Assembly (NCBI GenBank): GCA_002868865.1
Contig: PKUC01000065.1
Coordinates: 1-55,552 of the forward strand
Length of the DNA stretch: 55,552 nucleotides
DNA from: Desulfuromonas sp.
GTDB taxonomy: Bacteria; Desulfobacterota; Desulfuromonadia; Desulfuromonadales; Geopsychrobacteraceae
Direction of reading: 5' to 3'
In this document: positions 1 through 55,552 of the stretch, in pieces
How positions within the stretch are numbered: the first letter of the stretch is position 1
How the letters are laid out: every line of letters begins with the position of its first letter
Notes under the pieces: generated by a model
The model's database searches: none
The model's input: the letters and a program-made list of their open reading frames with translations, nothing else
Told to the model about the DNA's origin: nothing
Program-made: the position numbers and the translations under genes

Positions 1-273
1 GACATCTATGAAACCGGAGATAGTCTGGTGATCATGGCAGACATGCCGGGGGTCAAGGAGGCAGACCTGAAGGTCGAGATTGTCAGCAATCAGCTCACCC
101 TGGATGGTGTCAGCGCCGATGGTGAGGTGGCCTACTTCCGCAAATTTCAGTTGCCGGAGAGGATCGATACCGCAAGTGGCGAGGCTCATCTGAAAGACGG
201 GGTTCTCACCCTGCGATTATCAAGGGCCGAGGAAGCCAAGCCGAAACGGATTGCGGTGAAGACACTGCATTGA
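1..273 (+). CDS. Small heat-shock protein, Hsp20/alpha-crystallin family (5' end outside window)
   Basis: The frame is open from base 1, so the gene begins upstream of the window; the visible 90 residues are the C-terminal part. They show an alpha-crystallin domain: the strand segment ending in ADMPGV (residues 13-18 of the visible part) matches the usual ELPGV, and KDGVLTLRL near the end is the family's G-V-L strand. Hsp20 proteins are ATP-independent cytoplasmic holdases that keep unfolding proteins in a refoldable state. The protein ends shortly after the domain, with no long tail. A ClpB-type disaggregase gene follows, the class of machine that works on Hsp20-held aggregates. An intrinsic terminator separates the two. 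Family assignment is firm; the N-terminal arm cannot be seen. Confidence 0.9.
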   Translation, partial: DIYETGDSLVIMADMPGVKEADLKVEIVSNQLTLDGVSADGEVAYFRKFQLPERIDTASGEAHLKDGVLTLRLSRAEEAKPKRIAVKTLH

Positions 274-282
274 TCAACGCCC

Positions 283-319
283 ATCGGCCGGATCCTTCAA
301 CGATCCGGCCGATTTTTTA
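283..319 (+). terminator. Intrinsic terminator after the Hsp20 gene
   Basis: A perfect 12-bp inverted repeat (283-294 with 302-313) with a 7-nt loop is followed by six T. It should end most hsp20 transcripts. Only 36 nt separate it from the next start codon, and I see no promoter there, so the downstream clpB-like gene may depend on read-through. Confidence 0.85.
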
Positions 320-355
320 TGAGCGTGCCGAGACAACAGAACAGGAGCTGAGGAG

Positions 356-2506
356 ATGATCGAAAACGACAAAACCAACCCGGAGGAACAGACCGCCCTG
401 CAGCGGTTTGGTCGTGATCTGGTCGATGAGGTGACTCAGGGCAAGCTCGATCCGGTTATTGGGCGCGATGAGGAGATTCGGCGCATTGTGCGGATCTTGT
501 CACGTAAAACTAAAAACAACCCAGTGCTGGTCGGTGAGCCCGGTGTCGGCAAAACAGCCATCGTCGAGGGTCTCGCTCATCGTATTGTGCGTGGAGACGT
601 CCCCGAAGGACTAAAAGGGAAGACGATCTTTTCCCTCGATATGGGGGCGCTGGTTGCAGGCGCCAAGTATCGTGGAGAGTTCGAGGAGCGGCTTAAGGCG
701 GTCCTGCAGGAAATCCATGACAGCGCTGGCCGGATTCTTCTTTTTATCGATGAGCTGCACACCATCGTCGGCACCGGACGCACCGAAGGCGCGATCGATG
801 CCGGAAATATGCTCAAACCGATGCTCGCCCGTGGAGAATTGCACTGTATCGGTGCCACGACTCTCGATGAATATCGTCAGTATCTGGAGAAGGATCCCGC
901 TCTCGAACGCCGCTTTCAGCCGGTGCTGGTCGATCCGCCCGATGTCGAAGCGACGGTGAGCATCCTCCGTGGCTTGAAAGAGCGCTTTGAAGTCTTCCAT
1001 GGCGTGCGGATTCATGACAACGCACTGGTGGCTGCGGCAACCCTCAGTCATCGCTACATTGCCGACCGCTTTCTGCCGGACAAGGCGATCGATCTGGTCG
1101 ACGAAGCGTGCGCGACGATCCGGACCGAGATCGATTCGATGCCGGCGGAACTCGATGCGCTCACCCGTCGGGTGATGCAGCTTGAGATCGAAGATGCCGC
1201 TCTCAAGCAGGAAAAAGACACCGCCAGCCGCGTCCGCTTGACGGTTTTACGCCAGGAGCTAACCGATGCGAAAGAGCAGGAGCGCGAACTGTCGATCCGC
1301 TGGCAGCAGGAAAAAGAAGAGCTGCAGCAGAAACGCCGGCGCCGTGAAGAGATTGAGCGGGTTCGTCTGGAGATCGAAGAGGCGGAGCGGATCTACGATC
1401 TGAATCGCGCGGCCGAACTGAAACATGGGCGGCTTCCGGAACTGGAGCGCCAGTTGCGCGCTGATGAAGAGCGACAGCGGGACGATGAAAGCGCCCTGTT
1501 ACGTGAAGCGGTCACCGAAGAAGAGATTGCGGAGATCGTGTCGCGCTGGACGAAGATTCCTGTCCAGCGCCTGGTGGAGAGTGAGCGGGAGAAACTGCTG
1601 AAGCTCGATGAGATTCTGCATCAGCGTGTTGTCGGTCAGGATGAAGCTGTACAGCGGGTAGCCGATGCTGTGATCCGTGCCCGGGCGGGGATCAAGGATC
1701 CACGCCGGCCGATCGGGTCGTTTCTGTTTCTCGGTCCGACCGGGGTTGGTAAAACCGAGTTGGCCCGGACCTTGACTCAGACGCTGTTCTACAGCGAAGA
1801 GAACCTGATTCGCATCGACATGTCCGAGTATATGGAAAAGCACGCGGTCAGCCGGCTTTTGGGAGCTCCTCCCGGATATATCGGTTACGAAGAGGGCGGC
1901 CAGCTGACCGAGGCGATTCGCCGCCGGCCTTACGCCGTGGTGTTGTTTGACGAAATAGAGAAAGCGCACCCGGACGTATTCAATGTGCTGTTACAGATTC
2001 TCGACGATGGTCACGCGACCGACAGCAAGGGGCGCAGGGTTAGCTTCAAGAACGCGGTGCTGGTTATGACCTCGAATATCGCGTCCCAGTATCTCCTCGA
2101 AGGGATTGAGGATGAGCGGATCTCCGAAGAGACGCGGGTGCGGATCGATCAGGAACTCCGCCGTGTTTTTCGACCGGAGTTCCTCAACCGGATCGACGAC
2201 ACCATCCTTTTCTCGCCGCTGAGTCCGCAGGAGATCGCACAGATTGTTCGCCTGATGAGCGCGGAGCTGTCCCGTCGACTGGCGGAACGACAGCTGACCC
2301 TTGAGCTGACCGATAAGGCGATCACCTTCATTGTCCAGTCGTCCTACGATCCGGTCTACGGTGCCCGTCCATTGAAGCGTTTTCTGCAGCATGAACTGGA
2401 AACCCGCATCGGCCGTGCGTTGATCGGCGGGGCGGTTGCTCCCGGGAGTCGGGTTAAAGTTGATGGAAAGGATAAGAAACTTCAGGTTGATATTGTCGCA
2501 GCTTGA
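356..2506 (+). CDS. ClpB-like AAA+ disaggregase without the N-terminal domain
   Basis: A 716-residue double AAA+ ATPase of the ClpA/ClpB class. Nucleotide domain 1 has Walker A GEPGVGKT at residues 60-67; domain 2 has Walker A GPTGVGKT near 460 and Walker [11 protein letters not shown] near 530. Between them lies a charged coiled coil of roughly 100 residues ending in YDLNRAAEL, typical of the ClpB middle domain, so it is ClpB-like rather than ClpA-like. ClpB is usually about 860 residues; this protein starts almost directly at domain 1 and lacks the mobile N-domain of about 145 residues. AGGAG at 343-347 sits 8 nt before the ATG, so this is a genuine start. Expected role: hexameric threading disaggregase working with DnaK and Hsp20. 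ClpB normally has no ClpP-binding loop and I saw none. I leave the symbol blank because a full-length clpB may exist elsewhere. Confidence 0.9.
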
Positions 2507-2557
2507 TATGAAAATGAAGATTTCGTGGTTTCTGAGCGTTAAACTGGCAATTTTTTC

Positions 2558-2585
2558 TTGCAGTTGATGTTGTTTTGCGTATAAT
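2558..2585 (+). promoter_or_regulatory. Sigma-70-type promoter for the thioredoxin-fold gene
   Basis: TTGCAG (2558-2563), a 16-nt spacer and a consensus TATAAT (2580-2585) lie in the AT-rich gap 2507-2636, about 50 nt before the start codon. Confidence 0.6.
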
Positions 2586-2636
2586 TAGTTACTAAATCGG
2601 TCATGAATGGCCGTGGGGTCTGGAAAGGAGGCCAAA

Positions 2637-2912
2637 ATGCGCATCGATATTCTTTGCAAGCCTGACAGTAGAGGGCGCTGTGATGGAACTTTGGACAACG
2701 TGCGTGCGGCACTCGATCACCTTGGCGTAGAAGCGGAGGTGCACATGTTCTGTGACAGCCGCAAAATGATAGACAATCGGGTTTATGTGGTCCCGGCGCT
2801 CATGATCGACGATCAGGTGCGCGTCGCCGGACGGGTGCCGGAGGTTGAAGAGATCATCAGTTTTATCATAGAGCGGCCCCGTTACCTCCGGACTGTTGCA
2901 GAGGTTGCGTAA
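2637..2912 (+). CDS. Small thioredoxin-fold protein with Cys7/Cys15
   Basis: A 91-residue protein. The start at 2637 follows AAAGGAGG (2624-2631) by 5 nt, better than an earlier ATG at 2607 that lacks such a site. The fold reads as thioredoxin-like: a beta strand RIDILCKPD, an amphipathic helix, a second strand, then VVPALMIDDQVRVAG, where Pro53 would be the cis-proline opposite the active site, and a last helix. Instead of CxxC the usual active-site loop carries Cys7 and Cys15 (C-x7-C), with a third cysteine at 39. It stands alone with its own promoter and terminator. Possible roles are a thiol/disulfide or persulfide carrier; a KaiB-like non-redox role cannot be excluded. Fold moderately sure, function not known. 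Confidence 0.7.
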   Translation: MRIDILCKPDSRGRCDGTLDNVRAALDHLGVEAEVHMFCDSRKMIDNRVYVVPALMIDDQVRVAGRVPEVEEIISFIIERPRYLRTVAEVA

Positions 2913-2941
2913 CGGGTCCTTCAGACCGATGTAGTTTTCAG

Positions 2942-2978
2942 GAGCCCCGCCAGCACGCTGGCGGGGCTCTTTACTTTT
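2942..2978 (+). terminator. Intrinsic terminator after the thioredoxin-fold gene
   Basis: A 13-bp G/C-rich inverted repeat (2942-2954 with 2957-2969) with a tight loop is followed by TTTACTTTT. Confidence 0.9.
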
Positions 2979-3042
2979 GTATTGTAGTCGGTTAATGTTC
3001 AGCAAACGGATCATTATTAGACCGTAAAAGGGAGTTTAGTTG

Positions 3043-4137
3043 ATGGCGAAAGTATTGCTGGTCGATGATGTAGAGCTTTTTCTCGAACTGGAAAAGTCGT
3101 ATCTCGACGGGTGTGGTTACGATCTGGTGACGGCGTCGTCCGGCGAAGAAACCCTGATGCGGATCGATGAGCTGGCTCCCGATCTCGTCGTGCTCGATTA
3201 TTACATGCCCGAAATGGACGGCGCCGAGGTGTGTCGAACCCTCAAAGACAGTGAGCGGTGGCGTGACCTGCCGATCATTATGGTGACGGCTGCGGGCCAG
3301 ATGGAGGAGATCGATCAGTGCCGCTCGGCAGGGTGTGATGCCTGCCTGACCAAACCGATCGACCAGCAACAGCTGCGGGAGGAGATCGCGCAGCTGTTGC
3401 GCCGCGCTGAAGGCAGTTCTGCAGTCGATGAAGCGTCTTCTGAGTCTCAGAGGGCTGGTGAATCAGGTCAGGCAAGCGCTGCGCTGCAGGCCCTTGAGGC
3501 AGAATGCGCCCGTCTGCGTGAAGAAAATCAGACGATCACTCAGCGGGTCTCTGAACTGGAAAAGGAAAACCTCGATTTTGCCGGCCAGTTTGTTCAGGTC
3601 GAAGAGGTTAACAACAACCTCACCAACCTCTATATCGCCTCGTCACGACTGCATTCGACCCTGAATCGCGAGGAAGCTCTGGCGATCATGAAAGAGGTCG
3701 TGATCAACTTTGTCGGTGCGGAAAAATTCGCCATTCTCGTGCATGAAGAGGCCAATGGGCTGCTGCGCTATGAGACCGGCGAGGGGTTCGACGACGATGT
3801 GGACTTTCCGGAGATCCCGTTCGGTGAGGGCATCCTCGGTCGGACCGCACTGAACCGTGAGGATTATTTTACTGAAGACTCGATTTTAGAGGGCTCTGAC
3901 GATCTCGAGCAGCCGCTGGTGGCCATTCCATTGGTGATCCATGACGAGGTGCTGGGGGTGTTGGCGATCTACCGCCTGTTTGTGCAGAAAGAGCAGCTCG
4001 ATCCGATCGATTATCAGCTGTTTTCCATGCTCGGAGAGCACGCGGCGACGGCCCTCTTTTCATCGGCGCTGTACAGCAAGTCCGAAAGAAAGCGTCAAAC
4101 TTATCAGGGGTTTATGGATCTTCTCCTGAACCAGTAA
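3043..4137 (+). CDS. Response regulator: receiver, coiled coil and GAF domain
   Basis: A 364-residue protein. Residues 1-120 form a receiver domain with acidic residues in LLVDD and phosphoacceptor Asp52 in VLDYYMPEMDG. Residues about 145-190 are a heptad-like coiled coil rich in Glu/Leu. Residues about 200-350 form a GAF domain (NREEALAIMKEV to LAIYRLFVQKEQLDPIDYQLFSMLGEHAATAL). There is no DNA-binding or enzymatic output, so phosphorylation probably alters GAF ligand sensing or partner binding. ATG 3043 follows AAAGGGAG by 8 nt; a TTG three bases earlier is less likely. No histidine kinase is adjacent, so this is an orphan regulator. It ends 8 nt from the convergent radical SAM gene, with no terminator between them. 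Confidence 0.85.
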   Translation: MAKVLLVDDVELFLELEKSYLDGCGYDLVTASSGEETLMRIDELAPDLVVLDYYMPEMDGAEVCRTLKDSERWRDLPIIMVTAAGQMEEIDQCRSAGCDACLTKPIDQQQLREEIAQLLRRAEGSSAVDEASSESQRAGESGQASAALQALEAECARLREENQTITQRVSELEKENLDFAGQFVQVEEVNNNLTNLYIASSRLHSTLNREEALAIMKEVVINFVGAEKFAILVHEEANGLLRYETGEGFDDDVDFPEIPFGEGILGRTALNREDYFTEDSILEGSDDLEQPLVAIPLVIHDEVLGVLAIYRLFVQKEQLDPIDYQLFSMLGEHAATALFSSALYSKSERKRQTYQGFMDLLLNQ

Positions 4138-4145
4138 TACACAGT

Positions 4146-5996
4146 TCAAATCGGTTGTAACAACCCTTCCTGCACAGCAAATTCCAGCATCTCCAGGGCG
4201 TCTTTCCGATCGCAGTCGACGAGGATCGCCGAGGCCGGTCGTGTGCCGTCAGATTTTCGCAGCAGCTTTATGAACGGTTTCTGCAGGCTTTCGCAGAGAA
4301 TGTCGCTCCCTCGACGCAGAAAAAGCGCGGTGGAGGCTTCCGGCTGCAGGGTGCGGGCGATGACGTCGAGGGGCAACCCGCCGTTTTCAAGCAGTTCATC
4401 AAGATCGTAGTGAAAATCTACCAGTCGCAGTCTGTCGGCTCTTTTCCATCTCCGGTGCCAATCCTTGTGTGTGATCGATACCTGTTTCGGTGTTGGTAAC
4501 TCTCCTCCCAGCAGGGTTTCAGCGTAATGATAGTGATAGTTAAGCAGATCGGTAACCAGAGGCTGTAAGTGGAGTTTCCCGGCGGTTTTCAGTTCATCCG
4601 CGAGAAATGCTTTCTGCAATGGTGCGATCTGTTCCGGATGCCAGCCCTCCACATTCAGGAGCACTGTTTCCTCAAGGTGTTCGGTGTTCAGCAGCCACGC
4701 CCAGAAGCGCTCCAGAAGTGTCGTCGGCTCACAGTTCAGGGCCTGGCAGATGGGCAGCAGAAAGCCGACCGCCCGGCCCCGGTTGTAAAACAGGTCGGTG
4801 GCTGCGGACAGACAACGGCTCTGTTTCAGCTGCTCGGGGGGATAGCCGGGTGCTGAGAGGATATCGTACGGCGGTTGTTCCAGCGCCTTAAGGCCCAGTT
4901 TGTCCCGTTGTTGCGCAAGTTGGGTCCCCGGCAGGATCGCTAGGGGGAAGGTGTCGATCTGGTTGGGGGCTGTTTTCAGCGCAGTGTTCAGGCTGTTCTT
5001 GAACCCCCGATGGTTGTCGCCGGGCAGGCCGAAAATCAGATCGAGACCGAAGGTGATACCGGCCTGCGAAAGCATGTCGAGGTTCTTGATAATCTGCTGC
5101 GGGTCGCAGTTACGGTTCAGTGGTTTGAGGATGTGGGGATCGGTGGATTGCAGTCCGATCTGCACCGAACAGCTCAGCCGGGAGAGGAGCTCGACGGTGG
5201 CGCGATCGAGAAAATCGGCCTTGGCCTCGAGATGGTAGTGGATGTTGGGGGCGTGTTTCAGCAGTATCTTCAGTAGCCTGCGCCCCCGCTCCGGTGGCGC
5301 ATTGAAGGTCGAATCGAGGACCCAGATCTGCTCGACGTTACGGGCTGCGAACAGCTTCAGCTCGGCAATCAGTCGCGCCTCCGGCAGCGGCCTCACCCCC
5401 TGCTGTCCTTTGGCATCATAGCAGAACGCGCAGCGAAAGGGGCAGCCCCGGGCCACTTCCCACAGTAGACCGCTTCCGGCGTGCGGTTGCAGGGTGCCGC
5501 TGAGATAGGGCGATCGAAGGTCGCTCAGGTTGTCGCAGCAGACCGTATCGGGACGTGCGTTGCTTCCTGTGTACACCCCGGGCAGGTGGTCTGTTGGAAG
5601 GCTATTCAGCAGTGCGTTGATCAGAGCGGCGAAGGGACCTTCCCCCTCACCACAGATGACGGCATCGAGCCGTCCTTCGGTCTGTACGGCTTGACAGTCC
5701 GCGCTGGCTTCCGGGCCCCCGGCGATCAGAATCAGATCCGGAGAGAGATCCCGCAGGCGCCGCGTCAGTGACAGCAGGGGCTTGCGATTCCAGGCATAAA
5801 GAGAAACTGCGACGATATCCGGACGGTGGGGGACGACCGCGTCCAGCAGCTGTTGTTCGCTCTGGTCGAGATAAACATCGATCAGGCACGTTGTGCTGCT
5901 TATGTCAGGCGGTAACGCGGCGGCCAAGCAGGCGGCTGCCAGCGGTGTTGCCTGGGCGGAAGCTCTGACGTGCTGGGAAAGAAGAAGGATCTTCAA
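4146..5996 (-). CDS. Cobalamin-binding-domain radical SAM protein
   Basis: A 616-residue protein. Residues 1-135 form a Rossmann-like B12-binding domain (DIVAVSLYAWNRK, LILIAGGPEAS, VICGEGEGPF) without the DxHxxG histidine motif, as in many B12-dependent radical SAM enzymes. The radical SAM core follows, with the cluster motif C-x3-C-x2-C at Cys185, Cys189 and Cys192, and the strands VQIGLQSTDP and LDLIFGLPGD. The C-terminal 200 residues resemble the DUF4080-type tail of this group. Such proteins methylate or rearrange unreactive carbons; the substrate here is unknown. The start is TTG, overlapping the patatin stop codon by 4 bases (TTGA), with CAGGA 8 nt upstream, so translation is probably coupled. 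It is the last gene of a three-gene operon. Confidence 0.85.
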   Translation of the reverse strand: MKILLLSQHVRASAQATPLAAACLAAALPPDISSTTCLIDVYLDQSEQQLLDAVVPHRPDIVAVSLYAWNRKPLLSLTRRLRDLSPDLILIAGGPEASADCQAVQTEGRLDAVICGEGEGPFAALINALLNSLPTDHLPGVYTGSNARPDTVCCDNLSDLRSPYLSGTLQPHAGSGLLWEVARGCPFRCAFCYDAKGQQGVRPLPEARLIAELKLFAARNVEQIWVLDSTFNAPPERGRRLLKILLKHAPNIHYHLEAKADFLDRATVELLSRLSCSVQIGLQSTDPHILKPLNRNCDPQQIIKNLDMLSQAGITFGLDLIFGLPGDNHRGFKNSLNTALKTAPNQIDTFPLAILPGTQLAQQRDKLGLKALEQPPYDILSAPGYPPEQLKQSRCLSAATDLFYNRGRAVGFLLPICQALNCEPTTLLERFWAWLLNTEHLEETVLLNVEGWHPEQIAPLQKAFLADELKTAGKLHLQPLVTDLLNYHYHYAETLLGGELPTPKQVSITHKDWHRRWKRADRLRLVDFHYDLDELLENGGLPLDVIARTLQPEASTALFLRRGSDILCESLQKPFIKLLRKSDGTRPASAILVDCDRKDALEMLEFAVQEGLLQPI

Positions 5997-7132
5997 CGGG
6001 ATGTCCTGCCCTCAAGGCTGGCCGGTGGAGGATCGAGCAGCCTCTGTTCGCTGCAGTCGATACCGTGCCGGGCCAGCGCGGTGTGAATGTTATCGTACTG
6101 TTTGCGCAGATGGCCGAGGGTGAGCTGGTAGCCGTACTCCATGATATGGCAGCGGGCATCGAAGCTCATCGGGCTTTGCAGAAACAGCAGAGATTCCTCT
6201 CGGCCCGGTTCCAGCAGAAGAATGTCGACATCGGGGTGATCGCGGCGGTAGCCGTTGAGGGCCAGTTCGAGCCGTTCGCGATTTTCGATTCGCTGGGCCT
6301 GCTCCCAGACAAAGCTGATGCCCAGTTCGGTGATGCTGGCACAGGAGCCCGACGACAGGGAGGGCAGGCAGCTGTGGAGCGGATCGTTGTAGAGCGGAAC
6401 CCTCGGGTTGATGGCGATGATCAGTTTGGCGCCCCGCTCGATGGCCAGATCGATGTGCCCGACTCGGCCGGTGGAACCGTCGATATAGAAGCTGTCACCG
6501 ATGGGGTATGGCCGAAAAAAGATGGGGATAGCGCAGGAGGCGGTGATGGCCTGACAGATATGGAGATTGCTGTATCCGGGGTCGCCAAACACGATGCGAT
6601 CACCGAGGTCGACGTCAAAGCTGGGGATCAGCAACTCGGCTGGTAGTTGCGCAAAGTTATCGATCAGATCGGCTTGTGAAAAGGCGTCGCACAGATAGCG
6701 CTGGAGTGGCTCGAGGGAGAAAAATCCGGCCGGAATCTGTTCTTGAACGATATGAAACAGGTCGCTCAGGGTCAGTTGATGTCTGCGACGGGCCTGATGC
6801 AGACTGCGGATCAGATTCTTCAGGATGGTGCCGCTCGCGAGCAGGGCCTGCCGGCCGTTGAGCTGGTAGATGTCTGTGCGGGAGAAGTTGAATGGGCCGT
6901 TTTCGTCGTTGACGATGGCGCGGTACAGGCGTGCGGGTGGAATGCGGTTGGCCAGCAGTGAAGCAATGACCGAACCGGCGCTGACGCCGACATAGGTGTC
7001 GAAGCGACAGCTCGAAAAGCGCCGACTGAGCAGACGGTCGAGGGCGGTCAGGCAGCCGATTTCGTAAGCGGCTCCCATGATCCCACCGCCCATCAGGACG
7101 ATAGCTGTTTTGTTTCTGCTATCCGTCATCAT
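5993..7132 (-). CDS. Patatin-like phospholipase
   Basis: A 379-residue protein of the patatin family of lipid acyl hydrolases, which use a Ser-Asp dyad. The glycine-rich oxyanion loop GGGIMG is at residues 15-20, the nucleophile elbow GVSAG at 49-53 (Ser51), and the catalytic Asp lies in FYIDGSTGRVG. The region between (about 75-190) is helical and presumably forms the lid and substrate pocket. I see no signal peptide or membrane anchor, so a cytoplasmic or peripheral membrane location is likely. ATG codons occur at 7132 and 7129, both with a weak ribosome site. It lies between the 180-residue hypothetical gene (6-nt gap) and the radical SAM gene (4-nt overlap), suggesting a common process, possibly lipid modification. 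Confidence 0.88.
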   Translation of the reverse strand: MMTDSRNKTAIVLMGGGIMGAAYEIGCLTALDRLLSRRFSSCRFDTYVGVSAGSVIASLLANRIPPARLYRAIVNDENGPFNFSRTDIYQLNGRQALLASGTILKNLIRSLHQARRRHQLTLSDLFHIVQEQIPAGFFSLEPLQRYLCDAFSQADLIDNFAQLPAELLIPSFDVDLGDRIVFGDPGYSNLHICQAITASCAIPIFFRPYPIGDSFYIDGSTGRVGHIDLAIERGAKLIIAINPRVPLYNDPLHSCLPSLSSGSCASITELGISFVWEQAQRIENRERLELALNGYRRDHPDVDILLLEPGREESLLFLQSPMSFDARCHIMEYGYQLTLGHLRKQYDNIHTALARHGIDCSEQRLLDPPPASLEGRTSR

Positions 7133-7138
7133 CGCGGG

Positions 7139-7681
7139 TCAGGGTTTGAGTCGGGCTTTGATCAGCGGTTTACCGTTGCTGATGTCGATGAGAAATTCGA
7201 TCGGCCGGTCGCCGACCTTGTCCTTCAGCTTTTCACGTTGTGCGGCCAACGCACTGGCAATTTTTTCGGCGCTGGGCGCCTGTGGATCCAGTCCACAGCG
7301 CTGGCGTGCGGCGAGCAGTTCGGCGTGGAGCTGTTTGGCTTCTTTGAGTGGTGTTGTGGATCCTGTGGCAGCTGGCGCAGGCGCGGAGGTCCGGGTCAGA
7401 TGACGATGAAATTTGCCTTCATCGATCTGACGCAGGATGCGGTCCCAGTATTGGGCATAGGATGCCAGGCGTGACGTCAGGCCGTGATAGCGAAACTTGA
7501 GATCGGTCTGAACAATCAGGCGGGTGCCATACTGACGGAGCTGGCGGGTCAGGTCGATCCGCTCCCGGTACGGCTCCCGTTTTTCGGCGCCGGAGAAATA
7601 TCTTTCGTACTGCAGTTCCAGATCTTTTAATCGTGCCTGCAGTGAATCCAGATCACGTGCGATTTGCTTACGGTCTTTCAT
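7139..7681 (-). CDS. Conserved hypothetical, similar to MXAN_5187 C-terminal domain proteins
   Basis: A 180-residue, highly charged protein with no membrane segment. The N-terminal half is helical and contains RYFSGAEKREPY and TDLKFRYHGLTSRLASYAQYWDRILRQIDEGKF, which I recognise as the signature of the domain named after Myxococcus MXAN_5187. A low-complexity Pro/Ala/Thr linker (residues about 97-110) leads to a C-terminal helix pair and a short beta segment. The domain has no known biochemical function; it is common in delta-type proteobacteria. AGAGGA lies just upstream of the ATG. It is the first gene of the operon driven by the promoter at 7704-7732. Family assignment is from memory of the motif. 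Confidence 0.65.
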   Translation of the reverse strand: MKDRKQIARDLDSLQARLKDLELQYERYFSGAEKREPYRERIDLTRQLRQYGTRLIVQTDLKFRYHGLTSRLASYAQYWDRILRQIDEGKFHRHLTRTSAPAPAATGSTTPLKEAKQLHAELLAARQRCGLDPQAPSAEKIASALAAQREKLKDKVGDRPIEFLIDISNGKPLIKARLKP

Positions 7682-7703
7682 GGCGGTCCTCTTAAGTGAA
7701 AAG

Positions 7704-7732
7704 ACTATACGTCAGCGACCTGTTTTTGTAAA
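7704..7732 (-). promoter_or_regulatory. Promoter for the hypothetical-patatin-radical SAM operon
   Basis: On the minus strand TTTACA (7727-7732), a 17-nt spacer and TATAGT (7704-7709) make a near-consensus sigma-70 promoter, 23 nt before the start codon at 7681. Confidence 0.65.
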
Positions 7733-7772
7733 TAAAAACGCTCGGAAATGGCTGTTTTGAGCCGCTTTCGTC

Positions 7773-7801
7773 TTGACTCATGGTGAGCCATTCGAGACAA
7801 T
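7773..7801 (+). promoter_or_regulatory. Promoter for glmU-glmS
   Basis: TTGACT (7773-7778), a 17-nt spacer and GACAAT (7796-7801) lie 50 nt before the glmU ATG. It is divergent from the promoter at 7704-7732, leaving a compact bidirectional control region. Confidence 0.6.
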
Positions 7802-7850
7802 CGAGTGTTTTTTTATCGTGCAGAAATATTCGATGCGCAGGAGTGGAAAT

Positions 7851-9248
7851 ATGGAGTCAAATTTAGCGGCGGTGATTCTCGCCGCCGGTAAGGGGACACG
7901 CATGAAATCGCAGACGGCCAAGGTGCTGCACGAGATTGCCGGGCAGCCGATGCTGTCTTATCCCGTACAGGCTGCCCGGCAGGTCGGTTGCGATCCGGTT
8001 CAAGTGGTTGTCGGACATCAGGCCGAAGAGGTGATGGCCGCAGTGACCGGGAAACAGGTCGCGTTTGTTGAGCAGACGGAGCAGCTCGGCACCGGACACG
8101 CCCTGCTCTGCGCGGCGGAGGCGCTGCACGATTTCTCCGGAACCCTGCTGCTGTTGTGCGGCGATGTCCCCCTGCTTCGGGCTGAAACCCTGCAGCGAAT
8201 GCTGGATGTCCACCAGCACGAACAGGCGGCGGTGACCGTCCTGACCGCGCAGCTCGACAACCCGTCCGGTTACGGTCGCATCGTCCGCAGCGGTGACGCG
8301 GTTGCGTGTATCGTCGAAGAGAAGGACGCGACCGCCGAGCAGAAGCGGATCCGCGAGATCAATACCGGCACCTACCTGTTTGATGCGCAGTTTGTTTTTT
8401 CGGCACTGAAGAACCTGAAAACCGATAACGCGCAAGGGGAATATTATCTCACCGACGTGATTGCGACGGCGGTCACTGACGGTTTGCCGACCCGCGCGGT
8501 GGTTCTCGACGCCATCGAAGAGGGGATGGGGATTAACGATCTGCAGCAGCTCGCCGAGGCGAGTCGTTTGATGCGACAGCGGATCAACGGCGCGCTGATG
8601 CGCTCTGGGGTGACCATGATCGATCCGGAGACGGTGTACATCGACGCGACGGTTCAGGTAGAGCCCGGTACCCTGGTGCATCCGAACGTGATGTTACGCG
8701 GTGCCACCCACATTGGCGCGGACTGCATCGTCGAGATGGGGGTTATGGTGGACGATTCCACTGTTGCTGCCGCTGTGCATCTCAAGGCCGGTTCCGTGAT
8801 CGAGGGATCATCGATCGGGGCCAACAGCAAGATCGGGCCGATGGCGCATCTGCGTCCCGGCACCCAACTCGCCGGCGACAACAAGCTCGGCAATTTCGTA
8901 GAAACCAAGAAAGCGGTATTCGGTGAGGGCTCGCAGGCCAGCCACCTGACCTATATCGGCGACGCCGAGGTGGGGCGCGGGGTCAACTTCGGCTGCGGGA
9001 CCATCACCTGCAATTACGACGGGGTCAACAAGTACAAGACCATTATCGAGGACGATGTTTTTGTCGGCAGTGATACCCAGTTCGTTGCCCCGGTTCATGT
9101 CGGGCGAAACAGTTTGATCGCCGCGGGGTCGACCATCACCAAGGATGTTCCGCCCGACGCGCTGGCGCTGTCGCGCAGTGAGCAGAAGGTGATCCCAGGA
9201 TGGCGGTTGCGTAAACAGAAAAAGGCAAAGGCCAACAAGGAGGGTTAG
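7851..9248 (+). CDS. glmU: Bifunctional GlmU: GlcNAc-1-P uridyltransferase / GlcN-1-P acetyltransferase
   Basis: A 465-residue enzyme making UDP-GlcNAc for peptidoglycan and lipopolysaccharide. The N-terminal half is a pyrophosphorylase domain beginning [16 protein letters not shown] (nucleotide loop), with [10 protein letters not shown] and EINTGTYLF. The C-terminal half is a left-handed beta-helix of hexapeptide repeats containing [10 protein letters not shown] and [29 protein letters not shown], the acetyl-CoA and active-site region of GlmU. The length is normal for the family. ATG 7851 follows AGGAG (7839-7843) by 7 nt and gives the family N-terminus; the upstream in-frame extension is noncoding and includes the promoter. 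glmS follows after 5 nt, so consecutive steps of the pathway are co-transcribed. Confidence 0.97.
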
Positions 9249-9253
9249 AAGAT

Positions 9254-11083
9254 ATGTGCGGCATTGTAGGGTATATCGGTCAGCAGCAGGCTTCGCCGAT
9301 CATTATTGAGGGCTTAAAACGTCTTGAATACCGGGGGTATGATTCCGCAGGGATTGCCACTCTGAATGGTGGTGCCCCGCAGTTGAGACGTGCCGAGGGC
9401 AAGTTGATCAATCTTGAAAATATCCTTCGTGACCAGCCGGCTGTTGGCACTCGCGGGATTGGCCATACCCGCTGGGCAACACATGGACGGCCGTCCGAGA
9501 CCAATGCCCACCCGCACAGCGCCGGCGGGATCGTGGTGGTTCATAACGGCATCATCGAGAACTATCTGGCTCTTAAAGAGAGATTGATTGCGCAGGGGCA
9601 TACCTTTTTATCGGAGACCGATACGGAGATCGTCGCCCACCTGGTGGAACAGCACTACAGGGAATGCGACGAGTTTGAGACGGCAGTACGCCGTGCGTTG
9701 TCGGAGGTCGAGGGCGCCTACGCGGTGGCCATCCTCTGCGATCAGGAGCCGGATACCTTGATTGCCGCCAAGGAGGGTTCTCCACTGGTGGTGGGCTGCG
9801 GTGACGGTGAGTTCTTTGTTGCCTCCGATATTCCGGCGATGCTCTCCCATACCCGTGAGATGGTCTTCCTCGAAGACGGCGACCTGATCGTCTTTACTCC
9901 CGAGCAGATGCGGATTACCGATATCGCCGGTGCTCCTCTGGAGCGGCAGACGAAAACCATCACCTGGAGTCCGCTGATGGCGGAAAAGGGTGGCTACAAG
10001 CATTTCATGCTCAAGGAGATTTACGAGCAGCCCCGCGCCCTGACCGACACCATCGCCGGTCGGCTGCGGATTACCGAAGGGGATATCTGCCTCGATGAGC
10101 TGAAGCTTGATGGCCAACAGCTCAGCAGCTTCGAGCGGATCTACATCATCGCCTGCGGGACTTCCTGGCATGCGGCTCTGGTGGGTAAATTTTATCTGGA
10201 AAAGTACTGCCGAGTGCCGGTGGAGGTCGATATCGCCAGTGAGTTCCGCTATCGTGATCCGATTGTGACCGACAAGACCCTGACGGTCCTGATCAGTCAG
10301 AGCGGTGAGACCGCTGATACCCTGGCAGCGCTGCGCGAAGCACGACACAAAGGGGGGCGAGCGGTCTGCATCTGCAATGTCGTCGACTCCTCGATCGCCC
10401 GTGAGAGCGACGGGGTCATCTATACCCACGCCGGACCGGAGATCGGTGTCGCCTCGACCAAGGCGTTTACGACGCAACTGGTGGCTCTCTATCTGCTGGC
10501 GCTGCGGACCGCGCGGGCGCGTGGTACGCTGTCCGCCGACGCCTGTCGCGAGCTGTGCGAAGCGCTGGTGACCCTGCCCCGCAAGCTGGAGGATCTGCTC
10601 GAAATCGATCCGTTGACCGAAAAGATCGCCCGGCAATTTGTTAACGCCCGTGACTTCCTCTATCTCGGCCGCGGCAACCAGTACCCGATCGCCCTCGAAG
10701 GGGCGCTCAAGCTAAAGGAGATTTCCTACATCCACGCCGAAGGTTATCCGGCCGGTGAAATGAAGCACGGTCCGATCGCCCTCATCGATGAAGACCTGCC
10801 GGTGGTGGTGCTGATGCCACGCAACGCGACCTACGAAAAGGTCGTCTCCAACATGGAAGAGGTCCGCGCCCGTGGCGGCCGCGTTATTGCTGTGATGTCT
10901 GCGGCTGACCCCGGTCTGGCCGCGCAGTGCGATGCGGTGATCGAACTGCCGCAGGTCAATGACGACCTGATGCCGATCTTGACCTCGGTCCCCATGCAGC
11001 TGCTGGCCTATCACGTCGCCGTTCACAAGGGCACCGACGTCGACCAGCCGCGCAATCTGGCCAAAAGCGTTACGGTGGAGTAG
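9254..11083 (+). CDS. glmS: Glutamine-fructose-6-phosphate aminotransferase (isomerizing)
   Basis: A 609-residue GlmS making glucosamine-6-phosphate from fructose-6-phosphate and glutamine. It starts MCGIVGYIG, so Met removal exposes the N-terminal nucleophile Cys1 of the class II glutaminase domain (about 1-235, with [12 protein letters not shown] and HTRWATHG). Two SIS sugar-isomerase domains follow, with [23 protein letters not shown] and, near the end, [12 protein letters not shown]. The ending AKSVTVE is the family C-terminus needed for sugar binding. The start is 5 nt after the glmU stop. I see no glmS ribozyme in that gap, so feedback control must act elsewhere. Confidence 0.97.
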
Positions 11084-11086
11084 CTG

Positions 11087-12862
11087 TTGAGTTCCCGCCT
11101 GTCGGATAACATATCCCCAGTTTTGGGCCGCGTTAAGATCAGCGAGAACACCTTTCTGATCGTTCTGGCGGTGCTGATCGGCCTGCTCGGCGGTTTGGGA
11201 AACTACCTGTTTCGACAAACCATCGAGTTGATCCATTGGCTGGTTGTTGAGCAAAGCCTTGAACTGTTCCATATCTCGATGGAGCACTGGTCGCTGCAGC
11301 GTGTGCTGGTGATGTTCCTGCCCGCGATCGGCGGGATTCTGGTGTTGCCGCTGTGGATCTTTTTCACCAAAGACCTCAAGGGAGGCTTTGCCGGTTTTCT
11401 GGTGCGCGTCAATCTGAAAGGGGCCAAACTGCCGCTACGACCGGTCTTTACTCGTGGCTTGGGGGCGGCGATCACGTTGGGAACCGGTGGCAGTGCCGGG
11501 CAGGAAGGCCCCATCGCCATCATTGGTGGCACCATCGGCAGCCAGTTCGGTAAAAAGTTCAAAATGAGCGGGGATCGTCTCAAGGTGTTGGTGGCCTGCG
11601 GAGCGGCGGCGGGGGTGGCGGCGACCTTTAACGCCCCCATTGCCGGGGTCTTTTTTGCCACCGAGATCGTTCTGCTGTCGTCTTTCGAGCTGGCCAGCTT
11701 TACCTCGATTGTCATCTCCAGTGCGATGGCCACCGTCGTTTCCCGTGCCCTGCTTGGCGATACCTCGGAGCTGGTCGCCCCCCCCTACTTTGTCGGCAGT
11801 CTGTGGGAGCTTGGGCTGTATCTGCTGCTCGGCCTGATTATTGGAGGATTGGCGGCCGGATTCATCGATCTGCATTTCCGTATCAAGGACCGTATCGATG
11901 CGATTCAGGTGCCGAAGCTGGCCAAACCGGTGCTCGGCGGTCTGGCCGTCGGGGTGATCGGTATCGGCTTGCCACAGGTGTTCGGCAACGGTTACGAGTT
12001 CATGAACAGCGTGCTGCTCGGCGGGCATTCCTGGTATCTGCTGGCGGCACTGGTGCTGGCCAAGATGATCGCTACCTCGATTACCCTCGGTTCGGGACTG
12101 CCGGGCGGTCTGTTTGCCCCCTGTCTGTTCCTCGGTGCAGTGGCGGGTGGTGCGTTCGGCCATTTGCTGGAAATTATGCTGCCCGGCAGCGGCCTGTCTG
12201 CGGGCGCTTATGCGCTGGTGGGGATGGGGGCATTCCTCGCCGCAGCGACTCACTCGCCGATGACGGCGATTTTCCTGCTGTTTGAAATCACCGACAGCTA
12301 TCAGGTTATCGTACCGATCATGGTGACCTGCGTTATCGGCACCGCGATTGCGCGTCATCTGAAGACGGAGAGCCTCGAAACGATGGAGCTCAGCCGTGCG
12401 GGCATCGATCTTGAGGCGGGTAAGGAGCGCAATATTATGAAGGCGCTGTCGGTGGGTGAGGTGATGGCGCGGCGGGTGGAAACGATCCCCGAAAATATGA
12501 CGCTGGGGAATTTTGCCAAGTTTATCGAGCAGACCCATCATACTAATTTTCCGTTGGTGAACGAAGCCGGTGAGCTGACCGGCATCATCTCGGTGCAGGA
12601 TTTTATGGGGGTGGTGTTTGAGAAGGATCTGATGGATCTGGTTGTGGTCAAGGAGCTAGCGACTACCGAGGTGGTTTCGGTTCATGCCGAGGAAGATCTG
12701 GATACCGCCATGCGCCGGATCGGATATCGCAATATCGAGCAGTTGCCGGTGGTTGATCGCGAGACGCATCGCATAATTCACGGCATCATTTCCCGCCGTG
12801 ACATGGTCTCTGCCTATAATCGCGCACTGATGAGCAAGACGTTGGAGGATGTCGATGTCTGA
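11087..12862 (+). CDS. ClC-family chloride channel/transporter with C-terminal CBS pair
   Basis: A 591-residue inner membrane protein. Residues about 20-440 hold the multi-helix ClC core. The selectivity motifs are present: GTGGSAGQEGP, which carries the gating glutamate in the GxEGP motif, and GLPGGLFAPCLFLG for the GxFxP motif. Residues about 455-585 are two CBS domains (VGEVMARRVETIPENMTLGNFAKFI and VVKELATTEVVSVHAEEDL), which usually bind adenine nucleotides and gate transport. The gating glutamate fits either a Cl-/H+ antiporter or a channel. The start is a TTG at 11087, preceded by GGTGGAG at 11074-11080 that overlaps the glmS stop. It overlaps the helicase gene by 8 nt. Confidence 0.9.
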   Translation: MSSRLSDNISPVLGRVKISENTFLIVLAVLIGLLGGLGNYLFRQTIELIHWLVVEQSLELFHISMEHWSLQRVLVMFLPAIGGILVLPLWIFFTKDLKGGFAGFLVRVNLKGAKLPLRPVFTRGLGAAITLGTGGSAGQEGPIAIIGGTIGSQFGKKFKMSGDRLKVLVACGAAAGVAATFNAPIAGVFFATEIVLLSSFELASFTSIVISSAMATVVSRALLGDTSELVAPPYFVGSLWELGLYLLLGLIIGGLAAGFIDLHFRIKDRIDAIQVPKLAKPVLGGLAVGVIGIGLPQVFGNGYEFMNSVLLGGHSWYLLAALVLAKMIATSITLGSGLPGGLFAPCLFLGAVAGGAFGHLLEIMLPGSGLSAGAYALVGMGAFLAAATHSPMTAIFLLFEITDSYQVIVPIMVTCVIGTAIARHLKTESLETMELSRAGIDLEAGKERNIMKALSVGEVMARRVETIPENMTLGNFAKFIEQTHHTNFPLVNEAGELTGIISVQDFMGVVFEKDLMDLVVVKELATTEVVSVHAEEDLDTAMRRIGYRNIEQLPVVDRETHRIIHGIISRRDMVSAYNRALMSKTLEDVDV

Positions 12863-15059
12863 TCTGCTCGCAGGGCTCAACGAGCCTCAGCGCCAGGCGG
12901 TACTGCACGCTGACGGGCCGCTGTTGATGCTGGCTGGAGCCGGATCGGGCAAAACCAGAGCACTGACCCACCGCATCGCCTACCTGATCCGCGAAGGGGG
13001 TGTCCCGCCGTGGCGTATTCTGGCGGTAACCTTTACCAACAAGGCTGCGGCGGAGATGCGCGAGCGGGTCGCCCAACTGTTGGGGGACGGCGACGCGCCC
13101 TGGGTGGCGACCTTTCATGCCAGCTGTGTGCGGATCCTGCGGCAGGAGGCTGAGCGGCTCGGCTTTACGCGGGCGTTCACCATCTACGACGACAGCGATC
13201 AGCTGCGGTTGTTGAAAGACGTCCTCAAGGAGCTGGGGATCAGTGAAAAGAGTCTCAAGCCCAGGGCCGCTGCGGTTTATATCGATCAGGCCAAAAACCG
13301 CGGGCAATTCCCGGAGCAGTTGGCGGATGACGATCAGCGGGATGATGTCGCGCTGCGCGTCTACGCCCAGTATCAGCAGCGCCTCAAGCAGGCCAACGCC
13401 CTCGATTTCGGGGATCTGCTGTTGTACGCCGTCCACCTGTTCGAGCAGCATCAGGACGTTCTGGAGGCCTACCGGCAGCGGTTTGCCCATATCCTCATCG
13501 ACGAGTTTCAGGATACCAACCAGATTCAGTACCGGCTGATTCAGTTGCTGGCCGGGTCGGGACAGACCCTGTGTGTTGTCGGTGACGATGACCAGTCGAT
13601 CTACGCCTGGCGGGGCGCAGAAATTGGTAACATTCTCGGCTTCGAAGCCGATTTCCCTGGTGCAAAGGTCATCCGTCTGGAGCAGAACTACCGCTCCACA
13701 GAGACGATCCTGGCCGCCGCAGGCGAGGTGGTCGCGAAAAACCGTGGCCGCAAAGGCAAGACCCTCTGGACCGATAACCCGGCGGGTGAGCCGGTGACCC
13801 TCGAAGTGCTCGGTGATGACCTGGAGGAGGCCCGTTTTGTCGTCGGTGAGATCGCGCGGCTGCAGCACGGCGGAGCCCGTCTGAGGGATGTGGCGATTTT
13901 TTATCGCACCAACGCGCAGTCGCGCTCCTTTGAAGAGGCGCTGGTACGCGAACGATTACCTTATGTGATGGTCGGTGGTCTGAAGTTCTTTGCCCGCATG
14001 GAGGTCAAGGACATCCTCGCCTATCTGCGGACCTTGGCCAACCCGGCCGACAGCCTCTCGGCGCGGCGGATTATCAACGTGCCAGCGCGCGGTATCGGTG
14101 CGGTGACGGTGGGTAAAATCGCGGCGTTTGAAACTGAAGCGGGCGGTTTTTATCCCGCCTGCGAACGCGCCCTGGAACGAGGCGCTCTGCGGGGCATGGC
14201 GGCGAAGAAGGTGTCGGGATTCGTGACCCTGATGAAATCCTTCGAGGCGTTGATGGCGCGCTTGCCCTATCCGCAGCTGACGGCAGAGATCATCGAGAAA
14301 ACCGGGTACGCCGCCGGTTTGCGGACAGAGGACACCAACGAGGCGCAGGACAGGCTGCAGAACCTCGAAGAACTCCTCAAGGGGATGGAGGAGCACCGCA
14401 GCGAAGAAGCAACCCTGCAGGATTACCTTGAGCAGATCGCTCTGGTGACCGATCTCGATGCCTACGACAGCTCGGAGGACCGGGTCACCCTGATGACCCT
14501 TCATGCTGCCAAAGGGCTTGAGTTCCCGGTCGTTTTTATGGCCGGGATGGAAGAAGGCCTGTTTCCCCACTCCCGAAGTCAGGGAGACGACGCCGCGCTG
14601 GAAGAAGAGCGCCGGCTCTGTTATGTCGGCATGACCCGGGCGATGGATAAGCTCTACCTGACCAGGGCGCGGCGGCGCAGGGTGTATGGCACCTATCAAT
14701 TCAATCCGCAGAGCCGGTTTCTGGGGGAGATTCCGGCTCATCTGCTCGGTGAGGACGAGGTCGTCGTGGTTGAAGAGCAAAAATCCCATAATTTGGCCGG
14801 TCTTTTTGCCGGGACAGAGCCACAGGTCGATGATGACCATGAAACCGTTGCGGCAGCACCCGACTACGACGACGTGGAGATCGTGCCCGACGCCACCGAA
14901 GGGATTCAGCTGGGGATGCAGGTGCGACACGTCAAGTTCGGGGTCGGTAAGGTCTGCCGTCTCGAAGGGCGGGGCGACAGTCAGAAGGTGACGATTTACT
15001 TCAGCCGATTCGGATCGAAGAAACTGCTGCTGAAGTTTGCCGGACTGGAACCGGCCTAG
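12855..15059 (+). CDS. PcrA/UvrD-type 3'-5' DNA helicase
   Basis: A 734-residue superfamily 1A helicase. The motifs are in order: GAGSGKT (I), VTFTNKAAAEMRERV (Ia), ILIDEFQDTN (II), GDDDQSIYAWRGA (III), RLEQNYRS (IV), VTLMTLHAAKGLEFPVVF (V) and EERRLCYVGMTRA (VI). A flexible linker then leads to a C-terminal Tudor-like module (GMQVRHVKFGVGKVCRLEG), as in PcrA/UvrD proteins that bind RNA polymerase. Roles: nucleotide excision and mismatch repair, replication-fork clearing. Of two in-frame ATGs, 12855 lies 7 nt after the TTGGAGG region and is preferred over 12849. The gene overlaps the end of the ClC gene by 8 nt, so translation may be coupled. Confidence 0.93.
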   Translation: MSDLLAGLNEPQRQAVLHADGPLLMLAGAGSGKTRALTHRIAYLIREGGVPPWRILAVTFTNKAAAEMRERVAQLLGDGDAPWVATFHASCVRILRQEAERLGFTRAFTIYDDSDQLRLLKDVLKELGISEKSLKPRAAAVYIDQAKNRGQFPEQLADDDQRDDVALRVYAQYQQRLKQANALDFGDLLLYAVHLFEQHQDVLEAYRQRFAHILIDEFQDTNQIQYRLIQLLAGSGQTLCVVGDDDQSIYAWRGAEIGNILGFEADFPGAKVIRLEQNYRSTETILAAAGEVVAKNRGRKGKTLWTDNPAGEPVTLEVLGDDLEEARFVVGEIARLQHGGARLRDVAIFYRTNAQSRSFEEALVRERLPYVMVGGLKFFARMEVKDILAYLRTLANPADSLSARRIINVPARGIGAVTVGKIAAFETEAGGFYPACERALERGALRGMAAKKVSGFVTLMKSFEALMARLPYPQLTAEIIEKTGYAAGLRTEDTNEAQDRLQNLEELLKGMEEHRSEEATLQDYLEQIALVTDLDAYDSSEDRVTLMTLHAAKGLEFPVVFMAGMEEGLFPHSRSQGDDAALEEERRLCYVGMTRAMDKLYLTRARRRRVYGTYQFNPQSRFLGEIPAHLLGEDEVVVVEEQKSHNLAGLFAGTEPQVDDDHETVAAAPDYDDVEIVPDATEGIQLGMQVRHVKFGVGKVCRLEGRGDSQKVTIYFSRFGSKKLLLKFAGLEPA

Positions 15060-15078
15060 ACTCGACAACAGGGGATCG

Positions 15079-18072
15079 ATGAGCGACCGCGCTGAACAGT
15101 TCAAACTGCTGGTGGTTGATGACAATGCAACCAACCTGTCGCTGATGGCACAGATCATCGAGATGGATCTGCCCGAAGTTCGGGTGTATCCGGTACACAG
15201 CGCCGCCGAAGCGTTAACTCTGATGGCGACAGTGGACATCGACGGTGCCTTCGTCGATGTGCAGATGCCCGAGGTGGACGGACTGGAACTCTGTCGTCGG
15301 ATGCGCGCAGATCAACGCTCCCGACAGATTCTCGTGGTGCTGATGACCGCCCACATCGCCACCGCCGAGTTGCGTGCTCAGGGTCTGGAGGCCGGGGCCT
15401 ACGATTTTATCTCGCAGCCGATCAGCAACCTTGAGATGCTGGCGCGCATCAAGGTCATGCTGCGACTGCGCAGGCAGGAAAAAGAGCTGGCGGTGGAAAA
15501 CCGTGAGCTGCACCAGCAGGTCGAGGAGAAGGCATCGATGCTGCGCTGGTTGCAGGGTTTGATGTTGGCCAGCGGCGATGAGGCTATGCTGTCGAGGGAC
15601 GCGATGCCGAGCGCCGTAACGCAAGGGGCGGTTTCGCAGGGAATCGAACTGTTTGCAGAGATGCCCCAGGAGTGGGGCCGCACACTGCTGAAATTAGCGC
15701 TGCTGGAAGAGATCCCTCCGCCCCTGGCGGAGCGGTTGAGCGAGATTGCCGATATCAGAGAGGCGCTCTCCTATCTGTGGCGCCACAATTTTTTTGCCGA
15801 CCAGACCGCGGATGGCTGCTACCGTTTCGAGGACAAGCTGCATCAGCGCCTGCGGGCCGGGGCCGAAGAGTCCCTGACAGTCGCCGAGCGTGACACAGTG
15901 ACTCTGATGGCTGTTGACTGGTACCGGGACCGTGGACAGATGACGGTTGCCCTGGGGTATCTGTTGCGAGCGCAGCTTTACCCGAAGGCCGAGCTGTTTC
16001 TCAGTCAGCAGGGGGTGGCCCTGACCTTCGGGCGCGACGCGCAGGCGGTTGCCGAGATGTTGAGCCGGGTTCCCGAAGAGGTGTTGCTGAAGCGGAGCTG
16101 GTTGGCGCTTTTTTCCGGGATGTGTCGCGACTTTTCCCAGTCCGAGAAGACCCTTGAATGGCTCGAGTTGTCACGGGTGCGGTTTGCGTCCGACGGGGAC
16201 GAACTGGGCGAGCTCATGACGCTGATTCCGCTGGTGCTCCATTGTCTGCTGGTCGACGGACGCTATGCGCTGGTGGCGCCCCTGGTGCCCCGCTTGAAAG
16301 AGCTGCTCGAAAAGCTGCACGATGATCTCGACACCATTACGGTGGCGCGTGGCTATGAAGCATTGGCGTTGAGTGGGATTTACGGGGGCGAGCCGCACGA
16401 ACAGAGTGAACATCGGGTGCGGGTCGGTCTCGAACTCGCTCTGAACACAGAATCGGCCGAGATTCAGGCCGAGCTCCGACTGGTGCGGGCGTATTTGGCA
16501 CTGTTGCGCGGTCGTTTTGAGCGGGTGTCTGCCGACCTGGAAGCCTGCCTGCGGCTGACCAAGGGGATGACGCCGTCACCGCATCACCGTGCTTTCCAGC
16601 AGATCCTGCATTGTCAGCTGCTGTTTTATTCCGGTGATTTCGACAATTGTCACTGGCAGGCTGAATTCCTCGATCAGAGATTCACCAGCGAGGACCTGCG
16701 CCAGACACCGCTGGGAGGACTCCTGTCGCAGTGCCAGATCGGTTGCTTTCTCGCCGGTGGAGAGCGGCGCGCGGCGCAGGACCTGCTCAGCCTTCGTCTC
16801 GGCGAGGCCCCGGCCGTCGTCAATCCGCATCTGCGCAGCCTGTTGCTGCACTATCAGGCGCTGCTGCACGACAGCGACGGCCGTGAGATGCTGCAAGAAG
16901 CCGTAACCCTGCGAGCTTTGGCCGGAGGGGCGCCGTTTATGATCAACAGCTGTACCGTTGCGGCGGTGTTCCATCTGGAGAGCGAAGACTACCGGCAGGC
17001 CGAAGCTTTGCTGGATGAAGCGCTACGGCTGTCGATGGCGCAGGATGAACGGTTGAGCCGCGGTGGGATCTATGCCCGGCGCGCCGAGCTGTTTCTGAAA
17101 CGGGACCGACAGGCCGAAGCTGTGAACTCACTCCGGTTGTTGCTGGAACTGCTGGAGCGCAAGCGGCTGGATACGTTTTTTCTATTGACCCCCGAGCTGT
17201 TACGCATTCTTCTGCCTCTGGCGATGCGCCATAGCCTGCTGCCGGCGGTTGTCGGTCGTCTGGCAAACCGGCATCTACAGGCCGATATTCTCGCAGACGG
17301 CACCCTTCAGCCGGTTCTGCAGATTAAAACCCTCGGCAGTGCCGAGATCTATTTGGGGGAGGAGCTGCTGTTTGAATGCAGCGAACTCAGCAGTATTGCC
17401 CGCCAGCTCATAGCGATTCTGATCACCGCACCGCGGCATCAGATCGGAATCGAATTTCTGCTGGCCCAGCTTTGGCCGGACAGCGCACCGGACAAAGCAC
17501 GAGCGAATCTGGACGGGCACCTTTCGCGACTGCGCAAGCAACTGGACGCGGCGCTGGGCGAGTTTAAGAGCCGTGACTATCTGGTGATGGAAAAAGGGAT
17601 TCTGAGTTTGCAGCACACCCGTGTCGATTCTCAGCTGTTCACCTCCTTGGTGCGGGAGGGGCAGAAACAGATCCGCCGTCAAAACCTCTGGCAGGCGGGG
17701 CTGGCATTTCGGACCGCGCAGCGTCTATGGGGCGGCGTGTTTCTGCCCGGACAGGACCTGCTCGATGAGGCCATCTATATGCGGCAGAATTTGACGGAAC
17801 TGCGGCTGGAGATGATCGAGTGCTGGAGTCGGATGTTGATGGAGGATGATCCCGCCGATGAATTGGGTGCCCTGCTGCGTGATGGACAGCATCTCGATCC
17901 GACCCGGGAGACCTTGATTCAGAAATATTATCAGTACGCCCTCGGCAAGGAGGATCCCCACTTGCCGCGACGGGTGTTGAACGAGTACCGTCAGGCGCTG
18001 TTGGACGAAGATTATGGTGACGCAGAAGCCGACGAGTTTATCCGTATGTTGGAAGCTGAACATGCCAAATAG
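15079..18072 (+). CDS. Giant receiver - MalT-like helical - SARP (wHTH + BTAD) transcription regulator
   Basis: A 997-residue protein. Residues 1-130 are a receiver domain (LLVVDDNATN, phosphoacceptor Asp60 in AFVDVQMPEVDG). After a short coiled coil, residues about 190-730 are helical with TPR-like repeats and resemble the winged-helix and TPR section of MalT/LuxR-LAL regulators (LLKLALLEEIPPPLAERL, LSYLWRHNFFADQ, FSGMCRDFSQSEKTLEWL). I found no NTPase P-loop. Residues about 745-835 are a winged helix (LKTLGS-type start, LLAQLWPD, ANLDGHLSRLRKQL), followed by a BTAD-like helical domain to about 990. This resembles SARP activators but with a phosphorylatable receiver added. AGGGG lies just before ATG 15079. 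No cognate kinase or target is visible. Confidence 0.8.
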   Translation: MSDRAEQFKLLVVDDNATNLSLMAQIIEMDLPEVRVYPVHSAAEALTLMATVDIDGAFVDVQMPEVDGLELCRRMRADQRSRQILVVLMTAHIATAELRAQGLEAGAYDFISQPISNLEMLARIKVMLRLRRQEKELAVENRELHQQVEEKASMLRWLQGLMLASGDEAMLSRDAMPSAVTQGAVSQGIELFAEMPQEWGRTLLKLALLEEIPPPLAERLSEIADIREALSYLWRHNFFADQTADGCYRFEDKLHQRLRAGAEESLTVAERDTVTLMAVDWYRDRGQMTVALGYLLRAQLYPKAELFLSQQGVALTFGRDAQAVAEMLSRVPEEVLLKRSWLALFSGMCRDFSQSEKTLEWLELSRVRFASDGDELGELMTLIPLVLHCLLVDGRYALVAPLVPRLKELLEKLHDDLDTITVARGYEALALSGIYGGEPHEQSEHRVRVGLELALNTESAEIQAELRLVRAYLALLRGRFERVSADLEACLRLTKGMTPSPHHRAFQQILHCQLLFYSGDFDNCHWQAEFLDQRFTSEDLRQTPLGGLLSQCQIGCFLAGGERRAAQDLLSLRLGEAPAVVNPHLRSLLLHYQALLHDSDGREMLQEAVTLRALAGGAPFMINSCTVAAVFHLESEDYRQAEALLDEALRLSMAQDERLSRGGIYARRAELFLKRDRQAEAVNSLRLLLELLERKRLDTFFLLTPELLRILLPLAMRHSLLPAVVGRLANRHLQADILADGTLQPVLQIKTLGSAEIYLGEELLFECSELSSIARQLIAILITAPRHQIGIEFLLAQLWPDSAPDKARANLDGHLSRLRKQLDAALGEFKSRDYLVMEKGILSLQHTRVDSQLFTSLVREGQKQIRRQNLWQAGLAFRTAQRLWGGVFLPGQDLLDEAIYMRQNLTELRLEMIECWSRMLMEDDPADELGALLRDGQHLDPTRETLIQKYYQYALGKEDPHLPRRVLNEYRQALLDEDYGDAEADEFIRMLEAEHAK

Positions 18073-18093
18073 GACAGAGGTGAAGGAGTTGTT

Positions 18094-18381
18094 ATGAAGA
18101 TGACACGACAGGAAGTCGAGCACGTGGCCCGTCTGGCCCGTCTGGCTTTGTCGGAGGACGAAGTGGAGAGAATGACGGGACAGCTCGATGCGGTCCTCGG
18201 CTATGTGGAGAAACTCAACGAACTCGACACCGAAGGAATTGTGCCGACGGCGCACGCGGTGCCGATGGAGAATGCCTTCCGTGCCGATGAAAGCAGAGCA
18301 TCGCGGGGTGTGGTCTGGGCGCTGCAGAATGCCCCGGAAGCGACCGACGAATGTTTTAAAGTCCCGAAAGTTATCGAATAG
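18094..18381 (+). CDS. gatC: Asp-tRNA(Asn)/Glu-tRNA(Gln) amidotransferase subunit C
   Basis: A 95-residue GatC, the small belt-like subunit that wraps around GatA and GatB. The N-terminus has VEHVARLARLALSEDEVERM, the family signature, then LDAVLGYVEKLNELDTEGIVPTAHAVP and the C-terminal FRADE segment. It is the first of gatCAB, with a 21-nt gap after the SARP-type regulator and GAAGGAG upstream of its ATG. The complex amidates misacylated Glu-tRNA(Gln) or Asp-tRNA(Asn), implying that the host lacks GlnRS or AsnRS. Confidence 0.95.
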   Translation: MKMTRQEVEHVARLARLALSEDEVERMTGQLDAVLGYVEKLNELDTEGIVPTAHAVPMENAFRADESRASRGVVWALQNAPEATDECFKVPKVIE

Positions 18382-18396
18382 CCGCGGAGTTATTAT

Positions 18397-19863
18397 ATGC
18401 AACTGACCGACCAGACCATCCATCAACTGCATCAGCGCCTGTCCAGCGGAGAGATCAGCTCCGTTGCATTGACCGAGGCGTATCTGCAGCGGATTGAACA
18501 GACCGACCCGGAGGTGAACGCTTATATCACCATCTGTCGTGACGCAGCGCTGGCCGATGCCGCTGCGGCCGACAAAAGGATTGCGGCAGGGGACATCGAC
18601 CTGCTGACCGGTATCCCTCTGGCCCTTAAGGATATTTTCAACAGCGAGGGATTACGGACCACCTGCGGGTCGAAAATCCTCGACAATTTTGTTTCGCCCT
18701 ACGATGCCACCACGGTCGCGCGCCTTAAGGCGCGCGGTGCGGTGATTCTCGGCAAATTGAATATGGATGAGTTTGCCATGGGCAGCTCTAACGAGAACAG
18801 CGCTGCCGGCCCGGTGCGTAACCCCTGGGATGGCGAACGTGTGCCGGGGGGCTCCTCGGGAGGGAGCGCTGCCGCAGTGGCCGCACGACAGGCAGTGGCG
18901 ACGCTGGGGACCGATACCGGCGGCTCGATTCGTCAGCCGGCGGCGCATTGCGGCGTCGTTGGATTGAAACCGACCTACGGCCGCGTGTCCCGCTACGGAG
19001 TGATCGCCTACGCGTCCTCCCTTGATCAGGTCGGACCGCTGGCGCGTGACGTCGAAGATTGTGCCACCCTGCTGGGTGCGGTGGCTGGTTACGATCCTGC
19101 CGATTCGACCTCGGTCGACCGTCCGGTCCCCGATTATCTGGCGACCCTCAAAGACGGTGTCAACGGCAAGAGGATCGGCCTGCCCAGAGAATATTTCATC
19201 GACGGCCTCGATGCCGACGTCAAATGCGCAGTGGAACGGGCGATTGAAACCTATCGTACCCTCGGTGCAGAGATCGTTGATGTCAGCCTGCCGCACACCG
19301 ACTACGCGGTGGCCTGTTACTACCTGATCGCTACCGCTGAAGCTTCGAGCAACCTGGCCCGTTACGATGGGGTGCGTTTCGGAGTGCGCAGGGACGAGGG
19401 TGAGGGCTTAATCGGCATGTATCAGCAGACTCGCGCTGCCGGATTCGGTGAGGAGGTCAAGCGGCGCATCATGCTCGGGACTTATGCACTCTCCTCCGGT
19501 TACTACGATGCCTACTACCTCAAAGCGCAGAAGGTTCGCACCCTGATCCGCCAGGATTTTCTCGACGCGTTTGAAAACGTCGATCTGCTGCTGACCCCGG
19601 TCGCACCGACCCCGGCCTTTAAGATCGGTGAAAAGGTGGACGATCCGCTGCAGATGTATCTCTCCGATATCTTCACTATTCCGGTCAATCTGGCGGGAAC
19701 TTGCGGTCTCAGTCTGCCCTGTGGCCTCAGTGCCGACGGACTGCCGATCGGGCTGCAGCTGATCGGAAAACCGTTTGCCGAAGATGAACTTCTGCAGGCG
19801 GCCTGGGCTTTTGAGAATGCGACGGATTTCAGCCAGTTGCCTCAATTGGCGGCGGATCGATAG
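18397..19863 (+). CDS. gatA: Asp/Glu-tRNA amidotransferase subunit A (amidase)
   Basis: A 488-residue GatA, the amidase-signature subunit that releases ammonia from glutamine for GatB. The catalytic triad is visible: Lys78 in LALKDIFN, cis-Ser153 in [14 protein letters not shown] and nucleophile Ser177 in [13 protein letters not shown]. The length is normal for the family. The start at 18397 has GGAG about 8 nt upstream and lies 15 nt after gatC. The order gatC-gatA-gatB is the common bacterial one and implies a single transcript. Confidence 0.97.
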
Positions 19864-19880
19864 AGTGGGAGTGAACTGAT

Positions 19881-21317
19881 ATGGATTCCAGATATGAAGT
19901 CGTCATCGGGTTGGAGGTACATGTCCAGCTGACGACCAAGACCAAGATTTTTTGCGGCTGTTCCAAGGATTTTGGTCAGCAGCCCAACAGCCAGACCTGT
20001 CCGGTGTGCCTCGGGTTGCCCGGCGCTTTGCCGGTGCTGAACAGGCAGGTGGTCGAAGACGCCATCAAGGCCGGCCTGGCGACGAATTGCCAGATCGCGC
20101 CCCGGTCGATCTTCGCCCGCAAAAACTATTTTTACCCCGATCTGCCCAAGGGTTATCAGATCTCGCAGTTCGAACTGCCGATCTGCGAGCATGGCTGGCT
20201 CAACATCGAAACCGAAGAGAACGGGCAAAAAAAAATCGGCATTACCCGTATTCACATGGAAGAGGACGCAGGCAAACTGCTGCACAGTGACGGGGACAGC
20301 TCACAGGTCGATCTCAACCGCGCCTGTACGCCGCTGCTGGAGATTGTCTCTGAACCGGACATGCGCAGCGCCGACGAAGCGATCGCCTATCTCAAGCAAT
20401 TGCACCAGATAGTCGTCTACCTCGGCGTCTGCGACGGCAACATGGAGGAAGGCTCTTTCCGCTGTGACGCCAACGTGTCGATCCGCCCCTGGGGGCAGGA
20501 AGAGTTCGGGACCCGCGCAGAACTGAAGAACCTCAACTCCTTCCGCTTTATCAAGCAGGCGATCGAGTACGAGGTCGAGCGTCAGGCCGACCTGATCGAT
20601 GACGGGGGCACAGTGGTTCAGGAAACCCGGCTGTTCGATGCCGACAAGGGGACAACCCGGTCGATGCGCGGCAAGGAAGAGGCGCACGATTATCGCTACT
20701 TCCCCGATCCCGATCTGGTGCCGCTGGTGGTCTCCGACGACTGGGTGGATTCGGTTCGCGGTGCTCTGCCGGAGCTGCCGGACTCCAAGCTGGCCCGTTA
20801 TCAGCAAGAGCTGGGGCTGCCCGCCTACGATGCCGGGGTGATCTCCGCTGAGCGTGATCTGGCTGAATATTTTGAAGCGCTGGTAGCGTTGCACGACAAC
20901 GCCAAGGTCTGCGCCAACTGGGTGATGGGCGAAGTGTCCCGCGCCCTCAACGAAAACGGAATTCCGGTGACCGCCTGCCCTGTTTCGCCACAACTGCTGG
21001 CGGGTATCCTCGAGCGGATCGCTGATAACACCATCTCCGGTAAGATTGCCAAAACAGTCTTTGAGGATGTGTGGAACACCGGCAAAACCGCGGATCAGAT
21101 CATCGACGAGAAGGGTCTCAAGCAGGTCACCGACACCGGCGCCATCGAATCGATTCTCGACGAGGTGATTGCGGCCAATCAGGGGCAGTTCGAAGAGCTG
21201 AAGGGCGGCAAGGACAAACTGACCGGATTTTTTGTCGGGCAGGTGATGAAGGCCAGTAAGGGGAAGGCGAACCCCGGCATGGTGAATCAACTGTTGAAGA
21301 AGAAGCTGGAAGGCTGA
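19881..21317 (+). CDS. gatB: Asp/Glu-tRNA amidotransferase subunit B
   Basis: A 478-residue GatB that binds misacylated tRNA, phosphorylates the side-chain carboxylate with ATP and amidates it with ammonia channelled from GatA. Signatures: [13 protein letters not shown] at the N-terminus; a CGCSKDF...[13 protein letters not shown] metal-binding cysteine set at about residues 26-52; [14 protein letters not shown]; and a C-terminal YqeY-like tail domain (from about 325) that contacts the tRNA. It starts 17 nt after gatA. A short hairpin just beyond the stop (about 21321-21335) lacks a T run, so mtnA may be in the same transcript. Confidence 0.97.
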
Positions 21318-21364
21318 TCTCAGCCTTTGGCTGATTACATATTGCAGATAAAAGGAAGGGTGTC

Positions 21365-22423
21365 ATGTCCGGTTGCCAGATCAATCCCAATACGATTCGT
21401 CCAATTCGTTTTTTTAACGGTATGTGCCAGATGCTCGATCAGCGGCTGCTGCCCGCCGAGGAGGTGTGGATCGATTACACCAGCTGCGAAGGCGTCGCCG
21501 AGGCGATCCGCACCATGGTGGTCCGCGGTGCACCGGCGATCGGTGTCGCAGCGGCCATCGGTGTCTGGTTCGGGGTGCGCGATCTCGAAACCGAGTCGTG
21601 CGAAGAGTTTTACACTGAGATGGAGAAAATCTGTGCGGTGTTGGCTGCCACCCGGCCGACAGCTGTCAACCTGTTCTGGGCGTTGGAGCGGATGAAGTCG
21701 TTCGCCAAGGCCAATCTCGACCGTTCGGTGATGGAGCTGAAGATCGGCCTGGAGTACGAAGCGTTGGCGATCACCCAGGAGGATGAGCAGCTCTGTATCA
21801 AGCTGGGTCGTCAGGGCGAGTCGCTGATTCCCGACGGAGCGCGGGTGCTGACTCACTGTAATGCCGGAGCGCTGGCCACCGCCGGTTATGGAACCGCCCT
21901 CGGTGTGATTCGCGCAGCGGTCGCTGCAGGCAAGAAAATTTCGGTGATTGCCGACGAGACCCGCCCGTTTCTGCAGGGCTCGCGGCTGACCGCATGGGAG
22001 CTGCAGAAGGACAACATCCCGGTGACGCTGATCTGTGACAACATGGCCGGTTATCTGATGAGCAAGGGTGAGATCGACTGTGTGATCGTCGGAGCGGACC
22101 GCATAGCCGCCAATGGTGATGTCGCCAACAAGATCGGCACCTATACCGTGGCGGTGCTGGCCAAAGAACATAACATCCCCTTTTATGTCGCTGCGCCACT
22201 GTCGACCATCGATTTGAGCCTGAGTGACGGTTCGCAGATCCCGATCGAAGAGCGGGGCGCGCGCGAAATCACCCACGTGAAAGATATTCAGCTGGCTCCG
22301 GAGGGGATCGAGGTCCGCAACCCGGCCTTCGATGTCACACCGAACCGGTTGGTGTCGGCGATCATCACTGAACGGGGTGTGGTGACAGAACATTATCTGC
22401 AGAACCTCTCCGCCCTCTTTTAA
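21365..22423 (+). CDS. mtnA: S-methyl-5-thioribose-1-phosphate isomerase
   Basis: A 352-residue aldose-ketose isomerase of the methionine salvage pathway, in the eIF2B-alpha-like fold. The catalytic cysteine lies in [19 protein letters not shown] and the catalytic aspartate in [22 protein letters not shown]. The N-terminus [14 protein letters not shown] is the substrate-binding signature. AAGGAAGG precedes ATG 21365. No other mtn gene is in the window, so MtnA may act in a partial methylthioadenosine detoxification or shunt route. Some relatives act on ribose-1,5-bisphosphate, but the residues here fit MtnA best. Confidence 0.92.
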
Positions 22424-22442
22424 CCGCTGCCAAGGTTTCGGC

Positions 22443-25400
22443 ATGAGTGCAGAAAAAATCGCAATAGAGGACGTCCGTGCCGCGTTGATGCAGGAGACAA
22501 ATGCGCAGCTGGTCTCCCTGCTCAAGGGATTGCAGCTCAAGGTGGTCGAACGCAGCGCCACCAACCTGCGTCTGCTGCATGACCATCTGCAGGATGTGAC
22601 CCTGTTGGCCGATATCCTTGACGATGCGCGCACCTCGGCCGATGCGGATGCTGCCCTGAACTTTCTTGAGCGCTGCATGGGGAGCATCGATCCGCAGGAG
22701 TTCAGAGCCGTCCTCAACACTGCGGCGCGTCGGCGACAGCTGCTGACCGTCCTCGGAGGCTCTGCATTTCTGGCCGGCCTGTTCTGTCGCGATGGCGATT
22801 GCTTCAACCGACTGTTTCTGCAACAGCGTATCGATTGTCCGTCCAGCGAAGCCGACATGATTACGGCGCTCCGACAGCGGGTCGACCCCACTGCTCCTTT
22901 TGAAGCCTTAAAACGTGAACTGCGGGTGTTTAAACGGGAACAGATCCTGCGCATCGGCAGCCGTGATCTGTGCGGGATGGCGGCGCTGGAAGAGGTCACC
23001 GCGGAGTTGTCGTCTCTGGCCTCTGCGGCCCTGCAGGTGGCCTATGAAGTCTGCTCGGTACTGCTGCAGAAGGACTATGGTGAGCCTCTCCAGCAGACCG
23101 ATGAGGGGCAGAAACCGGCCGCATTCTGCGTGCTGGGGATGGGTAAATTCGGTGGCAACGAGCTGAATTTTTCTTCGGATATCGATCTGATCTATTGCTA
23201 CTCTTCGCCGCAGGGGATGACCACCGGCGGGGACAGGGAGAAAGACGGCATCGAGCTGCACCGCTACTTTGTCAAACTGGCGGAGCTGTTGACCCGGGCG
23301 CTGGGGCAGGTCACCGAGGATGGCTTTGTGTTCCGCGTCGACACCCGCCTGCGGCCGGATGGCAACAACGGGGATCTGGCGGTTTCGATCAGCGCCGCCG
23401 AGATCTACTACGAATCCTGGGGGCAGAGCTGGGAACGGGCGGCGATGCTCAAGGCGCGCCCGGTGGCGGGATGCCTAGAGCTGGGGGAGGAGCTGCTTCA
23501 CCGCCTGGAACCGTTCGTCTACCGGCGTTATCTCGACTTCGGCATGATCGAAGATATCCAGATCATGAAACAGAAGATCAACCTCAGCCTGGGGCGCAAG
23601 CAGGAAGGGGACAACAACCTCAAGCTCGGCCGCGGCGGTATCCGCGAGATCGAGTTCTTTATTCAGGCCCTTCAGCTGGTCAACGCGGGAAAAAAGCCGC
23701 ACCTGCGCGAGCGGAACTCCCTGCAGGCGCTGGAGCTGCTCTGTCAAGATGGGCTGATTTCATCCGATGAAAAGGAGCAGCTGGTTCAGGCGTATCGTTT
23801 CCTGCGGACTGTTGAGCATCGCATCCAGATCGTTCAGGAGCGGCAGACCCATTCGCTTCCGACCAAAGAAGACGACCTTCTGGTACTGGCGCGGCGCTGC
23901 GGTTTTGCCGGATGCGAGGAATTTCTTGCTGAACTGGAACGACTCCGCACCGCGGTTCATGCCCTGTTCAACGAGCTATTCCATGCTGCGGAGACAGAGG
24001 CGGACGATGTCCGTCCCGAGGTCACCTTTGTTCTCGATGTCGAGTCCGATCCCGATCTGGTCAAGGATGTTCTCGAAGAGAACGGCTTCGGAAATCCCGA
24101 CGCCGCTTACGACGCCCTCCGCTTTTTGCGGGGTAGTGGACCCGATTATCGCCTGACTGAGCGGGGCAGCCGCTGTCTGGAGCGGTTGGCACCGCTGATG
24201 ATGACCGCCCTGCTCGATTCTCCTAGCCCCGATCAGGCGTTGAACAATCTCGAGCGTTTCTTGCAGGCACTGCGCGCCAAGACATCGTTCTTCTCGCTTC
24301 TGGTGGAAAATCCGAAAATTGTCAGTCTGTTGCTGTCGTTGTTCGGGTCCAGCCAGCTGTTGTCGCGGATCTTCATCCAGCGCCCCGAACTGCTGGACAC
24401 GATGGTGTCCAGCTCCTACGCGACCTCCTTTAAGCCGCAAAACAGGATGGCGGAGGAGTTGACTGAGCAGATGGCGTTGGCGACCGACTATGAGCAGCAG
24501 CTCGATGTCCTGCGGCGTTATCGAAACGAAGAATTTCTGCGCATCGCGTTGAATGATCTGCAGGGTCAGATCGGTCAGACGGAAGGGACCGTGCAGCTTT
24601 CCTGGCTGGCCAATGTCTGCCTCGCACAGGCGGTCCGTATGGGGGTTGCCGAGCTGACCGTTCGTTACGGGATGCCGTCACAGGCCGGTGGAACGGTCTC
24701 TGATCTGCCCTTTGCCATCGTCGGCATGGGCAAGCTCGGTGGCCTCGAGCTGGCGTATCACTCCGACCTTGATATTATTTTTATCTACGAAGGTGAAGGG
24801 CAGACCGAGGCGGTGACGGGGACCGATCCGGAGCGCTTCCGCAGCATCAACAACCGCGATTATTACGCCCGGCTTGCCCAGCGTATTATCACTGTTCTGA
24901 CGCTGGTGACCCGCGAAGGGTTTGTCTATAAGATCGACACCCGCCTGCGGCCGTCCGGCAATCAGGGGCCGTTGGTGACCAGCCTGCATGCCTTTGAGGA
25001 CTATCATCAGCAGTCTGCGCAGCCCTGGGAACGTCAGGCCTTGACCAAGGCGCTGGTGGTCTGTGCTCCCGATTCTTTCGGTCGGCGCTGTCAGGCAATT
25101 ATCGAGCAGCTCACCTTCGATCGGCCCCTCCCGCCGCACCTCCAGCAGGAGATCTTCCGTTTGCGGGGGCGAATGGAGCGCGAGATTGCCCGGGAAGGGT
25201 CCGACCATTTCAATATCAAAACCGGTCGTGGCGGTTTGGTCGATATCGAATTTCTGACCCAGTACCTGCAGCTGCTGCATGCCGGAAACCACTTGGAGCT
25301 GCGTAGCCAGAATACCCTGAGAGTTCTCAAGCAGCTGGAGAATCAGGAACTGCTGACACCACACGACAGTGGCGTTTTGATCGAAGGGTACAAGTTTCTG

Positions 25401-25625
25401 CGGCGACTGGAAAACAAGCTACGCCTGATTCACGATCAGTCGATCAGCCAGCTCTCCGGAGACGCCAAAGCACTGCGCCGTGTCGCCTTGAGCCTGGGCT
25501 ATCCGGCGCGGCCAAAGCCTCCGGAGACCCTTTTTCTTGAAGAATACCGCCGTACCACGGAATCGATTCGTGCACTTTTTGCATTTTATCTCGAGGGGAA
25601 AAATGACCACGAAGGTGACCGCTGA
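22443..25625 (+). CDS. glnE: Bifunctional glutamine synthetase adenylyltransferase/adenylyl-removing enzyme
   Basis: A 1060-residue GlnE that adenylylates glutamine synthetase when nitrogen is plentiful and de-adenylylates it under limitation, responding to PII proteins. It has two nucleotidyltransferase domains with the G-G-x-E-x4-S-D-x-D metal motif: GGNELNFSSDIDLIY near residue 240 (deadenylase half) and GGLELAYHSDLDIIFIY near 765 (adenylylase half). Each is followed by the conserved RLRP(D/S)GN(N/Q)G block and a GRGGI/L-DIEF block. It is longer than the E. coli protein (946 residues), mainly in the helical N-terminal and linking regions. It overlaps the next gene by one base (TGATG), so the two are translationally linked. 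Confidence 0.96.
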   Translation: MSAEKIAIEDVRAALMQETNAQLVSLLKGLQLKVVERSATNLRLLHDHLQDVTLLADILDDARTSADADAALNFLERCMGSIDPQEFRAVLNTAARRRQLLTVLGGSAFLAGLFCRDGDCFNRLFLQQRIDCPSSEADMITALRQRVDPTAPFEALKRELRVFKREQILRIGSRDLCGMAALEEVTAELSSLASAALQVAYEVCSVLLQKDYGEPLQQTDEGQKPAAFCVLGMGKFGGNELNFSSDIDLIYCYSSPQGMTTGGDREKDGIELHRYFVKLAELLTRALGQVTEDGFVFRVDTRLRPDGNNGDLAVSISAAEIYYESWGQSWERAAMLKARPVAGCLELGEELLHRLEPFVYRRYLDFGMIEDIQIMKQKINLSLGRKQEGDNNLKLGRGGIREIEFFIQALQLVNAGKKPHLRERNSLQALELLCQDGLISSDEKEQLVQAYRFLRTVEHRIQIVQERQTHSLPTKEDDLLVLARRCGFAGCEEFLAELERLRTAVHALFNELFHAAETEADDVRPEVTFVLDVESDPDLVKDVLEENGFGNPDAAYDALRFLRGSGPDYRLTERGSRCLERLAPLMMTALLDSPSPDQALNNLERFLQALRAKTSFFSLLVENPKIVSLLLSLFGSSQLLSRIFIQRPELLDTMVSSSYATSFKPQNRMAEELTEQMALATDYEQQLDVLRRYRNEEFLRIALNDLQGQIGQTEGTVQLSWLANVCLAQAVRMGVAELTVRYGMPSQAGGTVSDLPFAIVGMGKLGGLELAYHSDLDIIFIYEGEGQTEAVTGTDPERFRSINNRDYYARLAQRIITVLTLVTREGFVYKIDTRLRPSGNQGPLVTSLHAFEDYHQQSAQPWERQALTKALVVCAPDSFGRRCQAIIEQLTFDRPLPPHLQQEIFRLRGRMEREIAREGSDHFNIKTGRGGLVDIEFLTQYLQLLHAGNHLELRSQNTLRVLKQLENQELLTPHDSGVLIEGYKFLRRLENKLRLIHDQSISQLSGDAKALRRVALSLGYPARPKPPETLFLEEYRRTTESIRALFAFYLEGKNDHEGDR

Positions 25626-27520
25626 TGGGTAAACGGGTCATGATCATCGATGATGATCGGGGGATACGGAATTTTTTACAGAAGGCGCTCGAGGCCAAAG
25701 GGTTTAAAGTCGAGGCGGCCGATCGCGGGGCGGTGGGCTTACAGAAGATGCTCGGCGGCCATTATGATCTGGCGTTGATCGATATCAATATGCCGCAGAT
25801 CTCCGGTCCGGCGATCTGCAGTGCACTGCGCCGTCAGAAGATTACGCGGAACATGCCGGTGGTGATGATGACCGCCATGTTCCATAATCTCGATCAGATC
25901 GAGCAGGCCAAAAAGGACTACGGTGCCACCGAGTTTCTGCTCAAACCGTTCAAGGTCGAAGATCTCTACTGGCTGCTTGATACCCTGTTTGCAGATGGGG
26001 CCTCAACGGACGGCGGTGCGTCTCAGGAAGGGCAGCTGTCCGAACATTTTCTGCCGCTGTTGTTGAATCAACTCTACAGCAAACGGGCGACCGGCCTGCT
26101 GACCCTGAACCACCATGACAAGAAAAAGGTGGTCTATTTCAAGGGGGGCTACCCGATCTTTGCCCGCTCCAATATCCTTGCTGAATGTCTGGGACAGATG
26201 CTGATTCGTGAAGGGCTGATCAGTAAGGAGGATTGTGAACAATCGATCGAGGGCAGCAACCGCTCCGGCCGTCTGCAGGGAACCGTGCTGATCGAAATGG
26301 GGCTGCTCTCGCCCGAAGAACTCCACGAAGCCCTGACCCGTCAGGTGACGGAAAAGCTGCTGTCGGCGTTTGCCTGGACCGAAGGGACCTACGGCTTTGC
26401 CCCCGCTAAAAGCTTCAAAAAGACTGTCACCGAGATCGAACTGTCCCCCGCCGCGTTGATCCTTCAGGGGATCACTCAGCACTGGTCACGGGAGCGCCTC
26501 GACCGTTTTCTGCAGCCACACTGCAGTGATTTTCTGGTGCAATCCCGAAACCCTCTGTTCCGTTTTCAGGAGATGGGGCTCAGTCGGCGCGGCGAGGATG
26601 TCCTGGAAGAGTGCCTTGGAGATCTGACCCTGGAGCAGCTTCTGAAACGATTTCCCCTGTCTCGGCTGGAAGTGCAGCAGGTGGTTGCCGCGCTGTTGCT
26701 TTCGGGGATGATTGTCGCCAGCAGCACCATCGTTACCCTTGATCAACAGGGACAGGAGAAGCGGAGACGGGAGCAACCGCAGGATGAGGCACTGCGCAAA
26801 GAGATCCTTGCCAGTTACGATCGGATTCTCAACGCGGACTACTATGCGGCACTGGGGGTCGGTCGTCAGTGTGACGCCGAAGAGGTGCGCCGGGCCTATT
26901 ATCAGCTGGTCAAGGAGTATCACCCCGACCGCTATATCGGCTATGGCCTGTCACAGGACATGGAGCACAAGGTCAGCGAGATTTTCCAGTACTTGACCCA
27001 TGCCTATTCGGTGTTGAGCGATCCCGCCGCCAGCTCCAGCTATTTTGATGAGCTGGTGAACGGTCCGCGACAGACGGTTGATGTCAAACAGGTTATCGCT
27101 GCTGAGACAGCGTACCAGAAGGGTAAGGCTCAGCTTATGATCCGTCATTACCGGGAGGCCGCAGAGTTTCTGTCGCAAGCGGTGGCGCTGAGTCCGAAAG
27201 AACCGGAATATTTGACCCAGTATGCCTGGGCGGTGTACAAATCAGAGCCTGACCAGCAGGAGGCGAAGAACCGCGCCCTTGAAATGCTGATCAGCTCACG
27301 CGAGTTGAACCCGCGCAGCGAGGACACCTATCTGTACCTCGGATATGTCTATCGTGCCCTTAACAAAGAACGTCAATCGCAGAAATCCTTTGAGCTTGCG
27401 GTGCAGGTCAATCCGGCCTGCAAGGACGCCCTACGGGAGCTGCGTCTGATCAATCTGCGTAAAGAAAATGCCTCTGACGGCGGGATCTTACAGCGTTTTT
27501 TTAAATCGAAGAAATCATAA
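25625..27520 (+). CDS. Receiver - DUF4388 (PATAN) - J-domain - TPR protein
   Basis: A 631-residue multidomain protein. Residues 1-120 are a receiver (MIIDDDRG, Asp53 in ALIDINMPQISG). Residues about 138-240 form a DUF4388/PATAN-type domain (RATGLLTLNHHDKKKVVYFKGGYPIFARS). Residues about 245-390 are helical. Residues about 403-475 are a DnaJ-type J domain (DYYAALGVGRQCDAEEVRRAYYQLVKEYHPDRY) with the HPD motif that stimulates DnaK ATPase. Residues about 490-625 carry TPR-like repeats. So phosphorylation may control recruitment of Hsp70 to a client held by the TPR part; that is inference. Its ATG overlaps the glnE stop (TGATG), making translational coupling likely. Confidence 0.85.
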   Translation: MGKRVMIIDDDRGIRNFLQKALEAKGFKVEAADRGAVGLQKMLGGHYDLALIDINMPQISGPAICSALRRQKITRNMPVVMMTAMFHNLDQIEQAKKDYGATEFLLKPFKVEDLYWLLDTLFADGASTDGGASQEGQLSEHFLPLLLNQLYSKRATGLLTLNHHDKKKVVYFKGGYPIFARSNILAECLGQMLIREGLISKEDCEQSIEGSNRSGRLQGTVLIEMGLLSPEELHEALTRQVTEKLLSAFAWTEGTYGFAPAKSFKKTVTEIELSPAALILQGITQHWSRERLDRFLQPHCSDFLVQSRNPLFRFQEMGLSRRGEDVLEECLGDLTLEQLLKRFPLSRLEVQQVVAALLLSGMIVASSTIVTLDQQGQEKRRREQPQDEALRKEILASYDRILNADYYAALGVGRQCDAEEVRRAYYQLVKEYHPDRYIGYGLSQDMEHKVSEIFQYLTHAYSVLSDPAASSSYFDELVNGPRQTVDVKQVIAAETAYQKGKAQLMIRHYREAAEFLSQAVALSPKEPEYLTQYAWAVYKSEPDQQEAKNRALEMLISSRELNPRSEDTYLYLGYVYRALNKERQSQKSFELAVQVNPACKDALRELRLINLRKENASDGGILQRFFKSKKS

Positions 27521-27546
27521 GCCATCGCGATGAAATGGAGATTGAA

Positions 27547-27624
27547 ATGAAAAAATTGATGCTGGTTGTTCTGGTTTTGTTGCCGATCCTTGCCGGTTGT
27601 TTGCCCTGCGTGCCCTGCCTGTAA
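27547..27624 (+). CDS. 25-residue lipoprotein-like peptide with Cys-rich tail
   Basis: A very short reading frame that I call from its signals: GGAG at 27537-27540, a 6-nt spacer, ATG, then a textbook lipoprotein signal peptide (MKKLM, a hydrophobic Val/Leu core, lipobox LAGC) followed by only seven residues (LPCVPCL) and TAA. The three cysteines have the spacing C-x2-C-x2-C, the first being the lipidation site. If processed, the mature product would be an 8-residue lipopeptide. It lies 26 nt after the J-domain gene and ends 21 nt before the convergent ttcA stop codon. It could be a genuine micro-lipoprotein or a truncated remnant of a longer lipoprotein. Confidence 0.55.
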   Translation: MKKLMLVVLVLLPILAGCLPCVPCL

Positions 27625-27645
27625 ACCGATAAAACGGTGCCGGGG

Positions 27646-28431
27646 TTACCGCTGCGGTGAGTAATCGAAGAGGCTGCGATCAAGCAGCTGGTGGGGGTGG
27701 ACGTTGCCTGCGGCTCCCAGCAGACTGCGGCGCAGGTGAGGGACCTCTGCTGACAGCCTTTCGATCAGCTGCTTGATCTGCTGGCGCTTCTGGTCCGGGG
27801 CCCCTTCAACGGGGCACGAGCAGCGGATAATCGGGTGGTTAGCCAGCTGGCTGTAGCTGCGGATCAACTCCTCCTCGACATAGATCATCGGCCTGATGAC
27901 GGTGTGCTGTCCGTTGTCGGCCTCAACTCTGGGGCTCATGGCTCCCAGGGAGCCGCTGTAAAACTGGTTGAGCAGCAGGGTTTCGATGACGTCGTCCATG
28001 TGGTGACCAAGGGCGATCTTGTTGCAGTTCAGTTCCGTCGCGGCGGTGTACAGCGCGCCGCGGCGCAACCGGGCACAGAACGCGCAATACGATGACCCGG
28101 GGCGCCGCTTTTCGGCGATAATCCTGTAGGCGGCCGTGCTCTTGATGTGGCAGGAGAAGCCAGCTTCTTGCAGGTACTCACGCACCAGATCGTTGCGGTA
28201 GCCGGTGAATCCGGAGTCGATGTTGACCGGCACCAGTGTGAACGTAACCGGCGCTTTTCTGCGCAATATCTCCAGCACCTGCAGCAGGGTGTACGAATCC
28301 TTCCCCCCCGACATACCGACCGCGATCCGGTCGCCGTTTTCGATCAGGTTGAAATCACCGATCGCTCTGCCGGTCGCTTTGATGATTTTGGCACAGAGTG
28401 CATCCCGCTGTTTTTCGTCTGCTGTCAGCAT
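27646..28431 (-). CDS. ttcA: TtcA-type tRNA thiolation enzyme
   Basis: A 261-residue PP-loop ATPase that converts cytidine 32 of certain tRNAs to 2-thiocytidine. The P-loop SGGKDS is at residues 41-46. The iron-sulfur-binding CxxC is Cys116-Cys119 (SYCAFCARLRRGALY), with the partner cysteine at 204 or 206 (RCSCPVEG), and the HHMDD block is at 143-147. This set distinguishes TtcA from TilS and MnmA. It is slightly shorter than the E. coli protein. It lies 21 nt downstream of the RND transporter gene on the same strand and may be the last gene of that transcript, although its job is unrelated to efflux. Confidence 0.88.
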   Translation of the reverse strand: MLTADEKQRDALCAKIIKATGRAIGDFNLIENGDRIAVGMSGGKDSYTLLQVLEILRRKAPVTFTLVPVNIDSGFTGYRNDLVREYLQEAGFSCHIKSTAAYRIIAEKRRPGSSYCAFCARLRRGALYTAATELNCNKIALGHHMDDVIETLLLNQFYSGSLGAMSPRVEADNGQHTVIRPMIYVEEELIRSYSQLANHPIIRCSCPVEGAPDQKRQQIKQLIERLSAEVPHLRRSLLGAAGNVHPHQLLDRSLFDYSPQR

Positions 28432-28452
28432 GTTCGTAACGGACTCCCGATG

Positions 28453-31400
28453 TCAGTGGGTTTCAACGTGATCGGCATGGTGCTCCCGTAGACCGAACAG
28501 CCCTCTGATATCTTCCAGGATCAGATAGAGCGCCGGGATCAACAGCAGAATAATACCGGTAGCGAACAGAATGCCAAAGCCCAGACTGATTGCCATCGGG
28601 ATCAGAAACTGCGCCTGAACGCTGGTTTCGAGGATCATCGGCACCAGCCCGAAGAATGTGGTCAGCGAAGTCAGAAGGATCGGGCGAAACCGTCGTGTGC
28701 CCGCTTCAAGGAGGGCCTCGTAGGGCGCAATCCCCTGTCGGCGGTTGCTGTTGGTGCGGTCGATGAGCAGCAATGAGTCGTTGACGACGACTCCGGACAG
28801 GGCAACGAGACCGAACATGCTCAGCAGGCTCAAGTTAAAGCCCATCAGCAGATGTCCGAGGACGGCACCGATCATACCGAAGGGTATGGCGGACATGATC
28901 AGCAGCGGCTGACTGTAGCTGCGAAAGGGGATGGCTAGCAGCACAAAGATGGCGACCAGCGCGAACTTGAATCCTTCCATCATGCTTCCCATCGATTCGC
29001 GACGTTCCTTCTGCTCCCCTTCCATGTTAAAGGACAACCCCGGAAAGTCGATCGCCAGTTGTGGAAGAAGGCCCTGCTTCAAGTCGGACAGAATCTCAGA
29101 GGCGTTCGATTTTCGATCATCGACACTGGCGGTGACGTTGATGACCCGCTTGCGGTCGGTGCGACTGATCGATGAAAAGCCACGCCCTTCGACCACTCGG
29201 GCGGCCTGCAGCAGCGGGATTTCATTGCCGGCCGGGGTTCTGATCCGCATGTTTTCAAAGTTCCACAGCTTTTCGCGACTCTCTTCGGGGTAGCGCACCA
29301 TAACCCGCACTTCATTGCGGCCACGCTGCAGGCGCAGCGCTTCAGCGCCGTAGAAGGCCGACCGGACCTGCCGGCCGAGCTCGAGTTCGGTGATGCCCAA
29401 GGCCCGCCCCTGCGGAGTGAGGTGCAGCTTGATCTCCTTGTTGCCCAGAGCATAGGTGTCTTCGATGTCTCCAACTCCGGGATAGCTTTGTAGGGCGTCT
29501 TTCAGCCGGGCGGAGGCTTTATCGAGGACGGCAAAGTCCTCGTGGGCGAGCTGAACGTCGATGTTGGCCCCCATCCGCATCAGATTTGAGCTGAAGGTCA
29601 GGGAATCGACGCCGGGGAGGTCTCCAACCTTCTCTCGCCAGCGTTCAGCGACCTCTTTGGCCGGGATGTTGCGGTCCTCGCTCTTGGTCATGAACATAGC
29701 CACGGTACCGAGGTGGGTCCCGCTGCTGGTGCGTCCTCCACCGGGACCGCCCCCGGCGATCGTGCCGCCGGTCACGGAATAGATGTTGCGCAGAATCGAG
29801 TCCCCCTCGGCACGGAGCGCATCATACTCCTCGGCGGTTTCCAGGGACTTTTCAAGGAGCAGATCGACTACACGGGCGGTGTCGTCTATCGAGGCACCAC
29901 GATTCATCTGCAGGGCCGCGGTAATACGATCCCCGTCGACTTCGGGCATGAAGGTGAATTTCACCACCCCGCCCTTGACGATCCCAAGGGTGAGCAGCAG
30001 CGCAGCGATGCCCACGGCCAGTGATACATAGCGATAGTTCAGGTTCAGTTTCAGCAGGCGACGGTAGGGACCGTTGACGAACCGCTCCAGTCCACGGGAG
30101 AAAAATCCACGCACCGTTTCGATCTTTTGCAGCAGGCGCCCGGGACGTTTGTTCTGTTTGCCGAGGGTGAGGTGGGCCGGCAGAACCAGCAGCGACTCCA
30201 GCAGCGACATCAGCAGCAGGGTGATGACGATGATGGGGATCACCTTGATGAACTTGCCCATCATGCCGGCGACAAAGACCAGCGGCAGAAAGGCGGCGAC
30301 GGTGGTCATGATCGAAAAGGTGACCGGCACCGCAACTTCCAACGCTCCATCGATGGCCGCCCGCAGGTAGGGCTTGCCGAGCTGTCGATGTTCATAGATG
30401 TTTTCGCCGACGACGATGGCGTCGTCAACCACGATACCGAGGGCGAGGATAAAGGCGAACAGGGAGATCATGTTGATCGAAACCCCGAGTAGTGGCATCA
30501 AAAACAGGGTGCCGAAGAACGAGATCGGGATGCCGAGCATGACCCACAGCGCAAGTCGGATCTCCAGGAACAGGCCGAGGACGATAATGACGAGCGTCAG
30601 GCCGATCATGGCGTTCTTTTGGAGCAGATTCATGCGGCTTTCGAAAATTTCGGAGGTGTCGTTCCACACCGCCAGGTTCAGGCTGTCGGGCAGGTGCAGA
30701 GATTTTTGCGCGACGTAGTTTCTGATCTGCTCCGACATTTCGATCGGCTTCTGCTCGCCGATGCGGAACACTTTGACCATCGCGGCGGGCATGCCGTCAA
30801 AGCGGGCATACTGTTCGCTGTCTTCAAAGGCGTCTCGTACCGTGGCGATGTCGCCGAGGGTGACCCGGGTGCCGTCGGTGGCGCTGAGGATGACGATGTC
30901 GGCATATTCCGGGCCCCAGTAACGGCGCTCTTTGGTCCGCAGCAGGATCTCTCCGCCGTCGGTTTTGACCGATCCGCCCGGCAGGTCGAGAGAAGCCAGC
31001 CGGATCTTGCTGGCAACCTGCTCGAGGGTCAGATTGTAGCGACGCAGGTTTTCTTCGCTGATGTCCACCGAGATCTCAAAATCACGCACGCCACCCAGAT
31101 CGATCTGAGAAATATTCGGAAGTTCGAGCAGTTCATTACGGATGGTTTCAGCCTGTTCGCGCAGGCTCCGTTCGGAGACATCACCGTAGATGACCACCGA
31201 AATGACCTCGCGGCGGTTCAACAGTTTGCTGACCACCGGTTTTTCAGCGTCTTCCGGAAAGGTGGTGATCCGGTCGATCTCGCTTTTGATATCCTGGAGG
31301 ATCAGATCGGGGTCCTGATCGGTGTAGATCTCGGCACTGACGGTTCCGATCCCTTCCGATGCGCTCGATTTGATCTGTTTGATGCCATCGACCGCGCTGA

Positions 31401-31614
31401 GACTTTCTTCGATCTTCAGCAGGATGCCGTCTTCAACCTCTTCGGGGCCGGCACCGGGGTAGGCGACCGCGACCTGAATCCAGTCGAGGGAGACTTCAGG
31501 GAAGACCTCTTGGGTGATCTTCGGTGCCATCATCAGGCCGCCGAGGATCAGGACCAGCATCAGCAGGTTGGCGGCCACATGATTTTTGGCCATCCAGCGG
31601 ATTGCACTCATCAT
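28453..31614 (-). CDS. RND-family efflux transporter, inner membrane pump
   Basis: A 1053-residue RND permease of the AcrB/HAE type. It has a membrane helix at residues about 14-32, a large periplasmic loop (PGAGPEEVEDGIL..., GIKQIKSSASEG), a central membrane block with ALGIVVDDAIVVGENIYEH, in which two adjacent Asp residues of helix 4 are expected to carry protons, a second periplasmic loop, and a final membrane block (PFGMIGAVLGHLLMGFNLSLLSMFGLVALSGVVVNDSLLLID). It would use the proton gradient to expel drugs, solvents or bile-like compounds through the adaptor and the outer membrane channel encoded just upstream. The start overlaps the adaptor stop by 4 nt. Confidence 0.94.
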   Translation of the reverse strand: MMSAIRWMAKNHVAANLLMLVLILGGLMMAPKITQEVFPEVSLDWIQVAVAYPGAGPEEVEDGILLKIEESLSAVDGIKQIKSSASEGIGTVSAEIYTDQDPDLILQDIKSEIDRITTFPEDAEKPVVSKLLNRREVISVVIYGDVSERSLREQAETIRNELLELPNISQIDLGGVRDFEISVDISEENLRRYNLTLEQVASKIRLASLDLPGGSVKTDGGEILLRTKERRYWGPEYADIVILSATDGTRVTLGDIATVRDAFEDSEQYARFDGMPAAMVKVFRIGEQKPIEMSEQIRNYVAQKSLHLPDSLNLAVWNDTSEIFESRMNLLQKNAMIGLTLVIIVLGLFLEIRLALWVMLGIPISFFGTLFLMPLLGVSINMISLFAFILALGIVVDDAIVVGENIYEHRQLGKPYLRAAIDGALEVAVPVTFSIMTTVAAFLPLVFVAGMMGKFIKVIPIIVITLLLMSLLESLLVLPAHLTLGKQNKRPGRLLQKIETVRGFFSRGLERFVNGPYRRLLKLNLNYRYVSLAVGIAALLLTLGIVKGGVVKFTFMPEVDGDRITAALQMNRGASIDDTARVVDLLLEKSLETAEEYDALRAEGDSILRNIYSVTGGTIAGGGPGGGRTSSGTHLGTVAMFMTKSEDRNIPAKEVAERWREKVGDLPGVDSLTFSSNLMRMGANIDVQLAHEDFAVLDKASARLKDALQSYPGVGDIEDTYALGNKEIKLHLTPQGRALGITELELGRQVRSAFYGAEALRLQRGRNEVRVMVRYPEESREKLWNFENMRIRTPAGNEIPLLQAARVVEGRGFSSISRTDRKRVINVTASVDDRKSNASEILSDLKQGLLPQLAIDFPGLSFNMEGEQKERRESMGSMMEGFKFALVAIFVLLAIPFRSYSQPLLIMSAIPFGMIGAVLGHLLMGFNLSLLSMFGLVALSGVVVNDSLLLIDRTNSNRRQGIAPYEALLEAGTRRFRPILLTSLTTFFGLVPMILETSVQAQFLIPMAISLGFGILFATGIILLLIPALYLILEDIRGLFGLREHHADHVETH

Positions 31615-32795
31615 CGTGTCTGCTCCTGCGCCATCGGGCGGAGCAGAAGGCCGGTGACCGCCCCGTCCAGCGTCGTCAGGATCATCCGTTCACCAGCGCT
31701 TAGTCCCTCGTCGATCAGCAGGGTGTCCTGCTCACGACGCAGCACATGAACAGGACGGATCTGAAGACGGTCTTCGAGATCAGCCAGCCAGACGCTGTAG
31801 TTTTCGCGCAGTGCACTGCGGGGAATACTGACCACCTCTGGCAGGTGGGTGCCGTGCAGGGCGACATCGACAAACAGACCGACCGACAGATCAAGCTGTC
31901 CTTGCGGGGTGCTCCGGTTGCCGTCGGCGGTGTCCACCGCGACTATGATCGTCGCCATATGGCTGGCAGGATCGATTTCGCCCGCCGAGCGGACGATCTC
32001 ACCGGTCCACGTCAAACGCTCTGATCCGGATGTCAGGCTGATTGTGGCCCGACTGCCGGTGTGGGTATCTCCGGCCCGCGGGATATCGAGCCACTGCAGT
32101 TCGCTCAGTGGCAGGGGCACCTTTATCTCCGCCTGTGCGGTACCGGCTAGGGTGGCGACCGCAGTCCCCGCCCGCAGGTACTGCCCTGGGTCGACCTGCT
32201 CTGTGCGGATCCGGCAGTCGAACGGTGCATACAGGGTGGTCCGTTGCAGATTGAGCTGCGCTTTCTTCAGCCCGGCGCGGGCCGCGTCGAGATTGGCCTT
32301 CTCCTTCTTCAGCTGCGGGGCGCGCAGCACCAGTGGGCTAGGTTCCCCTTTGTCGTCCATGTTCAGCAACTGCCACTCTTCAAGGGCGAGTTTGGATTGT
32401 TGCTCCTCTGTCTGCAGGGCGACCTCGGCCTGGGCGAGGGTCGCTTGTGCTTGTTCAACCGCGAGACGGTAATCACGCTGATCGATTTCGAGCAGTTTTT
32501 CGCCCTTACGGAAAAAACCGCCGGTGACCAATTGCGGCGACAGCCAGTCGATCTTGCCGCTGACCTCCGGGACCAGAGAAATCTCCATGCCGGGGGCGAC
32601 CGTGCCGGTGGCATGGACCGTGACCTGATGCGGCTGAGTTGCGATCGTCAGAACCTCGACCAGCAGGCCACGTTGGGGTTGTGCCTGTTTTTTCGGGGGG
32701 GTACTGAGCCCGGTCAGGCTTTTAAAGCCGATGACGCCGATGACCAGGATGATCAGCGGCAGAATGATCTTGAGGAGCAGATTTTTTTTACTCAT
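31611..32795 (-). CDS. RND efflux periplasmic adaptor (membrane fusion protein)
   Basis: A 394-residue HlyD/AcrA-family adaptor. An N-terminal membrane anchor (LLLKIILPLIILVIGVIGF) is not followed by a lipobox. Then come a lipoyl-type half motif (VTVHATGTVAPGMEISLVPEVSGKID), an alpha hairpin of about 100 residues with heptads (about 115-185), the second lipoyl half (LYAPFDCRIRTEQVDPGQYLRAGTAVATLAG) and beta-barrel and membrane-proximal domains. It links the inner membrane pump to the TolC-type channel. It overlaps the pump gene by 4 nt and the outer membrane factor gene by 8 nt, so the three are tightly coupled. Confidence 0.92.
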   Translation of the reverse strand: MSKKNLLLKIILPLIILVIGVIGFKSLTGLSTPPKKQAQPQRGLLVEVLTIATQPHQVTVHATGTVAPGMEISLVPEVSGKIDWLSPQLVTGGFFRKGEKLLEIDQRDYRLAVEQAQATLAQAEVALQTEEQQSKLALEEWQLLNMDDKGEPSPLVLRAPQLKKEKANLDAARAGLKKAQLNLQRTTLYAPFDCRIRTEQVDPGQYLRAGTAVATLAGTAQAEIKVPLPLSELQWLDIPRAGDTHTGSRATISLTSGSERLTWTGEIVRSAGEIDPASHMATIIVAVDTADGNRSTPQGQLDLSVGLFVDVALHGTHLPEVVSIPRSALRENYSVWLADLEDRLQIRPVHVLRREQDTLLIDEGLSAGERMILTTLDGAVTGLLLRPMAQEQTR

Positions 32796-34203
32796 GGGAA
32801 TCAGCCTTTTTCGTGATGAGGCGTTGGGTTATATGGTCGTTCATCCACTGTCCGCCCAGAGCGCGGGCCAGGGTGATCCGTTCGGTCAAGAGCTGCTGAC
32901 GCGCGGAGAGCAGCTGGCTGTGGGTGTCAAAGTTGCTGCGCTGTGCTACCAGCACCGGCAGGTAGTCGGTCAGTCCCGAACGATATCGTTGCCGGGCCAG
33001 ACGCAGGGTGGCTTCCGTCATCCGCTTGGTGGCAGCCAGTTGGGTGATGCGCAGTTCTGTGGTGCGGTTGCGTGTCAGAGCGTCTTCAACTTCACGGAAG
33101 GCGATAAGCACCTGCTGCCGATAGCGCGAGACGGCCTGATCGAGCGCAGCGCGGCTGCGTGTGACTTCGGCTTTGCGACGACCGGCGTCGAGGAGCGGAA
33201 CGGTCAACTGACCGAGAAAGTTCCAGAAGTTTCCTTCGATCAGCCCGCTGGTGACTTCCTGGTGACTGCGTCCGTACGAACCGATCAGGTTGATGCGAGG
33301 AAAACGCTCGGCAATCGCTGTGGCGATGCGGGCGTCGGCCGCAGCTACACGATGGAGCTGCGCCTGCAGGTCGGGTCGCTGTGCGAGCAGATCAGCAGGG
33401 AGTCCGGTCGGGAACATGTCGGGGACCGGTGGCAGAATATGGAGGTCCCCGGCGCTTTGCCGGTCGGGGTAGCGCCCCAGCAGTACGGCGATGGCATGTT
33501 CGCTGATTGCCAGCGCACTTTCGCTGGCATGCCGGTTGGCCCGAACCTGGCTCAAGCTCTGGCGTGCCTGATAGACATCGATGGAGCCGACCAGACCTTT
33601 CTTGTAGCGGTTCTCTACCAGCGACAGGGTCTCTTTAAAGGACTCGATAGTCTGGTCGGCCAAGGCCAGTTGAGCGCGCTGTCCAATGACCTGATAGTAG
33701 AGCGAGGCCAATTGAGCAGACAGGCTCAGGTAGAGGGTTTTGGTGTCTTCGATGCTGGCACTGACGTCCTGTGCCGCTGCGTCGTGCTGACTGGCGAGCC
33801 TGTTCCACAGATCGATCTCAAACGCTGCCGAGGCGGCGACCTGCCAGCTGTCCGTTGTCGCGTCCCCGACCAGTTGGGGTTGCTGTGAGCGGCCCTTTTG
33901 TCCTTCCAAATTCAGGGTCGGATAACGGCTGCTGTTGCTGGCGCTGAGGAGTGCTCGGGATTGCTCCAGTCTGGCGAAGGCCTGTTTGAGCTCGAGATTT
34001 CCGGCAAACAGCTCATCCATCAAGCGGTTTAAGTGTGGGTCGTTAAAGCTCAGCCACCAGGAGTCCGGTGAAGCGGATGTGGCCGAAGACGACTGTTCGA
34101 TGTACTGGTCGGGCGGCTCCGGTGCAATCAGCTCGTGGGGGGTGTGGAGGCTGCAGGCTGTTAACAGGACAAGGCAGAGACAGTGTGTGGCAAGCTTCAG
34201 CAT
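32788..34203 (-). CDS. Outer membrane efflux lipoprotein, TolC/NodT type
   Basis: A 471-residue outer membrane factor. The chosen ATG at 34203 follows GGAGG and starts a lipoprotein signal (LCLVLLTAC, lipidated Cys17); an upstream in-frame extension lies within tetR and has no such signal. The mature part carries two copies of the OMF repeat of long helices (DPHLNRLMDELFAGNLELKQAFARLEQSRALL, and a second copy in the C-terminal half) that form the periplasmic tunnel as a trimer. The start overlaps the tetR stop by 7 nt. The end reads through the start of the adaptor gene. Confidence 0.92.
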   Translation of the reverse strand: MLKLATHCLCLVLLTACSLHTPHELIAPEPPDQYIEQSSSATSASPDSWWLSFNDPHLNRLMDELFAGNLELKQAFARLEQSRALLSASNSSRYPTLNLEGQKGRSQQPQLVGDATTDSWQVAASAAFEIDLWNRLASQHDAAAQDVSASIEDTKTLYLSLSAQLASLYYQVIGQRAQLALADQTIESFKETLSLVENRYKKGLVGSIDVYQARQSLSQVRANRHASESALAISEHAIAVLLGRYPDRQSAGDLHILPPVPDMFPTGLPADLLAQRPDLQAQLHRVAAADARIATAIAERFPRINLIGSYGRSHQEVTSGLIEGNFWNFLGQLTVPLLDAGRRKAEVTRSRAALDQAVSRYRQQVLIAFREVEDALTRNRTTELRITQLAATKRMTEATLRLARQRYRSGLTDYLPVLVAQRSNFDTHSQLLSARQQLLTERITLARALGGQWMNDHITQRLITKKADSHE

Positions 34204-34832
34204 GGGGCCTCCAGTCCGGCGCAGGCAAAGCGAATCATCTCTTCGGCCTGTGGTGTATCGGTCAAGGGTTGGGGGATGCCGGGGATCGATATTTGGGGGC
34301 GGGCACCAGCGCACATGACGTGGCTCATTGCTCCTAGGACGAAATGGAGTCGCGTCAGCAAGATTTCTTCCGCCAGCTCGGGCCGGGCCTTTTTTAGCCC
34401 TTCGTAGAGGAGGATAAACAGGGGCATGACCTGTTGGATAAAGCAGTTACGCACGGTCTCGTCCGGTTCGTTCATTGCTCGACCAATCAGGGCAATAAAT
34501 TCGACCGCCCCGGGACCTTCATTACGAAAAGCAAGAGTCGGCTCGATAAAGGCACGCAGCAAGTCGGTCGTGCGCGGCCGACGTTGTTCGGTGGCAGCAG
34601 TGGAAAGGATCTTTTCTATCCGGTCGGCACGTCGTTGGTTGAGTGGCTTCAGGCGCCGCTCAATGACCGCCTTGAGCAGTCCTTCCTTGGAACCGAAGTG
34701 ATAATTGACCGCCGCGAGATTGGCGTCGGCCGTGGTGGTGATTGTTCGCAGTGAGGTGAAGTGGTAGCCCTCTTTGGCGAACAGCTGTTCGGCGGCATTG
34801 AGAATGCGGCTTTTGGTATCGATCTGTGTCAT
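34197..34832 (-). CDS. TetR/AcrR-family repressor of the efflux operon
   Basis: A 211-residue regulator. Residues 8-55 hold the TetR helix-turn-helix (RILNAAEQLFAKEGYHFTSLRTITTTADANLAAVNYHFGSKEGLL, which is typical of the family). The rest is an all-helical ligand-binding and dimerisation domain. It is the first gene of the tetR-OMF-adaptor-RND operon, and a palindrome lies between the -35 and -10 of its promoter. The simplest model is autorepression of the whole operon, lifted when the repressor binds a pump substrate. The ligand is unknown. Confidence 0.9.
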   Translation of the reverse strand: MTQIDTKSRILNAAEQLFAKEGYHFTSLRTITTTADANLAAVNYHFGSKEGLLKAVIERRLKPLNQRRADRIEKILSTAATEQRRPRTTDLLRAFIEPTLAFRNEGPGAVEFIALIGRAMNEPDETVRNCFIQQVMPLFILLYEGLKKARPELAEEILLTRLHFVLGAMSHVMCAGARPQISIPGIPQPLTDTPQAEEMIRFACAGLEAPC

Positions 34833-34862
34833 GACCTGTCCTGAACTTAAGGTTGAACGGTC

Positions 34863-34890
34863 ATTTAAAACACTCGTTTTAATTTGTCAA
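34863..34890 (-). promoter_or_regulatory. Efflux-operon promoter with embedded TetR-type operator
   Basis: On the minus strand there is a perfect TTGACA (34885-34890), a 16-nt spacer and TTAAAT (34863-34868). The spacer and -10 contain the inverted repeat TTAAAAC-GAGT-GTTTTAA (34865-34882), in the classic position for a repressor that blocks RNA polymerase. A further imperfect palindrome, TGACCGTTCA, follows downstream. Confidence 0.65.
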
Positions 34891-34972
34891 GTGAAAGAGT
34901 GTAAAGTCATGTAAACTTCTTAGGTGTCGGTTGACTGCAAGGCTGCAGGCGGCAAGCGGCAAGGAAGGAAAT

Positions 34973-35167
34973 CTAACCTGACAGCCAGTCGTAGAGAAAC
35001 TTGCCCGCGACTCCGAAAACAACCAGTTCGATGACAAAAAGCCAGAGGATAAAGCGTTTTTTATTGCTGCCCTGTCTGCCTGTTGTCGGCAGGATCTTTT
35101 CTATGTCGCGGGACATGTTATTCCACGCTTCTTTGAAAATGCTGCTTTGCTGAGGGGATTTATTCAC
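34973..35167 (-). CDS. 64-residue single-pass membrane protein
   Basis: A small hypothetical protein starting at GTG 35167, with GGAG 7 nt upstream. The first 38 residues are polar and charged (FKEAWNNMSRDIEKILPTTGRQGSNKKR). One strong membrane helix follows (FILWLFVIELVVFGVAGKFLYDWL), ending at the C-terminus. The Arg/Lys-rich stretch before the helix predicts the N-terminus in the cytoplasm. I do not recognise the family. It is divergent from the ANTAR regulator gene and codirectional with tetR, 140 nt upstream of it, and has no clear functional link to either. The region 34833-34972 holds only the efflux-operon promoter and a G/C-rich stretch without a clear terminator. Confidence 0.55.
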   Translation of the reverse strand: MNKSPQQSSIFKEAWNNMSRDIEKILPTTGRQGSNKKRFILWLFVIELVVFGVAGKFLYDWLSG

Positions 35168-35199
35168 TGAAGTTCTCCGTTGTCTGTGGTGTGCTTTTC

Positions 35200-35228
35200 A
35201 GTGAACCAGCTGGTGGAAGCGCTGTCAA
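35200..35228 (-). promoter_or_regulatory. Possible promoter for the 64-residue membrane protein
   Basis: On the minus strand there is TTGACA (35223-35228), a 17-nt spacer and TTCACT (35200-35205). The -35 is perfect and the -10 is weak. The palindrome ACCAGCTGGT (35205-35214) lies mostly in the spacer and could bind a regulator. Confidence 0.35.
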
Positions 35229-35251
35229 TCACTACTGAGATAGTTTCGTGA

Positions 35252-35267
35252 TGGCATCCTCTATGCA
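35252..35267 (+). promoter_or_regulatory. Sigma-54 promoter for the ANTAR regulator-kinase pair
   Basis: TGGCAT (35252-35257), 5 nt and ATGCA (35263-35267) place GG and GC exactly 10 nt apart, the fixed geometry of -24/-12 promoters. It lies 48 nt before the start codon, giving a short leader. Consensus is TGGCAC-N5-TTGCA; both halves are one base off. Confidence 0.6.
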
Positions 35268-35315
35268 CCTCTATGGTTCTGCGATAATTATTTAACTCCT
35301 CAGGAGAAACACAAT

Positions 35316-35879
35316 ATGAAAACAGCTCTTGTGGTTGACGACGAACCGTTGATGCGTCGCTGCGTATCTGAAACCCTTGATAGCTATGGCTTTGAGCGAA
35401 TTATTGAAGCGGAAGACGGCGCACAGGCGATCAACCTTGTCGCCTTGGAGAAGCCGCTTTTGGTGGTGATGGATGTACAGATGCCAGTGCTGGACGGGGT
35501 CACGGCTGCTGAAAAAATAGGCAAAGACAATCCGACGCCGATCGTACTGCTGACAGCGACCCACGATAGCGAGACCATTGGGCGGGCCCGCGACGCCGGG
35601 GTGATGAGCTATCTGCTTAAGCCGTTTCGTGAAGCAGACCTGCCGCCGGCGATCGATCTGGCGATCCATCATTTTATCGAGATGAATGCGCTGCGTGATG
35701 AGGTGGCCGAGCTGAAAGAAACCCTCGAAACCCGTAAACTGATCGAGCGGGCCAAGGGTGTGTTTATTGCCCAGGGACTTTCCGAGCCGGACGCATATCG
35801 TAAAATGCAGAAGCTGGCGATGGACAAGAGAAAATCGTTGAAGAATGTGGCAGAAGCAATCCTATTGATGGCGGAGTGA
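35316..35879 (+). CDS. ANTAR-domain response regulator (GnfR/NasT-like RNA-binding antiterminator)
   Basis: A 187-residue two-domain protein. Residues 1-118 are a receiver (ALVVDDEP, phosphoacceptor Asp53 in VVMDVQMPVLDG, LLKPF). Residues about 125-187 are an ANTAR domain: a helix with ELKETLETRKLIERAKGVFIAQGLSEPDAYRKMQKLAMDKRKSLKNVAEAIL. ANTAR proteins bind paired RNA hairpins with hexaloops and prevent intrinsic termination. Phosphorylation drives dimerisation and RNA binding. A histidine kinase gene follows with a TGATG overlap, and glnB-amtB, whose leader carries an ANTAR-type hairpin pair, comes next. In Geobacter the GnfK/GnfR pair controls nitrogen fixation and ammonium genes this way; orthology here is inference. 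GGAG precedes the ATG. Confidence 0.9.
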   Translation: MKTALVVDDEPLMRRCVSETLDSYGFERIIEAEDGAQAINLVALEKPLLVVMDVQMPVLDGVTAAEKIGKDNPTPIVLLTATHDSETIGRARDAGVMSYLLKPFREADLPPAIDLAIHHFIEMNALRDEVAELKETLETRKLIERAKGVFIAQGLSEPDAYRKMQKLAMDKRKSLKNVAEAILLMAE

Positions 35880-37477
35880 TGACTTCAGCGACTCAACAAC
35901 AGAAACTGTTTCAGGCGCTGATCGATATCGGCAAGGAGCTGGCGTCGATCACCGACCTGGATTATCTGTTAGAGCGGATTCTCGAAATTTCGCGGGATGT
36001 GTTCCGTTTTGAAAACGCCATCATCCGTCTGCTGACCGAAGACGGTCAGATGCTGCGCACGGTGGCCTCGTTCGGCTACAGCGCCGCCTCGACCGAACCG
36101 CTCTTGCGGGTCGGGCGGGGGGTCATGGGTCGCGTGGCCGGTAGCGGCGAGCCGATGTTGATTGCCGATCTTGCTGAGGCCGACGATTACGTGGCGGGGA
36201 TCGATGATGCGCGCTCGGAACTGGCGGTTCCGCTGATTGCGCGGGATCGGGTCATCGGAGTGTTCAACGTCGAGAGTCCCGTTCCCGACGCATTTAATCA
36301 GATCGATTGTGATGCGCTGCTGACCATGGCCGGACAGGCGGCGATCGCCATCGAAAACGCCCGTCTGTATGATGATCTGCGTGCCATGTCGCGTGCCAAC
36401 GAAGAGCTTCATCAGGTGAATGACCGCATTCTCCAGAGTGTCAGCCTGGGGATCTACACCGTTGACGATCAGTTACGGATCACCTCGTGGAACAAACGGA
36501 TGGGGCGAATGAGCGGGCTCGGGGCGCAGCAGGCGCTGGGACGGTCGGTGCTGGAACTGTTTCCGGTCCTTGAAGAAGAAGGGATCGCAGACCGGCTGCG
36601 CCGCGTGCTGTCCACCGGTGAGCCGGAGAAATTGCGCCTGTTGCACCGTGGCAAGGCTGGTGGCAACCGTCTGCAGAAGAGGCGATTGACACCGCTGAAA
36701 GAGGACGGTGAAACCATCGGTGTGGTTGTTATCGTCGAGGATATTACCGAATTCGAAAACCTGCTCGCGCAGACCATCCAGTCGGAAAAGCTTGCCGAGG
36801 TCGGTCGTATGAGCGCCGGCATCGCTCATGAAATCAACAACCCCCTTGCGGTGATCAGTTATGCTGGCCAGCTGTTGCTGCGGGACCCTCACTTTGACGC
36901 GGAACAGCGCGAACTGCTGGAACGGATCGACAGTGAGGTGGCGCGGCTCAAAACCCTGACCGGAGGGCTGCTGTCTTTTTCCGGCAATGTCGACGAAACC
37001 CGCACGGATGTCGATCTCAATCAGGTGATCGAGGATGTCCTCACCCTGCTCGGCTATGAGCTGAATAAAAAACAGATAGATCTGCAGCGCGATTTCTGTG
37101 AGCTGCCGACCATCACCGGTAATAAAAATGCTTTGAAGCAGGTCTTTATCAATCTGATTCTCAATGCCGTACAGGCGATGGAGTCGGCCGGCGAGTTGCG
37201 GTTGATCACCCAGACCTATGCCGATGCGGGCGTGAAGGTCAGTGTCTGCGACAACGGTCCCGGCATCCCCGCTGACAGACAGGAAAAGATCTTCGAGCCT
37301 TTCTTTACCGCTCGTAAGGATGGTGAAGGAACCGGGCTGGGACTTTATATCTGTCGCAAGATAGTGACCGACCACGGCGGCAGCCTGCGCCTCAAGCGGG
37401 ATGTCGATGTCGGTTGCTGTTTTGAACTGCTGTTGCCGACGTCCGGTGCTCGAACAGGGGGCACGCTAGCTCAATAA
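35879..37477 (+). CDS. GAF-PAS histidine kinase, probable partner of the ANTAR regulator (GnfK-like)
   Basis: A 532-residue kinase. Residues about 20-165 are a GAF domain (LDYLLERILEISRDVF to AAIAIENARLYDDL). Residues about 185-300 are a PAS domain (VSLGIYTVDDQLRITSWNKRMGRMSG). The HisKA dimerisation domain has the phosphorylated His317 in MSAGIAHEINNPL, and the HATPase_c domain has N (QVFINLILNAVQAM), G1 (VCDNGPGIP), F (FEPFFTARKDG) and G2 (GTGLGLYICRKI) boxes. No membrane helix is seen, so it senses a cytoplasmic cue, plausibly nitrogen status. I prefer ATG 35879, which overlaps the regulator stop codon, over the GTG three bases earlier. Confidence 0.9.
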   Translation: MTSATQQQKLFQALIDIGKELASITDLDYLLERILEISRDVFRFENAIIRLLTEDGQMLRTVASFGYSAASTEPLLRVGRGVMGRVAGSGEPMLIADLAEADDYVAGIDDARSELAVPLIARDRVIGVFNVESPVPDAFNQIDCDALLTMAGQAAIAIENARLYDDLRAMSRANEELHQVNDRILQSVSLGIYTVDDQLRITSWNKRMGRMSGLGAQQALGRSVLELFPVLEEEGIADRLRRVLSTGEPEKLRLLHRGKAGGNRLQKRRLTPLKEDGETIGVVVIVEDITEFENLLAQTIQSEKLAEVGRMSAGIAHEINNPLAVISYAGQLLLRDPHFDAEQRELLERIDSEVARLKTLTGGLLSFSGNVDETRTDVDLNQVIEDVLTLLGYELNKKQIDLQRDFCELPTITGNKNALKQVFINLILNAVQAMESAGELRLITQTYADAGVKVSVCDNGPGIPADRQEKIFEPFFTARKDGEGTGLGLYICRKIVTDHGGSLRLKRDVDVGCCFELLLPTSGARTGGTLAQ

Positions 37478-37536
37478 ATAGGCAATGTGGCAGCCCTGGC
37501 CGACCTTTTTCTTTTAAAAACAGGTCGTTACGGTTT

Positions 37537-37552
37537 TGGCACAGCTGCTGCA
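37537..37552 (+). promoter_or_regulatory. Sigma-54 promoter for glnB-amtB
   Basis: TGGCAC (37537-37542, a perfect -24 half), AGCTG, then CTGCA (37548-37552), with GG and GC 10 nt apart. The predicted start near 37563 leaves a leader of about 190 nt before glnB. A 6-bp inverted repeat with a long spacer (37501-37527) lies just upstream. Confidence 0.75.
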
Positions 37553-37589
37553 ATATTTACGAACTGTCGGCGACGAAGCCGTTCGCTAA

Positions 37590-38093
<504 letters not shown>

Positions 38094-38134
38094 TCGCATC
38101 GAATCAAGAAATTTTCAAAATAAGGAGAATGACG

Positions 38135-39517
38135 ATGAAAAAGATAATGTCCCTGATGGCTGCAGGTCTGATGATTCTGCCTTCGCTGGCTTTCGCCGAG
38201 GATGCCCCGGTTTCGGAGATGTCCTTTATCCTCAACACCTTTTCGTTTCTGATCATGGGGATTCTGGTCATGTGGATGGCCGCTGGATTCGGCATGCTCG
38301 AAGCGGGCCTGGTGCGTTCCAAAAACGTTGCCACCATCTGCCTGAAAAACATTTCCCTGTTCGGCATCGCCGGCATCCTCTTCTACCTGATGGGCTACAA
38401 CCTGATGTATGCAGGCGTTGACGGCGGCTTCATCGGCTCTTTCGGGCTCTGGGGTGCCGATGACGCGGCGGCACTGGCCGGTGATTATTCCGGCGGATAT
38501 TCGGCCGCTTCTGACTGGTTCTTCCAGATGGTGTTCTGCGGCGCGGCCTGCTCGGTGGTGTCCGGTTGTGTCGCCGAGCGGATCAAGCTCTGGTCGTTCC
38601 TGGCATTCTGTGTTGTCCTCTGTGGTGTGATCTACCCGATTCAGGGTTCCTGGGCCTGGGGCGGCGGTTGGTTGTCCGAGATGGGCTTTGCTGATTATGC
38701 CGGTTCGACTCTGGTTCACTCCGTTGGCGGTTGGGCCGCTCTGACAGGTGCCATCATTCTCGGTGCCCGTAAAGGCAAGTACGGCAAGGACGGCCGTGTT
38801 AACCCGATGCCCGGTTCCAATATCCCTCTGGCAACTCTCGGTACCTTCATTCTGTGGATGGGTTGGTACGGCTTCAACGGTGGTTCTGTCTTGGCTCTGG
38901 GGGATGCAGCGTCCGCAATCGAAATGGGCAACGTTATCGCCAACACCAACCTGGCGGCCTGCGGCGGGATGATCGCTGCAATGATCATGGTTCAGGTTCT
39001 TTACCGGAAAGTTGACGTCACTATGGGTCTCAACGGTGCCCTGGCGGGTCTGGTTTCCATTACTGCCGGTCCGGCGACTCCGTCCCTTGGTGCTGCAATC
39101 CTGATCGGTGGTGTTGGTGGTGTCCTGGTTGTTCTCGCGGTTCCCTTGTTCGACAAACTGAAGATTGATGATGTTGTCGGTGCCCTCTCGGTTCACCTCG
39201 TGTGCGGTATCTGGGGCACCATGGCTGTTCCGTTCACCGACAGTGGAACGAGCTTCATGGTTCAGGGTATCGGTGTTGTTGCCATCGGAGCTTTTGTTGT
39301 GATCGCTTCGTCGGTTGTGTGGCTGGTCCTTAAGTTCACCGTCGGCATTCGCGCCAATGAAGAAGACGAGTATCGCGGTCTCGACCTTTCCGAGATCGGT
39401 ATGGAAGCTTATCCCGACTTCCAGACCATCCACATCGGCGGTGGTTCCGGTATGCCTTCTAATGCAGCGGCCCAGGTTATGACCTCTGCAGCCACCAACC
39501 CTGCAAAACAGCACTAA
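38135..39517 (+). CDS. amtB: Ammonium transporter AmtB
   Basis: A 460-residue ammonium channel. It has a signal peptide (MILPSLAFA, cleavage near residue 21) as in other proteobacterial AmtB, then about 11 membrane helices. Family markers include FGMLEAGLVRSKN, the pore histidines in STLVHSVGGWAALTGA and GALSVHLVCGIWGTMA, and WGGGWL. ATG 38135 is 7 nt after AAGGAG, whereas ATG 38129 would be only 1 nt away. The C-terminal tail contains DLSEIGMEAYPDF, the segment contacted by PII. It follows glnB directly and ends in a strong terminator before the porin-like gene. Confidence 0.95.
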   Translation: MKKIMSLMAAGLMILPSLAFAEDAPVSEMSFILNTFSFLIMGILVMWMAAGFGMLEAGLVRSKNVATICLKNISLFGIAGILFYLMGYNLMYAGVDGGFIGSFGLWGADDAAALAGDYSGGYSAASDWFFQMVFCGAACSVVSGCVAERIKLWSFLAFCVVLCGVIYPIQGSWAWGGGWLSEMGFADYAGSTLVHSVGGWAALTGAIILGARKGKYGKDGRVNPMPGSNIPLATLGTFILWMGWYGFNGGSVLALGDAASAIEMGNVIANTNLAACGGMIAAMIMVQVLYRKVDVTMGLNGALAGLVSITAGPATPSLGAAILIGGVGGVLVVLAVPLFDKLKIDDVVGALSVHLVCGIWGTMAVPFTDSGTSFMVQGIGVVAIGAFVVIASSVVWLVLKFTVGIRANEEDEYRGLDLSEIGMEAYPDFQTIHIGGGSGMPSNAAAQVMTSAATNPAKQH

Positions 39518-39536
39518 TGCGATCCATGTTATCAGC

Positions 39537-39566
39537 AGGTGGAGCCGGAAACGGCTCCACCTTTTT
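39537..39566 (+). terminator. Intrinsic terminator between amtB and the porin-like gene
   Basis: An 11-bp inverted repeat (39537-39547 with 39552-39562) with a GAAA tetraloop is followed by T5. The 33 nt between it and the next ATG contain no promoter, so the next gene probably depends on partial read-through. Confidence 0.9.
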
Positions 39567-39599
39567 ACAATCGACTTAATCCAAGGAGTTACCAAAAAA

Positions 39600-40319
39600 A
39601 TGAAAGCCAAGAACATCTGTGTTGTCCTGCTTGCCCTGCTGGTCTTTGCAGCCAGTATTCTTCCTGCCACCTCTTCTCAGGCCGCCGAGATCGAAGTGAC
39701 CGGCGATGCTTATGTCACTGTCAACAGCGGCTATGTCTGGCGCGGAACCGACTATACCGGTGATGCCGACTTCGTGATCCAGACCGGAGCCGATCTGTCC
39801 GCCAAAGGGTTCACCCTCAGCTGGTGGGGCAACACCAACGGCGACAATATGGAGATGGATGAGGTCGATCTTGTCCTTGATTACTCCACCGATCTGAACG
39901 AAATGGTCAGCCTGAGCGTCGGTAACATTCTCTATCAGGTGCCCGGTCCCACGGAATACACCACCAACGAAGCCTATCTGGGCCTCGGTTTCGGCGTACT
40001 GCTCGATCCCGCGGTGACTCTCTACTACATGTATGATACGCCCAGCGATGCGGACAAAACCTCCTACCTGGATGCCTCCATTGGTTACGGAATGGATCTC
40101 AACGAGAAAACATCCGTATCGGCAGGGCTCTTGGTCGGTATGTACGATTTTGATTTCCTGAATAACCTCGAAGTCAGCATCGCCGCAGATTACGCTGTCA
40201 GCGATCAGATCTCGATCAGCCCCGCTGTTCTGTTCTCGACTCCCATGAGTGATGACGCAGAGGATGCAGGTATTGATGATGAGTTCGTCGGTGGGGTGAC
40301 CGTGACGCTGGCCTTCTAA
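39600..40319 (+). CDS. Putative outer membrane porin, TorF/TIGR02001 type
   Basis: A 239-residue exported protein. A signal peptide (VVLLALLVFAASILPATSSQAA, cleavage near residue 29) is followed by VTVNSGYVWRGTDYT, the signature of the TIGR02001/TorF family of small beta-barrels. Alternating hydrophobic strands run to a terminal phenylalanine (VTVTLAF), the usual signal for outer membrane insertion. Position after glnB-amtB, behind a leaky-looking terminator, suggests that it is made under nitrogen limitation and may let ammonium or small nitrogen compounds cross the outer membrane; that is inference. The start follows AAGGAG. Confidence 0.82.
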   Translation: MKAKNICVVLLALLVFAASILPATSSQAAEIEVTGDAYVTVNSGYVWRGTDYTGDADFVIQTGADLSAKGFTLSWWGNTNGDNMEMDEVDLVLDYSTDLNEMVSLSVGNILYQVPGPTEYTTNEAYLGLGFGVLLDPAVTLYYMYDTPSDADKTSYLDASIGYGMDLNEKTSVSAGLLVGMYDFDFLNNLEVSIAADYAVSDQISISPAVLFSTPMSDDAEDAGIDDEFVGGVTVTLAF

Positions 40320-40375
40320 ATATCGGAACCGCTTGTTATTTGTCGTTGCCTCTATTTCAGTCAGTTGGGGACTGT

Positions 40376-40403
40376 GCCACCCGTTCGCGGGTGGCTTTTT
40401 TTT
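40376..40403 (+). terminator. Intrinsic terminator ending the glnB-amtB-porin unit
   Basis: Stem GCCACCCG/CGGGTGGC (40376-40383 with 40388-40395) with a UUCG tetraloop, followed by eight T. The rest of the gap to 40572 is AT-rich; it holds a TTGACA at 40463-40468 with a poor -10 (TACACA, 40487-40492) as the only promoter candidate. Confidence 0.95.
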
Positions 40404-40572
40404 GAGAAAAGTCCACCCGGACAGGTTCTGAAAAAGAATAGATCGGAAAGTTTCCCTTCAATTTGACAGCTCCCGTCTTTCTGACGTACACATATCTGTC
40501 TTTAAAAAGCCGTTTTCGTTTTCCGTAGATTGACTTTTTTTGATCTGTTTCGAAAGTGAGAGAAATTCCGAG

Positions 40573-41454
40573 ATGATGAACCTGAAACCTGAAGTTGTTG
40601 CCCAGTTGGAACGTGTGCTGAGCTCTGTTGAAATGCTGCTGCCTAAAGCGGTGAAACCGATCGATTGGGAAAATTGTCAGGCGGCCAACTGGCGCAGACA
40701 TTCGTTTTCCGGGTACCTGGAGCCGGTCAAACTGACCGATTCGACCCGTCTGGATGAATTGCTCGGAGTCGATGAGCAGAAGCAGATCATGATCAACAAT
40801 ACCCGCCAGTTTTTGCGCGGGTTTCCGGCCAATAACGCGCTGCTGTGGGGCTCGCGAGGGACCGGAAAGTCGTCGCTGGTGAAGGCGCTCCTTAACGAAT
40901 ACGGTGATCAGGGGCTACGGGTGATTCAGGTGGAGAAGGAAGACCTGATCTATATCTCTGAAATCTTCTCTGCTGTAGAGGACCAGCCCTATCGATTCAT
41001 CATGCTCTGTGATGACCTGACCTTTGAGATGGGTGAGCTGTCGTACAAAATGCTGAAGAGCGCTCTGGACGGTTCGGTCTATTCCGCTCCGGAGAATGTT
41101 CTGATCTATGTGACATCGAACCGCCGCTATCTGCTGCCCGAATACGAAGGCGACCATCTTGGCGGTAAATACGTGAAGGGTGAATTGCAGCAGAGCGAGA
41201 TGCAGGAAGAGAAAAGTTCCCTCTCGGACAGATTCGGGCTATGGGTGCCGTTTCATGTCTTTTCTCAGGATCGCTATCTGGAAGCGGTCAAGCTCTGTCT
41301 GGAACGCTGGAGCGCGCAGTACAGCCGGGACATCCCCTGGAGTCAGGAATTGGAACAGGCCGCAATAAAATGGTCGCACGAAAAGAGCAAGCGTTGCGGG
41401 CGGACCGCGTATCAGTTTTCTAAAAACTGGGTGGGGAAGTACCTCCTGAAATAA
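40573..41454 (+). CDS. DUF815-family AAA+ ATPase
   Basis: A 293-residue ATP-binding protein of the DUF815 family. Walker A is in LLWGSRGTGKSSLVKALL (about residue 95), a Walker B-like stretch is FIMLCDDLTFE, and the sensor region is VLIYVTSNRRYLLPEY. A conserved block HLGGKYVKGELQQSEMQEEKSSLSDRFGLWVPFH follows. Relatives are standalone AAA+ proteins of unknown function, common in proteobacteria. ATG codons occur at 40573 and 40576 with a weak ribosome site; an earlier TTG at 40540 is unlikely. The selenoprotein gene follows 39 nt later on the same strand. Confidence 0.82.
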   Translation: MMNLKPEVVAQLERVLSSVEMLLPKAVKPIDWENCQAANWRRHSFSGYLEPVKLTDSTRLDELLGVDEQKQIMINNTRQFLRGFPANNALLWGSRGTGKSSLVKALLNEYGDQGLRVIQVEKEDLIYISEIFSAVEDQPYRFIMLCDDLTFEMGELSYKMLKSALDGSVYSAPENVLIYVTSNRRYLLPEYEGDHLGGKYVKGELQQSEMQEEKSSLSDRFGLWVPFHVFSQDRYLEAVKLCLERWSAQYSRDIPWSQELEQAAIKWSHEKSKRCGRTAYQFSKNWVGKYLLK

Positions 41455-41493
41455 GGGTCATTCACGTTTTTGCCGCCACAAAGGAGACAGATG

Positions 41494-41832
41494 ATGACGA
41501 TCGATTGGGCTTATCTGCGCAAGGGCTGAACGTCTTGTTCCAGGGCTCAGGAGTTTCTTGAGCGAGAGCAGGTGTTTCCCACCGAGGTGGTGGATGCCCG
41601 TAAACAGAAGATCGATGCCGACGCCGCCTGGGATCTGCTGAAGGATGCGCATTCTCTGCGGGTTGCCAAGAGGCAAAAGGTGGTGGTTTTTGACCGGGTG
41701 ATCGACAGTAAGGACGAGGTCTTAAGGCAGGTAATGGGGCCGAGCGGCAATCTGCGGGCACCCACCTATCGCAGCGGTGATGAGGTGATCGTCGGCTTTA
41801 ATCAGGGATTGTATGAACAGTGGCTTGAGTGA
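41494..41832 (+). CDS. ArsC-like selenoprotein with U-T-S-C redox motif (in-frame UGA read as Sec)
   Basis: A 112-residue reading frame interrupted only by UGA at 41527-41529 (residue 12). The start ATG lies 7 nt after AAAGGAG (41480-41486); an ATG at 41491 is the alternative. Upstream MTIDWAYLRKG and downstream TSCSRAQEFLEREQ join into the N-terminal strand-loop-helix of ArsC/Spx-type thioredoxin-fold proteins, where KGCTSCKKAQEFL is usual. The UGA falls exactly on the first active-site cysteine, giving Sec12-Thr-Ser-Cys15. The remainder (FDRVIDSKDEVLRQVMGPSGNLRAPTYRSGDEVIVGFN) has the family's cis-Pro region and final strand. A SECIS-like hairpin follows the UGA. Likely a cytoplasmic thiol/selenol oxidoreductase; substrate unknown. 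Confidence 0.85.
41545..41563 (+). promoter_or_regulatory. Bacterial SECIS-like hairpin
   Basis: GCTCAGG-AGTTT-CTTGAGC forms a 7-bp stem (one G-U pair) with a 5-nt loop. The stem starts 15 nt and the loop 22 nt after the UGA, within the usual range for a SelB-binding element, and the second loop base is G, as bacterial SECIS loops require. Confidence 0.7.
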
Positions 41833-41860
41833 TGCAGTATGGGGTATTCTGATTGATGAA

Positions 41861-41896
41861 AAAGCCCCGGGACGGCCTGCTCCCGGGCATTTTTTT
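41861..41896. terminator. Bidirectional terminator between convergent genes
   Basis: An A run, then GCCCCGGGA (41864-41872) pairing with TCCCGGGC (41881-41888) with one bulged C, then seven T. The flanking A and T runs let it work for both the selenoprotein gene and the convergent exporter gene, whose stop codon it touches. Confidence 0.85.
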
Positions 41897-42507
41897 CAGC
41901 GCGTGATCAGGTAGGTCCCGGCACCGACCATGATTGCTCCTGCCGAGCGGTTCAGCACCCTTGCGCCTCGCGGTGAGCGAAACAGCCGGCGTGCTGAAGC
42001 CGCACCGGCGGCGATCAGCATCAGGCTGGCCATCAGCGCCAGCAGGGTGAGAATCCCGGCGATAGCGATATCGGTGTGGGACAGTGCGGTCAGGTCGATA
42101 AAGGTCGGCAGAAAAGCGATATAGAACAGGATCACCTTGGGGTTGGACGCTGAAATCAGAAACCCTTGCAGCAGGCTGAAACGCTTGCCGGGGGCGGTTG
42201 CCGTTTCGGCCTGTGCCTGTGGAGCAGGGGTATTCCAGATTTTGAACCCCAGATAGCACAGGTAGATGGCACCGGCAATCCGGACGGCGAGGAACACTTC
42301 GTTCCAGTGCTCCGCCAGTGCTGAAAGACCGTAGCAGGCCAGCACCATATAGGCAATGTCGCTGATGACCATACCGAGGGCCAACGGAAAGCAGGCACCG
42401 GTTCCCGCTGACAGGGCGCGGGCAAGGATGGCAAAGACGCCGGGTCCGGGGGTGACCCCGAAGATGAAGATGGCAATAAAGAAGGTAATCGCACTTTCTG
42501 GTGACAC
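41896..42507 (-). CDS. RhtB/LysE-family amino acid exporter
   Basis: A 203-residue membrane protein with about six hydrophobic helices. The N-terminus SPESAITFFIAIFIFGVTPGPGVFAILARAL carries the TPGPG motif of the RhtB/LysE superfamily, and the middle has GFLISASNPKVILFYIAFLP. Members export amino acids such as homoserine, threonine or lysine by proton antiport; the substrate cannot be told from sequence. I chose GTG 42507, 7 nt after AAAGG, because it gives the family N-terminus; an ATG at 42543 would add 12 residues that lie in the neighbouring gene's terminator. Confidence 0.88.
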   Translation of the reverse strand: MSPESAITFFIAIFIFGVTPGPGVFAILARALSAGTGACFPLALGMVISDIAYMVLACYGLSALAEHWNEVFLAVRIAGAIYLCYLGFKIWNTPAPQAQAETATAPGKRFSLLQGFLISASNPKVILFYIAFLPTFIDLTALSHTDIAIAGILTLLALMASLMLIAAGAASARRLFRSPRGARVLNRSAGAIMVGAGTYLITR

Positions 42508-42541
42508 AGACAGACCTTTTTTGCGGTGAGTGGGTGTTGCC

Positions 42542-42587
42542 AAAAAGAACGGGGCGTCCCGCGTTTGGTGCGGATCACCCCGTTCTT
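42542..42587 (-). terminator. Terminator of the six-cysteine mini-protein gene
   Basis: On the minus strand a long imperfect stem, AGAACGGGG paired with CCCCGTTCT, with partly paired inner arms, is followed by a short T run. It separates the 59-residue gene from the exporter gene downstream. Confidence 0.75.
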
Positions 42588-42611
42588 ATCAGGTTTTAGC
42601 GGCTTGTTTTG

Positions 42612-42791
42612 CTACAGTTCTTTGGGTCGGCAGACATTGGCGGCATCATGGACCTTAACGCCGCAGTTGGTACAGGCAAAGCGAGGATTTTCAAACATCT
42701 TGTCGACTTCGGGATTGCGCTCTGTGGCGGTGAGTTGGCACGCGTGGAGATCGCAGTGTTCTTCAGGGTTGTCGCAGCTGAATTCGGTCAT
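42612..42791 (-). CDS. 59-residue six-cysteine zinc-ribbon-like protein
   Basis: A short gene with its own promoter, ribosome site (GAGGAGGAG before ATG 42791) and terminator. The product has Cys6, Cys13, Cys18, Cys40, Cys43 and Cys54, plus His12 and His16. The segment RFACTNCGVKVHDAANVCRP is a zinc-knuckle-like CxxCG followed by a third cysteine, and the N-terminus is Cys/His-rich (SCDNPEEHCDLHAC). Binding of zinc or another metal is likely; the function is unknown. Codon use matches the neighbours. It is divergent from the solute-binding protein gene. Confidence 0.75.
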   Translation of the reverse strand: MTEFSCDNPEEHCDLHACQLTATERNPEVDKMFENPRFACTNCGVKVHDAANVCRPKEL

Positions 42792-42839
42792 ATGTCTCCT
42801 CCTCGTGGTTGATACTGTTCGGGGCGAGTTTATGTTTGA

Positions 42840-42868
42840 AGTATAGCGATAAAGCCGAGGTTCGTGAA
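42840..42868 (-). promoter_or_regulatory. Promoter for the six-cysteine mini-protein
   Basis: On the minus strand there is TTCACG (42863-42868), a 17-nt spacer and TATACT (42840-42845), 48 nt before the start codon. The rest of this divergent gap (42869-42976) has a direct repeat of GGTACGA and only a weak plus-strand promoter candidate (TTCATG-16-TACGAT, 42887-42914). Confidence 0.6.
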
Positions 42869-42976
42869 TAACTCCGTATCTTTTTTTTCATGAGGGCCCC
42901 AGATGAGGTACGATAACATCGTTTTGTAGTCCGTGGTACGAGGCCTGTTTTTTTGCATCGAGTGGAGGGATTGTGC

Positions 42977-43741
42977 ATGGAGAGAAGAGCGTTAAAGCCG
43001 ACGTTGCTGTGTGCCTTGGTGTGTTTCCTGCTTTTTCCGGGTGTCGTTCTGGCTCAGGATGTTTTGTCCCTGCTTGTACCGCCGACCATCTGGATTCATG
43101 GTGAGGGGGATACGATGTCGGGGGTTCCAGTAGAGGTCATACGTGAGGCGCTGGGCGATGAGCCGGTGCTGCTCAAAGCTGTCGAGCTGCCCTGGGCGCG
43201 CGCTATGGGAAACATGGCCTCGGGGGCGCTGGACGTGATGCCGGTGATTTTCTACACCGAGGAGCGTACCCGAACCATGGAATTTTCACATCCCTACGTC
43301 GATATTCCTACGGTGATTGTGGTGCCGAAAGGGAAGGCGTTTCCCTATGAGCGCTTAGAGGATTTGGTCGGGCGCCGTGGTCTTGTCGTCAGGGGTGATA
43401 GTATCGATGGCGATTTCGACGCGTTTCGATCCCAGCTTGATTTGATCGAAGTGAATAATTACCAGTCGATTTTTAAGATGCTTGATGCCGGGCGAGCCGA
43501 TTACGCGGTGGCGGCCAAGTACGCAGTGCTGGTTGAGTCCCTGGCTCATGGGTATCAGGATCAGATCGAAGAGTTGCCGGTGCCGGTGGCGCAGCGGCAA
43601 CTGCACATCGCCATCTCAAAACGCTCGAAGTTTTTGCCCTATCTCCCTAAGATTAATGCCGTTATTACCCGCTGGCGCTCTGATGGACGGCTTGCGCACA
43701 AGGTTGAGCAGACATTGCGTCGTGCTGCGGCTGCTGACTGA
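42977..43741 (+). CDS. Periplasmic solute-binding protein, family 3 type
   Basis: A 254-residue exported protein. A signal peptide (LLCALVCFLLFPGVVLAQ, cleavage after about residue 26) is followed by a type 2 periplasmic binding fold: VPVEVIREALG, LPWARAMGNMASGALDVMPVIFYTEERTRTMEFSHPYVDIPTVIVVPKG, then LVGRRGLVVRGDSIDG. This is the amino-acid ABC (SBP_bac_3/PBPb) group, but no permease or ATPase gene is nearby. The ligand is unknown; orphan members can serve as sensors or enzyme relatives. ATG 42977 follows GGAGGG by 7 nt. Confidence 0.82.
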   Translation: MERRALKPTLLCALVCFLLFPGVVLAQDVLSLLVPPTIWIHGEGDTMSGVPVEVIREALGDEPVLLKAVELPWARAMGNMASGALDVMPVIFYTEERTRTMEFSHPYVDIPTVIVVPKGKAFPYERLEDLVGRRGLVVRGDSIDGDFDAFRSQLDLIEVNNYQSIFKMLDAGRADYAVAAKYAVLVESLAHGYQDQIEELPVPVAQRQLHIAISKRSKFLPYLPKINAVITRWRSDGRLAHKVEQTLRRAAAAD

Positions 43742-43769
43742 GTTGCCCACAGCAATCGAAGGCAAAACT

Positions 43770-43937
43770 GTGTCTGGTAAGATTATCGGAGCGCTGCCCG
43801 GCGCCGATGATTTCGTGCCCCTCTTTGTCAAAGATAACGGGGTCGATTTTGATCAGTTCGTCGAAGCGATCCGTGAAATCGGTCTGTTCTGGGCGGTTCT
43901 TAACGAGCCGCCGCCCGGGAGTATCACGCGCAATTGA
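43770..43937 (+). CDS. 55-residue conserved-looking hypothetical before aroE
   Basis: A short frame with codon use like its neighbours, starting at GTG 43770, 7 nt after GAAGG. The sequence SGKIIGALPGADDFVPLFVKDNG, then an amphipathic helix and a hydrophobic strand IGLFWAVLNEPPPG, suggests a small folded protein without cysteines or membrane segments. An upstream TTG at 43743 is an alternative start. It sits between the solute-binding protein gene and aroE with a 45-nt gap to the latter. I do not recognise a function. Confidence 0.5.
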   Translation: MSGKIIGALPGADDFVPLFVKDNGVDFDQFVEAIREIGLFWAVLNEPPPGSITRN

Positions 43938-43982
43938 GATTCGTTGATATCCTTCTGAATTATTAACCTGTTAGGAGCTTTT

Positions 43983-44852
43983 ATGCTGGACCGCCTCTCT
44001 TTGAACTATCAGACCCGCCTGTGCGCGGTGATCGGCAATCCGATTTCGCACAGCATGTCGCCGGCGATTCATAACGCTGGCTTCGCTGAACTGGGGCTCG
44101 ACTTTGCCTATTTCCCCTGCGAGGTCGACGACGTCAAGGCGATGCTGGACGGCATGCGGGCGATGCACAACTTTCGGGGGCTCAGTGTAACGATTCCCCA
44201 CAAGGTGGCCGCTATGCAGTATGTTGATGAGGTGGTGGCCGCCGATCGTGTGATCGGTTCGATCAATACTATCGTCAAGCAGGACGGTAAGCTCATCGGC
44301 ATGGGCACCGACGGTCCGGGCGCATTGAAAGCGCTGACCGATGCCGGGGTGGAGCTGTCTGGCAAGGTGGTGCTTATGCTCGGCTGTGGCGGTGCCGCCC
44401 GGGCGATCGCATTCACCCTGGCGCAACAGAGTGGCTTGGCTGAGCTGTGCCTGCTCGATATCGACGCGCAGATGCTGCAGGGTCTGGCCTCAGATCTGCG
44501 GACCCATACTGATGCGGAGATCTGCGCAGAGACGATGAACGACGGGACATTGGCGGCGGCGATGGCGCGAGCCGACCTGATTGTTCACTGTACCCCGATC
44601 GGTATGCACCCCAAAGAGGATGCCACTCTGGTTCCGGCAGAACTGTTCCGTCCGGGACAGGTGGTGTTCGATATCGTCTATAATCCGCTGCAAACCAGGC
44701 TGCTGGCCGAAGCCGAAGCGCGGGGATTGAAGACGATCTCCGGTGTCGAGATGTTTATCAATCAGGCTGTGTTGCAGTTTGAGATTTTTACCGGCGGGCC
44801 CGCCCCTGAAGAGGTGATGCGCCGGGTGGTGATGGAGCGATTGAATCAATGA
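43983..44852 (+). CDS. aroE: Shikimate dehydrogenase
   Basis: A 289-residue NADP-dependent enzyme that reduces 3-dehydroshikimate to shikimate. The substrate half has NPISHSMSPAIHNAGF and SVTIPHKVAAM (catalytic Lys), and the Rossmann half has MLGCGGAARAI. VHCTPIGMHP, FDIVYNPLQTRLLAEAEARG and GVEMFINQAVLQFEIFTG are family blocks. AGGAG precedes the ATG. It overlaps aroK by 4 nt (ATGA), joining two consecutive steps of aromatic amino acid synthesis. Confidence 0.96.
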   Translation: MLDRLSLNYQTRLCAVIGNPISHSMSPAIHNAGFAELGLDFAYFPCEVDDVKAMLDGMRAMHNFRGLSVTIPHKVAAMQYVDEVVAADRVIGSINTIVKQDGKLIGMGTDGPGALKALTDAGVELSGKVVLMLGCGGAARAIAFTLAQQSGLAELCLLDIDAQMLQGLASDLRTHTDAEICAETMNDGTLAAAMARADLIVHCTPIGMHPKEDATLVPAELFRPGQVVFDIVYNPLQTRLLAEAEARGLKTISGVEMFINQAVLQFEIFTGGPAPEEVMRRVVMERLNQ

Positions 44853-45358
44853 ACCTTGTTCTGATCGGCTACCGGGGGACCGGCAAGAGCCATGTCGGAT
44901 TTTTGTTGGGCAAGCAACTTGAAATGAATCTGATCAGCCTTGATGCGGAGATTGTCAAGACCGCGGGGATGGCGATTCCTCAGCTCGTCGAACGGTATGG
45001 CTGGGACGACTTTCGTGATCGAGAGACGGCCGAGGTCCATAAGGCCGCGGCGAATGATGGTTTGCTGATCGATTGCGGTGGCGGGGTGATAGAGCGGCCG
45101 GAAAATATCGAGATCCTGCGTCAAAACGGCTTGATCTTCTGGTTGAAGGCCTCCTGTGAGACCATCGTCGGACGGATCGAAAACAGTACCGAGCGACCAG
45201 CGCTGGTCGATGGCAAAACTTTCACCGAAGAGGTCGCCGAGGTGCTTGAACGCCGCACCCCCAAGTACGCGCAGGCAGCCGACCATCAGATCGACACCGA
45301 CGGTTCGACGGTTCCTCAAGTGGTTGCGCAGATTGTGGCCCTCTGGAAAAAACGCTAA
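44849..45358 (+). CDS. aroK: Shikimate kinase
   Basis: A 169-residue kinase that phosphorylates shikimate at the 3-hydroxyl. The P-loop GYRGTGKS is at residues 6-13, followed by LGKQLEMNLISLDAEI, whose Asp is part of the DxD-type substrate and metal site, FRDRETAEVH (shikimate-binding Arg) and DCGGGVI. The lid residue region is NSTERPAL. It overlaps aroE by 4 nt, so the two are translationally coupled. Confidence 0.94.
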   Translation: MNLVLIGYRGTGKSHVGFLLGKQLEMNLISLDAEIVKTAGMAIPQLVERYGWDDFRDRETAEVHKAAANDGLLIDCGGGVIERPENIEILRQNGLIFWLKASCETIVGRIENSTERPALVDGKTFTEEVAEVLERRTPKYAQAADHQIDTDGSTVPQVVAQIVALWKKR

Positions 45359-45395
45359 AGGGCGCGCCAATGGTCTGTGAAAGGGGTATGGGGAC

Positions 45396-46028
45396 GTGAT
45401 AATCGGATTTGCCGGAAAGGCCGCCGCAGGAAAAACCACCGCCGCACAGTATCTGGCCTCGCGCCTGACGGGCGAGGTGCTGGTTTTGCCGATGGCCAAG
45501 GTGTTGCGCGATGAGGTCGAAGCGTTTCTGCGTCAGGCCGGAGCGACGGACGCCGTCCCCCTTGTGTACGGGTGCCAGGACGACAAGGTGCGGGTGTTTT
45601 ATCTCGATGAGCAGCAGGCGCTGGCGGGTTGCCCCCGTTGGCCCGATTTCGTCGCCGCCCACCGTGACATTCAGGATCGACCGGGCCAGACGGCGATGAC
45701 GGTTCGCCGCATCCTGCAGTGGTGGGGGACCGAGTACCGCCGTTCTGACAACCCCGACTACTGGACCGACGCCTGGAGTCGTGCTGTGAGGCTGCTCGAT
45801 CTGAGTGCGGTTCATGTGCTGATCGATGATGTTCGCTTTGTCAACGAGCTCAATGCGGTAAAGGGGCAGGGTGGGTCGATTGTCAAGATCGAGCGCCCGG
45901 GATTTAACGGAGCCAACAACCACGCCAGTGAAACCGCCCTGGATGATTATCAGCACTGGGACCGGGTGATCCGTAACGATGGCTCTCTGGAGGATTTTTA
46001 TCGAAGCGTTGAGGCTGTGCTGCCCTGA
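45396..46028 (+). CDS. Deoxynucleoside monophosphate kinase-like P-loop protein
   Basis: A 210-residue P-loop kinase. The Walker A is GKAAAGKTT (residues 7-15); downstream are MAKVLRDEVEAF, TVRRILQWWGTEYRRSDNPDYWTDAW and LIDDVRFVNELNAVKGQGGSIVKIERPG, the pattern of phage-type dNMP kinases (T4 gp1-like family). Such enzymes phosphorylate dNMPs for DNA synthesis. The start is GTG 45396 in a G-rich context. It follows aroK by 37 nt but has no pathway link to it. Its last 31 bases overlap the end of the convergent kinase gene. A phage origin is possible, though codon use looks local. Confidence 0.78.
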   Translation: MIIGFAGKAAAGKTTAAQYLASRLTGEVLVLPMAKVLRDEVEAFLRQAGATDAVPLVYGCQDDKVRVFYLDEQQALAGCPRWPDFVAAHRDIQDRPGQTAMTVRRILQWWGTEYRRSDNPDYWTDAWSRAVRLLDLSAVHVLIDDVRFVNELNAVKGQGGSIVKIERPGFNGANNHASETALDDYQHWDRVIRNDGSLEDFYRSVEAVLP

Positions 46029-46804
46029 GCCTGAACATTTCCCGCGTCGATTTTCTGCAGAATCTCCAAAAACTGATCTTCTGATCCTTCCTGTTTGTAT
46101 CTTCTCAGCAGCTCGGTGAGCTCCTCTCGGTCCGGCAGAGGGATGTGCCGTGCCAGCTGGTCCGCGAGCTGTGTCCCCCAGAACAGACCCGGTACCAGAG
46201 TGGTGAGATTGGCGGCGCGCCGGTGGGTGCTGGCGTTGCTGAAATCGATCAGTGTCACCCGTTGTCCATCGACAAAGGCGTGTTCGGCAACACAGCGCAG
46301 CGCCCCGTGGTCGAGGCCGCCACGGTCGAGTGACCGGGCCTGCTCCAGCAGACTGCGTAGTACCCGTTTGACAGTTTGTGCGGGGAGGGTATCTTCCGTG
46401 AGCCAGCGGTGGATCGACTTTCCCCGGAGGCGCTCCATCACGAGGATGTTGCTGCTGTGGGCATACAGCTGGGGCCCGACCTCGAGAAGATTAGCGTGCC
46501 GCTGCCGTTCTGCTTCGCTGAGCAGGTTCTGGTGCGTACTGTCGCTGCGCCTGATCTTGATCGCCACTGTTTTCTTTTGCCAGCGTCCGCTCACCAGCAG
46601 GCCGCAGTAGCCTTTGCCCAACACCGCCATGCCGCTGACCCGTTCCGGGCCGCAGAGTTCGATCCCCTCAACACCCAATTCCCGGAGCTCGCTGAGGCGC
46701 TGAGCGCTCCGTTCTCCGCCGGGGAAATTGAGCAGAGTACGGGCGGACGAATCCAGAATATCGTTGATCTCAATGTAGGGTTCGGATCGTAACGGTGCGC
46801 CCAT
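45998..46804 (-). CDS. COG2112-type protein kinase-like protein
   Basis: A 268-residue small kinase fold. The glycine loop VLGKGYCGLL is at about 61-70, the ATP lysine is Lys83 in VAIKIRRSDST, the C-helix Glu is in EAERQRHANLLEVGP, the hinge is ILVMERLRG, the catalytic-loop segment is GLDHGALR (165-167 DHG) and the metal-binding segment is LIDFSNASTHRRAANLT (IDF 186-188). These match the COG2112 predicted Ser/Thr kinases, best known from archaea, and are related to RIO/Bud32 kinases. Targets are unknown. It lies 8 nt after the tRNA 2-selenouridine synthase stop on the same strand, so the two are probably co-transcribed. The ribosome site is poor, hinting at coupled translation. Confidence 0.72.
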   Translation of the reverse strand: MGAPLRSEPYIEINDILDSSARTLLNFPGGERSAQRLSELRELGVEGIELCGPERVSGMAVLGKGYCGLLVSGRWQKKTVAIKIRRSDSTHQNLLSEAERQRHANLLEVGPQLYAHSSNILVMERLRGKSIHRWLTEDTLPAQTVKRVLRSLLEQARSLDRGGLDHGALRCVAEHAFVDGQRVTLIDFSNASTHRRAANLTTLVPGLFWGTQLADQLARHIPLPDREELTELLRRYKQEGSEDQFLEILQKIDAGNVQAQGSTASTLR

Positions 46805-46812
46805 GTGGAGGG

Positions 46813-47895
46813 TCAGTCGGTTGTGTCAGCGCCCGGCTGCGGGGTGCCGATTTGAGTCGAGATCTCCTCGCGGATCTGATCGATCCCCTCATCAAAAGAA
46901 TCGAATTTCAGCTCTGACCGCCGTGCGGGGAGGGTGTGGCTGTAGAGTGGATCGTAGTAGCGGACCATCAGCTCACGGACCAGTTGCCTCCATTCGCCGC
47001 GGTGCAGCAGTGCCAGCAGCTCGTTGACGACCACTTTGCCGAGCCGTTCTTTGAGGGCGAGAATAGGCGACTCAAAGGCATCGCGCAGATCGTTCAGCGC
47101 CGGATAGTCGTTAAGGATCACGTCCACCCGATAATCGAGGGGGGCCTCGAGCCACAGGCTGGTTTCGGTCTGCATGGCGTGGTGGAAGCGTTTGGGAACG
47201 ACCAGCCGGCCGATATGCAGGCTTTCCCCTTCGGTGAGCAGATAGGGTGAGTTACGGAGCTGGTCGAGACGATCCCACAGCAGGGCTTCAAAATATTTCT
47301 GTCCCGGTTGCGGTTCGAGACCCAGGGCGCCGAATGCGCTGCCGCGGTGGTTGGCAAGTCCTTCGAGGTCGACGACCGGATAGTTTTCAGTGGCGAGCTG
47401 CTGCAGCAGCTGAGTCTTACCGACTCCGGTCATGCCACGCAGCACCAGCACCCGCGACCAGTTTTCCGTTTCAAAATAGGCAGCGACCATGCGTCGGAAA
47501 GCTTTATGGCCCCCGACCAGCTGGCGTGCGGGGATCCCCGCCAGGTTGAGAAATGTCGTCACCGCCAGCGAGCGCAGGCCGCCGCGCCAGCAAAAGACAA
47601 TCACCGGTGGCGCGTCCGGATTGCGGGCTTCGTCGATGCGTTGTAGCAACTGGGGGATCTTCGGTGAAACCAGCTCGATGCCGCGGCGACGGGCGGTCTT
47701 TTTGTCGAGCTGCTTGTAGAGAGTGCCGACCTGCGCACGTTCGTCATCATCGAAAATCGGTGCGTTCAGTGCGTCGGGAATCGTGGTTTCGGCAAATTCC
47801 GAGGGGCTCCGCACGTCGACCAGCAGCGCGCCACGGCGACGTTGCTCAAGGGCCTGTTGCAGATCGATGGTTGGATGAAGCAGCGGCTGGCTCAA
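46813..47895 (-). CDS. mnmH: tRNA 2-selenouridine synthase (SelU/MnmH)
   Basis: A 360-residue enzyme that converts 2-thiouridine at tRNA wobble position 34 to 2-selenouridine by way of a geranylated intermediate, using selenophosphate. The N-terminal rhodanese domain has VDVRSPSEFAETTIPDALNAP and the active-site Cys102 in VIVFCWRGGLRS; a P-loop follows at 154-161 (GMTGVGKT). I chose TTG 47895, 9 nt after AAAGGA, because it gives the family N-terminus and lies downstream of a promoter; ATG 47937 is the alternative. The gene implies that the cell makes selenophosphate and agrees with the selenoprotein gene nearby. Confidence 0.92.
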   Translation of the reverse strand: MSQPLLHPTIDLQQALEQRRRGALLVDVRSPSEFAETTIPDALNAPIFDDDERAQVGTLYKQLDKKTARRRGIELVSPKIPQLLQRIDEARNPDAPPVIVFCWRGGLRSLAVTTFLNLAGIPARQLVGGHKAFRRMVAAYFETENWSRVLVLRGMTGVGKTQLLQQLATENYPVVDLEGLANHRGSAFGALGLEPQPGQKYFEALLWDRLDQLRNSPYLLTEGESLHIGRLVVPKRFHHAMQTETSLWLEAPLDYRVDVILNDYPALNDLRDAFESPILALKERLGKVVVNELLALLHRGEWRQLVRELMVRYYDPLYSHTLPARRSELKFDSFDEGIDQIREEISTQIGTPQPGADTTD

Positions 47896-47927
47896 AAGAT
47901 GACATCCTTTCGGTTCGGGTGCCGCCG

Positions 47928-47956
47928 TTTCTACCATTTTTGCCGGTGGGCGACAA
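47928..47956 (-). promoter_or_regulatory. Promoter for mnmH and the kinase gene
   Basis: On the minus strand there is TTGTCG (47951-47956), a 17-nt spacer and TAGAAA (47928-47933). Transcription would start near 47921, downstream of the ATG at 47937, which supports the TTG start at 47895. Confidence 0.45.
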
Positions 47957-48018
47957 GGATTCTTGCCCGGTCTGGCGCAGGTCGTGGGACAAATCATGTG
48001 ATGAGGCAAAGAAAGCCC

Positions 48019-48047
48019 TTGACCCGCCCGGTCTTTTTCGCTAATGT
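48019..48047 (+). promoter_or_regulatory. Promoter for initiator tRNA-Met
   Basis: TTGACC (48019-48024), a 17-nt spacer and TAATGT (48042-48047) lie 13 nt before the tRNA. The -35 is good and the -10 weak. Confidence 0.5.
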
Positions 48048-48060
48048 CCACCTCCGTTGT

Positions 48061-48137
<77 letters not shown>

Positions 48138-48146
48138 AAAATGATC

Positions 48147-48179
48147 AGGGCCTTGCCACTCGTGCAAGGCCCTTTTTGT
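48147..48179 (+). terminator. Intrinsic terminator after tRNA-fMet
   Basis: A 9-bp stem GGGCCTTGC/GCAAGGCCC (48148-48156 with 48164-48172) with a 7-nt loop, followed by TTTTTGTTT. Confidence 0.93.
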
Positions 48180-48201
48180 TTACGGGCTGTTCCTCTCTAG
48201 T

Positions 48202-48876
48202 TCATTTCCTCGCTATCTGCCGCAGAAAATTAGTCAACAGCTGCCGTGATGCGGTCCGATACCTATCTTTGACGTTTTGGAAGGCAGCCAGCGGTTCCGT
48301 ATCAGCGACCCCGGCCCGCTTGCACCAGTCGGCGATAATGGCTGCATCGACTTCGGGGTGAAACTGCACTCCGTAGGCATTGTTGCAGCGAAAGGCTTGC
48401 CCCGGACAGGTCTCGGTATAGGCCAGATGGGTTGCGGCGGGGGGCAGATCGAAGCAGTCGTTGTGCCATTGAACACTGATGAACGGGCTGTCGATCTTTG
48501 CGAACAGCGGGTCTCGTTGGCCACCGGCGGTCAGATGAATCGGTGTGGCTCCACGTTCTCCGCGCTGTTTTGACAGCGCCCGTCCGCCGAGGGCGTCGGC
48601 CAGCAGCTGCGCGCCGAGGCAGATCGCCAACATGGGGGTTCCCTGTGCGACGATCTGGGGCAGTGCGGCATGACAGCGTTGCAGCAGCGGATGGTCCTGT
48701 TTCTGGGCGACCCCCATGTGACCGCCGAGCAGCAGCAGCGCGTCCGCATCGCAGGGCGACAGCGGTGCGCAGCTGTCCGGCGTTAAGACCTCGCTGTCGA
48801 CCTGCTCTTCCTGTAGCCAGCGGGCGTAGGTGCCGGCGACGACCTCGTGATCGAATTGAACAATAGTGATTTTCAC
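48202..48876 (-). CDS. Class I glutamine amidotransferase-like protein
   Basis: A 224-residue protein of the triad glutamine amidotransferase fold. The nucleophile elbow is AICLGAQLLADALGG, the His/Glu pair is in GVQFHPEVD, and LLLLGGHMGV is the oxyanion strand. Standalone members of this group include gamma-glutamyl hydrolase-like and GuaA-N-like proteins; the partner is not known. The start is GTG 48876, preceded by AGGAGGAG, giving the family N-terminus KITIVQFDHE. It is divergent from gltB, a glutamine-using enzyme, with a 148-nt gap between the start codons. Confidence 0.85.
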   Translation of the reverse strand: MKITIVQFDHEVVAGTYARWLQEEQVDSEVLTPDSCAPLSPCDADALLLLGGHMGVAQKQDHPLLQRCHAALPQIVAQGTPMLAICLGAQLLADALGGRALSKQRGERGATPIHLTAGGQRDPLFAKIDSPFISVQWHNDCFDLPPAATHLAYTETCPGQAFRCNNAYGVQFHPEVDAAIIADWCKRAGVADTEPLAAFQNVKDRYRTASRQLLTNFLRQIARK

Positions 48877-48971
48877 GCTCTCCTCCTGATCGAAATTACC
48901 CTGTAGAGGGCAGATCAAACTGCCCAAAAATGCGGTGATGTTGTATGCTTGTATCCGTGCCTTACGCGCTG

Positions 48972-48998
48972 GTGCGCCCGCGGTCCGGGTGCGCTTTT
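48972..48998 (+). terminator. Terminator-like hairpin in the gltB leader (possible attenuator)
   Basis: A 9-bp stem with two G-U pairs (48972-48980 with 48986-48994), loop CGGTC and then TTTT, ending 26 nt before the gltB ATG. A second perfect hairpin, GGGCAG-ATCAAA-CTGCCC, lies upstream at 48908-48925. The T run is short, so strength is uncertain. No convincing promoter was found between the hairpin and gltB. Confidence 0.45.
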
Positions 48999-49024
48999 CA
49001 TTCCTTCCAAGACCGAGGTCAAAT

Positions 49025-52000
49025 ATGAACCCAGCGACAGTATTTAAGGACAACTGCGGTTTCGGCCTGCTGGCCCATATCCACAATCAGCCCAGTCACC
49101 AGATGCTGCGCGATGCAATCCGTGCCCTGAGCCGGATGATGCACCGTGGCGCGGTGGCTGCCGACGGAAAAAGTGGCGACGGCAGCGGGCTGCTCTGCGC
49201 CATGCCGGTGCGTTTTATGCGCAAGGTTGCTGAGCAGCAAGGGGTCTCCCTGCCTGAGCAGTTTGCCGTCGCGACCCTGTTTCTCAACGAGCGGGAGATC
49301 CAGCTGGATGCCTTTCGCGAGCAGTGTGCCCGGAACGACCTGCAGGTGCTGATGGTGCGCGACGTTCCCCTCGAAACGGACGCTCTCGGCGAATACGCCC
49401 TCTCGCTGCTGCCGGAGATCGTTCAGGTCTTTGTGGTGCCCGCGGCGCTGATCGCGACCCGTCGCTTCGATGCCCTGATCTATCTGACCCGCAAGGAGAT
49501 CGAGCATCGCCTGGGCGCTGACGACGGATTTTATGTCCCCAGTTTTTCGCGCACCCTGATCTCCTACAAGGGGTTGGTGATGCCGACCTATATCGATCGG
49601 CTGTTTCCCGATCTGCAGGACGCCGATTTTGAAATCTCCTTTGCCATGTTCCACCAGCGGTTTTCCACCAACACCCTGCCGCAGTGGAAGCTGGCCCAGC
49701 CGTTACGGACCCTGGCTCACAACGGCGAGATCAACTCGATCAAGGGCAACCGGCTAAAGGCCCTGAACAAATTTACCGATGCCGAGAGCCCGGTGTTTTC
49801 CCGGAAGGAGCTGGATCGCGTTCTGCCGATCATGGAAGACGGCGTCAGCGACAGTGCCAATCTCGACAATATGGTGGAGTTTCTGCTCGCCAACGGCGTC
49901 GACTATTTCAAGGCGATCCGTTCGCTGATCCCTCCGGCACGCCATAACGTTGCCAACATGCCGGCCAAACTGCGATCTTTCTACGAGTACACCTCTGCGG
50001 CGTTTGAACCCTGGGATGGGCCCGCGGCGGTCAGTGTCACCAACGGCCGTTACATCGGCTGCGTTCTTGACCGTAACGGCCTGCGCCCGGCCAAGTATGT
50101 CGTCACCACCGACGATCGCTTGCTGATCTCCAGCGAATACGGTGTGCTCGGCACCCCGCCGGAAATGATCCGTGAACGGGGGCGCCTGCAGAGCGGGCAG
50201 ATGATCGCCGCCGATCTGGAACAGGGGGAGATCTTCTACACCCGCGATATCGATCGCTACCTGATGAATTCGCAGCCTTATATCCCCTGGCTCAACGAAA
50301 ACACCTACTACTTGCAGGAGTTTATCGAACATCAGTTCGAAGAGCTGGACGATTATCGCTACGACGATCTGGAGGTGTTGCAGCGTTATCACAATGTGAC
50401 CAGCGAGATCGTTGATCTGGTGGTACGCCCGATGCTGCACGACGGCAAAGAACCGGTCGGTTCCATGGGAGACGATTGTCCGCTGGCAGCTTTTTCTGAC
50501 ACGCAGAGATCATTCAGCGACTTTTTTAAGCAGAAATTTGCCCAGGTGACCAATCCTCCTATCGATCCTTTGCGCGAAAAAGCGGTGATGTCGACCACCA
50601 TCGGTATCGGCGAAATCGGTAATCCGCTGATCGAAACCAGGGACCGCGCCCGCCGTCTTAAAAGCATTTCGCCGATCCTGTCGCGGGACATCTTCGACGC
50701 GCTGCTCTCTTTCGGGGATCCACAGCGACCACGCTATGAAGACTGCTACAAACATGCCACGTTCTTTACCGGCTTCGAGCAGGGGTTGGAAACGGCGCTG
50801 AAGCAGCTGGTCGAGCAGGTGGTCGATGCGGTGCGTGATGACGGGGTACGGGTTGTCATTCTCGATGACCGGGTGCTCAGTGCCCAGCAGAAACTGATCC
50901 CCATGCCGCTGGCGGTTGGTGCCGCCCAGCAGGGCCTGATCTGCGCCGGTTTGCAGCATCTGGTGTCTATCGTCGCCTGCACGGCCGAGGTTCTCGATCC
51001 TCATGCCGCCTGCGTACTGCTCGGCTATGGCACCGTGGCCATCTATCCCTGGCTGCTGTACGCTACCAGTCTGCAGTTGTGTGAGAAGCAAAAGATGAGC
51101 GCCAAGGAGATCCGGCTTGCCCTTAAGAACAGCTACAGTGCTCTCACCAAGGGGGTACTGAAGATCATGTCGAAGATGGGGATCAGCACCGTTTCCAGCT
51201 ATCGCAGCGCCGCCCTGTTTGATGTGATCGGTCTCAGTGAAACCGTGGTTGCCGCCTGTTTCCCCGGGTCGGCAGCCCTGTTGCCGGGGTTGGAGTTGAG
51301 CGATATCGAGGCGCGGATCGATGCGGTACATGACAAGCTGTTCCGCAAACGCTATATGAAGCCGATCTATCCTCTTGAGATTGGAGGGTTTTATCGCGAC
51401 AACCCCGGTTTCGAGTATCACGACTTCGGTGCCAGGGTGGTTACCGCCATGCACCGTTTCACCGCGTCCCGCAGCCGAGAAGACTATCTCGCGTTTCGTG
51501 CGTTGATCGACAACCGCGGTCTGCGGTTTATCCGCGACTTTGTGGATTGGAACAGCCCCCGCTCGCCGATCCCGCTGGATCAGGTTGAACCGGTCGAGGC
51601 GATCACCCGCCGGTTCGATTCTGCTGCCATGTCCCTCGGCGCATTGTCCCCCGAGGCGCACGAAGCGCTGGCCGAAGCGATGAACATCCTCGGTGGATCC
51701 TCCAACAGCGGTGAGGGGGGTGAAGATGCCGCCCGGTTCCGCTCGGTGCGGAACAGCAAGATCAAACAGGTCGCTTCGGGGCGTTTCGGAGTCACCCCCG
51801 GCTACCTGCGCAGCGCCGAAGAGATCCAGATCAAACTGGCTCAAGGCGCAAAACCGGGCGAAGGCGGACAGCTGCCGGGTGAAAAGGTGACCCCGCTGAT
51901 CGCCACTCTGCGCTTTACCATCCCCGGGGTGACGCTGATTTCGCCGCCGCCGCATCACGATATCTATTCCATCGAGGATCTGGCGCAACTGATCTTTGAT

Positions 52001-53446
52001 CTCAAGCAGGTTAATCCGCAAGCGAAGATCAGCGTCAAGCTGGTCTCCAGCGAGGGGGTTGGTACTATCGCTTCAGGGGTTGCCAAGGCTTACGCCGATA
52101 AGATCATCATCTCCGGTGGTGACGGCGGTACCGGCGCGGCGCCACTTAGCTCGATCAAGTCGGCGGGAAATCCGTGGGAGCTGGGTCTGACCGAGGCGCA
52201 CAACAGCCTTAAGGCCAATCACCTGCGAGAACTGGTTGAACTGCAGACCGACGGCGGTTTGAAGATCGGCAAGGATGTGGTGAAGGCGGCGATGTTCGGT
52301 GCGGAATATTTTGGATTCGGCACGCCCCTGCTGGTGATCCTCGGTTGTAAGCTGCTGCGGGTGTGCCACCTCAACCGCTGCACCGTCGGAATCGCCACTC
52401 AGGACGAAAACCTGCGGGCTCACTATGTCGGCACCGTCGAAAAAGTGGTTGCCTATCTGCGCAATGTTGCTGAGGACGTCCGTGAAATACTGGCACAGCT
52501 CGGCTTTCAGAGTTTGGATGAGATTATCGGCCGGACCGATCTGTTGAAAAAAATAGATGATCCACGCGCCGAGAAATTCGATTTTTCGGCCGTGCTGCAG
52601 CACATCGACGGGGTCGATACCTGGCAACGTAAAAATATTCCCTTCGATGATAACGCCTTCGAAAAGAGGGTGTTGGACGAGGTGTCTCCGGTGATTCGCA
52701 ATCCGCAGGAGGAGATCGTTGTTGAGCGCGACATTATCAATACCAACCGTAGCTTCGGCACTCTGATCAGCGGTGAGATCGCTCGCTACTACGGTGACAA
52801 GGGGCTTTCCAAGGAGGCGGTTACTATCAAGCTCAACGGTGTGGCCGGACAGTCTTTGGGAGCGTTTCTTGCCCACGGAATGAATATCCTGGTGAGTGGC
52901 GTCGCCAACGATTATGTCGGTAAGGGGATGCACGCCGGACGGATTATTGTGACTCCCAAGGTTTATCAGCCCGGTGCTTCGGCGGTGGGCAATACCTGTC
53001 TGTACGGTGCGACCGGTGGCAAGCTGTTCGTCGCCGGAACCGCCGGTGAGCGCTTCGCGGTGCGCAACTCCGGAGCGCTGGCGGTGGTGGAGGGCAGTGG
53101 CGACCACGCCTGCGAGTACATGACCGGCGGCACCGTGGTGGTGCTGGGCGAGACCGGCATCAACTTCGGTGCCGGGATGACCGGTGGGGTGGCATTCGTC
53201 TATGACCGGGACAAACGCTTCATCGACCGCCTCAACCAGGAGCTGGTCGAAGCACGCCGCATCGACGTAGATGATGACAACGAGGGCAAGCTGTACCTCA
53301 AGAAGATTCTGAACAGTTTCCACAATTGGACCCGCAGTCTCAAGGCGCGGCAGATATTGGACAATTTCCGTGACGAGTTGGCGTATTTCTGGATGGTTAC
53401 CCCCAAGGATATGACTGCCCCGCTCAACCCGAAGGAAGGGGATTGA
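49025..53446 (+). CDS. gltB: Glutamate synthase large subunit
   Basis: A 1473-residue enzyme that transfers the glutamine amide to 2-oxoglutarate. A 10-residue propeptide precedes Cys11 (DNCGFGLLAHI), which becomes the N-terminal nucleophile of the class II glutaminase domain. The central domain and the FMN-binding synthase barrel follow (SSNSGEGGEDAARF, GGDGGTGAAPLSSIK), then the 3Fe-4S motif C-x5-C-x4-C in CKLLRVCHLNRC and the C-terminal beta-helix rich in glycine (MHAGRIIVTPK, GATGGKLFVAG, EYMTGGTVVVLG). The length is normal. ATG 49025 follows GAGGT. gltD follows after 5 nt. Confidence 0.97.
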   Translation: MNPATVFKDNCGFGLLAHIHNQPSHQMLRDAIRALSRMMHRGAVAADGKSGDGSGLLCAMPVRFMRKVAEQQGVSLPEQFAVATLFLNEREIQLDAFREQCARNDLQVLMVRDVPLETDALGEYALSLLPEIVQVFVVPAALIATRRFDALIYLTRKEIEHRLGADDGFYVPSFSRTLISYKGLVMPTYIDRLFPDLQDADFEISFAMFHQRFSTNTLPQWKLAQPLRTLAHNGEINSIKGNRLKALNKFTDAESPVFSRKELDRVLPIMEDGVSDSANLDNMVEFLLANGVDYFKAIRSLIPPARHNVANMPAKLRSFYEYTSAAFEPWDGPAAVSVTNGRYIGCVLDRNGLRPAKYVVTTDDRLLISSEYGVLGTPPEMIRERGRLQSGQMIAADLEQGEIFYTRDIDRYLMNSQPYIPWLNENTYYLQEFIEHQFEELDDYRYDDLEVLQRYHNVTSEIVDLVVRPMLHDGKEPVGSMGDDCPLAAFSDTQRSFSDFFKQKFAQVTNPPIDPLREKAVMSTTIGIGEIGNPLIETRDRARRLKSISPILSRDIFDALLSFGDPQRPRYEDCYKHATFFTGFEQGLETALKQLVEQVVDAVRDDGVRVVILDDRVLSAQQKLIPMPLAVGAAQQGLICAGLQHLVSIVACTAEVLDPHAACVLLGYGTVAIYPWLLYATSLQLCEKQKMSAKEIRLALKNSYSALTKGVLKIMSKMGISTVSSYRSAALFDVIGLSETVVAACFPGSAALLPGLELSDIEARIDAVHDKLFRKRYMKPIYPLEIGGFYRDNPGFEYHDFGARVVTAMHRFTASRSREDYLAFRALIDNRGLRFIRDFVDWNSPRSPIPLDQVEPVEAITRRFDSAAMSLGALSPEAHEALAEAMNILGGSSNSGEGGEDAARFRSVRNSKIKQVASGRFGVTPGYLRSAEEIQIKLAQGAKPGEGGQLPGEKVTPLIATLRFTIPGVTLISPPPHHDIYSIEDLAQLIFDLKQVNPQAKISVKLVSSEGVGTIASGVAKAYADKIIISGGDGGTGAAPLSSIKSAGNPWELGLTEAHNSLKANHLRELVELQTDGGLKIGKDVVKAAMFGAEYFGFGTPLLVILGCKLLRVCHLNRCTVGIATQDENLRAHYVGTVEKVVAYLRNVAEDVREILAQLGFQSLDEIIGRTDLLKKIDDPRAEKFDFSAVLQHIDGVDTWQRKNIPFDDNAFEKRVLDEVSPVIRNPQEEIVVERDIINTNRSFGTLISGEIARYYGDKGLSKEAVTIKLNGVAGQSLGAFLAHGMNILVSGVANDYVGKGMHAGRIIVTPKVYQPGASAVGNTCLYGATGGKLFVAGTAGERFAVRNSGALAVVEGSGDHACEYMTGGTVVVLGETGINFGAGMTGGVAFVYDRDKRFIDRLNQELVEARRIDVDDDNEGKLYLKKILNSFHNWTRSLKARQILDNFRDELAYFWMVTPKDMTAPLNPKEGD

Positions 53447-53451
53447 TCGCT

Positions 53452-54840
53452 ATGCAGAGTTTTGTCGAGAACAACCGCCGCGAGCCACAGAAGGTCGATT
53501 TGACTGAGCGGCTGAAAAATTTTGAAGAGATTTACCGATTTTTTAACAACCGCGATGTGCGTAAACAGGCGGATCGCTGTGTGCAGTGTGGTGACCCGTT
53601 CTGCACCTCCATCGGCTGCCCGCTGCAGAACCATATTCCGCAGTGGCTCGAAGCGATCGCAGCGCGGGATCTAGAGCGCGCCTTTCTGCTTTCCAACGAA
53701 AGTTCCCCCTACCCAGAAATCTTGGGACGGATCTGTCCGCAAAGCACCCTCTGTGAAGGGGCCTGCACCCTCGATGACGGCTACGGAGCGATTACTATCG
53801 GCGCCATCGAAGCGTCGATTACCGATCTGGCCTTCGAGGCCGGGCTGACGATTCCGTTTCCATCGCGTGCCACCGACATGCGGGTTGCCGTGGTCGGCTC
53901 AGGACCGGCAGGGATGGCCTGCGCCCATTTTCTGTTGCGGGCCGGAATCGGCGTCGATATGTACGAGCGGGCGAACCGTCCCGGCGGCTTGCTGACCTAC
54001 GGTATTCCCGGATTCAAGCTTGACAAGGCGATCGTAGAACGTCGCTTCGCCCTCTGGGAAAAGGCCGGCTTGCGGCTTCATCTTAATCAGGAGCTGGGCG
54101 GCTCTCTCTCTCTTGAAACGTTGCAGTGCGACTACGATGCCGTCTTTCTCGGATTCGGAGCGACACGGGGCCGCCGTGCCGGTCTCGAAGGCGACCAGCA
54201 TGAGCAGGTGTTTTTGGCGATGGATTACCTGACCCAGATTCAGCGCCGGGCGTTTTCAGAAAACTGGGATCACCGCTACGATCTGCGCGGCAAGCGGGTT
54301 GTGGTGGTCGGTGGTGGCGACACGGCGATGGATTGTCTGCGCACCGCGGTGCGAGACGGCGCCAGCAGTGTGTCCTGCCTGTACCGCCGTGATCAGGACA
54401 ACATGCCGGGCAGTGTCAAGGAGTTCCACAACGCCATCGAAGAGGGTGTGACATTCCGTTTCAACGAGAGCCCGCAGAGGATTCTCTGTGATGAAAACGG
54501 CGACCTGAGCGGGGTGAGTTTGCTGAAAACCGAACTCACCGAGCCGGGTGCTGACGGTCGACGCCAGGTTCGAGAACTGCCGGGCAGTGATCACTGCGTT
54601 GCGGCCGATGTCGTTATTCTGGCGCTCGGTTTCGATACCGAAGAGATCCCAGCTTTGAGCGCACTGGGGATAGAAACCGACAGATGGGGGCAGGTCTTGG
54701 TCGATGCCCGCACCGGTGCGACCAGTGTTGACGGTGTGTACGCCGGAGGGGATTGCCAACGCGGGGCGGATCTGGCGGTGACGGCGGCGGCCGACGGTCG
54801 GCGGTCGGCGCTGGCGATGATGGAGCGTCTGCTCGATTAG
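53452..54840 (+). CDS. gltD: Glutamate synthase small subunit
   Basis: A 462-residue NADPH-dependent FAD protein that passes electrons to GltB through two 4Fe-4S clusters. The N-terminal cysteine blocks are CVQCGDPFCTSIGCP and CPQSTLCEGACTL. The FAD site is VAVVGSGPAGMACAHFLLRAG, followed by NRPGGLLTYGIPGFKLDKAIVERR, the NADPH site is VVVVGGGDTAMDCLRTAVRDGA, and the last FAD block is GVYAGGDCQRGADLAVTAAADGR. ATG 53452 has GGAAGGGG upstream; an earlier TTG would overlap gltB. It completes the GOGAT operon. Confidence 0.97.
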   Translation: MQSFVENNRREPQKVDLTERLKNFEEIYRFFNNRDVRKQADRCVQCGDPFCTSIGCPLQNHIPQWLEAIAARDLERAFLLSNESSPYPEILGRICPQSTLCEGACTLDDGYGAITIGAIEASITDLAFEAGLTIPFPSRATDMRVAVVGSGPAGMACAHFLLRAGIGVDMYERANRPGGLLTYGIPGFKLDKAIVERRFALWEKAGLRLHLNQELGGSLSLETLQCDYDAVFLGFGATRGRRAGLEGDQHEQVFLAMDYLTQIQRRAFSENWDHRYDLRGKRVVVVGGGDTAMDCLRTAVRDGASSVSCLYRRDQDNMPGSVKEFHNAIEEGVTFRFNESPQRILCDENGDLSGVSLLKTELTEPGADGRRQVRELPGSDHCVAADVVILALGFDTEEIPALSALGIETDRWGQVLVDARTGATSVDGVYAGGDCQRGADLAVTAAADGRRSALAMMERLLD

Positions 54841-54882
54841 AGCCTGGCGACCTGTTCGGCCTGCAGGTTGACTGCGATGATC

Positions 54883-55320
54883 TTAGAGGTGTGGGGCGCT
54901 GTCCGCGTTATTCTGCTGCTGCCAGCGGGCTTCGCATTCCTGAATCCAGGCGATGATTTTGTGGAGTCGAAACGGTTTCTTGATGGTTTTAAAGCCCATC
55001 TCGCGGACCTGCGACTCTCGCTCTGTCGAAAATGAAGCGCTCATGACGGCTTTGTTTTCACGGCTGAGCTTGCACCCCCTTTTATCCTGCTCGATAAGGA
55101 GGTCGAGGTTTTTTGACTCAGGGAAGCGTGTGTTAACGATAATGGCGTTGGCACAGGGCTTGTGTTGAGGGCACTCGCACCGGTCTGAGGTGTAGGCCGG
55201 ACAGGAAAAACGGGAGGTGAATCCCTGAACCTCGTACCCCTGCCTTTGAATGACCAGAGTTAAAAGTTCCAGCGTCGGGATGTCATCTTCAAAGACAAAA
55301 ACACGGAATGAAGCGGACAA
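54883..55320 (-). CDS. Degenerate receiver-domain protein with a cysteine-rich insert
   Basis: A 145-residue single receiver-like domain if TTG 55320 is the start (a TTG at 55341 would add seven residues). The acidic pocket FVFEDD (residues 8-13) and the lysine in TIKKPF are kept, but the phosphoacceptor position holds Asn63 (AIIVNTRFPESKNLDLL, where D-x-x-M-P is usual). A cysteine-rich stretch (SCPAYTSDRCECPQHKPCAN; Cys40, 48, 50, 56) is inserted before that strand, as in a subgroup of delta-proteobacterial receivers. It could bind a metal or sense redox state instead of being phosphorylated. It is convergent with gltD, 42 nt away. AAAGG and a G run lie upstream of the start. Confidence 0.7.
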   Translation of the reverse strand: MSASFRVFVFEDDIPTLELLTLVIQRQGYEVQGFTSRFSCPAYTSDRCECPQHKPCANAIIVNTRFPESKNLDLLIEQDKRGCKLSRENKAVMSASFSTERESQVREMGFKTIKKPFRLHKIIAWIQECEARWQQQNNADSAPHL

Positions 55321-55360
55321 TACCTTTCCCCCTGTGCGCAAATTTTATACAGAACGAGGA

Positions 55361-55393
55361 TCGCAAACTAACATGGAATGCACTTGTTTGCGA
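55361..55393. repeat. 8-bp inverted repeat in AT-rich intergenic DNA
   Basis: TCGCAAAC (55361-55368) and GTTTGCGA (55386-55393) are perfect inverse copies 17 nt apart, upstream of the degenerate receiver gene. It may be an operator. There is no T run, so it is not a terminator. The rest of 55342-55552 shows no coding sequence. Confidence 0.4.
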
Positions 55394-55485
55394 GCTTAAT
55401 TATCCAAAAAAGCCTTATTTTCTAATGTGTTTGTATTTGTGTAGATTTTTTTGAAAAAAATTCTGAGGATAGTTCATTAGAATTG

Positions 55486-55513
55486 TTTACAGCGTTTTTG
55501 GCTCAGGTACAAT
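55486..55513 (+). promoter_or_regulatory. Promoter reading out of the window
   Basis: TTTACA (55486-55491), a 16-nt spacer and TACAAT (55508-55513) make a good sigma-70 candidate for a gene starting beyond the right edge. Confidence 0.5.
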
Positions 55514-55552
55514 CGCGTAATCGAGAAAGCACGGTTGGTTTTCGTAGAATGA

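Follow-up and report, generated by a model that had tools for sequence, protein, structure and literature searches.

A lineage-restricted gene for a predicted lipoprotein with an eight-residue mature part in the family of a Desulfuromonas species

Organization of the locus

The window, i.e. the whole stretch of 55,552 nucleotides analysed here, contains a very short open reading frame (micro-ORF) between the gene designated RR-J and a convergent gene of a TtcA-type tRNA 2-thiocytidine synthetase (Table 1). RR-J is the constant neighbour of the micro-ORF and is present in all 44 genomes of the family, while ttcA is a neighbour lying outside the micro-ORF unit. The translation of the micro-ORF reads MKKLMLVVLVLLPILAGCLPCVPCL, 25 residues followed by the stop. 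The clear ribosome-binding site and the full lipobox signal peptide pointed out in the initial annotation are both present: the last A of TGGAGA (27541) ends six bases before the ATG at 27547, and the lipobox I-L-A-G/C (the slash marks the predicted cleavage site) is followed by seven residues, LPCVPCL, two of them cysteines, in exactly the C-x2-C-x2-C spacing that had been described. The predicted lipidation cysteine is Cys1 of the mature part (Cys18 of the whole peptide), and Cys4 and Cys7 would be free. In a relative from the same genus, ATGGAGGTTTGGATG is likewise arranged before the start as a Shine-Dalgarno sequence. An alternative in-frame ATG, twelve bases upstream at 27535, would add MEIE to the product; since no evident Shine-Dalgarno sequence precedes it, the start at 27547 is preferred.

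Table 1. Features at the micro-ORF locus (positions in the window)
Feature	Position	Strand	Basis or remark
Upstream gene RR-J (receiver, DUF4388, J domain and TPR-like part; 631 aa)	25625..27520	+	Pfam
Shine-Dalgarno-like TGGAGA	27536..27541	+	Sequence
Micro-ORF of the predicted micro-lipoprotein	27547..27624	+	25 codons and TAA; syntenic homologues in 8 other genomes
Predicted signal peptide MKKLMLVVLVLLPILAG with lipobox LAG/C	27547..27597	+	Sequence and PS00013-like expression
Predicted mature octapeptide CLPCVPCL, the conserved part	27598..27621	+	9/9 invariance and codon-position pattern
Conserved stop codon	27622..27624	+	Stop at the same codon in 9/9
TtcA-type tRNA 2-thiocytidine synthetase, convergent	27646..28431	-	NCBIfam NF007972, 315 bits (cut-off 272)

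No promoter-like site was found within 27300-27900, and therefore the micro-ORF is most likely carried on the RR-J mRNA. In the carriers from genus g5, a Shine-Dalgarno sequence (AAGGAG or AAGGAA) lies inside the final codons of RR-J, with the start of the micro-ORF within a few bases of the RR-J stop; in G066 the start overlaps this stop and there is no strong Shine-Dalgarno sequence, and G005 would use GTG as its start. Such start and stop anatomy fits, short of proof, translational coupling with RR-J, which is probably how the micro-ORF is expressed. AAGGAG also stands at the end of RR-J in G007, a genome without the micro-ORF, and for the window itself coupling is weakly supported, as 26 bases separate the RR-J stop from the micro-ORF start.

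Several further observations concern the surroundings. In the window, positions 28453-34832 hold genes labelled by eye as RND-type efflux genes (transporter, adaptor and outer-membrane factor) with a TetR-like regulator. Some of the loci L066-L072 carry SpoIIE-like and PilZ-like genes (labels from the translations) convergent to RR-J, between RR-J and ttcA; this pair is missing at that place in the genus of the window. In three genomes of g4 (G032, G004 and G015; loci L031, L029 and L037) the first 150 bases directly after RR-J are occupied by short tandem repeats (GATTCT-like, TTCCGACTCCAG-like and GGTTGAACTTCC-like), which might encode a repetitive C-terminus of a convergent gene. The RR-J gene match of G024 (L022) contains one in-frame TGA.

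Conservation at the site and distribution

The bases after the RR-J stop were read in all 44 family genomes (600 bases in 43 of them and 213 in G034, where the contig ends), and the micro-ORF was found directly behind RR-J in nine: G000 (the window's own), G001, G005, G012, G020, G027, G030, G036 and G066. The carriers make up 2/2 genomes of genus g1, 6/9 of g5 and 1/10 of g7, with none in the 23 others. A search for the same peptide in related genomes has thus returned same-site homologues in eight genomes besides that of the window, and the lack of conservation which the initial annotation held to speak against the gene was not encountered. When the single sequence was searched against 60 relatives, matches with E<=1 occurred in 14 genomes, at the site in eight (window's own included) and elsewhere in six.

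In the RR-J tree, which comprises 43 of the 44 genomes (G002 was left out and G036 is partial), all nine carriers fall within one clade of 21 genomes (g1, g5 and g7) with support 1.0, and the micro-ORF is absent from the 22 genomes outside that clade. Twelve of the 21 clade genomes are devoid of it as well; being present in only nine members of its own clade, it should be regarded as dispensable, not essential. The simplest account would be ancestral presence with several losses, because g1, g5 and G066 share the same site. Almost no half-conserved version is found at this site in the other 35 genomes. The one suggestive relic is GCLPSLP in G025, near the right distance after RR-J, a score reached by 7 of 4000 shuffles with 35 genomes tested, so that its origin as a decayed copy is suggestive only. 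A putative relic in G022 was not significant (284/4000 shuffles), and the gapped local-alignment version of the relic test does not discriminate, as it gave similar p values at unrelated-looking sites (G009, G013 and G026).

Specificity of the tail and blind scans

The tail pattern, when searched in 277 genomes of the class, was matched in nine, which are the same nine carriers, always at the site, with no match of the reversed control. A pattern narrower at one codon was found at seven places in 84,980 species genomes, all of them beside an RR-J gene; by our own estimate, which assumes uniform base composition, about 1-2 chance matches were to be expected in such a set, and none was seen off site. 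A profile built from the nine sequences retrieved the nine carriers from 136 genomes of the order with E values from 2e-11 to 2.5e-7. The next best match (1.5e-4) is to a 288-codon frame, of which only the signal part is covered, and many weaker ones follow below it, as expected for lipoprotein signal peptides. Neither the profile nor the single-sequence search, which do not demand the exact tail, revealed further members. In the genomes searched, the micro-lipoprotein gene is restricted to one lineage.

Some other candidates were considered and rejected. A looser tail pattern matched six of 395 phylum genomes (the window's own and five more), against two for the reversed control; of the five, two end in TGG and not in a stop (L073 and L076), and inspection by eye showed no lipoprotein signal peptide in the frame of any of them. 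The single match on a viral contig is antisense to a 1128-codon frame and is devoid of an ATG, GTG or TTG start in its own frame. The second match in the window's own genome (L020, E 0.67) lacks both an ATG start and a charged n-region ahead of its cysteine.

The window was also scanned for ORFs of 18-45 residues with a charged n-region, a hydrophobic core, a lipobox and a short tail. The micro-ORF and a second site, at 14267 on the minus strand, were returned, and only the micro-ORF combines ATG with a Shine-Dalgarno sequence; 40 second-order Markov copies of the window contained 0.125 such ORFs on average, none of them with both ATG and a Shine-Dalgarno sequence. A tail-blind scan of 434,501 bases of loci, a set that is overlapping and redundant and was mostly chosen for the RR-J/micro-ORF site, returned only members of the micro-ORF family.

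Selection on the mature tail

The tails of the nine homologues conform to GC[LIV]PC[VI]PCL-stop, with the glycine, three cysteines, two prolines, leucine and the stop invariant in 9/9, so that seven of the nine positions from the glycine onward do not vary; since the nine were recognised by the tail itself, the apparent invariance of its residues is favoured by ascertainment, against which stands the near lack of half-conserved versions in the other 35 genomes. Along with the tail, the stop is conserved: eight genomes have TAA and one has TAG. Among the ten tail codons, stop included, the first position is variable in 2/10, the second in 0/10 and the third in 10/10, and over all pairs pN is 0.081 and pS 0.614 (pN/pS 0.13). 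The signal half, in contrast, varies in sequence and in length (whole peptides are of 22-31 residues) and keeps only its character, i.e. the charge at the start, the hydrophobic core and the lipobox. The difference between a variable signal half and a constrained tail points to selection on the mature octapeptide C[LIV]PC[VI]PCL. The micro-ORF is almost certainly a real coding gene, and the same-site conservation and the stop conserved with the tail bear out the micro-lipoprotein gene proposed in the initial annotation, lipidation itself being a prediction from sequence.

Lipoprotein features and comparison with known families

All nine homologues have K or R near the start, an uncharged hydrophobic core and the lipobox [LV][AGST]G/C, and satisfy a PS00013-like lipobox expression. 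The genome encodes signal peptidase II (LspA; PF01252 at G000:C60, 157.6 bits against a cut-off of 25). As the lipobox is complete in 9/9 and the LspA gene is present, the product is very probably exported, lipidated and cleaved. The 25-residue product matched no Pfam family and gave four weak NCBIfam matches (E 0.2-0.88), confined to the signal stretch, far below the cut-off and none of them entericidin, though curated family models have limited power for a product of this length. A literature search, whose coverage took in few subscription journals, found no description of such a peptide.

With the bacterial lipoproteins processed by Lgt, LspA and Lnt, the nine peptides share the charged n-region, the hydrophobic core and the lipobox; they differ in that the predicted mature part, known here from sequence, amounts to eight residues, and we know of no lipoprotein with a mature part as short as this. 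Entericidin-type and colicin-lysis lipoproteins are also very small, but their mature parts comprise roughly 20-30 residues, in contrast to the eight residues, without a Pfam match, of the micro-ORF product. The C-V/I-P-C before the last leucine has the Cys-x-Pro-Cys form, in common with the sites of thioredoxin and TlpA/ResA-type proteins and with synthetic Cys-x-x-Cys thioredoxin-mimetic peptides. Unlike these proteins, the micro-ORF product has no thioredoxin fold, which 25 residues cannot hold, and the resemblance extends over four residues and implies no family relation.

Possible function and alternative explanations

We suppose that the micro-ORF would be translated from the RR-J mRNA by reinitiation or coupling and that its product would be exported by the Sec system and receive its lipid on Cys18, with cleavage by signal peptidase II yielding acyl-Cys-Leu-Pro-Cys-Val-Pro-Cys-Leu. 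The tail, which has no charged side chain, would then present two free thiols in the Cys-x-Pro-Cys form on its lipid anchor and could act at the membrane face as a minimal membrane-tethered dithiol, exchanging disulfides or binding a soft metal ion; the octapeptides might perhaps act as a pair. The Cys-x-Pro-Cys arrangement is known from the active sites of thioredoxin-like proteins, and short peptides with Cys-x-x-Cys are able to exchange disulfides; for these reasons the tethered dithiol is our leading guess. It is also the least certain step of the proposal: taken alone, the dithiol or metal function of the tail is suggested by its sequence at somewhat below even odds, and no redox or metal partner was found nearby. 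To the proposal as a whole, i.e. a lineage-restricted micro-lipoprotein made by coupled translation, lipidated and serving as a membrane dithiol, we assign a probability of about 0.5.

The mature tail might instead bind a specific partner protein or the membrane, its cysteines being structural contacts, extra acylation sites or disulfide anchors. The proline, the leucine and the C-terminal stop are also invariant, as expected of a docking peptide whose carboxyl end is free, and the tail has no charged side chains. On the other hand, no candidate partner was found, and three regularly spaced cysteines, two of them free, exceed what docking needs; we consider this explanation possible but rather unlikely, and rank the dithiol role ahead of it.

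In a far less probable alternative, the product would be the signal-peptide half, set free as a short signalling peptide, with the tail serving maturation only. Enterococcal pheromones that arise from lipoprotein signal peptides are described (PMC7074142 and PMC7117660), and their precursors likewise send a short peptide along the lipoprotein export route. This precedent comes, however, from Gram-positive bacteria, and in the micro-ORF family it is the tail that is conserved (invariant at 7/9 positions), not the signal peptide, which is variable in length and sequence.

Still less credible is a non-coding reading, in which the conserved bases form an RNA or DNA element (a terminator or an antisense site) or the 3' end of the convergent gene. 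The micro-ORF does sit between convergent genes, the convergent gene terminates at the micro-ORF stop in some g5 genomes, and in G001 (L005:703-1563) a TtcA-like frame continues antisense through most of the micro-ORF, while the TtcA of the window stops before it. Nevertheless, the third positions of the sense frame are all variable and the second positions are not variable at all, and the convergent neighbour differs between genera. No consensus RNA structure, terminator-like site or Rfam match over threshold was found for the micro-ORF; a match to Rfam RT-15 (18.9 bits, E 0.11; gathering score 82), which does not cover the ORF, was taken as chance.

The 5' remnant of a longer lipoprotein gene, which the initial annotation had named as the finding that would overturn the gene, was looked for and not found, and such a remnant, or a chance ORF, retains a negligible probability: the ORF is short and most of the family is without it, but stop and site are identical in nine genomes, synonymous changes predominate and the blind scans yielded no other such ORF.

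What is new in the predicted micro-lipoprotein is the size of its mature part and the strict conservation of that part. The genome comparison shows selection on a predicted lipoprotein with an eight-residue mature part that is nearly all motif. With 78 bases the gene is small by the standards of routine gene calling, so that other lineages may hold similar genes that have escaped notice. If the peptide is lipidated, the lower limit of lipoprotein size would be pushed down, and a simple object would be at hand for asking what a peptide without a fold does on a membrane. We would put forward only tentatively, as a rather doubtful extension, that the ribosomally made, lipid-anchored octapeptide is a minimal membrane-tethered thiol cofactor, whose two free cysteines in the Cys-x-Pro-Cys form, held on a diacylglyceryl anchor, may carry out redox or metal chemistry at the face of the membrane in the absence of any protein fold.
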